A stretch of DNA of 64,000 bases, taken from assembly GCF_000182565.1 (NCBI RefSeq), contig NW_015971538.1, positions 837,736 to 901,735 of the forward strand, read 5' to 3'. This document shows, one piece after another, positions 1 to 64,000 of this stretch (the stretch's first letter is position 1; the number at the start of each line of letters is the position of its first letter). The position numbers were made by a program, and so were the translations under genes. The notes under the pieces are model-generated. The model was given only the letters and a program-made list of their open reading frames with translations, was not told the DNA's origin and did not search any database. Origin of the DNA: Spizellomyces punctatus DAOM BR117. Lineage: Eukaryota > Chytridiomycota > Chytridiomycetes > Spizellomycetales > Spizellomycetaceae.

Positions 1-3000
1 TGCAGCAGCTGTGATGCACTTCTTGGCCCATGCAGACTTGTTCTTAAAAGCTGCATCGACGCGTTCCATCGCCTCCAAGTCTGTGTACGACCAATTAATA
101 CCCAATGATACTTGAAGTTACGCTTTAAAATCAATTCAATCTTACATGGTGTAAAGTCCTTGCTTAACAAATAGTAATCGGAGCGAAGGGTGCCTAAGAT
201 CACATTCGAATCGATAAGAGCTTCCTCCGCGGCCTTGTTACTAAAGTGCGAGCCTTACCGAGAAGAGGCTCAAATATGACCGAGTCCCCGTAGCGACCCG
301 ATTGAATGCTTTTGATGACACCTTGAAGCTTGGCATCCATTGCGACGTTGTGATACATTTGGTGATGCCGGATGTCCTCCACCTCAGCTGTCAGAGCGCC
401 AAAGAAAAAAATGTTGTCCTTGCCAACTTCTTCGCCGATCTCAATGTTGGCTGAACAGGAGGAAAAGTCAGTATGCAATGGAGCCCCATAGCAATTCAAT
501 CATCAAATGTGCACCTCCATCAACCGTTCCCAGGATCAATCCTCCGTTTAGTACAAATTTCCTGCATGTTGGGAATTAGTCCGACTCGAAAACACAAGAT
601 GAAAGGAGTCCAGATTGCCCCGCGTTCCTTACATGTTAGATGTGCCCGAAGCTTCAGTTCCAGCTGTTGAGATATGCTGGGAAAGATCACTTGCCGGAAT
701 TAAGATCTCGGCAACAGAGACATTGTAGTTGGGGATAAAAATAAGCTTGAGGTATTCAGATGTCTGTGGGTCCGCATTCACAACATTCGCCACGCTGGTG
801 ATCAGCTTGATAATGAGCTTTGCAGTGTAGTAACCTGCGCTAACGAGTGAATGGGCAACTCTTTTGACAAATTACCATATCAGCGGAAATAACAATACTG
901 ACCTGGCGCAGCCTTGCCCGCAAAGATCACTTTTTGGAAGGACATGTGAGCGATGCTTCCATTGCCAAGCTACAGGCCATATCACATACCGACTCGCGGA
1001 ACGACTTTTTCCAATTCCGCCTTGCTCATACTCTTCAGTTTCTCATACCGATGAATGACGCCAAAGATATTCATGTGCTGACGCTTATATTCGTGCAAAC
1101 GCTTGCATTGCACGTCGAAAAGCGCATCAGGTGAGAGTGTCACACCGGTAACATCCTTGACATACTCTGCCAATCTGATTTTGTTCTTGTACTTGATGTC
1201 CATGAACCTGTTCTGAAAGCCCACGTCATCGGCAAATGCTTTGATTTTGTCCAATTGAGACAAATCCTTTAACCAAGCAGTTCCCCCCAACTTCTCGGAA
1301 ATGAGGGTACTCAACCCAGGGTTTGCTTGGTGCAGCCACCTTCTCGGGGTAACACCATTGGTCACGTTGACAAATTTCTCTTTACCAAAGAACTCAACGA
1401 AGTCAGCGAATATTGTTGTCTTCACAAGTTCAGAATGAAGCTCAGCAACACCGTTAACGTGATGGCTTCCGATCGCTGCAAGGTGCGCCATCCTCACATA
1501 CTGAGGGTGTCCTTCTTCAATGACAGACATGCGCCGCAGCCTGTCTCTGTCACCCGGGAACAACTTTTCCACACGTTGTAGGAAGTAGAGGTTGAGCTCA
1601 AAAATAATCATCATGTGACGAGGAAGTAAGTCTGAGATCAAGGGAACTGCCCATTTCTCCAGAGCTTCGGGCAAAACTGTGTGGTTGGTGTACGAATATG
1701 TGTGCGTCACTATATCCCATGCCTCGTCCCACGTAAGTCCCTCCTCGTCAATCAAAATTCGCTGCAGCTCGACAATGGAGAGGGTAGGATGCGTATCGTT
1801 CAATTGAATGGACACCTGCTGGGGGAATTCTGACCAAGGTCGGGATGTCTTCTTGAAACGCCGAATGATATCTTGCAACGTTGCGGAAACAAAGAAGTAC
1901 TGCTGCTTGAGACGCAGGACTTTGCCGACCATATGGTTATCGTTCGGATACAAGACACTTGTAATGTTTTCGGCTGCCTTCTGCTCCTCCACACTCTTAT
2001 CATAGTTGCCCTCGTTGAAGCTGACGTAGGGACGCGTTCAGTGTTTGCAACAAAGCTACAAGACTTACATGGCAGAAACATGAATGGGCTAACTGAGGAT
2101 GGCTCACCTTGCAAAGTCAAACTCCTTCTTCGGCTTACTTGACCAGAGGCGGATGTTGATGCAATTCTTGGTTTGGAACCCAGGAATAGGATAATCATTT
2201 GCGACCGCGACAACCTTTTCGCCTCCCTCCCATCGATACCGTGTTTGTCCACTAACGTCTACATATTTTTCAACGTACCCGCGGAAGCGAACATCATACG
2301 AGACATCCAGACGTTGAATTTCCCACGGGTTTCCAAACGTGAGCCAGTAATCAGGGTACTCTGTTTGGTACCCATCCACCAGCTGCATTCATGCAATATG
2401 ATCACTGTTAGTATCCAAGGAGTAAAAAGCATCTGAAATTCTCTCCACCTTCTGTTGAAAGATTCCGTATTCATATCTGATCCCGTATCCCCTGGAAATC
2501 GTCAATGAGCAAGAGACACACATTCGCTTTTAAATAAAACCGCAGTGCACACCATGCAGGATAATCCAGAGTGGCCAAAGAGTCCATAAAACAAGCGGCC
2601 AATCGCCCCAAGCCCCCATTGCCCAATGCTGCATCAACCTCTTCATCGACAAGATCCTCAATTGTGAATCCAATACCACCAATTGCGCGTTTATAGTGGT
2701 CCTTCAAATTCAAGTTCAACAAGGCATTATCAAGTGTTCGTCCGATCAGAAACTCGAGCGACATGTAATAGACGCGCTATTCATGGATGAGTTTGGTCCA
2801 TGGGTAGTGGAGAGAGGGAACATCACAACAACAAACCTTCGGATCTTTCACACTATGGCAATGCTGTGTCGCATTCCATCTGTCAATTAAATGGTCACGC
2901 ACACTGCGGAAGGACAATAATCAACATATATCTAAGAGGCGCCACCATTAAAATTATGCTGAGCAACATAGGCCTACCTGTGAGCGGTCGCTTGATATGC

Positions 3001-3189
3001 AGCAAATTGATCCATATTATAAGAGCTGCGGGCCAGGGTCTTTGTAGCATGACGTATAAAAGACTTCTGGATAGTTGCCTCATCGGTGCTCTCTTCTTTG
3101 CTAAACTCGTTCCAAATCTGCTCAGCCGCAGCCGGTGGAGCCCATGCGGGAGAATGACTCGGTCCAGTATGGCTTCTGCTTCTACTCAT
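1..3189 (-). CDS. GPH1: Glycogen phosphorylase, 3' end outside window
   Basis: Cytosolic, PLP-dependent phosphorolysis of glycogen to glucose-1-phosphate. The translation follows the family in order. The start at 3189 opens [16 protein letters not shown]; next come the [14 protein letters not shown] and [20 protein letters not shown] segments (about 2600-2760), [20 protein letters not shown] (about 2330), [17 protein letters not shown] (about 1780), [12 protein letters not shown] (about 1340) and [13 protein letters not shown] (about 1090). The PLP site [12 protein letters not shown] lies at about 555-660. An intron (562-632) falls inside its Met codon, and the catalytic Lys codon is at 558-560. 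The frame is still open at position 1, so the C-terminus is missing only because the window ends. Several introns interrupt the gene. Family assignment is secure; individual splice joins are less so. Confidence 0.95.
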
Positions 3190-3562
3190 GATGAGATATG
3201 AGCACGTTCGGGTAGTTACAAAAGTTTGTTGATGAAAAAGATGCCCTGGAAAGACGGCTGGCTGCTGTGGCAGCTTCTATCGGGATGCATCACGTGATCA
3301 TTGTCGCGTAATCAGTAACCGCGGGCTGCGCACCCAGAGATCATGATGATGATAAACAAAATGCAACGATTCTATCTAGCGCTTCGGTGGTTCTATTGTG
3401 ACGCAAAATCTATGGGCCTCAAAGTCGAATGCCTTGCTACCATCCTCGTTAAAGTGAAACTTGTCGAAGCAATCGTCACACCACAAACACGGATCGCGAT
3501 CGGCCCGCATGTCTTCAGTCGTCGCCCATCTAAAATAACGTTGGCATCTCTCCTACACGACA
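3190..3562. other. Intergenic, GPH promoter side
   Basis: This 373-bp gap lies between the start of glycogen phosphorylase and the 3' end of SNAPC3. Both genes are on the minus strand, so it should hold the phosphorylase promoter and the SNAPC3 terminator. Open frames here have no recognisable content. I see no RNA gene or repeat. Confidence 0.5.
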
Positions 3563-4679
3563 TTAAACTTTTTCAAGCGAGACATACTCAGCTTTGTGGG
3601 AACCACAAATGTTACACAATTGATGAAACTGCAAAAGACGACTAGATGCAATCGTTTTCGGATATGCATGCAGTCGGCGATCGTCTTGCTCCGTGATCAA
3701 TCTGGGAACGCGCTCTGAGATTCTTCCCAGATCTAGCGGTCTGAGCACTCTTCGTACTAACCTGACTTCCTTAAACACCATAATATGTTCGCAATTGCCT
3801 TGATGGACAAATAGGTAGGGTGTGTTCAACCTCAGTGTAAGGTCAATGAAGCGCCGTTCAGACATCACATCCGTCAAGTAAGGCCCAATTGACGGATGCC
3901 GGCCCTCCTCTTCCGCCCATTCAATGATTGGCCTATGTTGATTATGGTCAGTTACACGGAGCTGTTGCCACCCTTTGAAATTAGCCTGCACCTGCTATAA
4001 TCGGCAGCCGACGGGTTGCGGGTGTCGATATAGAACACATTCTCAATGAAAAAGTAAGATGCCGATTGTTTCACTTGCAGATTGTCAATAGGAGGATCCC
4101 AATTGTCTAGTTGTAGGAAGTCCGTAGGGCAGTAGAATGTATTCCGTAATGCTGTCAGAGGTTGCGACCCGAGAACTTGTATTTCTGCCAATGCTTGATG
4201 TCTTCCTCTGCGCGGATGGCAGAAAACTACAGATATCACAATTTCATCTAATGCTATTTTCGTGGACTCTTCTTCTGGGTCGACCGGCTAATGCAATAAA
4301 ACAGGCATATCAGATATACCATCTGCATCGTTGAGAAAATTGAAAACTAGTAAATTACATCGTCCGCCATTAGCTGCTCTAAAAATCCCAATCCATTTTG
4401 ACTGGCATATTCATCAAATTCTTGGAATGCTGACGGTGTCTGCGCGAAATCTTCCGACTCGTCCGTGTCAACATCCTCCTGTCCATGGGAATCCAAAGGC
4501 GAAAGAGGAAATTCGAAAACTGGAGAGGGTCTCTCTTGAACACCAGCCCGATTATCGCCGTGAGCTTCCAGTTGTGTAGCCCTGCTCTTCAGCGCATCGT
4601 CGCGAAACTGAGTGATCTTAATCGCTTTTGAGGGTGTACCATACGCTTTCTTCTTCCACTCCAGCGAGGGTCCATCCAT
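3563..4679 (-). CDS. SNAPC3: snRNA-activating protein complex subunit 3 (SNAP50)
   Basis: Subunit of SNAPc, the nuclear factor that binds the proximal sequence element of snRNA promoters for RNA polymerases II and III. The conserved C-terminal half is clear: SVVFCHPRRGRHQALAEIQV, LGSQPLTALRNTFYCPTDF, ASYFFIENVFYIDTRNP, DYSRPIIEW-type sequence split by an intron, LTLRLNTPYLFVHQGNCEHI, and a C-terminal Cys pair (LCNICGSHKAEYV) forming the SNAP50 zinc finger. The N-terminal exon is acidic and not conserved. I prefer the ATG at 4679 (MDGPSLEWKKK). A longer open frame reaches toward 4977 but is in another frame and would run into SNAPC4. It is divergent from SNAPC4, with about 200 bp between the starts. 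Minor exon joins are uncertain. Confidence 0.88.
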
Positions 4680-4882
4680 AGCCTATATAAACAAGCTCAG
4701 GAGAAACACCAGGCGAGGCGGTTCCTGTCTCTGAATCAGCCAGGCATCCCCATAGCAAGTGTAATTGGTGGTAATTTGGGGGTTGTTGCAGAGGGACTGT
4801 GCATGATGGCACGTGAGCTTGAGCACATCTGCTGTCAAGTGCACTGACGAAGTGTTCAACCTTGTCTTTCAACACATCGTGC
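4680..4882. promoter_or_regulatory. Shared divergent promoter SNAPC3/SNAPC4
   Basis: About 203 bp separate the chosen ATG of SNAPC3 (minus) from the ATG of SNAPC4 (plus). With no other gene between them, this short segment must carry both upstream regions. I did not identify individual binding sites. Confidence 0.55.
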
Positions 4883-6989
4883 ATGGCATCTAGTAATGAA
4901 CAATCGAAACTAATCTCACCCGCGAATGCTCTGGACGCGGCATTGAACCTAGTGGGTCTGAAAACGTCGGCCGGCAAGGACCACGAGACATTCGCATCGG
5001 ATGCAACATTATGCGGTTATGATCTACCGACACTTCTGGAGAAGCTTGAAAGGGCACTAGCGGCAAATCGCGAGTCGCAAGCAAGTCTTCGAAATCAACT
5101 GCGACAGATAAAAGACGCCCAGGAAAGGAAAAGTGACCTTCTGGTAGTGGCGCTATCTTCGCCGATTTGGGGATCTACTTCTAAATTGTGTTGCCATCAG
5201 GAGCGCTTGGATAGGCCAGCGCCAGCGAAGCGAAGTGCTGCCAAGCGTGATGATATTCGAAAGAGAAGACAGAAGTATTCTACTATTTTTGTGGATCCCA
5301 ACGATGGCTCGGTATGTTCCTTGTAAGGCATGTCCTTGTGGCAGTATTTTTTTAGTTCGTACATCTGATAGAGATTTGAAACAGACTCCCGATGATAACA
5401 TGGATACAGAAAAAGAGAGGAACATGTTTGGAAATCTAAAAAGAGTTGATATCCTCTACAAAGTTCCTACATGTAAGACAGTGTTCGGTCTAGTTTATGT
5501 TGTGTTCTGGAAGTCAATCATGGATATGCGCGCGTAGGGTCTGGTGCAGAGAAACGGCTGTTGGAAGATTCTGTCGTGCGGCAGAATAAGATGAAATAGT
5601 ATGTTGAATCTAATGCCGCAGGAGTGCAACCGACAATGCTCATATTACGAACAGCTTCAACCGACAAACAGGTAGAGTTGAGGTGGACCAAAAACGGCTC
5701 TCTGAAGAGATGGAAGATTTGGACTGGGAGATTATTGCTGGCTATGTATGATTTTGATGTTAACCGAAGCTACGCGGCTACTTACGACCGAGATGGAATA
5801 GGTTGGAACGCGTACGGCGAAAGACTGTCTGCGACAATGGACTGTCAATCAGCATCCTCTTATTGCCAAGAACAGGGTCTTCACTGAGGACGAGTTGGAG
5901 AAATTAGACCGAGCTGTTGCCAAATACAAAGGGCGGAACTGGGACGAGATCGCGGCCGAGGTTGGGGTATGTGCGGGGGACGGGCGAACCCTCATTTCCG
6001 GGCACACGCTTATTTGACACGTGCTAGAATGGAAGAGTAGCGATACAGTGTCTACGAGCATATCAGACCAGACTGAAACCACACCGTGGAGGGTATGCAA
6101 GCACTTATCCCCGTTCTGCTGGTGCACAAATTGGCGTCTTACGGCTTTTTCAGGGCATGGACAGACGAAGAAGATGCACAACTGCGGACGATTGTAGCAG
6201 AATTGAGAGTGCGTCCGTCAGATCACGGCTGCTGGACTCGTGTTGCTTCACGTATGGTGGGTCGCACTCGAAAGCAGTGCCGTCAACGATGGGAAAAGAT
6301 TAGTGCGGCGAGAGTTGTCGGACCGTGGACCCAGGAAGAGGATGAGGTTAGGAGGCGCTGTACGATAGGCAACCCATGCGGTTTTCAGTAAAATCTCATG
6401 ATACTATCGTATAAGCAATTGCTCAGGGCAGTGGCAACTCATAGTGGTAACGGACGAGGAAAATGGACAAAAGTGGCTGCCGAGGTTCCTACTCGAGAAC
6501 CTACACAATGTCGTGAACGATATGAGCGGTGCTTAAAGCCTGATGTCAAACGTGGTCCATGGACTACTGAGGTACCACATAATTTAAATTGTTATGCTGA
6601 ATGAGCATTTTGCTGAAGTCTGCGTCAGGAGTATGAACGTCTGAGGGTGCTAGCTATGGCGACTCTGGATCGAAGGAACTGGGCGCAGATGGCAGCCGCC
6701 CTTGGTCGTGCTGACAGTGAAGTAGGTCTTGAGTATCCAAGTAGTTGTTTGAACACTTGGCCGACAAATCATCCTGTAGGTGAAAAGTCGATATCGGATT
6801 CTGGAGAAGAAAGGGTATTTTAATGAACCGCCTGGAGAGGAGGCTCTCAAGTACCTGAAACTGGCTGAGAGTAAGGCAGCTGTCAAACGTGAGAGAGATG
6901 AGCTTGAGCAAGAGGTTCTGGCCAAACAGCGCCGTCTTGCGCCAAGTTCTGCAGTTATGGCGACCGACACCGACCAATTGCAACAGTGA
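4883..6989 (+). CDS. SNAPC4: snRNA-activating protein complex subunit 4 (SNAP190), Myb-repeat protein
   Basis: Largest, DNA-binding subunit of SNAPc. It starts MASSNEQSKL at 4883, followed by a basic/coiled N-terminal region. Spliced exons then give RLSEEMEDLDWEIIA and GTRTAKDCLRQWTVNQHPLI (about 5680-5880), the SNAP190-specific Rh half repeat. Successive Myb repeats follow: VFTEDELEKLDRAVAKY...NWDEIAAEVG; AWTDEEDAQLRTIVAEL...VASRMVGRTRKQCRQRW; VGPWTQEEDE...WTKVAAEVPTREPTQCRERY; and GPWTTE...NWAQMAAALG. Each carries the spaced Trp residues. The tail is charged and coiled and ends in TDTDQLQQ at 6989. The half repeat plus four repeats is the SNAP190 layout; c-Myb/Cdc5-type proteins have two or three. 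Its partner SNAPC3 lies immediately upstream on the other strand. Confidence 0.9.
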
Positions 6990-7245
6990 CGGGGTCATCA
7001 TCTACGTGACATATCAACAGTTTCGCCGTGGTGCTACTCGTTGTCCGGAATGTATATAAGTAAGGGTCTAAATATGCTGTGGAGGCAGACTGTACGTTAT
7101 GAACATGTTACTTGGGGATTTTCATATAGCATAGTGCTAGTGTATGTATATAACTGTCTATATATTTTTTACAATGGTATCGGAAAGAGTGAATTCTTCC
7201 ATACTTTGAGGATACGAAGACGAAAGTTAACCGTTACACTCATGT

Positions 7246-8216
7246 TCATTGCGCCAATATTGTGACATAATCTATACATAGATTGAGATTGCAATGCTGC
7301 ATGTGACTACAAAGAGAATGTTCAACTTACCCTCAAACCAGATTTTCCCGTCTGTAGGATCTGTGCATGCCTGGTGGCGATGTCGGATCATCAGATGGAG
7401 GCTTCTTACAGTATCACGGAGGACGTACCATAAGCATTTCGTCCATCTCTTCAGCAGTGAACGGCTCCCCTTCTGTCGTCATAAATTGACGTAACTCATC
7501 CGGGGTAAGATAGCCCTTACTGTCGGTATCCAATGCCTAGGCGATGCAAACGCCTTAGTCGTTACGTCTACTGTTAGGCATAAAGCGATCGCACACTACC
7601 AAAAATGCCCGGTACAGTTTCTTTTCAACAGGTGAGGATAGCATAAACCCTTAGGAACATTGTTTGCTAGAATGCAAAATTATTCTAGACCCACCTCCTC
7701 ATCATCACGCAGCAAGTTGCTCGTCAACAATCGCAATGCAACTTTGGATAATTTATCAAACGTCACGTAACCAGCCCGTTCTTCTCCTTCCATCTTTCAT
7801 AAACATTAGATCATAGCAATCTCACACAATCTTAAAAAGATCCACCATGTACCTCTGCTATCCACCCTCGAAGTTGCTCTTCGGATGGGTAGATGCCCAG
7901 AGATCGGATGATGGTGCCAACTTCCCTTGCTATTTCGTTGAAACATGAGGTGGTTAGTATATTGAAGTCAGAATCAGCAACCGTATAGCCAAAGAAGCAT
8001 ACAATCGCATGTTTGGTTCTCTGTCTGATCGAAGGTATCAAAAGCTAAAATCAAGTGTCAGGCAACCGTCTGTGTGGACCCCAGTGGTCGCAAATCGTGA
8101 ATATTACCCTTTTTGATCCTTTTCAGCAAAGCTTGGCGAGTCTCATCTGGAATTACAGTTTCTGCTGTAGGTTTGAAGTCTGAATTACTCTTTGCGCTTT
8201 TGATCCTTTTAGGCAT
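7246..8216 (-). CDS. DRC8: Dynein regulatory complex subunit 8 (EFCAB2-like EF-hand protein)
   Basis: Calmodulin-like subunit of the nexin-dynein regulatory complex of motile axonemes. Spliced from the ATG at 8216 (MPKRIKSAKSNSDF), it contains AFDTFDQTENQTCD followed by EVGTIIRSLGIYPSEEQL, the EFCAB2 first EF-hand with its GTIIRSLG helix. It continues with GYVTFDKLSKVALRLL, then DTDSKGYLTPDELRQFMTTE and GEPFTAEEMDEMLM. The last two exons give ACTDPTDGKIWFEDYVTILA and a stop at 7246-7248. These match EFCAB2 in order and spacing rather than calmodulin or centrin. The first loop is degenerate, so calcium binding there is doubtful. It is divergent from the coiled-coil RING-like gene (166 bp apart). 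Confidence 0.85.
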
Positions 8217-8382
8217 CTTGAACAAGGGTTAAACAACTACTCAGTACGGAGGTCGGGATTGTCGGGTAGCTAAGCAGTATTAGGTAAGCTCCCTTAAGAT
8301 CAACCAGCAGCATCCTGACTTCGTTTTCGCTTCGTTTACTTTAAATACTCTAAATACATAATACTCTGGAAAGTACATCGAC
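8217..8382. promoter_or_regulatory. Shared divergent promoter DRC8/coiled-coil RING-like gene
   Basis: Only 166 bp separate the two start codons, so the upstream elements of both genes must lie here or inside the genes. I could not assign specific motifs. Confidence 0.45.
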
Positions 8383-10898
8383 ATGCTACCCTCTGTCATC
8401 ACCAGTAGGGCTTCAATACCCAAAGTCGGTGCCAATTTAAAAACACCGGCCCCGCCCCCACAACCTACAGAAGAGCAGATCATGAAAGGTCAGCCCTATC
8501 TCATTCCTTCTCAAATCTTCTCAAATACTTGTTATTCCAACATTACAATTATTAGGCGGTCATGCGCTACGGAAGTTGAAGAGCTACTGCGAAGAATTGT
8601 ACAATATCAATGACGGTATGTGCAACTAAATCTCATTAGGGTGCTGTAGCTGACTGTGGTGGCATCAAAGATTATCGAGAAGAACTTTCCAACGCAAACG
8701 TCCTCATCCAGAAACTCATCTCACAAAAAAATAATCTGGAGGGTATGGTCCGGTGTAACGTCTCGTCCCGACAGCCGTAGTAACTCAGGTCGTCTGAAGG
8801 CGAGCTGCAGGAAAAAAATGACCGAATCGCGTTTCTTCGACAACGAGAACAGAAGGGCTTTCACGTCACTCGAACGCAGTAAGTTGAGGACAAACTTGAA
8901 GGTTTTCCGATGGCATCAGCTGATTCACTTCAAGTCTCTACCATTAAGGGAGGAAACAGAACGACTGTTACACGAAGAGATACGGAAACGACTTAAAGCG
9001 GAGGACGAGTGTTCAGAGCTCACTGCCAAAATCGAGCAAATGAAGGCAGATCATGAAACATATAGGCGGTGAGTACCGCTCAATTCCACTCCGAAACGCC
9101 ATCGTTAACAGAGTTGAATTATCCAGCGGAATAGAAGCAGAAGCGCTTCAAAAAGATACACAGAAAATTGTAATAGAAGAACAGAAGAAGAAAATTGCAG
9201 AATTAGAGCTTTTCATCAAGTATATTCACATTCCCATAAGTGCAATGCGCCAGTTCTGATGCTGACTGTCACATATTAGAAACCTTGAGTTTGACTTGGA
9301 CGAGCAGCGAGTGCTAACCATCAAGTTTCAACGAACGACTGGGGAGCTGGAGATGGCAATAGCGTAAGCTTTACAACATTGTTGCTTTTATCGTTCATAA
9401 GACTGAAGTCTACCCATATAGGGATCTCAATCGTAAACATGATGACTTGACTATCTCCGAGTCTACATTCCGGGATGAAAACTCGCAGCTGCAAAAGCGC
9501 GTAAGGTTGGTGGTAGTAGTTGCACATTACACCTGAATGTCTGTTAGCTACATGTCGCTTCAATTCGCCTTCAGGGATCTCATGGATGCCAATAAAGAAG
9601 TAACGGCAAATTATCAAGCAGTCAAAAAGAATCAAGACCTCAAACGTAGCGAGTTTGAAGCTCTTGCTACCGAACTAGAGGAAGCCAAAAATGCATGCCA
9701 AATGGCAATTGTAAGTGTGTATGCGTTCATCAAAGAAAGATGCTCTCTATTAATTTGTATACCTTACATTACAGCGACAAAAAAAGCAGCTTCAAAATGA
9801 ACTTAATCAGCTTGTTAAGCAACGAAATGAGCTTACAGAAAGAAATAAAGCCATGGAAAACCTACTGAGTCGGAAAGAAAAGGATATTTCGGATCTGCTA
9901 ACGAAAGTTAACGATACAATCAACGATTACGAGCAAAAATTGGAAAAGAAAGAGGAGCAAATGTGGGCTATGAGCTTGCAGATGACAGAGGCTGTTGGGA
10001 GGACCCGTGAGTAGCTATCGAGGTCACAGCACATACTCATCGGTTGACTAAATTCATTCATCTGCAGAGGCTCCCGAACCGCCAAAGGACCAGAAAGGAC
10101 GTACCCGCGTGGACATTGACCCAGATTTCATCGACAACATTGAAAAGAAATGGCAGAGCAGAGAGCGGAGTTTACAGGCGGAAGTTGACCGACTGGGTGA
10201 GAGCATGGCGGTGAAGGAAAAGCAAATTGAGAGTACGTGCCTGTTCCTTCTACAGCAAAGGGAGTCGTCGCCATTCAATGAGATTCATTAGAATTGAATG
10301 CCACAATTACGGAACTCAACAAAAAGCAGTTCCAGCCAAGAATGGAGCGATTGAGAGCTATTGAGAAAGACATCAAGAACAGAATGGAGGAGTACGCTCT
10401 AGCAGAAGAGCGAATGGAGGTAGGGCCATTCAACGGAAAATGGTGGCTAAACGTGCCTTCAGCTAATGAACGAATGTTCCAGACCGGGTTCCTCTGCCCG
10501 CGAGATGTACAGCTATTCAAGCATCCAATGACCTTGATACCATGCGGGGTAAAGTGAATAATAGCAACAGCGTCCTCCTCAATGCTAACACCGAAATACA
10601 GCACACCTATTGTAAACCCTGTATCGAGTCCATCAAAGAAGAAAATTATAATGTACTTGCATGTCAAGTTTGCTCCACCCCCGTTGAACATGTCTTCCGA
10701 AACGAACAGTTGGAGTCAGTCGAGGAGCAGTTTCAAAGGAGAAAAAACCTGACAATCTCGTTTTTGGAATGGTAGGACTGTTACGTGCACCTTTCTACTC
10801 GGCAGGTCTAACTAACTTGGGTCTCCCCCCCCCGTAGGATCAAGTTATTGAAGGTATACTTACCATCTGATACTGATAATCGGCCCTTATCGCAGTAA
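8383..10898 (+). CDS. Coiled-coil protein with C-terminal RING-like zinc finger
   Basis: Not recognised as a named family. The start MLPSVITSRASIPKVG at 8383 leads into a Pro-rich stretch. A long charged, heptad-like coiled coil follows over many small exons, e.g. ETERLLHEEIRKRLKAEDE, IVIEEQKKKIAELELF, KKQLQNELNQLVKQRNELTE and DFIDNIEKKWQSRERSLQAE. Near the C-terminus the join at about 10548/10602 gives LCPRDVQLFKHPMTLIPCG-HTYCKPC, followed by LACQVCSTPVEHVF. This is a C3HC4/U-box-like finger in which the second ligand position is Asp. A last short exon after a C-rich tract ends RPLSQ at 10898. It could be a ubiquitin ligase or a structural zinc finger. Sharing a promoter with DRC8 hints at a flagellar role, which is inference. 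Confidence 0.7.
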
Positions 10899-11019
10899 AC
10901 AGCTTCATGTGTATAAAATTACTTGTTTAAAGTAGTACATTAATACATCTCATACATTAGCATATCAGCTGTTCAATACGCTGCAGTCCTTTTCACCACC
11001 ATGTGATGTTGATGGAGTC

Positions 11020-11578
11020 CTATTCATCATAGTTATGATCGATGGGCTTGTAGCTGTAGCATATCCAACTTTGTTCCTGCAAGCTTGGAACGACATAACC
11101 AGATCAATCCTGGCATCGACGCAAAGGAAAAACTTTGCCCTTACCATATCAGTCAATACGGCGATCTTAAACTTTAGAAGTTGATTTTCAGCCTCTAAAA
11201 TTCGGTTCTTTTCAGACAAATCATGTAAAGCTTGGCTGGCCCTCCCAGATCCCGCGTCGACTGGTCCATCTGGATGATATAAAAATGACATTGATGAGCA
11301 TTTGCCATATCTCAAATGCAGCCTGGTAGGTCATACCTAGCATCCATTCATTTCCCTCATAGATCAAGTGTGCTTCGCCTAATTGTAAGTGGATTGGGTC
11401 GTCATCTTGGGGTGTGAAATATGCTGGCTTTTCCTTAATGGGTGACCGTCGAAAGCTACCATTGGCCAGGATCACCAGTTAGCGGTAGCAATGCGAAAGT
11501 ACCGGCACCATAAACTTTGCACACTCACCCGTCTGAAAGCCTTCGTGTGTGCTTCTTAACATTCTCCCAGGTGGACAT
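11020..11578 (-). CDS. CBY1: Chibby-family basal body protein
   Basis: Small ciliary transition-zone/centriole protein family; in animals it is also a beta-catenin antagonist. Spliced from ATG 11578: MSTWENVKKHTRRLSDG, then FRRSPIKEKPAYFTPQDDD, LQLGEAHLIYEGNEWMLDG, and a leucine-zipper segment LSEKNRILEAENQLLKFKIA ending VLTDM. This follows animal Chibby point by point: an N-terminal SP-K basic patch, the L...L.YE...W motif, then a zipper of the type NQQLEEENNLLRLKVDILLDML. Total length is about 125 residues, the usual Chibby size. The last exon is uncertain: the in-phase reading stops at 11020-11022, while another frame stays open to 10965. An upstream open stretch at 11596-11778 is probably not part of it. 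Confidence 0.75.
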
Positions 11579-12444
11579 CTGTGTTTCTGGCTGACCTAGA
11601 CAGAGCCGTAGGAGAAAGGTTGGCCCACTTTTGCCTCTACTGAGTCAGCACTTAGGTAACGCGTCGCGTCCGAGGAAAGTCTTCGATATTTGGCTGCTGC
11701 AGTAGGCAGGTTATGAGAATGTAAATATCTCGAATTGGAGTCGTTTTTACGTATGGACTTCACATTTTGGGTCTCCATCGACGACGCTACATGTGGGTCT
11801 GCCCCTTGGAATGCAGGACGATATCAGATTTTGTTGATTTTAAAACGTCCTATCGCGGAAGATCTGAAATACAGTAGGTATCATGATCATCCGTCAACGT
11901 CCATCGGCAGTTTCGTTGACAATTGCACTTTTCATGACGGTAAGCAACCCAAAGGAAAAAAAAACTTGGCTTTTATCGATTCCTGCTATGCTTTAAACCA
12001 ATTGTTATCATGCTAATACTGGGTGGCACGAGACAGCGTTATTTGCTTAGTTATGATACAGTTACGGAGAGATAGCGGGAGCAGAAACTCCTGTCCATCC
12101 ATAAAATGCACTGACGTTTTACTGGCCTCAGTTCATCTCTTGCACCAAGAAGCATAAATATGTTCGACTGGTTTGATCACTTCTCACTAAATATCCGCAA
12201 CAGCAATAAGAATCACTTTTCCGTCCAAAAGATCAATTCAATGTACGCTGTTCCCTCGCTCTCATGTATGTTCCAGCTCCATCTCCACAATTTTAACAGT
12301 CCTCGTATCTTGTTGATGCTCGCCTGGAACACCATGAGTGGTCGCAATACATTTTCGAACCGGTTTCATAATTCAATCCATTAATGGAGCCTGAATTCCT
12401 GTTTGTTATTGCCCATAGCACGCTAGATCTTGTTCATGCAAAGA
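11579..12444. other. Intergenic region, no gene recognised
   Basis: This 866-bp divergent gap lies between Chibby and the NR2C2AP-like gene. Short open frames exist (11596-11778 minus, 11735-12016 plus, 12160-12384 plus), but none has a recognisable motif, and none joins convincingly to either neighbour. An ACGCGT hexamer occurs near 11658. It could hold 5' untranslated exons. Confidence 0.4.
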
Positions 12445-12954
12445 ATGACCTCGGTCATTGACTCCCGAACAGCAATCCGGTGAGTATCGTGGGTCACCAG
12501 TCCCACTTTTCAGCTTGAGGTCTTACCCTCAGGCTCTAGAGTCAGCTCAACTCTCAACCGAGATGTCAAGGCGTACGGAAAACATTTCTTGACCGATGGT
12601 AACGATGAAACATGCTGGAATTCCGACCAAGGGACACCGCAGTACATTTCCATGGACTTTTCGCCGCGGAGTGTATTGGTCTCCGAACTGCGTATTATGT
12701 TCCAAGGCGGGTTTGCCGGAAAGGAATGCAAATTGGTTGGCGTGGCGGATCATAGGCGGCCAGAAGAAGAGCAGTGGGAAGACTTGCTAAATTTCTACCC
12801 AGAGGATAGCAACAGCTTGCAGGTATTTCCAATAAAGGAAGGTGCGAGTAAGCAGCCGTGGAGGAAATTGAGGGTTATCTTCTTGAACAGTACCGATTTT
12901 TATGGTAGGGTTACCATATATCGATTAGAAGTTGTAGGGGAGGCAAATGGCTGA
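12445..12954 (+). CDS. NR2C2AP (TRA16)-like F5/8C discoidin-fold protein
   Basis: Small protein with a galactose-binding-like (F5/8 type C) fold, named for human nuclear receptor 2C2-associated protein; its role in fungi is unknown. The main exon reads SRVSSTLNRDVKAYGKHFL, GNDETCWNSDQGTPQYISMD, SELRIMFQGGFAGKECKLVG, then LLNFYPEDSNSLQVFPI and STDFYGRVTIYRLEVVGE before the stop at 12954. The order SRVSS-LNR, ETCWNSDQG, FQGGF, FYPED-NSLQ-FPI and DF-GRV-IY matches the human protein closely. The first exon is probably MTS... at 12445 with a roughly 60-nt intron, but the donor is non-consensus, so the N-terminus is provisional. Confidence 0.82.
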
Positions 12955-13105
12955 ACTGTAGGTGCCATGTGCTGGCCACTGTACCATACTGTAGATCAGA
13001 GGGTAGATTCCTCAAGAAGGATGACAAAGACAAGAGAATATTATATATATGCTGATATTTCATTACACTGGCTGTCCAAGCAATGTGATATAGAGCAGAT
13101 TTTGA

Positions 13106-14460
13106 TCACGTAAAATCCATTTCTTCGCCAAGAGACTTTTTCACTCGCAAAAGGAGAGTGGTCTTCCAACTGTCAAGTTTCGTCAGTCGATCCCAGTCCG
13201 CTACAACATCCGTGAAAGCTTGAACATCTTGCGCCTCAAGGGCCTCCACCAGGGCCTACAAAAAGCATAAATAGGAATATGAAGGCGGAGTTTTGAGAAA
13301 CATCGCAATACCTTTAAGAAATTGCACTCTCGAGTTTGCGCAAATGTTACGTCAAGATTTTGGTATCGTTCCAGTGCTTGTCGAGCCCTGACAAAGTCCT
13401 AACACGAAAGCACTTAACTTGGCACGATATCCTGCGCGGACGAAATAGGCCATACTTGTGTGCACAAATAGCATAGTCCAGCCTTCAAAAAGTACTCTCT
13501 CAGCGAAAAACGCGTCAACTGGTTGTCCATGCTGTTGGTGGCTACTTGCTCGAATTTCTCGATAGCCTTGTCATATTGTTCAATCTGCGCGGCAAACGTG
13601 CCGACTTTTAGTAGACACCCATTTGCTTGACTGGATAGGTGGGCGTTAGTTATAAAACTGATTGACGCTAATCTTCCATATTTTGGCTAGACGTACGCAT
13701 TTGAGTCCTCCCCATGGTACCACTCAGCGGCCATTTCGTACGCATGCATCGCCTTTTCGAAATCAGCTAGATCCGTTTCATATATCTCTGCTATTTGCTT
13801 TTGGTTGTTTGCAGCAGCTTGAAATCGGCCACGCTCCGTCAGAATCTCTACAGCCTGTTGAAGGGCATTTACAGCATCTTTGTACTTGAGGTTAGCAAAA
13901 GAGGCACTATAGAGGACTACAAAATATGCAAAATAACGCCACCTTGAGGGCTATTCTTTTTGAAGCACTTTGCTGCATTCATATAAGATGACGATGCTTC
14001 ATCTCGTTCATTCATTCGATTCAGGACATTCGCTTGGGCTATGAAGGCGTCTCCAGCTTCCTTCCCTGGTTGCAACGTTGTAGAGGGTACGTTAGCAAGG
14101 CCCCGCGTTTACACAATGCTATACTAACAATCCTATCGATATGATACGTATGCAGCTCACTGAAGGTAATACCAGGACAGGCTTTACGCTGCAGAGCATA
14201 CCAACACCCATTGTCCCGCTAACTTGTCCACCTCCTTGATATATTAGGAAAATGCCATCCCCCTTTCCAAAGGAATCGTTTCCAGACCCAGCCAAACTCT
14301 TTCCAAGCTTACATTTCTTTGCCAATTTGAAAGCATTAGCGGCTTTGCCGTACAAGTCAGCGGCATCATCTAACTTGTTGTTGCCGAACCATCCCTTATA
14401 TGAAGCCTTCTTGTCAGCCTCGGTAATGAGCGTTCGGCCCTCGCGTTCAAAATTGGACAT
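13106..14460 (-). CDS. SEC17: Alpha-SNAP, vesicle-fusion adaptor
   Basis: Soluble NSF attachment protein; recruits Sec18/NSF to cis-SNARE complexes so they can be disassembled after membrane fusion. It starts at 14460 with EADKKASYKGWFGNNKLDDA, then ADLYGKAANAFKLAKK. Later exons on the minus strand contain NVLNRMNERDEASSSYMNAA and other TPR-like helices. The C-terminal exon reads LDSWKTTLLLRVKKSLGEEM and ends at 13106-13108. The LDSWKTTLLLR ending is the SNAP signature needed to stimulate NSF ATPase. The gene has many short introns, all coding the same helical-repeat protein of about 290 residues. It converges on the NR2C2AP-like gene and diverges from VPS60. Confidence 0.9.
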
Positions 14461-15093
14461 TCCCTAGCTATGTTGCGTCGAGTTATGAGTGCGATGGGAA
14501 GACGGATTGCCGTGGTGTTGTGTAAGTGGGTAGTCCTGAATCCAGGCGTAATATCATGGCTTAGCGCTTCTCACGTAATCATCATGCCAACCAGATTCGC
14601 ACATGCGGCGTGCACTGACTCTCAACACTGACTTTTATAGCCCGCCCTCAAGGCGAATAAACGATACGAAACAATAGGAGATATATGGATGTGAGCAGTG
14701 ACAAACACACATTGTATGCCTGTACATATTCGACACTGATTAATTTTGCTCGTCAGTGCAGCTATTGCAATATCAGTATCATGAAGGATGAATAGGGTTG
14801 GGAGAGCATTGGCAAAATATCTACTTGAATATGGGCATTCTCTTGCTGCGATTAACCACGGCTGAGTCCACCATAAAGCACACATCTGACATACACTCAG
14901 TTGGGATGTTCGATGCAAAGGATGACAGTTCACGTGACTCATTCTCACGAGCTTGATAATACTAGCCAGAATAGTAGCAGCCTTCCACGCCAAGAACGCT
15001 GCCACAAACAACCATCACACCTGAACCATCTCAACTACCAGCCTTTGCACGTCACTTACTTCCAACAACTTTGCGACAAAGGACACACTAGCC
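14461..15093. other. Intergenic between SEC17 and VPS60
   Basis: This 633-bp divergent gap should hold both promoters. A 129-codon minus-strand open frame (14622-15011) is hydrophobic and Cys-rich with no family resemblance, and I treat it as chance. I see no repeats or RNA genes. Confidence 0.45.
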
Positions 15094-16268
15094 ATGAACC
15101 GTATCTTTGGGACTGGCAAACCAAAGGCCCCAAAGCCAACCATCGGCGATGCCATCAACTCCGTACGTACTGCTGTCATTGAGCCGAAAGTGAACATGGG
15201 CTTCATGTGTAGCATTTGACCATTGAATACATTGACATTGCAGACAGATGCAAGGGCGGACTCGGTAGAAGTTAAGATAAAGAAACTGGACGCGGAGTTG
15301 ATGAAGTACAAAGATCAAATGAAGAAAATGCGCGAAGGTCCAGCGAAAAACTCCGTAAAGCAGAAAGCAATGAGAATATTGAAGCAAAAGAAACTGTAAG
15401 TAGCAAGTGAGCTCGCGGGTATATGGTCCGATCAGGGGTTGTGCTGATCTGCTGGTGGCACTTGCATGCCTGGTCTTACGCTTAGCTTCCCTCTTGGGCA
15501 GTTACGAAGGTCAGCGAGATCAACTCATGCAACAGTCTTTCAATATGGAACAAGGTATGCACTACCTCGTGCTTCATTCACAGTACATCTCATGGAATTG
15601 TGTCAGGAAATATGGCATTGGATAATCTGAAAAATACCCTGGTGACTGTCGATGCTATGAAGTTGGCAAATAAGGAACTGCGAGGGCAGTACAAAAAGGT
15701 TAACCTTGACAAGATTGAAGTATGTATACGAACAGTGTACTGGAGCAAATGCACGCGTTATTCCTAATGACTCCCATTGTTATAGAAAATACAAGATGAG
15801 ATGGAGGACCTGTTGGAACAGGCCAACGACATCCAAGAGACAATGGCTCGCTCGTATGGGCTGCCCGAGGGTATTGATGAGGATGATCTAGAAGCAGGTA
15901 AGAAGGCACGCCAGAAACTTGTTTGTTTTGATGTAGAGCTAATACATGGCAATATTAGAATTGGAAGCACTTGGAGATGAGCTCATCGAAGATGAAGCAG
16001 AACCTTCGTATCTGCAGGAGCCAACTTACGCTCCTGAAATGCCAAACGCATCAACCGAAGAACCGGCCCTGGTGAGTGGAGCACTGAAAGGTGATGGTGA
16101 TTATCCAGGGCTAACAAGTTGTGTGACCCATCATTCAGAATGGTGTGGAAATGGACGAATATGGTAGGAATATTGACAGTATGATATCCATTTCTTTGGT
16201 AGCATAATACTTATCTGCGGCTATTTGATACAGGTCTTCCTCGTGCACCAGCGAAACTCAATGCGTGA
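15094..16268 (+). CDS. VPS60: ESCRT-III-associated protein VPS60/CHMP5
   Basis: Snf7-family protein that binds the Vta1/LIP5-Vps4 machinery during multivesicular body formation. The start [20 protein letters not shown] at 15094 is the canonical CHMP5 opening. The spliced chain continues [20 protein letters not shown]-like sequence, [98 protein letters not shown] and [13 protein letters not shown]. The end is RAPAKLNA at 16268. Heptad-rich helices and an acidic C-terminal helix are as expected, and the length is close to the usual 220 residues. DRC4 follows in tandem. Confidence 0.93.
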
Positions 16269-16520
16269 ATCACATATCTCTCCCCGCAGTCCAGTGATGT
16301 ATTCTATATTTAGATCAGATTATGTAAGCATGAGTAATCATGGTCAGCACGTCGGAAATTAGCACTCTCTGAGATTTAGTGAATTGCGCAATGTTTGAAT
16401 GTACAAGTTGATTTACAAATACGAAGGTTTTAAACAAAGAGTCTAGTTTTTCTCGAGTATTTCATTACGCGCTTGCCCGGTCCGCTGACTGCCAGCTTCA
16501 GGCATCAGTAATCGAGTAAA

Positions 16521-18352
16521 ATGGTGAGCTTCAACGCGCTCATAGCCCATGCTGAAAGTCAAGCAAGTCGTTTCCCTTATCGTTGTAGACGTTTGGTTTC
16601 ATCATGTAGTCAGCAAAAGCCCGAAAATCTGCTCCCGGATCTTCCGCCGGCTCTCGAAGCGGCACTGCCAAATCAAAGCGGGATGCAAAGTCGGCCAAAG
16701 GCAAGGGGACTGAGGAAGGAGGGGAGGGGGGAAAATCCAAGGGCGATCTCGAAGCCGACCTCAAGAAGCTGACGGATGAGCTCACTGCCGAGAGGGAAGA
16801 GAGGAATTACTTTCAGCTAGAGAGGGTAAGGCCTCGACGGTGATATCATGGCATCGTACAGTATAATTTATTACTTACCGGACAGGACAAAGTAATGTCA
16901 TTCTGGGATATTACTAAAAATGAGCTGTCGCAAATCAAATCGGAGCTTCTTAACAAGGATCGGGAGCTGGAGGAGCTGGAGGAGAAACATCAAGTTGAAA
17001 TTAAAGTGAGTAGTGCAAACCGGCACTTGGTGTCAAGTCAATAGTACGAAGCGCTGGATCTCAACAAGGATTTTTTGCTTATAGGTGTATAAACAAAAAG
17101 TGAAGCATCTACTATATGAATACCAAAACAACGTCGCCCATCTCCAAGCGGATTCCGAAAAAGCTCTGCAACTAGATCAAGAAGACCACCTCAATCGTGA
17201 ACAACAGCTAAAACGAGATAAGCGCGCCCTCAAGCTAGAGTTAAAGGAATTTGAGCTTTCCCACGAAGATATCATAAAGAATCTAAAACAAAAGCATGAC
17301 GAGGAGATCACAAAGATGAGAAACGACTTTGAACGACGGGCCAGGGAACTGCACGGCAAATATGAAAAGAAGATGAAGGTCGTTCGGGATGAGTTAGAGT
17401 TGAAACGGAAGAATGAGATCCATGAGATTGAAGAGCGAAAGAATGGACAGATTAATGCGCTAATGAAGAACCATGATAAAGCCTTCGGAGAGATCAAGAA
17501 CTACTACAATGATATCACTTTGAACAATCTGGCGTTAATCAATTCGTTAAAGGTATGACACCAAATGATGCTAGATTCCTATCAAAGTACCGTCAAATAA
17601 CAATTGGAAAAACAGGAACAAGTCGAGGACATGAAAAAGAAGGAAGAGCGCAATGAGAAACAAATGGCCGACATTGCATCCGAGAACAAGCGTCTCTCTG
17701 AACCTCTTCAAGCAGCCCTCTCCGAGTGCGAGAGTCTCAAACGTCAACTGCAGAACTATGAAAAAGACAAGCAATCCCTTCGCGACACCAAAGCACGCCT
17801 CAAGGTCTTAGAGGATCGGCACAAGGCGTTGTCTTGGGAACACGAAGTGCTCGAACAGCGATTCGAGCAAGTCCAAAAGGAGCGGGATGAGCTCTACGAA
17901 GGATTTGTCGATAGAATTGTGAGCGTACAACAAAAGACTGGATTCAAGAATTTGGTATTGGAAAAGAAAGTAGAGTCTTTGAAGGAAATGGTGGAGAAGC
18001 GGGATCTTCAGGTGAATGAAATCCTAAAAGCTACAAATCTCGAGCCGGGAGCAATGGCAGGCCTGACTAGGAGACTGGAGGAGGTCCTTGATGCCAAAAA
18101 CAGGCAGATTAAAGAGCTCCAGTATGATCTGGCAAAGGTCACCAAGGTATGCTGGATGGCAGCAACCTATTCCCACTGGGCAGACCCTCTCTTAACCTTG
18201 TCATCTTTTTGCAGGCTCACAATGACATGATACGAACATATGAAGCCAAGCTCACAGAATTCTCAATACCAGTTGAGGAACTTGGGTTCAAACCTTTGAT
18301 GATGTCCACAGGAGCGACATCGAATCCCGCTGGTCTAGTAGCGGCTCAATAA
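16521..18352 (+). CDS. DRC4: Dynein regulatory complex subunit 4 (GAS8)
   Basis: Microtubule-binding coiled-coil scaffold of the nexin-dynein regulatory complex; a marker of motile flagella. Conserved segments: [120 protein letters not shown] and [20 protein letters not shown]. It ends GLVAAQ at 18352. The best start is an exon containing only ATG (16521-16523), followed by an 86-nt intron and then [14 protein letters not shown] from 16610. Reading through the intron instead meets a stop (TAG at 16607). The N-terminal stretch is Lys/Ser/Gly-rich, like other DRC4 proteins. Confidence 0.93.
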
Positions 18353-18919
18353 TTGATGCTGGGTACTTTTTGGTCACTGTATCCTGCCTATCTGTTACTT
18401 TCTACCATCCCCAATAAATGTGACATACTCTTGGCTGTTGTGTGTGTGTGGTGTTGGATGCGAATTGCCAAATGGATTTGCAAATGACGACGACGAGAAA
18501 CGACGCGCCCCCGCATTTGACGCTTTCCCATTCTTTGGGTGTGGCTTGATTTGTACTCATTAGGGGAATTTGCCGGAGCGACGAAATCTTTGACTTTTGA
18601 AATTCCATTATTTCGACGATTCAGCTTTGCATGTTCATGCACGCCTTCAACCCGCTGGAGGGAATAAAGCATTTAGGATCCCCACAAACCGCACCCCTGG
18701 AGCACGCAACCCAAAACGCCTCGCCTTTCTTTCTTCTTTCAGAGTGTCGCTATTTTTAGGACCTTGACGGTCGCAAAGTTATTCATAGCACATCGCCGTT
18801 GACATTACCGTTAGCCAACAGTCGACTGGGAAACTGCAAGAGTAGTGTGTTCAAAACCTGAGCTTGCTCGACTCACCCTCTTTTCTTACACCTACGCTTC
18901 TTTTGTTGTGAAGGAGAGC
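18353..18919. other. Intergenic with short GT repeat
   Basis: This 567-bp gap separates the tandem genes DRC4 and the C-terminally anchored membrane protein. It contains a short TG-rich run near 18436-18452. Minus-strand open stretches here lack family features. It presumably holds the DRC4 terminator and the next promoter. Confidence 0.45.
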
Positions 18920-21079
18920 ATGCCTCAACCGTACATTCGCATCCCGAGCGTAGAAGAGTCAACAGACACACCTCTCTCGCTGGCTATATCCGTCGAGAGT
19001 CCAACACCACCTACAGACCACCACTCTATAACGATCCAAACCCCGTTTATAAAGATATCGCCCACGAAAACACCCGCGAGCCCTTGTGACTATGATTACT
19101 TGTCAGACGAGGAAGGTTGCATGTCGCCTTTTGGCATACAACATGAACAGCCAAAATTTATCAAAATGGTGGGGGCACCAAAGCCGTCATCGTCCGGCGA
19201 GGAGCCGCTCGAACTAGATCCCCTCACCGGGGCTCCTATCAAACCAACGCCGTCTTCAGTCGTCAACGCGGTAGACCATGAAAATGTTCTCGTGGATGTG
19301 TTGGAAGCTCAGAATGAGGATCCATTTACTCTGGAGCCGTTTGACTCATTGATTCAAATGCATATGGAGAAGGACAAGGATTTTATTATAGCACGAGTGA
19401 CAACTGTGGATCCCAACGATGAAACCAGGTTCTACTATAGTTACTATGCGGCACACCATATCAATAAGGTGTTATTCAGGACGCAGCCTGAAGAGGGATT
19501 GCTGCACAGAATGAAGGCGAAGAATGTAAGTTGCGTACTTTTGCGTCCCATCATCCGGGTTGCGGAGGTCTTACTGCCACTTTCATATAGCCGTTGAACA
19601 ACATGACAATTGTTGGAGATGTGCATTATTTCGTAGTATCTGCAGCCGCTATGAGAGCTCAAAACAACGCCATAACTCCCGGAAGAAGTTCGTTTGATTC
19701 CATCCGCTCCGTCAACTCCATACGTTCCATATCTTCCATTCGCTCTGTAAACTCTATTCGAAGCATGATGTCAGTCTTCTCCACAGCTTCTGTCTCATCT
19801 ACAGGGTCCGGAAGGCGGGAATTTGATCGTTTTCGACGACGACCTCCACGAGCAAAGAGTACATCTGTATCGGTTCATGAGAGCGACGGAGGAAAGGCAG
19901 GGTTGGGGAGGTTTCTGGGGATTGGACAGCATGGTGTCCGAAAGCGAACGCTCCATCTCATCATGCGACCTGATGCGTTTGAGAATGTGGTCGAAGAGGT
20001 CGTGCCGTTGACAGAAGAAGAAGGTGGCAAGGGCAAAGGCATTAACGGTAAAGGCGTCTTTGTACGAGGGAAGATACGGCCTCTGTCAGCGGAATCGGGT
20101 AGGAAGGTGAAGGAAGATCCACCTGAGGGGCGACGGAGCCGGAGGAATTCTATGGATGACGCATTTGCCGAAGGAGATGGCATCAAGATGGGCACACGGG
20201 TATCGTCCTCAAGACAGGAAGATGACCGGTCATCTGAAGGACGCTCATCATTGGACGGCGGTGCACACGCTGGAACAGCCAACTACCGTGTTGGTAGCAC
20301 GACCCCAAAAATTCACAGAAGGGTGCGCTCGATCAGTTTTTCCAACGAGCATCATGGCGTGTTAAACTTGCAAGATTGGATAAAGATGCACTCTGAGGAC
20401 GATAAAGTCTCGCCCTCGGGCCCTGTCAATGGAAGGGAGTCGAACAATGGTGCATCCAGTAATAAAACCGCTATTCAGCGCCTCCGATCAACAAATGGAC
20501 ATACCTCACATACAGCCCCTTCCTCAAGCCGACGACAACATTCCCCGCCACCGCGCCAGCAACGTCGGACGCGCACTCCCCTTTTGGAACAAGCCTTGTC
20601 CCCCACATCTCCCTCCATTCCCGAGCCCTTTTACTTTGTCGCAAAATTCTACGCAACCGACGACGATTTCTTAATGAAGGCAGCCGTCAGAGCATATTTC
20701 AAAGAGAATGCTCTGGATACATCTGATGCAGTTTTGTTCACAATTCCGTCCAGCAGAGACGAGAATGAAGTATTGGAAGGAACAGAAGACCATCCCGCCT
20801 TGATGGGTTTTGTGTATGCCGTGAGCGAAGAGGATGAGGAAGGAGGATGGCTTGGACGCAGTAGCGGAGGCTCAAGAGGGCTCAAATGGATATTGCTCTG
20901 TTACGTCGCCTTTGGGTTTTTGTTGATCAAGTTCGTTGGTAAGTGTTTGTTAGATCAGAAATTTGATGGTAAAACGGGTACTTGAACGCTGTCTTCTTCT
21001 AGTTCCGGACGCTTACGCATACATCATGGCCTTCCTTCTCATCTTCCTGCTCTGTCTGGTGATGATATTATGTTTGTGA
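18920..21079 (+). CDS. Unrecognised protein with two C-terminal membrane segments
   Basis: I do not recognise this family. From ATG 18920 (MPQPYIRIPSVEES) there is a disordered, Pro/Ser-rich N-terminus. A folded-looking region follows with DPFTLEPFDSLIQMHMEKDK, FIIARVTTVDPNDETRFYYS and KNPLNNMTIVGDVHYFVVSA (spanning an intron at about 19527-19591). Next is a Ser/Arg repeat (about 19700-19765) built from SIRSVN/SIRSIS units, then a long basic disordered part. A second conserved-looking block, PFYFVAKFYATDDDFLMKAA, precedes two closely spaced hydrophobic helices, WILLCYVAFGFLLIKFV and, after an intron, YIMAFLLIFLLCLVMILCL, ending at 21079. This suggests a large cytosolic part anchored in a membrane, perhaps the ER; function unknown. 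Confidence 0.75.
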
Positions 21080-21403
21080 GCAGACCTACTGTAGATAGAC
21101 CTAGTCGTACTTCAGGGTAGTACGTGCATGAAATCTCTTGACGTGTCCTCCCCAAGTGGTTAGCATGGTAGGGATAGATGGCTTTGGATGCCAACATACT
21201 GTATTATATCATGCCTTTGAGCGGAAATCATGAGCCTCATGTATAGATAATAAGCATTTTTGTTTGCTAAATAGTAATCGCTTTCGTTTTGTGTATCCAT
21301 TGCGTTGCCCGATCAATTTCCGTAGTATAATATATTATTCTAAAAAATATGTACACAAAAGGATTATGGTCTCGTGTATGTCGAGTGTGTAATGCCGGTG
21401 ATT
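21080..21403. other. Convergent AT-rich intergenic
   Basis: This 324-bp gap lies between the 3' ends of the membrane protein and SPC24. It is AT-rich (for example around 21325-21350), as expected for polyadenylation regions on both strands. No gene seen. Confidence 0.45.
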
Positions 21404-22311
21404 TCATGAACACATGTCCCACAACATGTTGGCATAGAAGTATCGCGAGAATTTGTCTTCAAACTCCAAAATCTGTATGTCATGTCGTGGATAACAACCT
21501 GAAAATACGTTATCAGCATCCGGTTGTCTTGTCGTCGTCAGGTCCAAGAGATTCAAAAGATACGTACGGACTTTACACTTGGTAAACTCGCCCGCATCAC
21601 TTCGCTGCAGCTCAATACCCAATGACCGGAAGAGCTCCAGTTTCAATCTACGTCGACACGGAAGGGTACGATGGTTAGTTTCAGCTCTGAGGCATAAGGA
21701 GGCTCGTCGTTTGGATCATACCGTTGTTCGGTGGGCGGCATTTCTGCCTCAGTGCGCTCTTCTCTTTCCAAGACGACAAGCTCGTTCTGTAGCTGTGATA
21801 ATTGACATTCGAGAGATGTACATAAATAATGGCGGGTTAAGGATCCCAACGAATGTAAACCAAATGCAAAGGCCGGCAGAACAGCAAAAGTGAAGGATAT
21901 TCTATGGTCGCATCAATGTCTGCAATGTTGCGGGCAACAGTATACTTTTCTCTATCCAACGTAACCATACGATCTGCATGTTGATGCACTTCGAGCTCGC
22001 GTTTTGGACGCTCCGCGTTCTCTTTTGCTAGCTGAAGCTGCCGACTCAAGGCTTTTCAAAGTTCATAAAATGGTCAAACGGGCCTTCAAGATCCTTCTGG
22101 CTGGGAAGGCACGGTGGTCCCTACCTTTGAGAGTTGCTCGAGCGTCCTCGGCCACTTTCGTCCGTTCATCCTCCGTTTTCCGCATCATGTCGTCAATGCT
22201 ACGAATCAGGGCGGCATCCTGCGAGGGGTTCATTCCTTCCATGAGGGTATATGCCAAGGCCCGCGGCTCATGAAAAGCCTGACTCATTTGCTGTGAATTT
22301 GCGGAAAGCAT
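21404..22311 (-). CDS. SPC24: Kinetochore NDC80-complex subunit SPC24
   Basis: Small inner subunit of the Ndc80 complex, linking kinetochores to spindle microtubules. Spliced from ATG 22311 (MLSANSQQMSQAF), it has an N-terminal helix (IRSIDDMMRKTEDERTKVAE) and a long coiled coil (RQLQLAKENAERPKRELEVH, IADIDATIE, LQNELVVLEREERTEAEMPP). The C-terminal globular part is LKLELFRSLGIELQRSDAGE, then TKCKV..., and ends DKFSRYFYANMLWDMCS. The LKL-LYRSLGI and SRYFYANxLWD motifs are typical of Spc24. The assignment rests mainly on these two motifs plus the N-terminal coiled coil. It is divergent from OST1 with about 210 bp between starts. Confidence 0.8.
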
Positions 22312-22521
22312 GGTGGTCACTTTGTTGGGTGGTGCTCGAGATCTGCCCGAAAGTTGGAGCGAACCTGAAGGACGCGTTATGGTAGACGTCCGGACTTTGT
22401 GACTGTGCCACTGACGTTACTCACTGCCTCTTGCCGCATTCGTTCGGTGGATGGTCGAAGATCGCGGCGGATGAGGCTTTCCCAATCAATTCCCGAAACG
22501 TTCTTGTCGTGCGCCGTCGGT

Positions 22522-24824
22522 ATGGTTTCTCTATCCAGAGCGACGCGGTCTTTCGTCGTTTCCGTTCTTCTCGTACTCCCTCTCTTGACGCTGGTGGCAA
22601 GTTCTTCATCCATTTCGACGAGCCCTGTGGCCATCAGTCCAGACTTTGTCAACAACAATGTCGACCGCGTCTTGGATCTCTCAAATCCTTCCATCGTTCG
22701 CGAGCAAACGACTCTTGTGGTGCAGGGGGCAAAGAAGGGGGGATCAGATGACTACGTTTTTGCTATTCCATCGGATGTGGCCGACTTGAGTTTGGCCCTG
22801 TTAGAAGTGGCGGAGACAAAGGGAAAGAACGACATCGGAGAAAAGCTGCAACTCAGCAAAGACCAGTATGATGTGAAAAGGTTTGATATTAGAATGCGCC
22901 GTCAGTCAATGTCCCGCTCGTTGTTGATTGTGAGGCTAACGTCACCGTCGTCTCAGAGCTGCACAGTACTACAAAGTGAAATTGCCACGAAGTTTGAAGG
23001 AGGGGGATACAATTCAATTAGGTGTATGGGCGGCCTTCACACATTTGGTGCGACCATATCCAAAGGAAGTATCCCAGAAAGAGAAGCAATTCTTAGAGTT
23101 TCTCGGGAACGCATACTTTTGGAGTCCATATCACTCCAAACAGCAGAAAACCATCGTTAAGTGCGTGTTTGCAGGCATCTTGTGTCGCCAAGAGATATGG
23201 AATTCGGTTTTTTACTGAGATTGGCTATACAGATTGCCTAATGACGATGTGATAAGCTTTAAAGAGAAGCCAGAGCCAGTTTCCAAGGCGGGCAATGTGA
23301 TTACGTACGGCCCATACGCCGATGTGGGACCCTTTTCACATGCGGAACTGTACGCTCACTACCAGGACCCCAAAGCTATCCTGGTTGCCAAAACATTTGA
23401 AAAGAGAATGGAAATCAGCCACGGGGGTGGCAATCTGGGAGTGCAAGAGGATTATGAATTACATCATGAAGGTGCCAAGTAAGTATACCGATACTTCGGA
23501 CATGTTGATATGCGGGTTGATTATGAGCTCTTGGGATTCATTTGCATATCGCACGCAGATTGAAGGGACATTTCTCGCGCGTTGACTTCACCTTCAGTCA
23601 ATGGACTCACCACCAAACCAACGTGGTGAAAGATTTGGTCATCACATTGCCGCCAGACGCAAAGCATGTTTTCTATCGCGACACCATTGGCAACGTATCG
23701 ACATCACATTTTCGCAACGAACGGCAACGCTCTATTCTCCACATCAAACCCAGATATCCGCTTTATGGTGGTTGGAGATATACCTGGCACCATGGATATA
23801 ATGTGCCCATAACGTCATTCTTAAAAAAAGACTCGAAGAGCGGTCAGTTTGTATTTCGTGCCCCATTTGTCGGAGGCTTGTCGAATGTTACTATTGAAAG
23901 GGCTGTCGTTAGCATAGTTCTGCCGGAAGGAGCGCAGTAAGTACGAAGAGCATCTGCAATCATCGCGCTGTACACAGCTAAGCTCTTTTTCAGGAACTAC
24001 AAAGTACACACACCGTTTCCAATGGACCGGACGTCAGAGTACACAACTTTCACCTACCTGGACACAACTGGACGACCAATGATAGTACTTGAGAAGCACA
24101 ACGTTGTGGACGAGCACGCCGCATCATTTGTTGTCGGTATTTTCGTTCGTTCTACATTGAACCAGCGGTTAACTTGAGGCATTTTAACAGATCACGTACG
24201 ACTATGCTTCGTATCGCTATTTGCAAAAGCCCGTCGCCATCACAGGCGCAGTTCTTGGCCTTTTCTTCCTTGCAGCCGCATATAGTAGGCTCGATCTTTC
24301 CATTACAAAGGTATTTTGCGCTGAGAGGATCGAGCGCTAATTCAAGCCACTCATTCGCTCTCTCCCTGCAGGACCCCAAAGCTGAGCGGGATGCTCTCCT
24401 CCGGTTATACCGCCAAACTGTTCGCACAGTTGCCAATGGGGAACCCCGCCTCATCACCAAGATTACGTCGGTCTTCCAATCATTGAAAGCTGAAAAGCGA
24501 CTGGCTGAATACAGCGAAGCGACCTCGGAGATTGAGGAAGAGGTGAAAGCGGGATGGCAACGTTTGACAACTATAGCGAAGCAGGCCGAAGGAGGCGATG
24601 TGAAGTTTGCCAGCGACATCCGTAAGCTCCATGATTTGCAACAGGACCGCCTACGTAAAGTTAGGGCAATGCATGCAGAAGTTGTGAACCTCGCAAAGGG
24701 GAGTGGTACAGTGGACGGACAGAAGAGAAAGGAGTTGACCGCGGCGCTGGGGAGATATGAGGAAGAGCTCGAGGAGCTGAATGAGCAAATTGAAGGACTG
24801 CTAGAGGAAAAGTTTGCTGATTAA
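22522..24824 (+). CDS. OST1: Oligosaccharyltransferase subunit 1 (ribophorin I)
   Basis: ER-membrane subunit of the oligosaccharyltransferase that N-glycosylates nascent proteins. ATG 22522 gives a clear signal peptide, MVSLSRATRSFVVSVLLVLP followed by LLTLVASSSS. The luminal domain includes ISPDFVNNNVDRVLDLSNPS, EQTTLVVQGAKKGGSDDYVF, VRPYPKEVSQKEKQFLEFLG, AYFWSPYHSKQQKTIVKLPN, VITYGPYADVGPFSHAELYA and YPLYGGWRYTWHHGYNVPIT. The end of the domain is EYTTFTYLDTTGRPMIVLEK, followed by a membrane segment (AITGAVLGLFFLAAAYSRLD) and a cytosolic coiled tail ending EEKFAD at 24824. All hallmark ribophorin I blocks are present. Open sequence upstream of 22522 lacks an ATG in this frame. Confidence 0.93.
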
Positions 24825-25002
24825 GATTGTGCAATATGATTATGCTCCATCTCATCTTCTTTAAGGCTGGGGCTCGCTATTACAATGAAATTCTGCAAAT
24901 CTGCGATCATCTCTCTGGAGTTGGTTGAAAAATTAATTACTCCCTCTAAGCGTATTTACAGCAAAATATATACAAAATCTCCAGGAGGGCACATTATCAT
25001 AT

Positions 25003-26073
25003 CTACGAACGGTAAGAACGATAATGATCATTCCGTGGTGAAGGGGAGCGCCTTCTTCTTTCGTTATCATCGTAACGACCGTATGACCGATCCCGGCTAC
25101 TGCGGTGGTACCTATCACTCCCCCATGCTGGACTGCGTGATCTGCTCCTACTTTTTGCTCTTGTGTTTTCCCTGTCACGTCCCCGCGAATAATGTCTATC
25201 TTCCCGGTTTCTACGGACATGTGTATCGTCTTCATCATCGGAACTCTCGTGGAGCCTCTCCTTCTCCTTTTTATGCTTCTTTTTGTGCTTCTTCTTGTCC
25301 TTCTCTTTCTTCGCTTTTTTTTCCTTCTTGGGCTTATGACTGGGGTTTGCATTTTCCGTGACACCTGAGCTCACCGCCGTTGCCGTCTGCGGGACACCAG
25401 ATTCACTTTGCATTATATGATCTCCGTCTCCCTCGTCGACTTCCTTTACAGCCTGGACTCCAATCGCTGCGATCCGACTCTTTGCACTACAGACGTCCCA
25501 TTTTGAGTACTGACGACGATATCATTCATGACAATAATGCGTACCTTTGAAATCCCAGTCCTTTCATCTCTTCCACATTTACTACAGCGGTCTCCTCGTC
25601 GTCCGCAAAGTCCTTTTTAACAAGACTCTGGATCTCCTGTTTGCTAACTGCATTTCCATCTGTCCGGCGACGTTTAGGACCAGCATACCCCAACGCTTCC
25701 GCCAAAGCCTCTGCTTCATTTTTCCTAATTTCCTCCAGCTCAGACGTAATTGTATCCTCCCGAGCCTGTGTCTTCTCGGCCTCCCTGCCATACCAGAGTA
25801 GATCTACTCCATTTATTAGATGTAGCCTCGAAGATGACTATCGTATGTCCGCTCACCTTTGTTCTTTTGCCATCGACCCACTGGCGCGTTGAGGGAGTGA
25901 CCAAGGTAATTTTCTCGATACTAGGAGAGTGCCGTGAGTTGTGTCGTTAGGATAAATTCTTCAGGACCACGCAAGACAGTAATGCTGGAGATTACCTTAT
26001 CCTCTTTTACATCTTCCCATTTGAAGAGTCCCTGTCCTCCTCTTGTTCCTGCTCGCGTCGGATGATGAAACAT
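25003..26073 (-). CDS. MMTAG2-like protein (multiple myeloma tumor-associated protein 2 family)
   Basis: Conserved eukaryotic protein of unknown biochemical function, probably nuclear. The start at 26073 gives MFHHPTRAGTRGGQGLFKWE followed by DVKEDK, then YRENYLGHSLNAPVGRWQKN and DLLWYGREAEKTQ. This is the diagnostic N-terminal motif (RGG-D-F-WEDVK-DK-RENYLG-S--APVGRWQKG-DL-WY) of the family. A coiled KNEAEALAEALGYAGPKRRR segment follows. The C-terminus is extremely basic, with KKHKKKHKKEKERL, acidic Ser-Asp-Asp-Glu and Arg-Ser dipeptides (SRSRSRSPAW), and ends HYRSYRS. The basic/RS tail suggests RNA or splicing association (inference). It converges on OST1 and diverges from MPST. Confidence 0.85.
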
Positions 26074-26241
26074 GATTTACCACAAACTAGAAGGGCAGAA
26101 TAGCACTTCCGCTTTCTGGACGCAATCAGTCAAACTTCCAACATCGTCGAGTTGCAAGTCATTCGGTCACGTGGCTTTTTTGTTGCTATAGTAATTGAAC
26201 GCGTAGATCGATTGAAGGATTGGTCTTCCTGAGCGTGCAAG

Positions 26242-27890
26242 ATGGCCATAAACGTCATGAACTCGAGAATTCCTGTGTCGGCTGTCTATCGACTGACAAT
26301 ACTTCGAAGAACCACAGTTGTATCTCGTTTAGCGCACCCTGGGCCCCGCAACCGTACCTGTCACAGCGCGACAATCTTCTCCACACCCAGAAGCTTCGAA
26401 AGCCGGCGGCCCTCGTGGATTCTGAATTTGAGGACTTTCGCTTCAAGCAGCAGACAGATGGCATTCTCAAACGAGGAGCTACGACATGAAGGCACTCAAG
26501 AAGAGACTGCTGGAAGACAAGGTATTGTATGAGCCATTTCCACCTTCTGTCAGTTGCGGCGACGCTCACATATATCACCGAAGTTTCTCCACTGGTGACA
26601 ACCTCGTGGTTGGCCGAAAACCTTTCCCGAGTGATACCTGTAGATGCCACGTGGTATCTACAGCCGGACTCGTCCATTGCATCCAAGGGACGACGAAAAG
26701 ATGACAATTGGGTGTTTGATCCCGCGCAAGGAATGAAGCCAAAGCAACCTGTAAAAGATGCCCGCAAAGAATATGCCGAACGGCATATACAGGTAGAACG
26801 TGGATCTACTAGTAGACTGAAAGTAAAACAGTAGTAATGGTGATGTCCTGATAGGGAGCCCGATTTTTTGATATCGATCACATTGCCGATCGCCTGAGCT
26901 CCCTCCCTCATATGCTCCCAAGTCCCGAAGAGTTTGAGGAGCATGTTGGTACGGATGACACTCTGGTGGCTTAGATTTCCAATCGGTGCATGTCCAACTA
27001 AGGGTGCCATATAGGCGCACTTGGCATAACGGAGAACGATCATGTGGTTGTGTATGATTTGCATGGGATCTTCTCTTCTCCAAGGGTGTGGTGGACATTC
27101 AAGGTGAGACCCACACACTAACAGACCCGTTTTCTGCATCCTTGATGTCGCACTAAACGAGGGTATTTAAAGGTCTTTGGACATAGAAACGTGAGCGTGT
27201 TGGACGGGGGTTTGCCAAAGTGGCTACGAGAAGGACGACATGTCACCAATGAAGTCGACAAAGCCGTGGTATGGTTAAACTGTGGAATTGCAGGCAATCC
27301 GTCACTGTGATATTGACGTAGACAACGTAGAAAAGTACCTATCGGGCCGATTTTCAGGAGGACCTTGTTATTGACTACCAAACTCTTCTTGTCCATGTCA
27401 CGGATTTTATGTATGCCAAGAACTTCCAAATTCTCGATGCCCGTCCACGTGGAAGGTAAAATTCGAGAAGATATTCTTCTCCGCCATTGTAACTCACGAA
27501 TGATGATTCTAGGTTTGCCGGGTTTACTGCGGAGCCTCGCGCTAGTCTTCCTTCTGGTCATATACCCTCCGCAATCAACATACCCGCCAGCGAGCTCATC
27601 GATCCCGAGACGAAGACAATGCTTCCTCCCCAGGAAATACTTCGTCGAATGTTCATCGACAATGTGGATCTTGATAGGCCGATTGTCACAATGTGTGGTG
27701 AGTCACTACGGACATATGTGTTTTTTGGTTACCAACTTGACACGGCCCATCAACAGGGAGCGGAGTTACTGCTGCGACGGTGTTTTTGGCCTTGGAGATA
27801 GTGGGTAAAACGGGTGATGTCAAGTTGTATGATGGAAGCTGGACCGAATGGGCCAGCAAGAGCAAAAGTCCTATCAAAACATGGACCTAA
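26242..27890 (+). CDS. MPST: 3-mercaptopyruvate sulfurtransferase (tandem rhodanese), probably mitochondrial
   Basis: Transfers sulfur from 3-mercaptopyruvate to thiol acceptors. ATG 26242 starts an Arg/Ser/Thr-rich, acid-poor leader that looks like a mitochondrial presequence. The first rhodanese domain: VSPLVTTSWLAENLSRVIPV, DARKEYAERHIQGARFFDID, LPSPEEFEEHVGTLGI, DHVVVYDLHGIFSSPRVWWT and FKVFGHRNVSVLDGGLPKWL. The second: NFQILDARPRGRFAGFTAEP, GHIPSAINIPASELID, then the active-site loop TMCG-SGVTAATVFLAL, LYDGSWTEWASK and KTWT at 27890. The loop is CGSGVT (mercaptopyruvate type), not the CRKGVT of thiosulfate-specific rhodanese. An intron interrupts the loop just after the catalytic Cys codon (intron about 27700-27757). 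Confidence 0.92.
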
Positions 27891-28700
27891 GACTCTGGCT
27901 GCAATGCAGATATACGGTGTACTTGAGACGACGGAATTGACTTTGACCGAATTACCATCACATAAATGTGTTTGCAAGCATGGGCGTACAATCCATATTA
28001 TAGGCCGTAGCCGCAAAGTCAGCGATTACAGTGCTACTTGTGTTTGCCAATCCTGGTTGTCACCCGGTATGCTATCCAGTAGTCTAAGGGAATGTTGACA
28101 TGTGGTCATTGCATGTTTAGTCATGAGCTACATTGAACAGTGGAACAGAGGATTCTGGTTGGCACTTCAGCTGTCGTGGAAAGGCTCAAAAGGTTGTAAC
28201 ACCGTCTGACACCGTCTGACGAAATGGACGTCACCTTGGCCAAAAGACGCAAAGAACGAGATACCGCTAAACACACACGCGACGCGTCGCGAAGGCGACT
28301 GCCAAGAGATGGAAACTTGGTGTGCTTTGTGAGATCTTAGATTTTTGACTCTAAACGATACGACGAGTTGACGAGTTCACGAGTTTCAAGGCGGTTGGCT
28401 TCACGGCTCTACTCGGCTGAAGTTTCACGCACCTTATTGAGGTTTACGAACTTGTGGTGGCGTTTCGCCTGGGATAACTTCGGTTCAGTTGCGGATATCA
28501 AGAGACAAGGTAAAGGAAGGATATTGGGGAGAGGTTCCTGGCGGCATGTGTCGATGACCAATTTCTGAGTGTCGTCCGCAAACTTCCCTACCGCGTAAAG
28601 CCAAGATTAGCGATCATTGACAGACAGTTTTCTCATTATGCACAACCAACACAGCACGTCATCCCACACCGCATTGTTTCCCACACCCAATTGACGAACG
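27891..28700. other. Intergenic region with small direct repeats and a CG palindrome
   Basis: This 810-bp gap lies between the tandem genes MPST and F-BAR. I find no convincing exon. It contains a tandem direct repeat of CACCGTCTGA near 28200-28220, a 14-bp perfect palindrome CGCGACGCGTCGCG at 28278-28291, and repeated ACGAGTT units near 28360-28385. It probably carries the F-BAR gene promoter. Confidence 0.5.
28278..28291. promoter_or_regulatory. Palindromic ACGCGT (MCB-like) element upstream of F-BAR gene
   Basis: CGCGACGCGTCGCG reads the same on both strands and centres on ACGCGT, the MluI cell-cycle box bound by MBF-type factors in yeasts. It lies about 410 bp upstream of an F-BAR/SH3 gene of the Cdc15 type, whose fission-yeast relatives act in cytokinesis. 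The function here is inference; CG-rich palindromes also arise by chance. Confidence 0.3.
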
Positions 28701-30649
28701 ATGGACAAACCTTCGTTTGCCAGCTCATTCTGGGTATGGGGAGAGCGTTTAATATTGCCATCTCGGGCCACTTTTATGTTGACGACATGAATTTGACTTG
28801 TAGGGCGATAATGATAAAGGGTTGGAGGTGTTGATGGGGCGAATGAGACAGGGGAAGCACGTTAGTGAAGAGGTGCATGCTATGCTAAAGGAGAGAGCGA
28901 CCATCGAAGAAGAGTATGGAAAAAGACTACATAAGCTTGCTAAAACCTTTAGTCCCAAGGAAGAGATTGGGTATGCAAGCACTGGCGACGTATACATGTT
29001 AAGGACTATAATTCATCATACATCCTCTGCTGAAGAACCCTGCGAGACTCGTTGGATATTGTGAAGAACGAGCTAGAGAAGAGCGCGAAGTCACATACTG
29101 ATCTAGCTCAGGAGATTCGCGTGAAACTGGAGAAACCACTGGGGGACTTTATTGGAACCCAAAGCGGAATACGAAAGAATGTAAGTCTAGTAACTTGAGC
29201 GATATGACGGTTCTATTGTAGAATTAATAAGGCATGTTGATGTTGCTTGCAGCACAACGCCATCGTCGAAAAGCATCAAAAAGCCAAGGCAGCTCAAGTA
29301 GCGGCCGTGATGAAGTCCAAAGAACGGTACGAGGCAAAATGCGCCGAGACAACGCAATTATCGCAGATAAGAGCTGATCCAGCGTCTAAGGAAGCGGAAA
29401 AGGTACTTGAGTATGCGGCGTTCTATAATACACGTGCGAGTAACACTCCATTTCAGATCAAAATGAAACTGCAAAAAGTCCAGTCACAGGCGAAACAGGC
29501 CGACGTAGATTACGTCGCAGGAGTGGAGAAGTTGACCGAAATCCATCGAAGATGGGTGGATGACTTTCGCACAGCTTGTACAGTAAGTTTAAACCACTTA
29601 CCCATTTTTTATTAACATGACGGAGGCGGCCGTGCTCATCCAAACTTCTTGCCGTTACAGGAATGCCAGAAGTTAGAGGAAGATCGATTTCACTTTCTAC
29701 GCGGGAATATCTGGAATTACGCTAACTTTATATCGGGCGTGTGCGTTTCGGACGATGAGGTGGGCTCGCTTAGATGTTTGGATATGCAGACGGAAGATCT
29801 TTGCGACTTAACGATCGTTTATACGTAGGCATGTGAGCGAGTGCGTGTATCGCTAGAGGCTTGCGATTTTGAAAAAGACCTTGCCTTATTCTTGGATCGG
29901 AATACGACCGGATCCGTTATCCCACGTAAGTTTTTCCTTCCGCTGTTCACGTTTTTTGGCCCGTTGTTAATTAGTTTTCAAATATCAGAACCCCTACAGT
30001 ACATCAACTATTACACCGGGACGCAAGAAAATTCTCTCTCGGGTAGGCGCAAGAGTGCAACTAGCAATGACCTGCCAGCGACCCTTCCGATGTACAATCC
30101 TTCGCAAGATGACTTGGGCAGCACCCACACTCTTGGTTCTGGACCTAGTGGCTACAATGACCCGACAACAACCCGAAGAGATAGTGCATCATCCAAAGGA
30201 TCCGCCGCATTTTCGGGGGCAGTTGGACCGCAGGTACTCAATGGGATGCCTCAACAGCAACAGCAACGAAGTGGATCCAATGCCCCGCCGGCGGGAGCGG
30301 ATGCAACGTTCCAATACGACCCCTATGACGTGCCAGAAAGCATGCCGGTTCTGTTTTCGGGTACGAAGGAACTGTACTTGGTTTGCCGTCTGGATTGTTA
30401 CTTATCCTTTGACAGTTCGAGTCCTATATGACTACCAAGCGCAGGCGCCAGAGGAGCTCACCATTGGCAAGGGCCAGTTGATTCCGGTAATCGCAACTCA
30501 TGATGATGGGTAAGTAACCGAACTTCTCTAATTTTGACCTTTTGGACTTATCATGCATGTGCTCTAGGTGGTGGGAAGGGCTGGGATCGGAAGGCGGACA
30601 AAGAAGAAAAGGCTTATTTCCAAGCAACTTCACAGAAACCGTCCGCTGA
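28701..30649 (+). CDS. F-BAR and SH3 domain protein (Cdc15/Imp2/Hof1 type)
   Basis: Membrane-bending scaffold likely acting in cytokinesis or endocytosis. The first exon MDKPSFASSFW (28701) joins GDNDKGLEVLMGRMRQGKHV, giving the F-BAR opening SFW-G-N-D-GL--L--RM-QGK. It continues MLKERATIEEEYGKRLHKLA, LGDFIGTQSGIRKN, KHQKAKAAQVAAVMKSKERY and NIWNYANFISGVCVSDDE. A Ser/Pro/Gln-rich linker (about 30040-30350) carries a short Q run and RR-S patches. The C-terminal SH3 is VRVLYDYQAQAPEELTIGKG ... DDGWWEGLGSEGGQRRKGLF, then PSNFTETVR with the stop at 30649. Domain order and motifs fit the Cdc15/PSTPIP group; I cannot separate Cdc15 from Imp2 or Hof1 orthology by eye. Confidence 0.87.
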
Positions 30650-30906
30650 TCTACTACTGGGGCCAAAAGACATACGACAATTTTGGAAGCGGTTTGGAAG
30701 CATTCACTCACGCAGCGCGTTCACTGAATGGACACTGCGTACTCTAGAGGAACGGATCATACATAGTCCGCACATTTGTATCTTTGACGTCGACAATTGT
30801 ACTGAGAACCATTTACTTGTGGTAATCATAAAAATATCGATATGTACATGATATGGTATTCGTTTGCCCTGCGAATACCTCCCTTGCGTTGTTGTTCAGT
30901 GTGCGT

Positions 30907-31689
30907 TTATGCAATTGATGTCAATAATCTTCTGAAGGTCGACTTGCAGGCATAGAACCAGCACAGAATGCTAACAGAACCTGTAAGACCGGTATGTTAA
31001 CAACGAGATGAAGAGTGTTCCAAATCAAACTGTCTCATACCCATTGGCGCAAAAGGTAGTGCAAGGAGAGGAGATATGGGCCCCAGCCAATCATGTGGTG
31101 GGTAAAACATCGGCGTCGATCGGTATATTGAGATAAGCAAAAACTGTGCTCCCCAGATGAAGGAGCGAAGACCCCACGATATCTTCAGCTCAAAGTATGT
31201 TTTCGTAGAAGCCTCTTGTTTCGCTGTTCCATACAATGTTGTTCAATAATTGGATAATAAGGGACGGCTCAAACTAAAGATACCTTGCGTCTCGTAGTCT
31301 GCCTTCAATTTATCGAGCCTCCTACGCAACTTTGCCCATCTAGCGAACTGGTCCTAGAGTTGATGCACACGTGTAAACTTCATAAGCTCTGCTAGCTAGC
31401 GACAGACAACAAGTCGTCGTGGTACCTGTGCACTCGTTCGACCCAATTCCGTCTGAACATCGATTACCTCACGTTTAAGCTTATTGATCTTTTTCGCTTC
31501 CGCTTTTCGGAAGATGTTATCGTACCAGTTCCACACCTGCAAGACACATGATGTAAGGAAGGAATGAAATGCAGAGGAATCGAGTGTCAGTTGCGGCAGC
31601 AGTACCTTGCTAGCTATAGCCCCATATCCGAGCCATTCAAAGAGTTGTAGGAAGAAAGCACAGAGGATGACCAAGTGAAGTGGATGCAT
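30907..31689 (-). CDS. GET1: GET1/WRB, tail-anchored protein insertion receptor
   Basis: ER membrane subunit of the GET receptor that takes tail-anchored proteins from Get3. From ATG 31689: MHPLHLVILCAFFLQLFEWL (first membrane segment). The cytosolic coiled coil is KKINKLKREVIDVQTELGRT followed by SAQDQFARWAKLRRRLDKLK, the hallmark SAQDEFAKWAKL-R--DKL motif. Then comes a second hydrophobic part with FIWGAQFLLISIYRSTPMFY and the PPHDWLGP turn, LALPFAPMG, and, after a 60-nt intron, GSVSILCWFYACKSTF to the stop at 30907-30909. The -P-APLGSVS- continuation across that intron matches WRB, supporting the 3' end. It is divergent from the TPP1-like gene. Confidence 0.9.
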
Positions 31690-31817
31690 GATGAGCCCGC
31701 TTGAGCAAACAGATGCAAGATGTTCAACGAAATGTACACGTAAGGTCGCCGAGGTGGACGACGAGAGTGAGTCATAGAGCAACCTTGAGCAAGCGCCTGC
31801 TGTCGAACTCAGTTGGA

Positions 31818-32668
31818 ATGAAGATCTTATCCAAATGGTTACTAGCCTATGTCTCCACACAGATTGATGCGACACCTACAACGCCGTCGGTAGCTCCGGT
31901 CCTTTCGGAGACTGCAGAAACTGACGTGAATTCCGCCGTAGCTTGGTCCACATTGCACCCGAAAAAGCGGGTTCAAGTGCGCAAGGTCAGCAACAACCAC
32001 GGACTTTACCGACGAGGTTGCCATTTTCTAAATACCATTAAGACAGATAACGTCACATAGTCCGGGGACGAATATCCCTCTTACTATGGAATTGAGCGAT
32101 GGGCAGTATTATATTGACAGCATGCTCACGAAAGAGTGTTTGGAACGATATGACCTGTAGGGCACAAATGCCTCGATTCGTGCTGCTACGGACCTTGTTG
32201 TTCAAACGCCTTAAATTCTTGCCCTAGTGCGCGAGCTGAGCTGGATACCCATTTGCCTCCAATCACCAGTCTGCGAGGGGCGATCATCATCGTCCAGAGT
32301 GCCCGCTTGAGATTATTGAAACCTCACCGATGCCGTCAGCTATTCAGCGTCGGTCTGGCGATCGATGATTTCACATTTATAGGCAATCACGGCACTGAAC
32401 CCGTTGACCAAACGTACCCTGTGGCAGAAGCACAAAAGGTGATGGCGAGTATATCTCACCTTATGTATCGGTACGCGGATTATGACTGCTCGGCCAAAGT
32501 TGTAAAACTAAATTGCATTCTAGCATAGGGGTGTTTAATGGTCGCCGCAGTATGCGTCCATCCACCGCCAACGTGCAGCACTCAGTCCCCGCGCGCGAGT
32601 TTGATCCTTCCGTCGATCTTACGTTTCTTGGTCAAATGGAGCTTGATATAATGTTAGATGATGATTAG
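31818..32668 (+). CDS. Predicted OB-fold protein resembling telomere protein TPP1/Tpz1
   Basis: Assembled here from four exons whose phases all agree: 31818-31985, 32047-32156, 32228-32470 and 32524-32668, giving about 221 residues. It begins MKILSKWLLAYVSTQI, resembling the N-terminal W-containing helix of TPP1 (PWIRELI). After a linker comes an OB-like series: KKRVQVRKITSH, IPLTMELSDGQYYIDSMLTK and ECLERYD, then SLRGAIIIVQSARLRLLKP and QLFSVGLAIDDFTFIGNHG. The LSDG-(Y/H)-(x)-CL/ML-T(R/K)E(A/C) strand and the later 'L-I-VDDFTFLG'-like strand occur in the same order in human TPP1. The C-terminus is acidic (QMELDIMLDDD). Alternative readings are another OB-fold protein or a different start (an in-frame ATG further upstream at about 31713). 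It is divergent from GET1. Confidence 0.55.
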
Positions 32669-32961
32669 CTATCTTGACCTCTAGTTGCAAAAGAAATATG
32701 CGAGCATTGGGGACGCTACAACAAATATCAGCTAGTCGACCAATATGGTGTCGGAGTATTCCCCGTCGATATTGTAACGTGAAATGTTGTCAATCAGCTG
32801 GGTTCTTAGGAAAGAAGTTTGCGCAGGAGACATGTTCTCTCAGGGTACCCTGACGGCACCAGAGCTGGCAATCCTCAGTGCAAACGAGGTCTCTGAAATA
32901 GTTGATAAAGTCCGTGTTATAGTACAATAAACATGTCTTTCGTATTATTCTACTGTCCATT

Positions 32962-33435
32962 TTAGTGACCGTGCTGGTGCTCAGGGCTCAACAGATATTC
33001 CTTTCGGTTGTAATATTCAAACTGTGGGGAAAGAACGCCTATTAGCAATACGGTACGAGAAGAGTGACTTGAAACTCCATCCAGCCAGCTCCACACACAA
33101 TAAGGTCGCTCCACAGACCACACTCAGGTCTCAAACCCACCTTCTTGTCAGCCCAACCCTTAACCCAAAAGAAAATAAGAGCAGGGGGAGCGATAAACAC
33201 TGCTTGGCGAGCAGTACGTTTGAAGAGCTTGAAGGCACCGGGGTTGAAGAAGCCCTTCATTGTCTTGGTCTCAAAAGGAGACAAACCGTACTCGTAGAAA
33301 CCATTTTGGTACCCGATGCTACCCCACCACCTTTCGACGTGCAGAGAGAATTGCAGAGTCAGAATTTCGCCCAACAGTGATGTTAGACCTGTTAAAACAG
33401 GTGTTCTTAACCACTATCACTCACTTGTGACCCAT
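32962..33435 (-). CDS. QCR8: Cytochrome bc1 complex subunit 8
   Basis: Small inner-membrane subunit of complex III that contacts cytochrome b. Spliced: an 11-nt first exon ATGGGTCACAA (33425-33435) joins in phase at about 33334 to give MGHKWWGSIGYQNGFYEYGL followed by SPFETKTMKGFFNPGAFKLF, KRTARQAVFIAPPALIFFWV (membrane helix) and KGWADKK. A last exon, FEYYNRKEYLLSPEHQHGH, stops at 32962-32964. The MG-K-WWG--G--G---Y-LSPFE opening and the EYLxSP/NS ending fit fungal QCR8, and the length of about 90 residues is normal. Without the tiny first exon no ATG starts the conserved part in frame. Confidence 0.88.
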
Positions 33436-33687
33436 TTGCAACTAGACTATACAGGGTATGTTAAAACAGGATGTGCAGGACGCTGCGTGATGCTAATGAG
33501 GTTGCGCGAAGCCAGGTCTAGGGAAACTTTCGGGTTTGTTTGGCGGTGATATCACATGATCAGTTGCCTATAGCAACAAGGCCCGTCAGATCAACGATGG
33601 ACTTCAATCTACCATGTATTAGTGCAAATCCCCGACACTTTATGCAACACTCGTTAATTCATTCGCATCCTCCTTGGGCCTATGAAT

Positions 33688-35700
33688 CTACCGCCATTTA
33701 TTAATCTTTCTTTCCTCCGCGAAGCGGGATTGGACAAACTCAATAAACTCTGGAGAATAATGCTTCTCTAGCTCGTGTGGCAGGATTTTTTCATGCTTCT
33801 CTGCTTCGTGGCGTGTTAAACAGACGACGTTCTGGAAACTTGCGGGTTTGGTGACATCCCATCGAATGAGCTGAAGTTTGTCAAAGGTGCCGGAAAGTGC
33901 ACTCCTTCCACGCCATATCTGAGTTCAACAGCGGTTAGGCACAACCCTATAGCAGATTTCCCTTGAGCAGTGTTTTCCGTTCTTACCTCCTCAAAAATAT
34001 AGCCCACATCAGATACGTTAAACGGTATATTGGCACTGTATAGGACATAGTGATTAAAACGTTGCCAACGTCAAACTTCTAAATATCCTTACCTTGCGCC
34101 GAAACCATCCTTCTCCTTATTGACCAGATCTCTGTGTAACCGCATATAAGTTTTCTCCCGTAACTTAATGGCCAGAGGATTGGTAGGCCAACCGGCCAAC
34201 TCAGTAATGACATAAGATGCCATGCAATTGCCAAATAGTGCGGGGAGAGTTCCAAGAACTGTATGGAAAATATCGATAAGATCAGTCCTATGACTGCCCG
34301 AAAACTCATTCGTTCATACCAGGAAGAATCCTAAAGGCATCGTTCCCATTAGAAAGCAAACTTAGGCAGTGGTTCTCCCCACTGAAGGCACCTTACCGAA
34401 CACGAAAGTCTGGCAAAGCTGAGTACTCATCAGCTTCCTGCACTTTCTCCTCCTCCAAAGGTAGCAGTTTAACCGCACCAGGCTTCTCTGTAGAGTAAAC
34501 CACGGTCACTCCGCTTTCCACTCCTTTCAACTTTAGACCTCTTCTAGTAGCTCTAGCCAAGGGATCCTCTAGATGGATTGAGCTTGTCAGCCCGCAGTGC
34601 AATCAATGAGTTACCCTGCGTGAATATAGTCACCAAAGGTTTCGCTAATGTCCGCAATCTGTATACGTGATGGATCAGCCTTTGCTCCGGCACCCATAGA
34701 AGAGATTATCCGTATTTTGCTGTCCACACAATATTTAATCAGGTCCATCTTGGTATTGAGGTTATCAATACAATCTAGCCTTCGCGGGTTAACTGAGCAT
34801 GCTCCAGTAAATGATGACTCCTGGACCACAATTACCAAGAACATAATCCGGATTGCCGCTAAGCAGCTCCGGGGCAGCCGCAATATTGAAAAGCTCCATG
34901 CACGCATCTATTTTGGCGTGAGGGGCAATGTCGAGGAAATGCTTCTTCAGACATGTGCTCTTGGGCGTTCCAACATCGGCCTGCGTCGCTACAGCGTGAC
35001 GGTTCAAGCTCGAGAGTGTCACTTGGTCAAAATCGATCAGACGAAGATGCTGCAAGATGTTAGAGGTTGTACTATACAGCACAATACAACAGCCATGAAT
35101 TACCTCAACTCCAGATCGTAGAAGCATATGTGCCTATTAACATAAACGATTTACAAATTGAACATACTGCGCCAATGGAAACGCTATTCGTGTCATCGCT
35201 AATACTGGTCTAATGACTTACCGCATGGCTTCCTAGTTTTGCGTGATCAGTATAGGCTCTAGCACTGTACAAGACTCTTACATCGCTCACCTACGCCCCC
35301 TAATCCAACCACTATAACGAAAGACGATCGGATCTTTGCCACTCCCTGGTGCGCAAAAGATATTGTCAGAGCCATTGATGCTGGATCCACGGATATCCCA
35401 CAATGTCACCTCTTCCCCTAAAAATGCGTAATTGCGGGCGAGCTGCTCTCGTATCAGGCCTTCATCAGTGGTCAAAGGCTTCTTTGACGTGACTCCTCGG
35501 GCGATGTCTGTCGCTTCATCGAGGTGGTTTATGGAGTTTTGGATGGAGTTAGATATATCTCTCTTTATGCGTTTTATCCGAGCCCGTTTATTGAAGTGTT
35601 GTACGATAAATATTGAAGATGCTGTGAGAGCCGATGCTGCAATTGCCACAGCAAGAGTGTTTACAATGCTATCTCCTAGTGAGGCAGCTTTGAGTCCCAT
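33688..35700 (-). CDS. TCD1: tRNA threonylcarbamoyladenosine dehydratase (E1-like), membrane anchored
   Basis: Converts t6A37 to cyclic ct6A37 in tRNAs using ATP; in yeast the paralogues Tcd1/Tcd2 sit on the mitochondrial outer membrane. ATG 35700: MGLKAASLGDSIVNTLAVAI followed by AASALTASSIFIV is a single N-terminal anchor. The E1/ThiF fold follows: EQLARNYAFLGEE, VIVVGLGGVG-SHA-AHMLLR (nucleotide loop), LRLIDFDQVTLSSLNRHAVA, YVLDCIDNLNTKMDLIKYCV, RIISSMGAGAKADPSRIQIA and DPLARATRRGLK. The C-terminal module includes YVITELAGWPTNPLAIKLRE, SDVGYIFEE and ALSGTFDKLQLIRWD, then ERKINKWR at 33688. The SHA of the loop is encoded by an 11-nt exon (35222-35232). I cannot tell Tcd1 from Tcd2 by eye. 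Confidence 0.9.
35222..35232 (-). other. 11-nt microexon of TCD gene
   Basis: The sense sequence GAAGCCATGCG is bordered by AG upstream and GTAAG downstream. It joins the exon ending GGGGGCGTAG (donor GTGAGC) to the exon starting GCACATATG. Only with this exon does the frame read GLGGVGSHAAHMLLR, the E1 nucleotide-binding loop. Both flanking phases agree. Confidence 0.75.
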
Positions 35701-35836
35701 GATGCTGATCGAGTTAAAAAGTCGAAGATACAAGCGCAACCTGAAAATTTCATAACGCTAATGAGTCATTAGTGCTTACGCAATTATCCTTCATGGTTAT
35801 CGGAAGCGCGCACACTTCAATTCTCGCACCTAAACC

Positions 35837-37093
35837 ATGCCGCAATTGGGACAACCATCAAGTGGGACTAGTCCCCGAACAACGCAAAGTATTGGCAGCG
35901 TTTCCTCTACATCTTCCGTTTCTTTGAGTGGAGTTGCCTCCTCATCGGGGGTGCTCATTGCACCACCTAGAAAAAGCTCACAGATTGTAACATCCGCGAC
36001 ATCACCCGCACCAGCTTCGATATCTTCACAAGGTCTAAGCCCATCTTACTCTCATACATCCGTGTCAAATATCAACAAGTCACTGTCAACACTCGATGCG
36101 CAGAAGATTAGCAAGGACATTGCAGCCGACTCAACCATTAGAGGAAGTGCTTGGCAAACGCTATGCGTTAAAGTACTCCCTTTGTTCAATGGCCAAGGCT
36201 TAAAAGGGCATATGGAAGACATGAACGAGCTTGTCAGGTCCGTTTATCATTAGTTCCTTAACACGTACCGGATTTTCATGTACTGACGTTCCTCCACACA
36301 GCAACTGGTTAACTGACACTCCGGCATATTTGGTTGTGGAAGAGCTGAATGACTTACTAAATACTGGAATGCTGACACTCGGAAACAAGCTCGCAACTGT
36401 AGCGAACGAGGTTCTTGCAAGCCGTTTGGTGGAAGTATGGTCTTTCTATTTCGGAACGGTTGTCCCGTACCTTCAAGGCGTGTTTCTACCCGTTCGAACG
36501 CAATGGCGCAATGCTGCAGCTCGAACTGGTGATTCTCCAGATGTAAGGAAAATGGCTCTGATTGCTTTTCGCGACCAAATCATTGTGCCTTTAGGTGGTC
36601 GCCTCACAGGTATCTGTTCGTACCTAGTGGATGACTTTTAGCAGTAACCCGTAGCCGGTTCAGGTGCTGACTATTCTGAACTCAATAGGGATTTTCCCCA
36701 AGCTGGTCGCAGACATTGAAAACGGTAGAAAAATCAATGACACTGCCTCACGCCTGATGCAAATGCTATGTATTTTGGACGGTATTCCCTTGGCCGATGA
36801 TCGGGCGAGTCCCATTGCAGAAGTCTTGGCTGTATTCAAGGAGACAATGATGGGAAACCCCGGACTTAATCGAAATAGCATTGCCCTATTTGGTGCGCGG
36901 GTGCACACATCCACATGATTTTTTCGATATCCGACATAACCAGCTCTGTCAAATCGTGCACTGACGACAAACTTTGGTTCTCTGACGTGTGTATTGTACA
37001 AAGCACATCTTCGGACCGATAGCTGTATGGCAGCTGGTCACAAAGGGACCGAACCGAAACGAAAAAGGGGTGGACCACTCTGCTGGCCACTAG
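35837..37093 (+). CDS. HbrB-domain TORC2 subunit (Bit61/PRR5-like)
   Basis: TORC2 accessory subunit of the Bit61/HbrB/Protor family. The Ser/Thr-rich N-terminus starts MPQLGQPSSG at 35837. The HbrB core is WQTLCVKVLPLFNGQGLKGH, MEDMNELVR, NWLTDTPAYLVVEELNDLLN, TLGNKLATVANEVLASRLVE, VWSFYFGTVVPYLQGVFLPV and RKMALIAFRDQIIVPLGGRL. This fits the family pattern LFNGE-L---IEDLN, LP-L--VW-FFF--VLPYL-A-FLPL and -LL-FRD-IVLP. The next exon has GIFPKLVADIENGRKINDTA and LMQMLCILDGI. The C-terminus is uncertain: I prefer a splice near 36894 to about 37029 with a stop at 37093. It must end before 37202, where the convergent gene's exon ends. Confidence 0.8.
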
Positions 37094-37201
37094 TTAGTTA
37101 CCTAAGCGCTGTGGAACGAAGTTCACTTCGCTCTATTGGGGAGCCACGACGATACAAGTTGCGCTATCAGGGCAGGCACATGATGAACATGTTACGAATG
37201 C

Positions 37202-38448
37202 TCAGGTATCGAGATCAAAAAGTTCGGAAAATCGTGTCTCCATTGCATAAATATTTGGATGGTTGATATCAGAGACGGTGGCTCGTGACTTTCGCTTCCG
37301 ATCCTGGTCGTATAAGACGTCTAATGCCTTGAGCAATGATTTCTTTCGCTGATGCCAGTATTCGCCAGTTAGTATTACGTGTTAAGTGGTGCAACGTTAA
37401 TCATAACCCGTACCTCCTCCATGTGAATGCCGCGTACGGCTTCCTTATAGCGCTCCGCCGCTTTCTGTTTTAGGAGATGTTCTCTATCTCTATGGAATAC
37501 CTCGTTTTCTATTCTCATCTTGACGACCTTGTCAGCTTGTGTCCATGCATCTGTTCTACGCGCGGTGGGGTCACAACGAGTTGCTGCAAAGTCCCGGTGT
37601 AGGCACGTCTTGTCGAAACTCTCAAACGTTCGGCTTGACAGCAATGTGCGTGGCACAGGCATTGATGGTATTTCTACGTCTGGTGCACTGGCAGCTTTTC
37701 GCTCTCGGTATAATTGGGCTAGTTGGACTGCACGCTCATTCTCCTTCTTCCTCGTTTGCTCCAAGATCGCTCGCTTCCGAATGGTGGGGGCAAGCCGGGC
37801 AGTCGTCTCATGGTCTCGCTGAAAGTCTGATTGTTCACTCTCCACCTAGGTTTATAAATTGAGAGTTGCGACGAACCTCTATCCGAGCCTCAGCACCACG
37901 CTGCATCTCTTGTTCCTGTCTCGCGGCGGCTGTGGCCCTCAAATGTTCTAAGGCCTTTCGCTGTCCAAGAAGGAACATAAGCTTCTATTCATTTCAATTC
38001 AACCAATAGTGGAGAACAAGCTCACCTCAGCCATTAGGAAGCTACTTGCATCATGATGCGCCGTACCTGCAGCGCGGACATGTCGCCGTTCTAAGTCTGT
38101 GAGAGATCCTAACAATGCGTCGCGCTGCAAAGCCCATTTCTCCTGCATGCCGCGTTAGAACATTGAGGCATCCATTGACAACCCGGACAGTATCCCACCT
38201 CCAGTTGGTCAATGGTATCGCCCCACTCAGTGCCGGCAGCTGCCCTGTAACGTCGTCGCCGTTCTGCTGCGATCCGCTTCTCCTGCTCCCGAATCTAGGG
38301 GTGCCTTCGTTCGTAAGTCTTGCAAGTACGCGAGCCGCGCCAAATCTGTTCTCACCTGCTGTAGGCGCTGCACCTTTTGCTTCTTTTGCTCCTCTTGTTT
38401 GAGCTTTTCCGCCTCTCCTGGACTCGGTCGGAGAAATCCAGCCGCCAT
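37202..38448 (-). CDS. Coiled-coil protein resembling the CEP295 N-terminus
   Basis: Likely centriole/basal-body protein. Spliced from ATG 38448: MAAGFLRPSPGEAEKLKQEE, QKKQKVQRLQQVR joined to IREQEKRIAAERRRRYRAAA, then EWGDTIDQLEEKWALQRDAL and SSFLMAEERQKALEHLRATA. Next are MQRGAEARIEVESEQSDFQR, AILEQTRKKENERAVQLAQL, a segment with RTDAWTQADKVVKMRIENEV, and RKKSLLKALDVLYDQDRKRK to the stop at 37202-37204. The LR-SP-E---LK-E---R-K-RLLQVREQE opening followed by Arg-rich helices and W-(x)5-L matches the start of vertebrate CEP295/Ana1, though this protein is far shorter. The match is N-terminal only. It is divergent from STN1 (135 bp). Confidence 0.6.
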
Positions 38449-38583
38449 TTCGAAGGATACGCGTTGCGAACCCAAACGCGTGGGAGCTTCTTGGTAAATC
38501 TGCACGCTAGATGCTCACTCAGGTGGAGATTTGGGCTGCAGTTCCACGTCCATGACGCTTCTGGGCTGAAGAGAAGTCTCCTC
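38449..38583. promoter_or_regulatory. Shared divergent promoter CEP295-like/STN1
   Basis: 135 bp between start codons. No motif assigned. This is one of the shortest divergent gaps in the window. Confidence 0.4.
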
Positions 38584-39996
38584 ATGGCGACACCTGAAGT
38601 CCCTCTTCCTCCCTCTCTATTCGGACTGGACCACTTGTTTTGGATAAACTCCAAATTGTTCGTGGCAGACATTCTAGCTTTGCTCCCACATCCTGAGATC
38701 GCTGATGTTTACCTGTACAATAACCATCCCTTGCGCAAGGTGGAAGTGACTGGAATTATTGTGGGAAAAGAAGAATCGGCCAGTTTTGTCTTATACACAG
38801 GTAGCTGTCCGATGGTGAATTGCAGTACATGCCTAATATTTCCCTATTACGACCCAAGTTGATGATGGCACTGGCCTTGTACCGTGCATAAGCTGGTTTT
38901 CTCGTACCGAACGGTTCCTAATTGATCGGAAAACACTCCTATTGGGAACGCTAGTTAGAATAGCAGGTCGCGTGTCGGATTATCGAGGTCAGAGGCAGAT
39001 AACTGTGAATGCGATCTGTTAGTATATTTCCTTCCACTCCCTTACTATCCAATTCTTGAAAAATAGTCGACTCAAAGAACTTTCTGTCAATGTAGCAGCG
39101 GAAAACGACCCGAATATTGAGACTATGCGATGGCTAGAAGTTATCGATTTGAAGCAATCTGTTTACGATGTGCCCCTCGAGATCTCTGGTGGACACATGG
39201 AGCGTGCTCGGGTACTATTGATGTCCCCAGAAACCAATAGGGTAGCAGCGAACAACTGCCCCGGGGATCGAAATCCGTCCGTGGAGGTGAGCTGGAATGG
39301 TACCTCCTTGTTTGCTCTGTAGAGACGGCAGCGTGTGATTGATTGATTGTTTTCTCAGCTGGAACAGCTTCTAAGGGAAAAGCGTGACCTAGATACGACC
39401 GAACAAGATTTAAAGCGGGCCTTAAAGCTCTTCATCCAGAGCAAAGAACTGGTGCGAGTTCCCTACATGGTTCTCAGACATTCGGACGAGATTCTCTTCC
39501 TAGTTAACAGGTTGCTGATGACACAAGTAAGCTGCATGGTACTGTATAAGCTCTGTGCTGTAACCGGCTAACTACGTGCTCTAGAATCAAATATCAAATC
39601 CTAGTGCACAACGAGTTAACTCAACCTTAGCCCGTGCCGTGCAAACTCTGGTTAGGGAGGGATTCATGTATTTGTACAGTGAAGAGGAGGATGTGTATGA
39701 AATTATCCGTCACGATGTCAACCTGGGATTGGCGATTCTCAACCTTATTAAAAGCGATGCAAAATGCCAGGGAGGTGCGTTATCATTATTCTGTGCGATA
39801 AATTTCAGGCTTCTTCGGCTAACGTCCATCTTTGGAAGGTGCGGTATTGGAAAACATCATCTTCACTCTGCGATTGGATAAGAAATTCAAATATGTCCAC
39901 AAGAACGCCATTGAGAAGTCCGTTGGGCTTCTGGTCAATGCAAGCGAAATTTATGAGGTAGACCACAAGGAATACAGAGCTGTTGAAATAGGCTGA
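38584..39996 (+). CDS. STN1: CST complex subunit STN1 (telomere OB-fold protein)
   Basis: Single-strand telomere DNA-binding subunit of CST, promoting C-strand fill-in with DNA polymerase alpha-primase. ATG 38584: LFGLDHLFWINSKLFVADIL, IADVYLYNNHPLRKVEVTGI, VDDGTGLVPCISWFSRTERF, GTLVRIAGRVSDYRGQRQIT, WLEVIDLKQSVYDVPLEI. This is the OB fold with the YLYNNHPI--V-V-G-(V/I)-G motif and VDD-TG-I-C--W. The C-terminal winged-helix part has ARAVQTLVREGFMYLYSEEE, DVYEIIRHDVNLGLAILNLI and KKFKYVHKNAIEKSVGLLVN before EYRAVEIG at 39996. It has both STN1 modules in the usual order. Confidence 0.9.
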
Positions 39997-40260
39997 TGGA
40001 GCAGTTCACCCAAATGGGGGATAGATAGCTCAGTCTAGGAGGCCGAAATTGACCGTCATACAGCGATTGTACCTCAAGTATATAGAACGTGAAGTAACTT
40101 GGCGCCAGTCTTTCTAGTCCTGGATCTCGTCTGCTCAACCCATTGCTAAAGCAATGTCGACGCGATAGGGGCAGCAGTCAATATATTCAGTCCCATTGTG
40201 AAAAGGTCCTTCTCATAGTCGTCGTGAGCAAAACGAATTTTGTTCTCACCCACCCATTCG

Positions 40261-41168
40261 ATGGCGATCACTAATGAGGGGAAGGTTCACGTACTACTCA
40301 ACTCAATGACCCCGGCAGACGCATCCCTTTACATGCGAACCGCAAAGCACTTCAACCGGATCCTCCCATCCATTAATGAGCAACCCTTAACGATAGATTC
40401 TCTAGTCAAGTCAAGACCTGGAACCGCAGCGGAACAAGCAGCTTTGGAAAGATGCCATATCTGGAGGGACCAAATACTTGAGAAGAGCACGTAATGTGTC
40501 GAAGATCTGTTACCAGCGGTTGGAGATTTTAACGGCCGACCCTTGCATCCCATGCATAGGCAGTCGAGTTCGCAAGTTGATGCAGGGCCTTGCAGAAAAG
40601 GGCTGCGCTTTTCGGAAGGAGAACTTCACATGCATAACATGCGACGAAAAGTTGGCAGGGGGCTTTGGCCCTGCTGTAGGGGTACGTTGTGGGTATTATA
40701 TATATCTAGTCTGTGCTCATGCTACCGCTTGTTAGGTCCATCTATGCAGCAATATTTTTCAGACAAAAGCGCACATGGAAGACACCATGGCCCACGAACT
40801 CGTCCACGCATATGACTATTGTCGAGCGAATCTCGTTGAAACTAACTGCCAGCATCATGCTTGCACGGAAATTCGTGCGGCCAGTTTAAGCGGTGATTGT
40901 GATATGTTACGGGAGTGGAGTAGAGGAAACTTTGGCTTCTTTGGCCAGTTTGAGGTACTGTCGTTGCATTAGTTACTCATAGTGCAGAGAAATCGAGTTC
41001 GTAACTATTCTTCGATGTAAGAAATGCGTCAAACGTCGAGCAACTTTGGCAATATCTTTCAACCCGTCTTGCCACGGAGATAAAGCTAGACAGACAGTGG
41101 AAGCAGTCTATTCACAGTGTATTGTTGATATATCACCTTTCAGTAAAGAAGAGCTAATAGAATCATAA
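40261..41168 (+). CDS. ATP23: Mitochondrial metalloprotease ATP23
   Basis: Intermembrane-space protease and chaperone that processes Atp6 and helps F0 assembly; human counterpart XRCC6BP1. Starting at 40261, it has an N-terminal extension and then ERCHIWRDQILEKS. After an intron comes the conserved CIPCIGSRVRKLMQGLAEKG, CAFRKENFTCITCDEKLAGG and FGPAVG. The next exon carries MEDTMAHELVHAYDYCRANL (HExxH = HELVH), TNCQHHACTEIRAASLSGDC and FGFFGQFE. The last exon is KCVKRRATLAISFNPSCHGD and SPFSKEELIES, with the stop at 41166-41168. Cys-rich segments fit oxidative folding in the intermembrane space. No classical presequence is evident, as usual for the family. Confidence 0.9.
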
Positions 41169-41525
41169 TAGCTGTTGTACACCAACAAGCCAACACTTGC
41201 TTCTAGAACCTGTTGCTCGAGTTCTCTTCATTTTAAATTACTGGACACAACATCCGGAATGGTAGGTTAAGGCTGAGACTTCCGTGCACTCTGGACGATG
41301 TACGCAGCGTCCTTTGCATTTCCATCAACCTGTGCCCGAGCGTCAGATGTCGTGCTTCCCCTTGTCGTTCATGCATTCGTACTGTCACCTCGACATTGAC
41401 ATAATGTGCCCACAGATGGATATGTCACCACGATTCGAGTTCATGATCGCGGTGAAAATGTTTTCATTCACTTGCGTGAGGTGTTCGGGTACTTAAGAAC
41501 AGCATCCATGACATAAGACGATGGA

Positions 41526-42188
41526 CTATCCGTGCACGGTATACTCGACATCGAAGATCTTGACCAATAACTCAAAAAATCGTACATCATTCCACACTTC
41601 GGAAGTAAATATGCACTGAACGAGCGCTCCCGAGTCAAATCTTTCAACAAAGAACTGTTCAACCTCCTGTAGATCGCTTGAGAAATATAAATGCGTCACT
41701 GCCTCCCATTCAGGCCCTATGAGATCGTTTGTAACGGGATACGGCACCCCCAGATCGATATCGGCTTTATGAATGTTAGATAGCGCTGGAGCAGAGTTGC
41801 CCCTTGGAACGGTGGATATATGATATAGTATGTCACTAGTATCTAACACGTCCAGCTTCTTTCTTATATGTAGTTCAAACCACTCTTTTTCCATGAACCC
41901 CTCAACGTATGGACGCTGCTGAGCGGTATCTTCGTTCAGAGGAGGTTGGGACGAGGTAGTGAACAAGGCGTGCTTATTGAGGTGCAAAAGGTATCGAAGA
42001 ATGGAGTTAGATTCAGCCATGAGAGGACCGACGCAACTCATGCTCGATGTCAGAACGCCCCTGAGGTAGGCATCGTTCAGAAACAAAAGGTCCGCGAACG
42101 AGCGGGCTTTGGTATGAAATAGACTCATGCCGTTAGCATGCTTCTCCTTCAGTAATTCTGACCACGGTTGTGTGCACTTGTTGTTCAT
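41526..42188 (-). CDS. Intronless protein of unknown function
   Basis: I do not assign a named family. This is a single uninterrupted 220-codon frame from ATG 42188 (MNNKCTQPWSELLKEKHANG) to the stop at 41526. The sequence reads as one compact domain: ARSFADLLFLNDAYLRGVLT, a middle part SILRYLLHLNKHALFTTSSQ-PP followed by QQRPYVEGF, and EWEAVTHLYFSSDLQEVEQF near the end. The combination 'LL-LN--ALFTT-SQP' with a QRPYVEGF strand recalls small bacterial and phage proteins of unknown function (DUF6919-like), but I could not test this. It has no intron while nearly every neighbour has many. It is divergent from AP-2 alpha with a 290-bp gap. Confidence 0.65.
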   Translation of the reverse strand: MNNKCTQPWSELLKEKHANGMSLFHTKARSFADLLFLNDAYLRGVLTSSMSCVGPLMAESNSILRYLLHLNKHALFTTSSQPPLNEDTAQQRPYVEGFMEKEWFELHIRKKLDVLDTSDILYHISTVPRGNSAPALSNIHKADIDLGVPYPVTNDLIGPEWEAVTHLYFSSDLQEVEQFFVERFDSGALVQCIFTSEVWNDVRFFELLVKIFDVEYTVHG

Positions 42189-42478
42189 TACTTTGAAAGA
42201 CCTTGGTGATGAGCGAGAAACTTCAAGGTTAAAGTCGTGATGGAGAGCACAACTTCACGTGCCATTCACCGCGCGACACGCCCTTGACACCACCGCTTTG
42301 TCAACTTTGGACCGACCAGCAAGTGGAGGGTCAAACTGCGAGCACAACCGGTCGTCGTGCAGCCATCGACATATCCAGACGCATTTGATAGCCGACACAA
42401 GGCAGTTCATGTAACAGAATGGTGCGTTGCTGTGTTTCAATACATGCAAGATTTCAGCCCGGCTCACAATCCCAGTCT

Positions 42479-45400
42479 ATGCGAGGGTTAACGGTTTTTA
42501 TCGCCGACCTCCGCAATTGTTGGTATCGACGATCTTGTCATATATGAGCCGTCCATAGTCATCTAAAATGAGTAATAGGTCGTGCGCGAGAGTTGGAGGA
42601 GAAGCGAGTGAACAAAGAGTTGGCCAACATACGCTCTAAATTCAAAGGTATTAAGAGTTTTCACCGGCTGCTTCAGGCGTAATATGTCTAATTATGCAAC
42701 AACCTAGATCCAAATCTCAGCGGTCGACAAAAGAAGAAATATGTTTGCAAACTGTTGTACATGTATATTCTTGGCTGGGATGTGGATTTTGGACACATGG
42801 AAGCCGTTAACCTACTGTCGTCCAACAAGTACTCTGAAAAGCAGATTGTGAGTAGGCATACGAGAACGTGCATCCTTGCGGCTTATTCATATGCTTACCC
42901 TTTCATGAGTAGGGATATCTTGCTGTAACCCTTATGCTGACGGAAACCAATGAACTTTTGCGATTGGTGGTGAATTCGATGCGGAAGGATTTGGATGATC
43001 CTAACGAAGTACACCAATGTTTAGCGTTGCAAGCGATCGCGAATATTGGTGCGAGGGAAATGGCCGAAGCATTATCAAATGATGTTCTACGTTTGCTGAC
43101 GACAAGGTGCGGACTACAGTAATGTGTATGCTAATCACAAGGCTAAATTAGTCGTTGGTGAATCTGCTTTAAAGCCATACGCGAAGTTTTACCAAGAAGA
43201 AGGCTGCACTTTGCTTATTGCGCTTATACCGCCGACATCCTGATTTAATTCCGGTGAAAGAGTGGGTCGGCAAACTTTTGGGTTTAATGGAGGAGTCGGA
43301 CATGGTATGATTGCCAGGTTTTGGCTATTTTTCTACAAACTAAAGGTGCTTTTTTTAAGGCGGCGGCACTGGCATCCACGAGCTTAATTCTCGCAATAGC
43401 CCAGCAATACCCTGACGAATCGGCAGGCTGTGTCCAGCGCGCAATATCAAGAATGCATAAGGTGCGGATTAGACGCAACTATTTGCATGCATGTGACACT
43501 CGCTGAACCATTTTCTGTTTGGTGCAGATTGTGATTGAAAAAGAGTACAGCCCGGATTATGTGTACTACAAAGTTCCGGTTCCCTGGTTGCAAGTGAAGC
43601 TCTTGCGTCTTTTGCAGTACTATCCTCCACCCGGTACGTTGATAGTTCATCGCTTTATAACATTGCTGCAAAGCTTACAAAACTCAATTCAGATGATAAA
43701 ACTGCTCGGAACAAATTGATCAATGTGATACAGACGATTTTAAATAATGCGCAAGATATTCCAAAGAATGTTCAACATAACAACGCTCAAAATGCAGTTC
43801 TTTTTGAAGCAATAAACCTCGCGATTCATCTGGATCCCGAATCGGAGATCGTGGTACAAGCATCGGCACTGCTCGGGCGATTTATATCATCAAAGGAAAC
43901 CAACATTCGGTACCTTGGGTTGGAGACGATGGCTCATCTCGCCGGTTTCGCCGAATCGCTCGACACAGTGAAAAAGCACCAGGAAACCATTATTCAATCG
44001 TTGAAAGACAAGGACATTAGCGTACGACGCCGGGCTCTCGATTTGCTGTACAGTATGTGCGATGTCACAAACGCAAGGGCTATCGTTTCAGAACTTCTGC
44101 ATTACTTGACAATTGCCGACTATGCAATCAGAGAGGAGATGGTGTTGAAAATTGCGATTCTAACGGAAAAGTTTGCAACGGACTACAGCTGGTACGTCGA
44201 TGTTATTCTCCAGCTCATAACTATTGCGGGAGATAGTGTGAGCGATGAGGTGTGGTACCGCGTTGTCCAAATCGTAACAAATAACGAAGATCTTCAAGAG
44301 TACGCTGTCCGTACAGTTCTGAATGCTCTGAAATCACCTACATGCCATGAAACGACTCTCAAGGTGGGGGGCTACATTTTGGGAGAATTTGGACATCTGA
44401 TTGCGAATTCCGCCGGTGGAACCCCAATGGAACAGTTCATGGCTTTACATTCAAAATTTGGCATGTGCACTGGTGCTACAAGGGCACTGCTCTTGTCAAC
44501 TTATCTTAAGTTCACCAATGTTTTCCCCGAAATTAAAGATCAAGTTATACGAGTCTTCAAGCAATATCGATTTGTACTTGATGTGGAACTACAGCAGCGG
44601 GCTTGCGAATATCTAGCCATTGCTACAATGCCTAGTGATGACTTACTACAGGCTGCTTGCGAGGAAATGCCCCCTTTCCCTGAACGGGAGTCTGCCCTGT
44701 TGAACCGACTTCACAAAAAGATTCAGGATACCGAGGATAAGCGTACATGGCAAATTGGTGGGAAGGACGCTAATAAGGAGGCGATGAAAAAGGCGGATCG
44801 TCGTCGTTCTGCCGTTGAACGTTCTCAAGAGAACATCGCCGCGACTACATCGAGTCAGCAGCCTGCACGGTCAGAAATGGATGAGCTACTCGGACTTGCG
44901 ACCGAACCAATTTCTCAACCTAGCCCGGAACATAATTATAACAAGTTGATCTTGGAAGCGAACGGGGTGCTATACGAGGACCAATATATCCAGATCGGTA
45001 TCAAATCCGAATATCACAATAACCTAGGCCGAATGGCAATTTTCTTCGGGAACAAATCGACGTCCACGATAACGAACCTGAACACAAATCTTCAGTCAGG
45101 TGAAGGAGTGAAGACTACGCTGATTCAGCCGATCGCCAGCACTGTTCCACCGGCTACGCAATACAACCAAGTAATGTTTTACTGTCTCTTAAAGTTGTGT
45201 CGGGCTGGCTTTAATAACATCTTGTACGTCGTAAACAGATGTATAACGTGGAGTGTCATGATGTGGTTGGACATGAAGTAATAATGCTCGTGAACTACAG
45301 TATCGGATCTCACCCCATAGAACTGAACATCAAGATGCCAATTGTGCCTTCCAAGTTTGTTTCTGCGGTAGAACTCAGTTCTACGGACTTCTTTGGACGA

Positions 45401-45769
45401 TGGAAGCAAATCGGTGGGGCGCCAAGGGAGAGCCAATATATCGGGAAACTGCGATCCACAGATGTGAGCAGAATGAGGGATCTCATCAAAGGGCTCAATT
45501 TCAGCTTGCTTGATGGCGTTGATCCAAATCCAAATAACCTGGTTGGCGCTGGAATCTTTAGCTCAACCAATATGGGTAAAGTGGGATGTCTGATGCGGCT
45601 AGAGCTGAACCTAGATCAGCAGGTTTGTACCCTTGTTGTACGTCATCATACCATGCGCTCCTGTAACGCTGTTCACCACCAGATGTATCGATTTACGCTA
45701 CGGACGACAAATGAGTCTGTAACCGAAGTGTTGGGGCTTCAATTCAAAGAAGCCGTTGAAGGCCAATAG
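42479..45769 (+). CDS. APL3: AP-2 adaptor complex subunit alpha
   Basis: Large adaptin of the clathrin adaptor AP-2 at the plasma membrane; binds PIP2 and accessory endocytic factors. The first exon [13 protein letters not shown] (42479) joins [20 protein letters not shown] and KFK. It continues [40 protein letters not shown] and [20 protein letters not shown]. One long exon from about 43716 holds [36 protein letters not shown]-type repeats (here SWYVDV), [20 protein letters not shown] and [21 protein letters not shown] hinge with Gln/Ser and ELLGLA follows, then the alpha ear: [40 protein letters not shown] and the end EAVEGQ at 45769. The N-terminal MRGL-FI-D-RNC identifies alpha rather than gamma adaptin. 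Confidence 0.94.
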
Positions 45770-45881
45770 CCGTTTTGATCAAGAATATGGCTATGTATTC
45801 GTACAATGTAATCTATTTACAAGGTTTTAAACTGTGGACCCATGCTGTTTAATGCTCTTCATTGCAAACCCACAAATACTG

Positions 45882-46946
45882 TCACTGATATAGACCTTGT
45901 TCCCCTATATATTTGACTACCGAGTCTGGCAGGAGGTATTTGATAGATAGGCGCCGCTTAACGAAGAGCCTGCAAAGATCGGTATGAGATCCTATTTCCT
46001 CAGCTAGCACAAGCATCCTTCGCATGCCAATTACCTGATTTTTGTGGAGGATATGTCATTATTGATGTGCTGTTGGATGAGGTGGATATTTTTCTATTTC
46101 GCCGATATAGAACGTGATGAGTCAGCAAGTCGATGAAGCTAAGTACAAAAGGCAGGCGCACCCTATGTCGGTATAGCACATCGCTTTGCAGCATGAACTC
46201 GGTCAAATCTGCGCCCGATCGTTCAATGATCAGACACCCAAAGTCACCTATAATGTGATCGAGCTATTATAGAGAGAGAACACACTGAAACGGTGAGAAG
46301 GCTCCAGCAAGATCCGTCAACAATTTCACCTACATCCGATTCCTTCCACAGGTTGGGCACGGCGAACGATTGTATAAGATCGCCCCCAGCTAGCAGCATG
46401 ATGTGAATACGCGGATGGCTTCTTTCAGTGAATGTGCTTTGTCCATTCAGCATTCTATCGAAATGGTCCAGCACCCAGGCCGTCCGCTGGTATTCTGGTT
46501 GTCTACTTTCCCATGGGTCAACCATCAGCCAGTCGCTATCCGCCACGGCAAGTTCACACATGCGAACACGGTGATTCCATGCTGCTAGCCCCGGTTTATT
46601 ATAGGCATCGGAGACCGGGGAGAAATAGCCGCCGAGTAGGCAAAACTGGGGATGGTCATTGATATAGTCTCGCGCCATCTCTAGCGCACAGAGTTAGAGC
46701 AATGACCACCGGAAGAGCTCGCGGAAACGCAAACGAGGTACCAAACATGCGAAGGTGAAGATTTGTGACGGGAGAATAGGATCCGCAAGCTACGATGACT
46801 AGCGGTATCACCCCTGGGCACAGTTCCATCCCTCTTTTGAGTTTGTCCTTTGGGAATACATAATCATCCGGATACGTAGAGTGAGGGGTTTCCCGAGCGG
46901 CCGCTACAGCAGCAAGGCTTGTTGCGTGCGTTGAGATGGAGCTCAT
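45882..46946 (-). CDS. NMA1: Nicotinamide/nicotinate mononucleotide adenylyltransferase
   Basis: Makes NAD or deamido-NAD from NMN or NaMN plus ATP. ATG 46946 leads into VIPLVIVACGSYSPVTNLHL (the G-(S/F)-(x)-P-(x)T-x-x-H nucleotidyltransferase motif), then MFGTSF. Next exons: ARDYINDHPQFCLLGGYFSP, VSDAYNKPGLAAWNHRVRMC, DWLMVDPWESRQPEYQRTAW, IMLLAGGDLIQSFAVPNLWK and ESDVGEIV. Further exons give FGCLIIERSGADLTEFMLQS, IQQHINNDISSTKIR (the second signature, ISSTxxR) and LFVKRRLSIKYLLPDSVVKY, ending GEQGLYQ at 45882. All catalytic motifs are present. It is divergent from myosin I (203 bp) and convergent with AP-2 alpha. Confidence 0.93.
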
Positions 46947-47149
46947 TCTGTGATCTCGAACACGGATTGTCTAACGTGCGCAGCAAGCTTAGTTTCATGA
47001 CGCCATGAACGCTGACTCACCGCCCAGAAACCCGTCGGCAGCCTCCAAACCCGCCGCTCCAATTTGGATATAGATCGTCCCAGAACTAGGCAAGGAAGAA
47101 GCGCTACTACTCGGACTACTGTTGGGTTACTTCCTCAGGTAGCACCACC

Positions 47150-48256
47150 ATGTCTTTCCAATGGTCATCCAAAAACCAAGCTCAAAATGTGCGTGATAAC
47201 TCCGCTTTGCTCTCATGGCATTTTGCGTTCTTTGTGCACTTTTGCTAACCTGAGCCATGGGCTGGAACCGATATCATTTAGGGGGTGGAAGACATGACGG
47301 TGGGTCCTTTGATGCAGTATATACGCGCAGTTAGATAACTGATTTACCCCGATGCGAATGTGCACAGCTCCTCAGCAAGGTCACCGATGACCAGGTACGC
47401 ATTCTTTTGTATCGCATGGACTAGTATCTTTGTTTAGTGATTCTTTTGCGTCTGAAGATCACGGAAAACCTAAAAAAGAGGTAGTGATTTCCTATTCATG
47501 CGTGCTGCTTGCTGAGCAGTTATTTACCGAAAAACGGATACCGTAGGATTCAAGCAGATTTGATGTTCACGTATATTGGTACGTATGGTCAAGTTCATGG
47601 AAGCGATTATATTTGACTAAACAGTAAGCCTACGTCAGGACCTACTCTCGTCGCCGGTAACTCCATACTTGTCCTAGCTCACCGTTGTTGAATCGGAACA
47701 GTGACTGACTTCGCACAACCTGGTTAGTGAATCCCTATAAGAAACTTTCTTACTTTACGGAGAAAGAGATAGGTACGCGTCGGCATCTCTGTGAACTTTT
47801 CTTTTCTACTATTCTGTCAACGCTGACTCGTAAAATGGCTGTCTGTAGAGCTGTATCATGGTGCCGTGAGTATCAAGATACATCATGTTGCATAGGATGA
47901 CGAAAACGAAATATGACTTTGGCTTCGTAGGCGTCCTACGAGCATCCCCCGCACATCTACGCCGTCGCTGATAAAATGTAGGTGCACTCTGCTGCACCCT
48001 CTTCTCATGCAATGACTTAGCCACCAGATCGCAGGTTCCAGAGTATGATTACCGACGAAGAGAATCAATGTGTAATCATCAGGTACGAGGAGCAGAAGGG
48101 CTGTCCGTTCAGCCCATGCTGACTTTAGCTTCTACAAATGTGTAGTGGAGAGAGTGGAGCAGGTGTTTATGGAGCATTCGCAGCCGATGGAATTACAAGC
48201 TTCTGAAGCATTTCATATCATTGCACAGGCAAGACGGAGTCTGCAAAATTGATCAT
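47150..48256 (+). other. Microexon tract at the 5' end of myosin I
   Basis: Twelve exons read in phase: 47150-47188, 47282-47299, 47368-47394, 47458-47480, 47547-47578, 47639-47656, 47728-47772, 47849-47865, 47931-47977, 48035-48082, 48146-48162 and 48229-48256. Together they give 359 coding nt in 1,107 bp. Each is flanked by AG and GT, and the joined protein matches the myosin motor through the P-loop. Confidence 0.8.
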
Positions 48257-51200
48257 GTACGAATGAGCGCATTGTGACTGCATGGGGTTCTCGCGTTTGA
48301 TGTATTCAACTTGGTTCCCGTCACAGGAACTACATCGCTGCCGTGTCCGCCAAAGGTGGATCGATGAATCGTGTTGTAGACGAAGTTAAGCGAATCATTT
48401 TAGGGTCGAATCCCCTATTGGAGTCTTTCGGCAACGCGAAGACTCTCCGAAACAACAACTCCAGTCGTTTCGTATGTACCTTGAGTTTGCTGTTTACTCG
48501 TCAATTTGAAACCTCTCTGAGATGTGCTGGCTTTAGGGAAAATATTTCGAAATCAACTTCAGTAAAAGCGGGGCACCTGGTGGGGGGAAAATATCTAATT
48601 TTCTCCTGGAAAAGGTAATGTCATGGTGCCCTTTGCACAATTTGCAATGTAGCTCATCTGTAATATTGGACCATCAGTCTCGAGTTGTAGGACCCGGTCC
48701 CGGAGAGCGGAATTTTCATATTTTCTACCAGATGACCAAGGGTGCCAGTCCACATGATAAGGAGCAATTGGGCATGATGGAGCCAAAATATTTTCATTAC
48801 CTCAATGTCAGTGGAGAGTATAATGCGGACGGTATCAACGATGTCGAAGAGTATGAAGACATGAAGAAAGCAATGGCAGTGTGCCAGATCAGCGAAGCGG
48901 ATCAGCTGTGCGTATTGCAAATTGTGGCGGGCATTCTGCATCTAGGAAATATCGCATTCTTCGAAGAAGGGAACGACGCAAAAGTGTCAGATCCCCAAGC
49001 ATTGGCATTTCCTGCCTATCTTATGGTAAGACTTGGTGCTGCAGCCATAATTTTCGGCGGGCTCATCTAAGTCCATGGCTAGGGGGTATCCGAAGACTTA
49101 CTGCAGGCGAAATTGACAAGGTTCGTGTGGACAGTTTCGGTTCGATTGGATTACGGGCTAATTTCTGTTATAGCCGAAGGATGACCACTGGCGGTTTTGG
49201 CAAAAGAGGCTCCTCCTACAATGTACCGCTTAATGTGCAGCAGGCACAAGGAACGAGAGATGCACTTGCCAAGGTAGTGTTTCGGGCCCCGGGCGTTAGG
49301 TGTGCTTTAGTTACAATACTCACCAGCAAGGATAGGCATTATACAGTCGCCTTTTTGACTGGATAGTACAGGTTTGCATCTTATACCCATTAATCATGAC
49401 TGCCAGCAAATTTGACTCTATCCTAGGCCGTCAACACAGCAATGGCTAACTTAGCAGCCGGCTTACGAGAAAAAGCCCAGCTTTCCTTGGGCGTTTTGGA
49501 TATCTTCGGGTTTGAGGTACTTCATATCCCATTTGAGCCGAACCACAAACATCTAAATTCGGCGTGTTCTACTTTATTCCTTTAGATCTTTGAGGTATTA
49601 TGCAGATGCAGTGAATGCCTGAACTCGACTTCAGATACTGATTGAAGGCACCGTAGCGGAATGGATTCGAACAATTCTGCATTAATTATGTGAACGAACG
49701 ATTGCAACAGATTTTCATCGAGCTCACTTTAAAATCCGAGCAGGTAAGCTATGACGGTGTTACATTAGATTACCGTGAGATGTCGTGCTAAGGTAATTGT
49801 CAAAACAGGAAGAATATCAGCGAGAGGGTATCAAGTGGACACCGATTGACTATTTCAATAATAAGGTGGTGGTTGATCTGATCGAAAGTAAAGTGAGTCT
49901 TTGAGGAATTCTGCATTCTGAAATGAAGGGGTACAATGTTAAACGACCGATGAATAGAGACCTCCAGGCATCATGGCAGGTGAGCTCCATGGCATCTTTG
50001 GATTCCATTTGATAATGATTAATTTTGACGGAATATTAGTCTTGGACGATGTGTGCTTCACCATGCATGCTGTGAGCGAGGGGGCAGATCAAACGTTCGT
50101 TCAGGTTGGTACACCTTGTGGTGCCGTTTGAGGGCAGATTGAGTTCACCCACAACGACTATGGAAATTGCAGAAATTGGATATGGCTTGTTCTCAAATAA
50201 GGTGTGTATTGCTGAAGCGTTCGGCACTGGTAAATGGCATTATCTGAGAGTGAGTACAGCATTATCAAGGGATGCAGACGCAATTTGTTATTCGTAAGTA
50301 GCCGCGGTACTTCAATTGTTAATCATTGCGTTGATGCCTTGGTTGTACTGTAGAGCATTATGCTGGTGCTGTGACATACGACTGTGACGGTTTCACAGAG
50401 GCAAACAAAGATACTCTGTTTAAGGACCTAATCTCTCTTATGCAAACGACAAGCAAGTACGTCCGGATATGGGCAGCAGATGGCGACGGATGCTAATGTG
50501 TGGTATCAGTCCTTTTATTTTCAATCTCTTCCCAGAAGAAGTGGACGAGACCGATAGAAGGCGACCAACCACTGTATCTCACAAGATCAAAGTAAGGGCT
50601 TGACTAATCCAGCTGACCCGATTGAAGTTGGATTTATATATTAATCTTCGTCATAGAACCAAAGCCAAGAGCTAGTGGAGACTCTGATGCGGTGTACACC
50701 TTCATATGTCAGGTATCGTTTGATTCTTTTCGCGCGTACAATACAATTGTGAGATTTCTAATAGTTCTATAAAAGGTGTATCAAACCCAATGAGACGAAG
50801 CGGCCGAAGGACTGGGATGGCAAAAGGTGACACACGTGGTGGGCCGTAATCCACAGCTGCCTTCCTCGCTCACATACTAGGCCGATATTTCCAGAGTTGA
50901 ACACCAAGTCCGATATCTTAATTTGAAGGAAAATATAAGGGTGCGGCGTGCAGGTTATGCCTACAGGAATACATTCGAGAAATTCCTCAGAAGGTAAATA
51001 CTTGTTGGCATATATGTTTGATGAAAGAACGTCCCGCTCACTCCCTCATAGATTTGCAATTCTGACGAAGGAAACCTTTCCGGTCTGGCACGGTCGCACG
51101 GAGGATGGTATTAAGGTGATAATGCAATCGGTCCATATGGAGCCTTCAGAGTGGCAATTGGGTGTTTCGAAAATCTTCATCAAGTCGCCCGAATCTCTAT

Positions 51201-52799
51201 TTCTGTTGGAGGAGCAACGCGACCGGAAGTATCACGGATATGCTAAAGTAATTCAAAGAGCATACCGGCGCTGGAAGAGCCGAAAGTATTTCTTGGAGCT
51301 GCGGAAGAAGGCCGCTGATGTGATGTACAACAACAAAGAGCGAAAGCGGTTCAGTGTAAACAGGGAGTTTTTGGGGGACTACGTTAACTACCTGGACAAT
51401 CCGATCCTGAAGAATCTTGTTGGTGTGTTAGCGATCTCTCCCAAAATTCAACTGCCTTTATCCCTGCGACGTTAATGTTGGAAACGATTTTACAGGAAAG
51501 CAAGAGAAGGTGTTCTTTGCGGACATTGTCACTAAATATGATCGGAAGTTCAAAGCCGCTCAACGGGAATTGCTCATAACGGAAACCAGCTTAATAATGA
51601 TTGGAACTGAGAAAGAAAAGAGCGGGCCGAACAAGGGCAAGCTAGTGAAAGCCGTAAAGCGGAAGATTCCTCTAAACGATGTCCAGTCAGTATCCTTGTC
51701 AACCAAACCAGACGACATCTTTGTACTTCATGTGCCGTCTGAGTACGACAATGTGCTGGAGAACATCTTCAAGACAGAACTGATAACTGTGCTTAGGTGA
51801 AGTCAAGTCGAGTTCGCATAAGTAATGGGAAGGGATTAACATCTATTTATCAAAGTGAGAAATACGAGTTAGCGGTTGGTCGAAAGCTGCCCATAGTCTT
51901 CTCAGACAGGTAGGGTGAAGAGTCTTGGGACGCGATGCAAAATATCTGAACGACGTTTTACAGTATCAAATATTCCGTAAAGAAAACGACATGGCAGAGC
52001 GGCGGCCAGCATGAGATCCGTTTTGTGACAGACGCCTCTGTTAAGGCACCACTGATTAGAAATTCAGGAAAAGTCACGGAAGTCCGAGTTGCCAACGGTC
52101 TTCCCAAGGATTCGCGACCAAATGCGGGTACAGTCGCACAAACGGGAAGAGTCGGCGGTGTCGGAGGTTACGGACGGGGAGGTGCCACACCAGCAAGTGG
52201 CTACGCAGCTGGTGGTGCGGGGCGAGCACAAAACAATTTCTTTGGGGCCTCATCAATAGGGGGTGGTGCTGGGTCAAGACCAACGGGAGGCGGATTGGGG
52301 GGCGTTCCTTTACCTCAAGGCATGGGATCGGCCACAAATCTGGCAGCCAAGAAGCGACCTCCTCCCCCGCCGCCTGCGAAAAAACTGCCGACCTGTCGGG
52401 CTTTATATGTGAGTAACAGAATTCGCACTGTTTATCAGCATCTGCTTATTTTGTGTCTCGGAACTCTTAGGACTACGAAGCTCAGGAAGCTGGTAAGCAT
52501 GTAGAGCCACCGGGTGCCGTAAGTTTTAGCTTACACTATATCTGTGTCTAGATGAGTTGACGTTCAGAGCCGGAGATGTTATAACTATTGTGTCAAAAGG
52601 TAAGCGGTTGGATTCTTGGTGCAACACGTCCACATAGCTGAGTAGTCACATCCTTTAACAGATGACGAAGGATGGTGGCAAGGGAGCGTTAGTGGAAGGA
52701 AAGGGTTGTTTCCCGCAAACGTGAGTCTGCAATTCGTTCACTTGATCCAGCGTCTCCATGTAACACTAGACTCCTCTGCAGTATACTGAGCCAATGTAG
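47150..52799 (+). CDS. MYO1: Class I myosin (motor, IQ, TH1, TH2, SH3)
   Basis: Actin-based motor for endocytosis at cortical actin patches. It starts [13 protein letters not shown] at 47150; twelve short exons then encode [63 protein letters not shown] and ENQCVIISGESGAGKTESAK. Later exons give [40 protein letters not shown] (Ser at the TEDS position), [13 protein letters not shown]-like switch [19 protein letters not shown] and [17 protein letters not shown]. One IQ motif follows ([17 protein letters not shown]), then the basic TH1 domain, a Gly/Ala-rich TH2 with [10 protein letters not shown], and an SH3 ([20 protein letters not shown] ... GLFPANYTEPM). It stops at 52797-52799 directly after the SH3; the acidic Arp2/3-binding tail of Myo3/Myo5 is absent. 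Confidence 0.93.
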
Positions 52800-52907
52800 A
52801 TGACGATGACTGTATGTGGGCACATTTTGTTCCCTAGTATATAAGGACAAAATTAAAATAGAAATGGCATCGCTGTCGCCGTATTTTTGGTTTATTGAGT
52901 ATGAAAG

Positions 52908-55897
52908 CTATCCTTTTGACTCTTGCTTTTTTGCGTCCTCATTTATATCAACGTCCTCCCAGTCATGTTCTTGAGATTCACCTGTAGCAATGTCTGGGGT
53001 CGTTCGACCGGTTGATGGCGGGCTGACGCTCCAGTCCTTTCTTTTCTGGTTCAGGAAACTACTGACGTTGGCGAATATTTGGGATGTTGTAGCTAATTGA
53101 CAAAGTTAAACGAACTCAGGATGACTGTTTAATGGCCCTCCACCGTTACCTTGCAGTCGTTGCTGCTGAGCGGGATCTGTGACAGTGTCCATTGCTTTCG
53201 TGAGAGATGTTTCGACTGCCTTATTTATATTCTGCTGTATAGGCGATAGGTTTCTTCCAAGTTCAGAAAGTCGGGCAGCAAAAGACGTTTGAAGTATACC
53301 AAACGTTGATGCGCCTTGACAGGGATGAGCTGGGCTAATACTGGGAGAGGAGTTGGTACTTCTTAGGAGGCCATATACAAAGGAAAATGAACGCAACGCA
53401 CTTTGGATTGTCTGGCAGTTCTCCTCCTATTATTGCCAACCATTTCGTGTAATGAATCGTGGATTGCCATGCCTTCACCCAGGCGGGATTGAAGTCTGCT
53501 AGGAAATCTTTTCCTAAAATGATGGACAATAAGCTCCCATTGCATTGTGGAAGGTCGATGAAGCACACCTCGTATCGCTGGGTCCACAGAGATTGCCGCA
53601 GTCTGAGCTGTCTTCACAGAAGCCAGCAAAGTAAGAAGGTACAGCTCAAACCTTGCTCGGATATCGTCGTCACTGCCCTCGAAGGACAATTGTTGATTCA
53701 TGGACATGTCGTCTGAGAAAGACCATGGCATGAGCTACTCGCATGAAGGAATGGAGTGAATGAATCAAGTAAACCTTCTGGACTCCACGTTGCAACAACT
53801 GATTTCGTGATATCTGAAGATAGGTGTTTAGACATTGTTTGCATGTATGAAACAAGGTCAGGCATCAGCGCACCATCAATAAATTTCTTGTCTGGAGTAG
53901 TCAAGCTTATGAGGGGATTGAGAGCTGGATTCATGAGTTCTAAAGTACCGGTATCGACCTAAATCCCGCAGGATGTTAGCTAACGGCATGAAAGATCTCA
54001 TGTACGAAACAGTGCAGGAACGTAGCCTACATTGGCAATGGCGTCGACTGCGCATCCTTTGTGGTGGAGGAAAATGGCATTACTGGTGCCCACCAAGTAC
54101 GACTTTGTGTCGGAGGACATCAACACGTCCATTTGTTGCAAGGGGATATATGGTTGAAAGAAGGCCGACTGCATCAAGCATTGTTAGTAACCGGTTTCCC
54201 ATGTATGACGGTCAACTGCTGCATACTTCTCCAAATATCGGTAATGGCATCCACTGCCGCAGTAGCCCTCCTTGCTGATCTGAGGAGACCCCATACATCT
54301 TTTTCGTCGGGTCATCCTTCCCCTCCGGCCCTCGACCCAGTGACGGAGCTCCAGCATCCCGAAGCCCTCGCAGCAGTTCTACAGATTGATCAAAATTTGT
54401 ATTCCAGGTGGCGACAGATATCGCATTCGGTCTTCACTGACCTGGTATCAAAGAAACCAAGCTGTATTGGTAAGCGGACAGCCTCTCAACCTTGGAGCCA
54501 AAAAATAAAATCTGTGTCGAAGGCTCTGCGTCAGCACGATACGCCACGCTAGAACATCTATGTGCGTACCCTTTTTTCCAGAAATAATAATTTGAAGAGT
54601 TGAAGGGTTTTTTGCTTGAATTTATTCACTAACTCTCGCAAAGAGATGCCTAGAAAGTAAAACGCTTAAAACACGGCCGAACACGAAGGGAAGCATCCCC
54701 TTTATACCCATGTAAAGTGTGCTGTCGGGAATGTATCCTGAAACGGACACTGCCAAGCTGTTGTAGAGTGTCTATTTTTGAAAACGAAAAGGATGAGACA
54801 GCGCACCAGCTCGTGGTCGTTTCGCGGAAGCGGTTCAGACCTCTAATATTTCAAGCTTCGAAAAGTCCTTCTGCTCAAAGAATGCACGAGTCACTAAACC
54901 GAGCTTACTTCGGACCGATCCTAAGGTTTACATCAGCGAAAGCCAGGTGGGAGTGTTTAAAACGTGTACGGACCCAAAACGGGTTGGGTAGCGAGCACTA
55001 CCACGGCTTTTTGCACTGTACTGCGAGTGACATCGACGGTTTTGTTGATGAGCTCCTGAAATGCCGGAACACAATGAGGTTCATGATGCAATTTCAACAG
55101 GAACGAATAGTACCCGCTTACACTTGCTGGCATCTGTCGGTAGCACGCCAGTCCAAACAATGTTGATTGCGGATAACTTTTCCACTCTGGGACTGGAGGA
55201 AGATGAAAATCTAAAGGAATGGAGCGCAGTTGCGGTGGAATGAACATTGTATGTTTCATATGAAGAAAAGGGGCAATACTTACAAATGAACTCTTCGTCC
55301 GTTGCTGTAATAAGCCATAATCTGTAAGTAATACTGTCTGACAGATTGATCCTGAAATCCACTCGGACTCACCGTGGGCTCCATCAGGCAAGCAAAGAAA
55401 GGGCTTAGGATCAAAAACATTCTATCAATGGTCATGGAACATATGACCAAAACCCAACTCCAACATACGAGAAAGGACCATTCCTCGGGCAAAGCTACAG
55501 AGGTATCCTCACGTAGCAGTTTATTATCCTCAGACGGGTTTGACCCTGGCAATGGTGGAAAGGGTGGAAAGGCAAACTCCACTTGCGGACCATTTCTATC
55601 TCCGTCCTTAGGTCGGTAAGAGCTCTCGACCGACGATAAAGGCTTATCATGCCAATTTGAAACTTATACCTGTGATGAAAAGCAACGCAGAGTACTGCAT
55701 TTGACAAGTAGCCTGGTTAAGGGAAGCTTCGAAGACTTCTGAACAACTACTCGGGGCACACTACCATGCAAGATTATACGCGACTTTTGAGGTTGGGGTT
55801 CAGTAGATGATGCGGATTCTTGGCTCAAACTTGCATCGCCGTCCTTTGGTGCTTCCTCGTCTATGGTTGCATTTTCAGATTTGGTTTCAGGCTCCAT
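52908..55897 (-). CDS. AVL9: AVL9-like late secretory pathway protein
   Basis: DENN-related protein of post-Golgi transport. The acidic N-terminus is MEPETKSENATIDEEAPKDG (55897). After splicing comes SNAVLCVAFHHRNGPQVEFA followed by FPPFPPLPG, then VALPEEWSFL and PDGAHGESE; FHLPPVPEWKSYPQSTLFGL, ACYRQM and VTRSTVQKAVVVLATQPVLG. The mid region contains an ESS.. strand with LNPALNPLISLTTPDKKFID, then FEGSDDDIRARFELYLLTLL and FNPAWVKAWQSTIHYTKW. These follow the order in human AVL9 (FHH--G--VEF-YPP, PDGAH, FGISCYRQ, TRETVQKSVCVLSK-P, EWIRAQFAVYIHALLA, TAWKNTHNY). The last exon after a GTAACG intron ends QESKG at 52908-52910. Plus-strand open frames inside this span are shadows. Confidence 0.88.
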
Positions 55898-56105
55898 AAT
55901 GGGCCGTAAAATGTAAAGGATCGTCGAGCGCAAACGTTGGAGCAAACGCTGCTTCAGTCAGCGCTGCCCTCAGTTGATCACGTGACAAGCCATTCGGTTA
56001 CCGATCAACTCGAGCGTTCCAAGCGTACCAAAGGTACCAGACGTTACGCGCTTGATTTGTTGGGCAACCGCCAACGGCTGAAGGCTTTACTAGCGATCAA
56101 CTCCG

Positions 56106-57369
56106 ATGGCAGACTTTATAGGTGCGTTCGTTAGACTTTGTGATATGGTGTTCAAGGTGGTAGATTACTGTATAGATGCACGGCTGATCTTTCTGCTTTT
56201 TTTGTAGACGAACTACTTGTGTTGCGAAACAGTTTTTACCTGGGCTCGTGGCAGCAGGTCATTGACGAGGCCTCGGATCCTTCGAAAGCCCCACGGACAG
56301 ATGAAGCAAAGCTTCAACAGCGCGTGCTATTATATCGTGCATGCGTAGCTCAAGGCAAGCCGGAACGTGCCATTGCCGAGATTCGCGATAACGATGCACC
56401 CGAACTTCGAGGGGTCAAATGTCTTGCACGCTATGTTAAAGCCGCATCTTCCCAAAACACGTCCGAAAAAAGCAAGGCTGTGCAGGATATTACCACACTG
56501 GCTGCAGAGGGCACAAATGGGCTCAGCAGTACTGTACAAGTTCTGGTTGGGTCTGTCCTGTACGCTGAAGAGCGTTATCCTGAGGCATTAAAAGCCGCGG
56601 TACAAAGTCCCCGAAACTTGGAATGGTAAGAAGCCTGTGGCTGGCGCGAATATGGCAAGATCCTCTTTCTCATCCAATGTCCCCCAGTGTCGCACTCGCT
56701 ATTCAAACATATCTTAAAATGGACCGCCCCGAACTTGCCCGCAAAGAAGTCGAGAAATTGAAGACCTGGGCCGATGATGCCACATTGGCGCAACTAGCTG
56801 AAGCCTGGGTTAACTGTTACATCGTAAGCCGGCATCCACGTTCAAATCTTGATATGCCTTTACCTGAGATTGCCAAACAAAACAGGGAGGAGACGAAAAG
56901 ATACAAGAATCTCAATACATCTTTGAGGAACTGGCTTCATCGAAGCTTAGCACCGGTCGACTGGTTGCTGGACATGCTATCTGCAAGATGCAGGCTGGAA
57001 ATTTTGCAGAAGCAGAACGACTACTACTAGAAGCTCTCAGCAGAGTAAGGCATGGTTTTCGGTCGCTGCGAACGGGGCAGCCCTGTCCGTAAACTGGTAA
57101 CTGAAAACAAACTACGTTGCAGTACGCAAGCGACCCCGATGTTATAGCTAATCTGATTGTATGCGCAACTGCCACTGGGAAATCTGCGGAAATTCTCTCC
57201 CGATACACAAGGTACAAGCAGTATTGTACTGTTGTGTTTCATCGCGTCCATCTAATCGTGAACTACACTCTGCAGTCAACTTAGACAAGTCGCTCCGCAG
57301 CATCCCTTGCTGCAAGATCTCGTCCTCAAAGAATCGCTTTTTGATCGGGCTGTCCAACGATATGTATGA
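56106..57369 (+). CDS. SEC28: Coatomer subunit epsilon
   Basis: TPR-like subunit of the COPI coat for Golgi-to-ER transport. The small first exon MADFI (56106) joins DELLVLRNSFYLGSWQQVID, the classical epsilon-COP opening. It continues VLLYRACVAQGKPERAIAEI, TVQVLVGSVLYAEERYPEAL, AIQTYLKMDRPELARKEVEK and ATLAQLAEAWVNCYIV. Further exons read IFEELASSKLSTGRLVAGHA, ICKMQAGNFAEAERLLLEAL, SDPDVIANLIVCATATGKSA, and end VLKESLFDRAVQRYV at 57369. Length of about 290 residues is typical. It is divergent from AVL9 with 208 bp between starts, so two secretory genes may share a promoter. Confidence 0.92.
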
Positions 57370-57648
57370 GCAAGGTGCCCGATATGATAGGGAGTACTGA
57401 ACACAAGGACCGTTTATCGTCGTGCCTCTGTAATATAAATTTATCGAAATGAAGTCGAGCTATCTACGCGCGATATATATACACACTTTATATGAGAAAT
57501 TCTGATGTGCTTCACTGCCAGCTCCCCTTGGATGTCCTCTGCTATTCAATTATCTCCCTGATCTAACCGTCCCAGCTTGCGAGAGCTCCTCTCCTGTACC
57601 CACGAGAATCCATGGCAGTACTGGTGACTACGAACACTGCTCCGCCCA

Positions 57649-59545
57649 TTAAAATGCACTACCCTCATTGAACCATCTTTCGCACACCGTCCTCACGAAC
57701 TGATTGTACCAAGCCAATTCTGCGCCAGAACGAGCAAACATAGCAAACGGATCGTTCCTGAGAGCGACATCCTCCTCCTCTTCGTCGCTATCCCTGGTAA
57801 CTAGCCCATTTTCTCCGTATCGGTTCAACGCCTCGCGCGATTCCCGGCGTTTCATTCGGGAATCCCGCCATCTCAAGAAATTGTTCTCCACCAACTGCTC
57901 AACCAGTGCTAGTTGATGTCGTTCTAAATGATGCACTGCAAGGCACCCGTTTCGCAGTATCATTGACAAAATTATGTCCTTTAGATTTGTCTCGTCACCA
58001 CTGGGTAGATTGGAGCGCAAGTACGCAAGATGCTCACTTTCGCGCTCGAGGATATATTCTGTGAAAGCAGAAAGATGAGCCATCTGTTTTGCCAGGAGAA
58101 GGCGGCTATCCCTTATCACCTTGTAACGGCTTGTCCTGGTTCGCAAATCGTCTCAGTTCTAGCATGTTTCCATTGAAATTATAGACAAAATGGTAGGCAG
58201 TCTCGTTGTCAAACTTCTGCTCATTCTTCAAACTTGGATTCAAAGTGTTCATTAAGTAGTCCGCGACCTTCTCATCTTCCACCGATTCAAGACAACGATA
58301 ATCGAGTCGCCAATCAAAGCCTCTCACTGAATGGAAAGAACATTAACACAACAGATATACACCGAAGCCTGCGGGATCGCCACCTACATCGTCTGATGCC
58401 AGCAAGAACGGACTTTTCCGAGCTGCAAAAGACAACATCGAGAATCCCCTCTGATTCGCACTGAAGAAGCCACTGAAATGCATCTTCTATGCCGTTGTAG
58501 CGATCATCCAGGGGAAGATAATTGTGAAAAAGAAGCTGGATGTCATCAATCACCAAAAGCGGTGGTCCCGCGGCGGATGCCGGACGAAAAAGACGCAGCG
58601 CTTGGCTGATATCGCTAAAAAGGTGCCCTATTTCTAATCCATCGTCCGGAGATATCACATCTGAAGCGATATTCCAACAAGTCTCAGCAAGCGAAACGAA
58701 TCAAAATGTGCGAGAACTTGGAAAATTACCTCCTTTCAATCCGAAAGCACGTGCCAGAGCGAGCTGCCAAGCATCCTCCAAAGCTTCTGACGATGTTGTG
58801 ACATTGTCGTTCAACTCCTCTTGTTCAGCGTCATCAAGCTCTGTTGCACTTCCACCATGTCTCTTGTTGAGGACTTCGGCAAGCTTCATGTAGATGGCGG
58901 GCCTTGATGCGCACTCGGAAGTAGTCCAAGTTGCTAAGGCAGTGCCTTTCCCAAGACCTGGTGCCCCTTCAACTAGAAAACATTAAGCCATATAGCACAG
59001 TCAGTAGGGTCCGTCGGTGATCGTCCATGCGCCAGCGGCCCGGTGGGGTATGCGACATGCACGCCGAGAATAACAAAAGCAGTATTACCAAGCAAAGGAG
59101 TTCCTGCCTTTTTCGCCTCTTTGACCTCAGAGACAAGGTGCTCGGTTTGTGCGGGAAAGGGTGGAAGGGAATATTCTGACGTCTCCGCCGATGCCTCATT
59201 TTCGGCAGCTGATTCCAAGATCTTCACCAAGTGGTCAATAACGTCCTTCACACTTGGCTTATCTAGTCCTTGCAGATCCACTTTGACAGATGGCTTTCGG
59301 CGGCCTCCCTTTCCTCTCCCTTTGCCGCTGAACAGTGACGAATTCTTACGATTTTCGTCCCCGACGGCAACCTCATCACCTTCCCCAAGTGACCACAGTG
59401 CCCAGACAAGAATGACGGCAGCAGCACCTCCTATGAGGTAAGGTACAAGCTCGGAATCTAATCGAGGTCTTGGTGCTTTGAAGCGGGCCATGGGGATAGA
59501 AATTCCGTCGAGGTCCTGCAAGAAATCGCTCAAAGCAATGCTCAT
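57649..59545 (-). CDS. Membrane-anchored P-loop ATPase of unknown role
   Basis: From ATG 59545 the protein has a short leader and one transmembrane segment (LVPYLIGGAAAVILVWALW, about residues 34-52). A basic linker (KGRGKGGRRKPSVKVD) follows, then a helical region ending FPAQTEHLVSEVKEAKKAGT. A Walker A loop EGAPGLGKGTALATWTTSEC begins near 58975. Next are IYMKLAEVLNKRHGG, ALEDAWQLALARAF, and a Walker B PLLVIDDIQLLFHNYLPLDD (about 58545). C-terminal helices include VADYLMNTLNPSLKNEQKF, FVYNFNGNMLELRRFANQ and RNDPFAMFARSGAELAWYNQ, with the stop at 57649. The layout fits an AAA+/STAND ATPase on an organelle membrane. I do not recognise the orthologous group, and one splice near 59000-59080 is unclear. 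Confidence 0.75.
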
Positions 59546-59724
59546 CGAAAGTGCAATTTACCGCATTTGGACAAATGATATGCACTGGCAGTGCGAAACT
59601 TGACCTTCCAGTACGAAACTCCCCAACCATCATGGCGTTCGCATTTTTTAACAGCGGTGGTGAAGATTTCATGGGAACTACCCCCAGTTGTCTCTCCTAT
59701 TCAGAGGTTGGTTGATTTACCTCG

Positions 59725-62097
59725 ATGTTAACAGTAAAGGATATCTTCGACGCATTGCCTTCTAGCCTCCTGAGCGAGGAAACCGAAGGTTACATCCGAG
59801 CGGTTCTTGGGGAGTCTGACGATACCCCTTTGGAGCTGGATGAGGTGAAGGAGGTTTTGGCGGACTTCCTTCAAGACGCTGGTTGGAGTCAAACGCAAGT
59901 GGATGGATTTATCGCTCAGTTTCGCCAAGCTACCCCCCAGGCTGAGCCCAACGCAGAGAGTGGGGAACACGAGCTTAAAAAGTTGGAAGAGTCAGTGAAA
60001 CTCTCCGTGAACACCGAAGAATCTGCACCGAAATTAGTAGATTTGAGCCCCTCGAAAGCATCGTCACCGCCCCAATCGCCTCGACGGCCTCCTCCCAAAA
60101 CTAAACGCGTAGCAAAAACTGTTGAAGTGGTGGCCACATCTCAGGTGTCGAGATTTCATGCGGAAACTTTGGACACACTCTCAAACGATGTTGATTTAAA
60201 AGGCGTCAATATCACTGTGGGGGATCATGCACTTCTTGTGGATGCGAATCTACGGTTGTTTAGAGGTGTGCACTATGGGTTAATCGGTCGTAATGGAGTC
60301 GGCAAGTCCACTCTTCTCAAGTGTATTGGGCACAAGCAGCTTATAGGCTTTCCCACCAACATCAAAGTCTTATATGTTGAGCAGCTGGAAGGGGTGGAAA
60401 TGTCAAGACCTGTAGTTCAGGTGGTTATGGACGCTGACAAAGAGGCATCACGTCTGCGAAGAGAGACACTCTTGATTCAGTCTGTACTGGAAGCTCCCAA
60501 TCCATGTGAGATTGCAAAAGCAATGCGTACCATTCGGCTTGCTCGGCTCGTCGAAGAGAAAGATGCAGCGAGTGAATTGGCCGTTAAACGGAGCGGAGCT
60601 CGAGGAGCTGAAGCCAGAAAGCAGCTGAAACAGTTGGAGAGCATGGTGGCAGAGATGGAAGAAGCGCATAAGGCTCCCATTTCGCAAGAGGAGATGGATA
60701 ATGCCGCTTCAGAAGCGCAAGGAGTTCTAGCCGACCTGTACGCCATGATGGATCTACATGATAACGATGCAATGGAAGGCAAAGTGCGGAGCATATTGAA
60801 GGGTCTTGGCTTTCCGGTTGAATGGCATGATCGGCCGCTCGGAGAGTTGTCGGGTGGATGGAGGATCCGAGTCGCGTTGGCTGCGGCTTTGGCTCTGCGA
60901 CCAGACGTACTGCTCCTTGATGAGCCCACAAATCATCTCGACCTTCCTGCCATTCTCTGGTTGCAATCTTATTTGGCGAGCTTAACAGATACCACCATTG
61001 TGACAGTCTCGCACGATCGAGCCTTTTTAAATGCGGTCGCACAGGAGATCATAGTTTTTAAAGATCAGTCACTAACGTACCACACCGGGAATTTCGACGA
61101 ATACTTGCAGCATACTGAAGAGGATCGCAAGTACAAGGAGAAGATGGCAGATGCTATAGAAAAAAAGAGGACAACAGCAGCAAAGAGCGTGCAGACCGCA
61201 ATGGTTCGTGCCCGTCAAAGCGGAGACGACAAAAAGATGGCGGCTATGGCATCAAAACAAAGGAAACTGGAACGATTGGGTATGGAAGTGAACGAAAAAG
61301 GCCATCGCTTCAAACTGAATCGCGATCGCGCTGGGTACCACAGCACTATGCGTGAAGAAGTAAAGGTGGAACGGGCTGAGCAAGCTTCAGCGTGGTCGAT
61401 CGCGAATCCCACACCTTTGCGGCAAGGGCATGCCATTCTTGAGGTTGAAGGCGTATCCGTGGGATTCGATGCACGTCAACCAATTCTTTCGGACGTCACT
61501 ATGAATGTGACCCAATCGTCTCGAATCGGGATCGTTGGAGCCAATGGAAGCGGGAAGACTACTCTTGTGAAAGTGCTTGTTGATGAGTTGTCCCCATTCA
61601 AAGGCCGTGTGAATCGACATCCTACAGCCAAAATAGGATATTTCACTCAGCATCATGTCGACGATCTTCATAAATATCCAGCCGACACATCCGCGATCTC
61701 GCTGCTACTCCAAAATCAACCTGGGATGCGGGAACAGGACGCACGCGCACATCTTGGAAAGTATGGCATCAAAGACGCGGTCGCGCTCCACCCTCTAAGA
61801 CATTTGAGTGGAGGGCAAATGGTCCGAGTTGCATTTGCCTTGAGCACTTTTGGCTCGTCGCCACACCTGTTTGTTCTAGACGAGCCGACCAACCATTTAG
61901 ACTATTTAACTACACAAGCGATGATAGAAGCTTTGAAGAACTTTGAGGGAGCAGTTGTTATTGTATCGCACGATCAATATTTCGTTTCTGAAGTTGCGAA
62001 CGAGGTGTATTTGGTTATGGACGGACATGTAAACCGGTTGGAGGGTGGTATGCAGGAGTATGTAGCGCTATGTACCAGTCGAAAACGATTGAAATAA
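59725..62097 (+). CDS. ABCF-family twin ABC ATPase (translation-associated)
   Basis: Soluble ABC protein with two nucleotide-binding domains and no membrane segment; relatives (ABCF3/Gcn20) act on ribosomes. A single intronless frame of 790 codons. The N-terminal helical module (about residues 1-70, KDIFDALPSSLLSEETEGYI) resembles that of ABCF3; a Pro/Lys-rich linker follows. First domain: Walker A GLIGRNGVGKSTLL, signature LSGGW, Walker B VLLLDEPTNHLD, SHDRAF. The ABCF linker has YTHxGNFxEY-like HTGNFDEYLQHTEEDRKYK. Second domain: IGIVGANGSGKTTLVKVL, IGYFTQHHVDDL, LSGGQMVRVAFAL, LFVLDEPTNHLD, SHDQYF. It ends RKRLK at 62097. Exact ABCF subgroup not assigned. Confidence 0.93.
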   Translation: MLTVKDIFDALPSSLLSEETEGYIRAVLGESDDTPLELDEVKEVLADFLQDAGWSQTQVDGFIAQFRQATPQAEPNAESGEHELKKLEESVKLSVNTEESAPKLVDLSPSKASSPPQSPRRPPPKTKRVAKTVEVVATSQVSRFHAETLDTLSNDVDLKGVNITVGDHALLVDANLRLFRGVHYGLIGRNGVGKSTLLKCIGHKQLIGFPTNIKVLYVEQLEGVEMSRPVVQVVMDADKEASRLRRETLLIQSVLEAPNPCEIAKAMRTIRLARLVEEKDAASELAVKRSGARGAEARKQLKQLESMVAEMEEAHKAPISQEEMDNAASEAQGVLADLYAMMDLHDNDAMEGKVRSILKGLGFPVEWHDRPLGELSGGWRIRVALAAALALRPDVLLLDEPTNHLDLPAILWLQSYLASLTDTTIVTVSHDRAFLNAVAQEIIVFKDQSLTYHTGNFDEYLQHTEEDRKYKEKMADAIEKKRTTAAKSVQTAMVRARQSGDDKKMAAMASKQRKLERLGMEVNEKGHRFKLNRDRAGYHSTMREEVKVERAEQASAWSIANPTPLRQGHAILEVEGVSVGFDARQPILSDVTMNVTQSSRIGIVGANGSGKTTLVKVLVDELSPFKGRVNRHPTAKIGYFTQHHVDDLHKYPADTSAISLLLQNQPGMREQDARAHLGKYGIKDAVALHPLRHLSGGQMVRVAFALSTFGSSPHLFVLDEPTNHLDYLTTQAMIEALKNFEGAVVIVSHDQYFVSEVANEVYLVMDGHVNRLEGGMQEYVALCTSRKRLK

Positions 62098-62236
62098 TCG
62101 TGATCCTTGGATAAGGCATAACCAAAAGCACGCCCCATCTTGCCGTCCAAATCCCAACTTGCGCGCAAGTTCAGAAGCAATATGTCCTAAATGGGATGAG
62201 AGATGATGAGTCATTCTGCATCTCACCGGTGGGCCG

Positions 62237-63715
<1,479 letters not shown>

Positions 63716-64000
63716 GCTACTAGAAAGAGAAGAATATATAAGCGTTATGTGTACGCAATGTTGTAGCGTAGATCGCGGGCTTAAACTTGTGCAGGGTTAC
63801 AAGGGAATAGGGTATTTAGATATCTTTCGGACTACATAAGCGGAATAGATGCTTTTACATAAAAGATAGGCCGTCAACTATCCACTGTGAACTGCAGGTA
63901 CATCCAAAGCCCATGCTAGAGCGGTCCTTGGGCTGGTCATGGTGAGTCAAGCATGTATGCAATCGCCGCTTCGACGTTGCCACCCTATCCAAAGATAAAA
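63716..64000. other. Right-edge intergenic sequence
   Basis: 285 bp after the b5 reductase stop. I see no exon, RNA gene or repeat here; it probably contains the reductase terminator. Confidence 0.4.

Follow-up and report, generated by a model that had tools for sequence, protein, structure and literature searches.

We describe a four-exon gene of the chytrid Spizellomyces punctatus that encodes a member of the TPP1/Est3 family and is the sole member of this family that we detected in the genome, where its most likely role is that of a compact TPP1. TPP1 and Est3 help bring telomerase to chromosome ends in animals and yeasts, and the same genome contains profile matches for POT1, TERT, RAP1, CTC1, STN1, and TEN1 as well as TTAGGG arrays. 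The gene lies near the middle of the window, by which we mean the whole stretch of 64,000 nucleotides that was analyzed. Its assignment is based on a curated profile, a continuous ortholog in the same genus, and pairwise similarity that leans toward TPP1 over Est3.

Gene structure, ortholog, and neighborhood

Joining the open frames yields 666 coding bases, which correspond to 221 residues and a TAG stop codon, with intron phases that agree throughout (Table 1). The first-pass annotation of this DNA had drawn exactly this four-exon gene, and its model held in full, given that the coordinates were exact, the introns were GT-AG with agreeing phases, and a continuous ortholog could be matched to the product; every strand that it had quoted is present in the spliced translation. 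The ortholog (SpCBS45565_g02998, hereafter P0001) is a 227-residue protein of Spizellomyces sp. 'palustris' that is named a hypothetical protein, and it was the sole protein returned at E <= 10 from 123 candidates (E = 2.4e-128) when about 5.8 billion proteins were searched. A second search, with residues 46-150 of P0001 as the query, again returned P0001 alone from 19 candidates. Both searches covered proteins whose length was 0.55 to 1.75 times that of the query and that had several exact words in common with it, so that more distant or longer chytrid relatives may escape them. The genus Spizellomyces belongs to Chytridiomycota, which bears out the earlier proposal that the host is a zoosporic fungus.

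Aligned end to end, P0001 and the window protein are identical in 205 of 227 columns, and 6 of the other 22 columns are gaps. At all three splice joints P0001 has the same residues, with one I/L exchange right after the third. When the proteins were divided at segment borders of our own choice, identity was 94/97 in the OB core, 13/24 in the linker (6 columns gapped), and 26/27 in the C-terminal block, and this is the pattern of a protein under constraint. The P0001 linker is 6 residues longer, and both proteins match the same Pfam family. Within the lengths that the protein search covered, no entry came from the window species, which suggests that the gene may be absent from the annotation of that species. 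The same result is what could be cited for an artefact of exon joining with no real gene behind it; however, an independently predicted, continuous ortholog covers all of the joints and the Pfam match crosses three exons. We rejected this explanation, which the Spizellomyces ortholog makes untenable and to which we assign practically no probability. When P0001 was searched against the whole 24.0 Mb genome of the window species, all four matches fell within the TPP1-like gene, which appears to be single copy at the sensitivity of this search.

Table 1. Positions of the TPP1-like gene and of telomere genes in the same genome (positions without a contig label are those of the window)
Feature	Position	Strand	Description
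Exon 1	31818..31985	+	Start codon; Trp7 within the N-terminal stretch KILSKWLLAYV; loop; KRVQVRK as the first strand; P0001 residues 1-60 match here
Intron 1	31986..32046	+	61 bases, GT...AG
Exon 2	32047..32156	+	NIPLTMELSDGQYYIDSMLTKECLERYD (LSDG strand, TKE motif); region most similar to human TPP1
Intron 2	32157..32227	+	71 bases, GT...AG
Exon 3	32228..32470	+	RGAIIIVQSARLRLL, LFSVGLAIDDFTFIG, and AEAQKVMASISHLMY, the last taken as C-terminal helix
Intron 3	32471..32523	+	53 bases, GT...AG
Exon 4	32524..32668	+	Variable linker, conserved C-terminal block, stop codon
Constrained C-terminal block VPAREFDPSVDLTFLGQMELDIMLDDD	32585..32665	+	26/27 identical to ortholog; putative POT1-binding peptide
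STN1 (CST subunit)	38584 to ~39960	+	Approximate gene model
POT1	C6:522899-524509	minus	Nine-exon spliced model, 373 residues
TERT RNA-binding domain	C2:423098-423667		Over cut-off
RAP1 C-terminal domain (RAP1_C)	C1:85339-85584		Over cut-off
CTC1	C10:585468-588527		Over cut-off
TEN1	C15:291429-291794		Over cut-off

The first-pass annotation had placed the gene between GET1 and QCR8. The right-hand neighbor is indeed QCR8, which has the opposite orientation (UcrQ, E = 7.9e-18), but the GET1 label on the left attaches to one open frame with a sub-threshold CHD5 match (E = 0.0028; 17.9 bits against a cut-off of 29.3). Other features were seen in the surrounding DNA. On the far side of QCR8, an open frame at window positions 34611-34907 (-) has a ThiF (E1-like) match below the cut-off (E = 0.0002). 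Frames at window positions 30430-30650 (+) look by eye like an SH3 domain (VRVLYDYQAQAPEELTIGKGQL...GWWEGLGSE...GLFPSNF) at the end of the upstream gene, and the open frame at 29241-29615 has a Pfam match at the sub-threshold level only (RRM_10, E = 0.002).

Assignment to the TPP1/Est3 family

The spliced protein matches PF10341 (TPP1) with 30.4 bits against a cut-off of 26.5 (E = 4e-7), and the match runs from residue 4 to residue 154 over profile positions 1-135 of 158. P0001 reaches 29.3 bits with the same profile. By this curated profile, the window gene belongs to the TPP1/Est3 family, in agreement with the TPP1-family identity first proposed for it, which is supported above the curated cut-off in the window protein and in the ortholog alike. 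As controls, the human TPP1 OB domain scored 113.2 bits and Saccharomyces cerevisiae Est3 scored 167.8 bits; given that PF10341 holds both proteins, Pfam assigns the family and leaves the subtype undivided. The protein had also been described as so divergent that sequence searches often miss it. This was too pessimistic, since the spliced protein passes Pfam and the precomputed annotation of a database already puts PF10341 on the ortholog; a Pfam run on spliced genes would reveal the family member. PF10341 gave no match in the unspliced genome even though the gene is present there. NCBIfam returned no family for P0001, a PDB sequence search with the window protein returned no telomere protein (one chance match, to a muramidase, E = 1.2), and a PDB search with a two-sequence alignment returned no match.

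In the window protein, PF10341 is the only Pfam family to reach its cut-off, and TEBP_beta is the sole other match (E = 0.17, 12 bits; for P0001, E = 0.18, 11.9 bits). The latter match would fit a TEBP-beta-like protein, or another OB-fold accessory protein of single-stranded DNA that merely resembles TPP1. It falls far under its cut-off of 26.6 bits and is confined to residues 72-125, whereas the TPP1 match is above its own cut-off over most of the protein. A TEBP-beta identity was rejected on this comparison, and the wider reading strikes us as highly improbable. PMC9333443 describes the TEBP alpha-beta complex of ciliates as resembling Pot1-Tpz1 and POT1-TPP1 in structure.

Similarity to TPP1 and to Est3

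The main rival to a compact TPP1 is an Est3-like protein, which would be a small telomerase holoenzyme subunit with a single OB fold, able to dock on TERT but not to bind POT1. We compared the two subtypes by pairwise Smith-Waterman alignment with 2000 shuffles under BLOSUM62 and BLOSUM45, with one representative each of TPP1 and Est3. Under BLOSUM62, the window protein scored 59 against the human TPP1 OB domain, where the shuffle mean was 28.3 (z = 6.6; 0/2000 shuffles as high), and the ortholog gave z = 6.5 (0/2000). Under BLOSUM45, the values against human TPP1 were 5.4 (0/2000) for the window protein and 4.5 (4/2000) for the ortholog. Against Est3, z was 1.1 (268/2000) and 1.8 (115/2000) under BLOSUM62 and 2.2 (69/2000) and 3.9 (7/2000) under BLOSUM45 for the window protein and the ortholog, respectively. 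Est3 was thus below human TPP1 in all four paired tests, with the ortholog pair under BLOSUM45 nearly tied. Shuffle controls with POT1 and STN1 of the same genome gave z values of 1.2-1.5 and 0.1-2.5. The best stretch against human TPP1 is 41 residues long, with 13 identical, around LSDG...T(K/R)E, and the alignment with Est3, though weaker, stays colinear for about 135 residues, beginning at the N-terminal Trp.

Profiles separated the two subtypes less well. The profile-profile comparison to which the first-pass annotation had pointed lent the TPP1 reading little, as the hhalign probabilities for the two-sequence alignment were low: 4.5% with human TPP1 (E = 0.0091), 0.2% with Est3 (E = 0.34), and 2% with a profile of mammal TPP1 (E = 0.024). 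Scored with the mammal-TPP1-only profile, built from 120 returned proteins and 121 aligned stretches, the window protein, P0001, and Est3 reached 5.7, 5.2, and 4.5 bits, which is not discriminating. With the human TPP1 OB region as the query, a wider protein search kept 202 of 1159 candidates at E <= 1, and among the 120 listed there was no intermediate fungal relative; the readable names among these were all from mammals, and some entries were nameless. Among the human TEL-patch glutamates E168, E169, and E171, only E171 faces a glutamate of the chytrid protein in the alignments. Residues at the TEL-patch surface are also rewired in Schizosaccharomyces pombe and budding yeast, as stated in PMC13419711.

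Several observations fit an Est3-like protein. At 221 residues, with one domain and a short tail, the chytrid protein is nearer in size to Est3 (181 residues) than to human TPP1 (458 residues), Est3 is a high-scoring member of the same Pfam family, and the colinear alignment reaches its highest z with the ortholog. However, the pairwise scores favor TPP1, the chytrid genome contains POT1, and the P0001 genome search found no further family member to act as the shelterin TPP1. Budding yeast is not known to have POT1. On balance, we consider an Est3-like role unlikely and a compact TPP1 the probable one. The earlier label of "shelterin-type" can be kept in part: the presence of POT1 and the scores lean toward TPP1, but PF10341 accepts Est3 equally, so the label expresses a leaning only.

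Predicted fold and domain layout

AlphaFold2 gave a mean pLDDT of 34.2 for P0001 alone and 36.3 for P0001 with ten mammal TPP1 rows. The second half of the P0001 model has a strand-helix-strand-strand-helix order that agrees with an OB fold, at a confidence that is far too low (the mean of 34.2) for use. Given that the AlphaFold2 confidence was unusable, we infer the OB fold, at about residues 4-154, from family membership and do not claim it from structure. The layout read from the alignments is that of a compact protein, with a predicted OB region, a helix, a variable linker, and an apparently constrained C-terminus of 27 residues. The linker varies and the block that follows it does not, and with S. 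pombe Tpz1 as the model we read this block as a candidate POT1-binding peptide. In Tpz1, residues 185-212 are enough to bind the third OB fold of Pot1, and the human POT1-TPP1 contact is more extended owing to an inserted HJRL domain, as described in PMC9333443. The 47 residues after the helix contain one conserved block only, which leaves little room for a separate TIN2- or Poz1-binding segment, and a bridge to the proteins of double-stranded telomere DNA may be missing, or the same tail may provide it.

Telomere genes in the same genome

At least three contigs (C8, C10, and C14) start with TTAGGG arrays, and four-repeat TTAGGG has 157 overlapping matches genome-wide, compared to 0 for the reversed control. 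Four TTAGGG repeats also occur at C3:649061-649084, inside the contig and far from its ends. The POT1 model, whose exon joints were picked by eye and include one AAG acceptor, scored 52.4 bits with PF02765 (cut-off 29) and 45.7 bits with PF16686 (cut-off 27.2); unspliced, PF16686 gave 18 bits, below the cut-off. Human POT1 in the PDB matches the chytrid protein with E = 1.1e-7. A search for the third OB fold of POT1, the expected docking site, gave no significant match: 87 PDB sequences came up at E <= 10, headed by a glutamine amidotransferase (E = 0.035) and by thermonucleases, and the one POT1 chain among them (7cui_A, the S. pombe OB3) reached only E = 1.3. PMC9119445 reports three-OB-fold POT1 proteins from Chytridiomycota.

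For STN1, the Stn1 profile gave 23.4 bits (cut-off 21.5) with the first two exons joined and 15 bits unspliced, and human STN1 in the PDB matches with E = 1.6e-18. STN1 and the TPP1-like gene share a strand and are 5.9 kb apart. A rough calculation for 24 Mb puts the probability of such closeness at about 0.05% for a single given gene, and at about 0.3% for any of the six other telomere genes found. The RAP1 open frame had no Pfam domain besides Rap1_C at E <= 0.1. The TINF2_N (TIN2), TRF, and TEN_TERT profiles gave no match in the genome read exon by exon, as in the control genomes save for one bacterium below the cut-off (TINF2_N); these are weak negatives, for TIN2 and TRF because PF10341 itself misses its gene in the unspliced genome. 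Taken by sequence, the telomere gene set of this chytrid, which goes with TTAGGG repeats, is much like that of animals.

Discussion

Our preferred reading is that this gene encodes the compact TPP1 of a chytrid. We infer that POT1 would sit on the TTAGGG 3' overhang, that the conserved C-terminal peptide would bind POT1, and that the OB domain together with the helix that follows it would dock on TERT via a diverged surface resembling the TEL patch. Telomerase could then be brought to the chromosome end through the order POT1, TPP1, and TERT. We also considered a bolder version, which we hold to be possible though rather doubtful, in which the protein is a present-day minimal TPP1 made up solely of one OB fold and a POT1-binding peptide. 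Such a protein would stand near the ancestor of the long shelterin TPP1 proteins and of Est3, and in this chytrid POT1-TPP1 would recruit CST as well as telomerase, with no TIN2-type bridge to double-stranded telomere DNA.

The gene adds an early-branching fungus to the TPP1/Est3 family, which has been reported as poorly conserved in fungi, and together with POT1, RAP1, CTC1, STN1, and TEN1 it offers an early-branching sample of fungal TPP1 evolution. The open-access full texts, so far as their content was available (subscription journals mostly lie outside this scope), contained no description of a chytrid TPP1 that we could find. Spizellomyces is a culturable saprobe. With so small a protein, whether the ancestor was a shelterin or a telomerase subunit could be addressed by simple binding assays.

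Among the known systems, budding yeast Est3 resembles the chytrid protein in its Pfam family, its compact single domain, and its colinear alignment, but is less similar to it in pairwise comparison than TPP1 is, and the chytrid protein differs in coexisting with POT1. Metazoan TPP1 (ACD) has in common with it an N-terminal Trp stretch, an (L/V)SDG strand, T(K/R)E, a G-x5-Q strand, and a D-x-F strand end. The chytrid protein differs from the metazoan one in being less than half as long (221 compared to 458 residues in 7qxa_O), in having neither the long Ser/Pro-rich region nor an evident TIN2-binding end, in the absence of most TEL-patch glutamates, and in its low similarity beyond the best stretch. 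Fission yeast Tpz1, compared here by description, differs in carrying a Ccq1-binding segment at residues 421-485 and a Poz1-binding segment at residues 486-508 (PMC4199508), and the chytrid protein is too short for both. It is nonetheless a fungal TPP1 ortholog with an N-terminal OB fold followed by a short Pot1-binding segment (PMC9333443), which is the arrangement that we propose for the chytrid protein.
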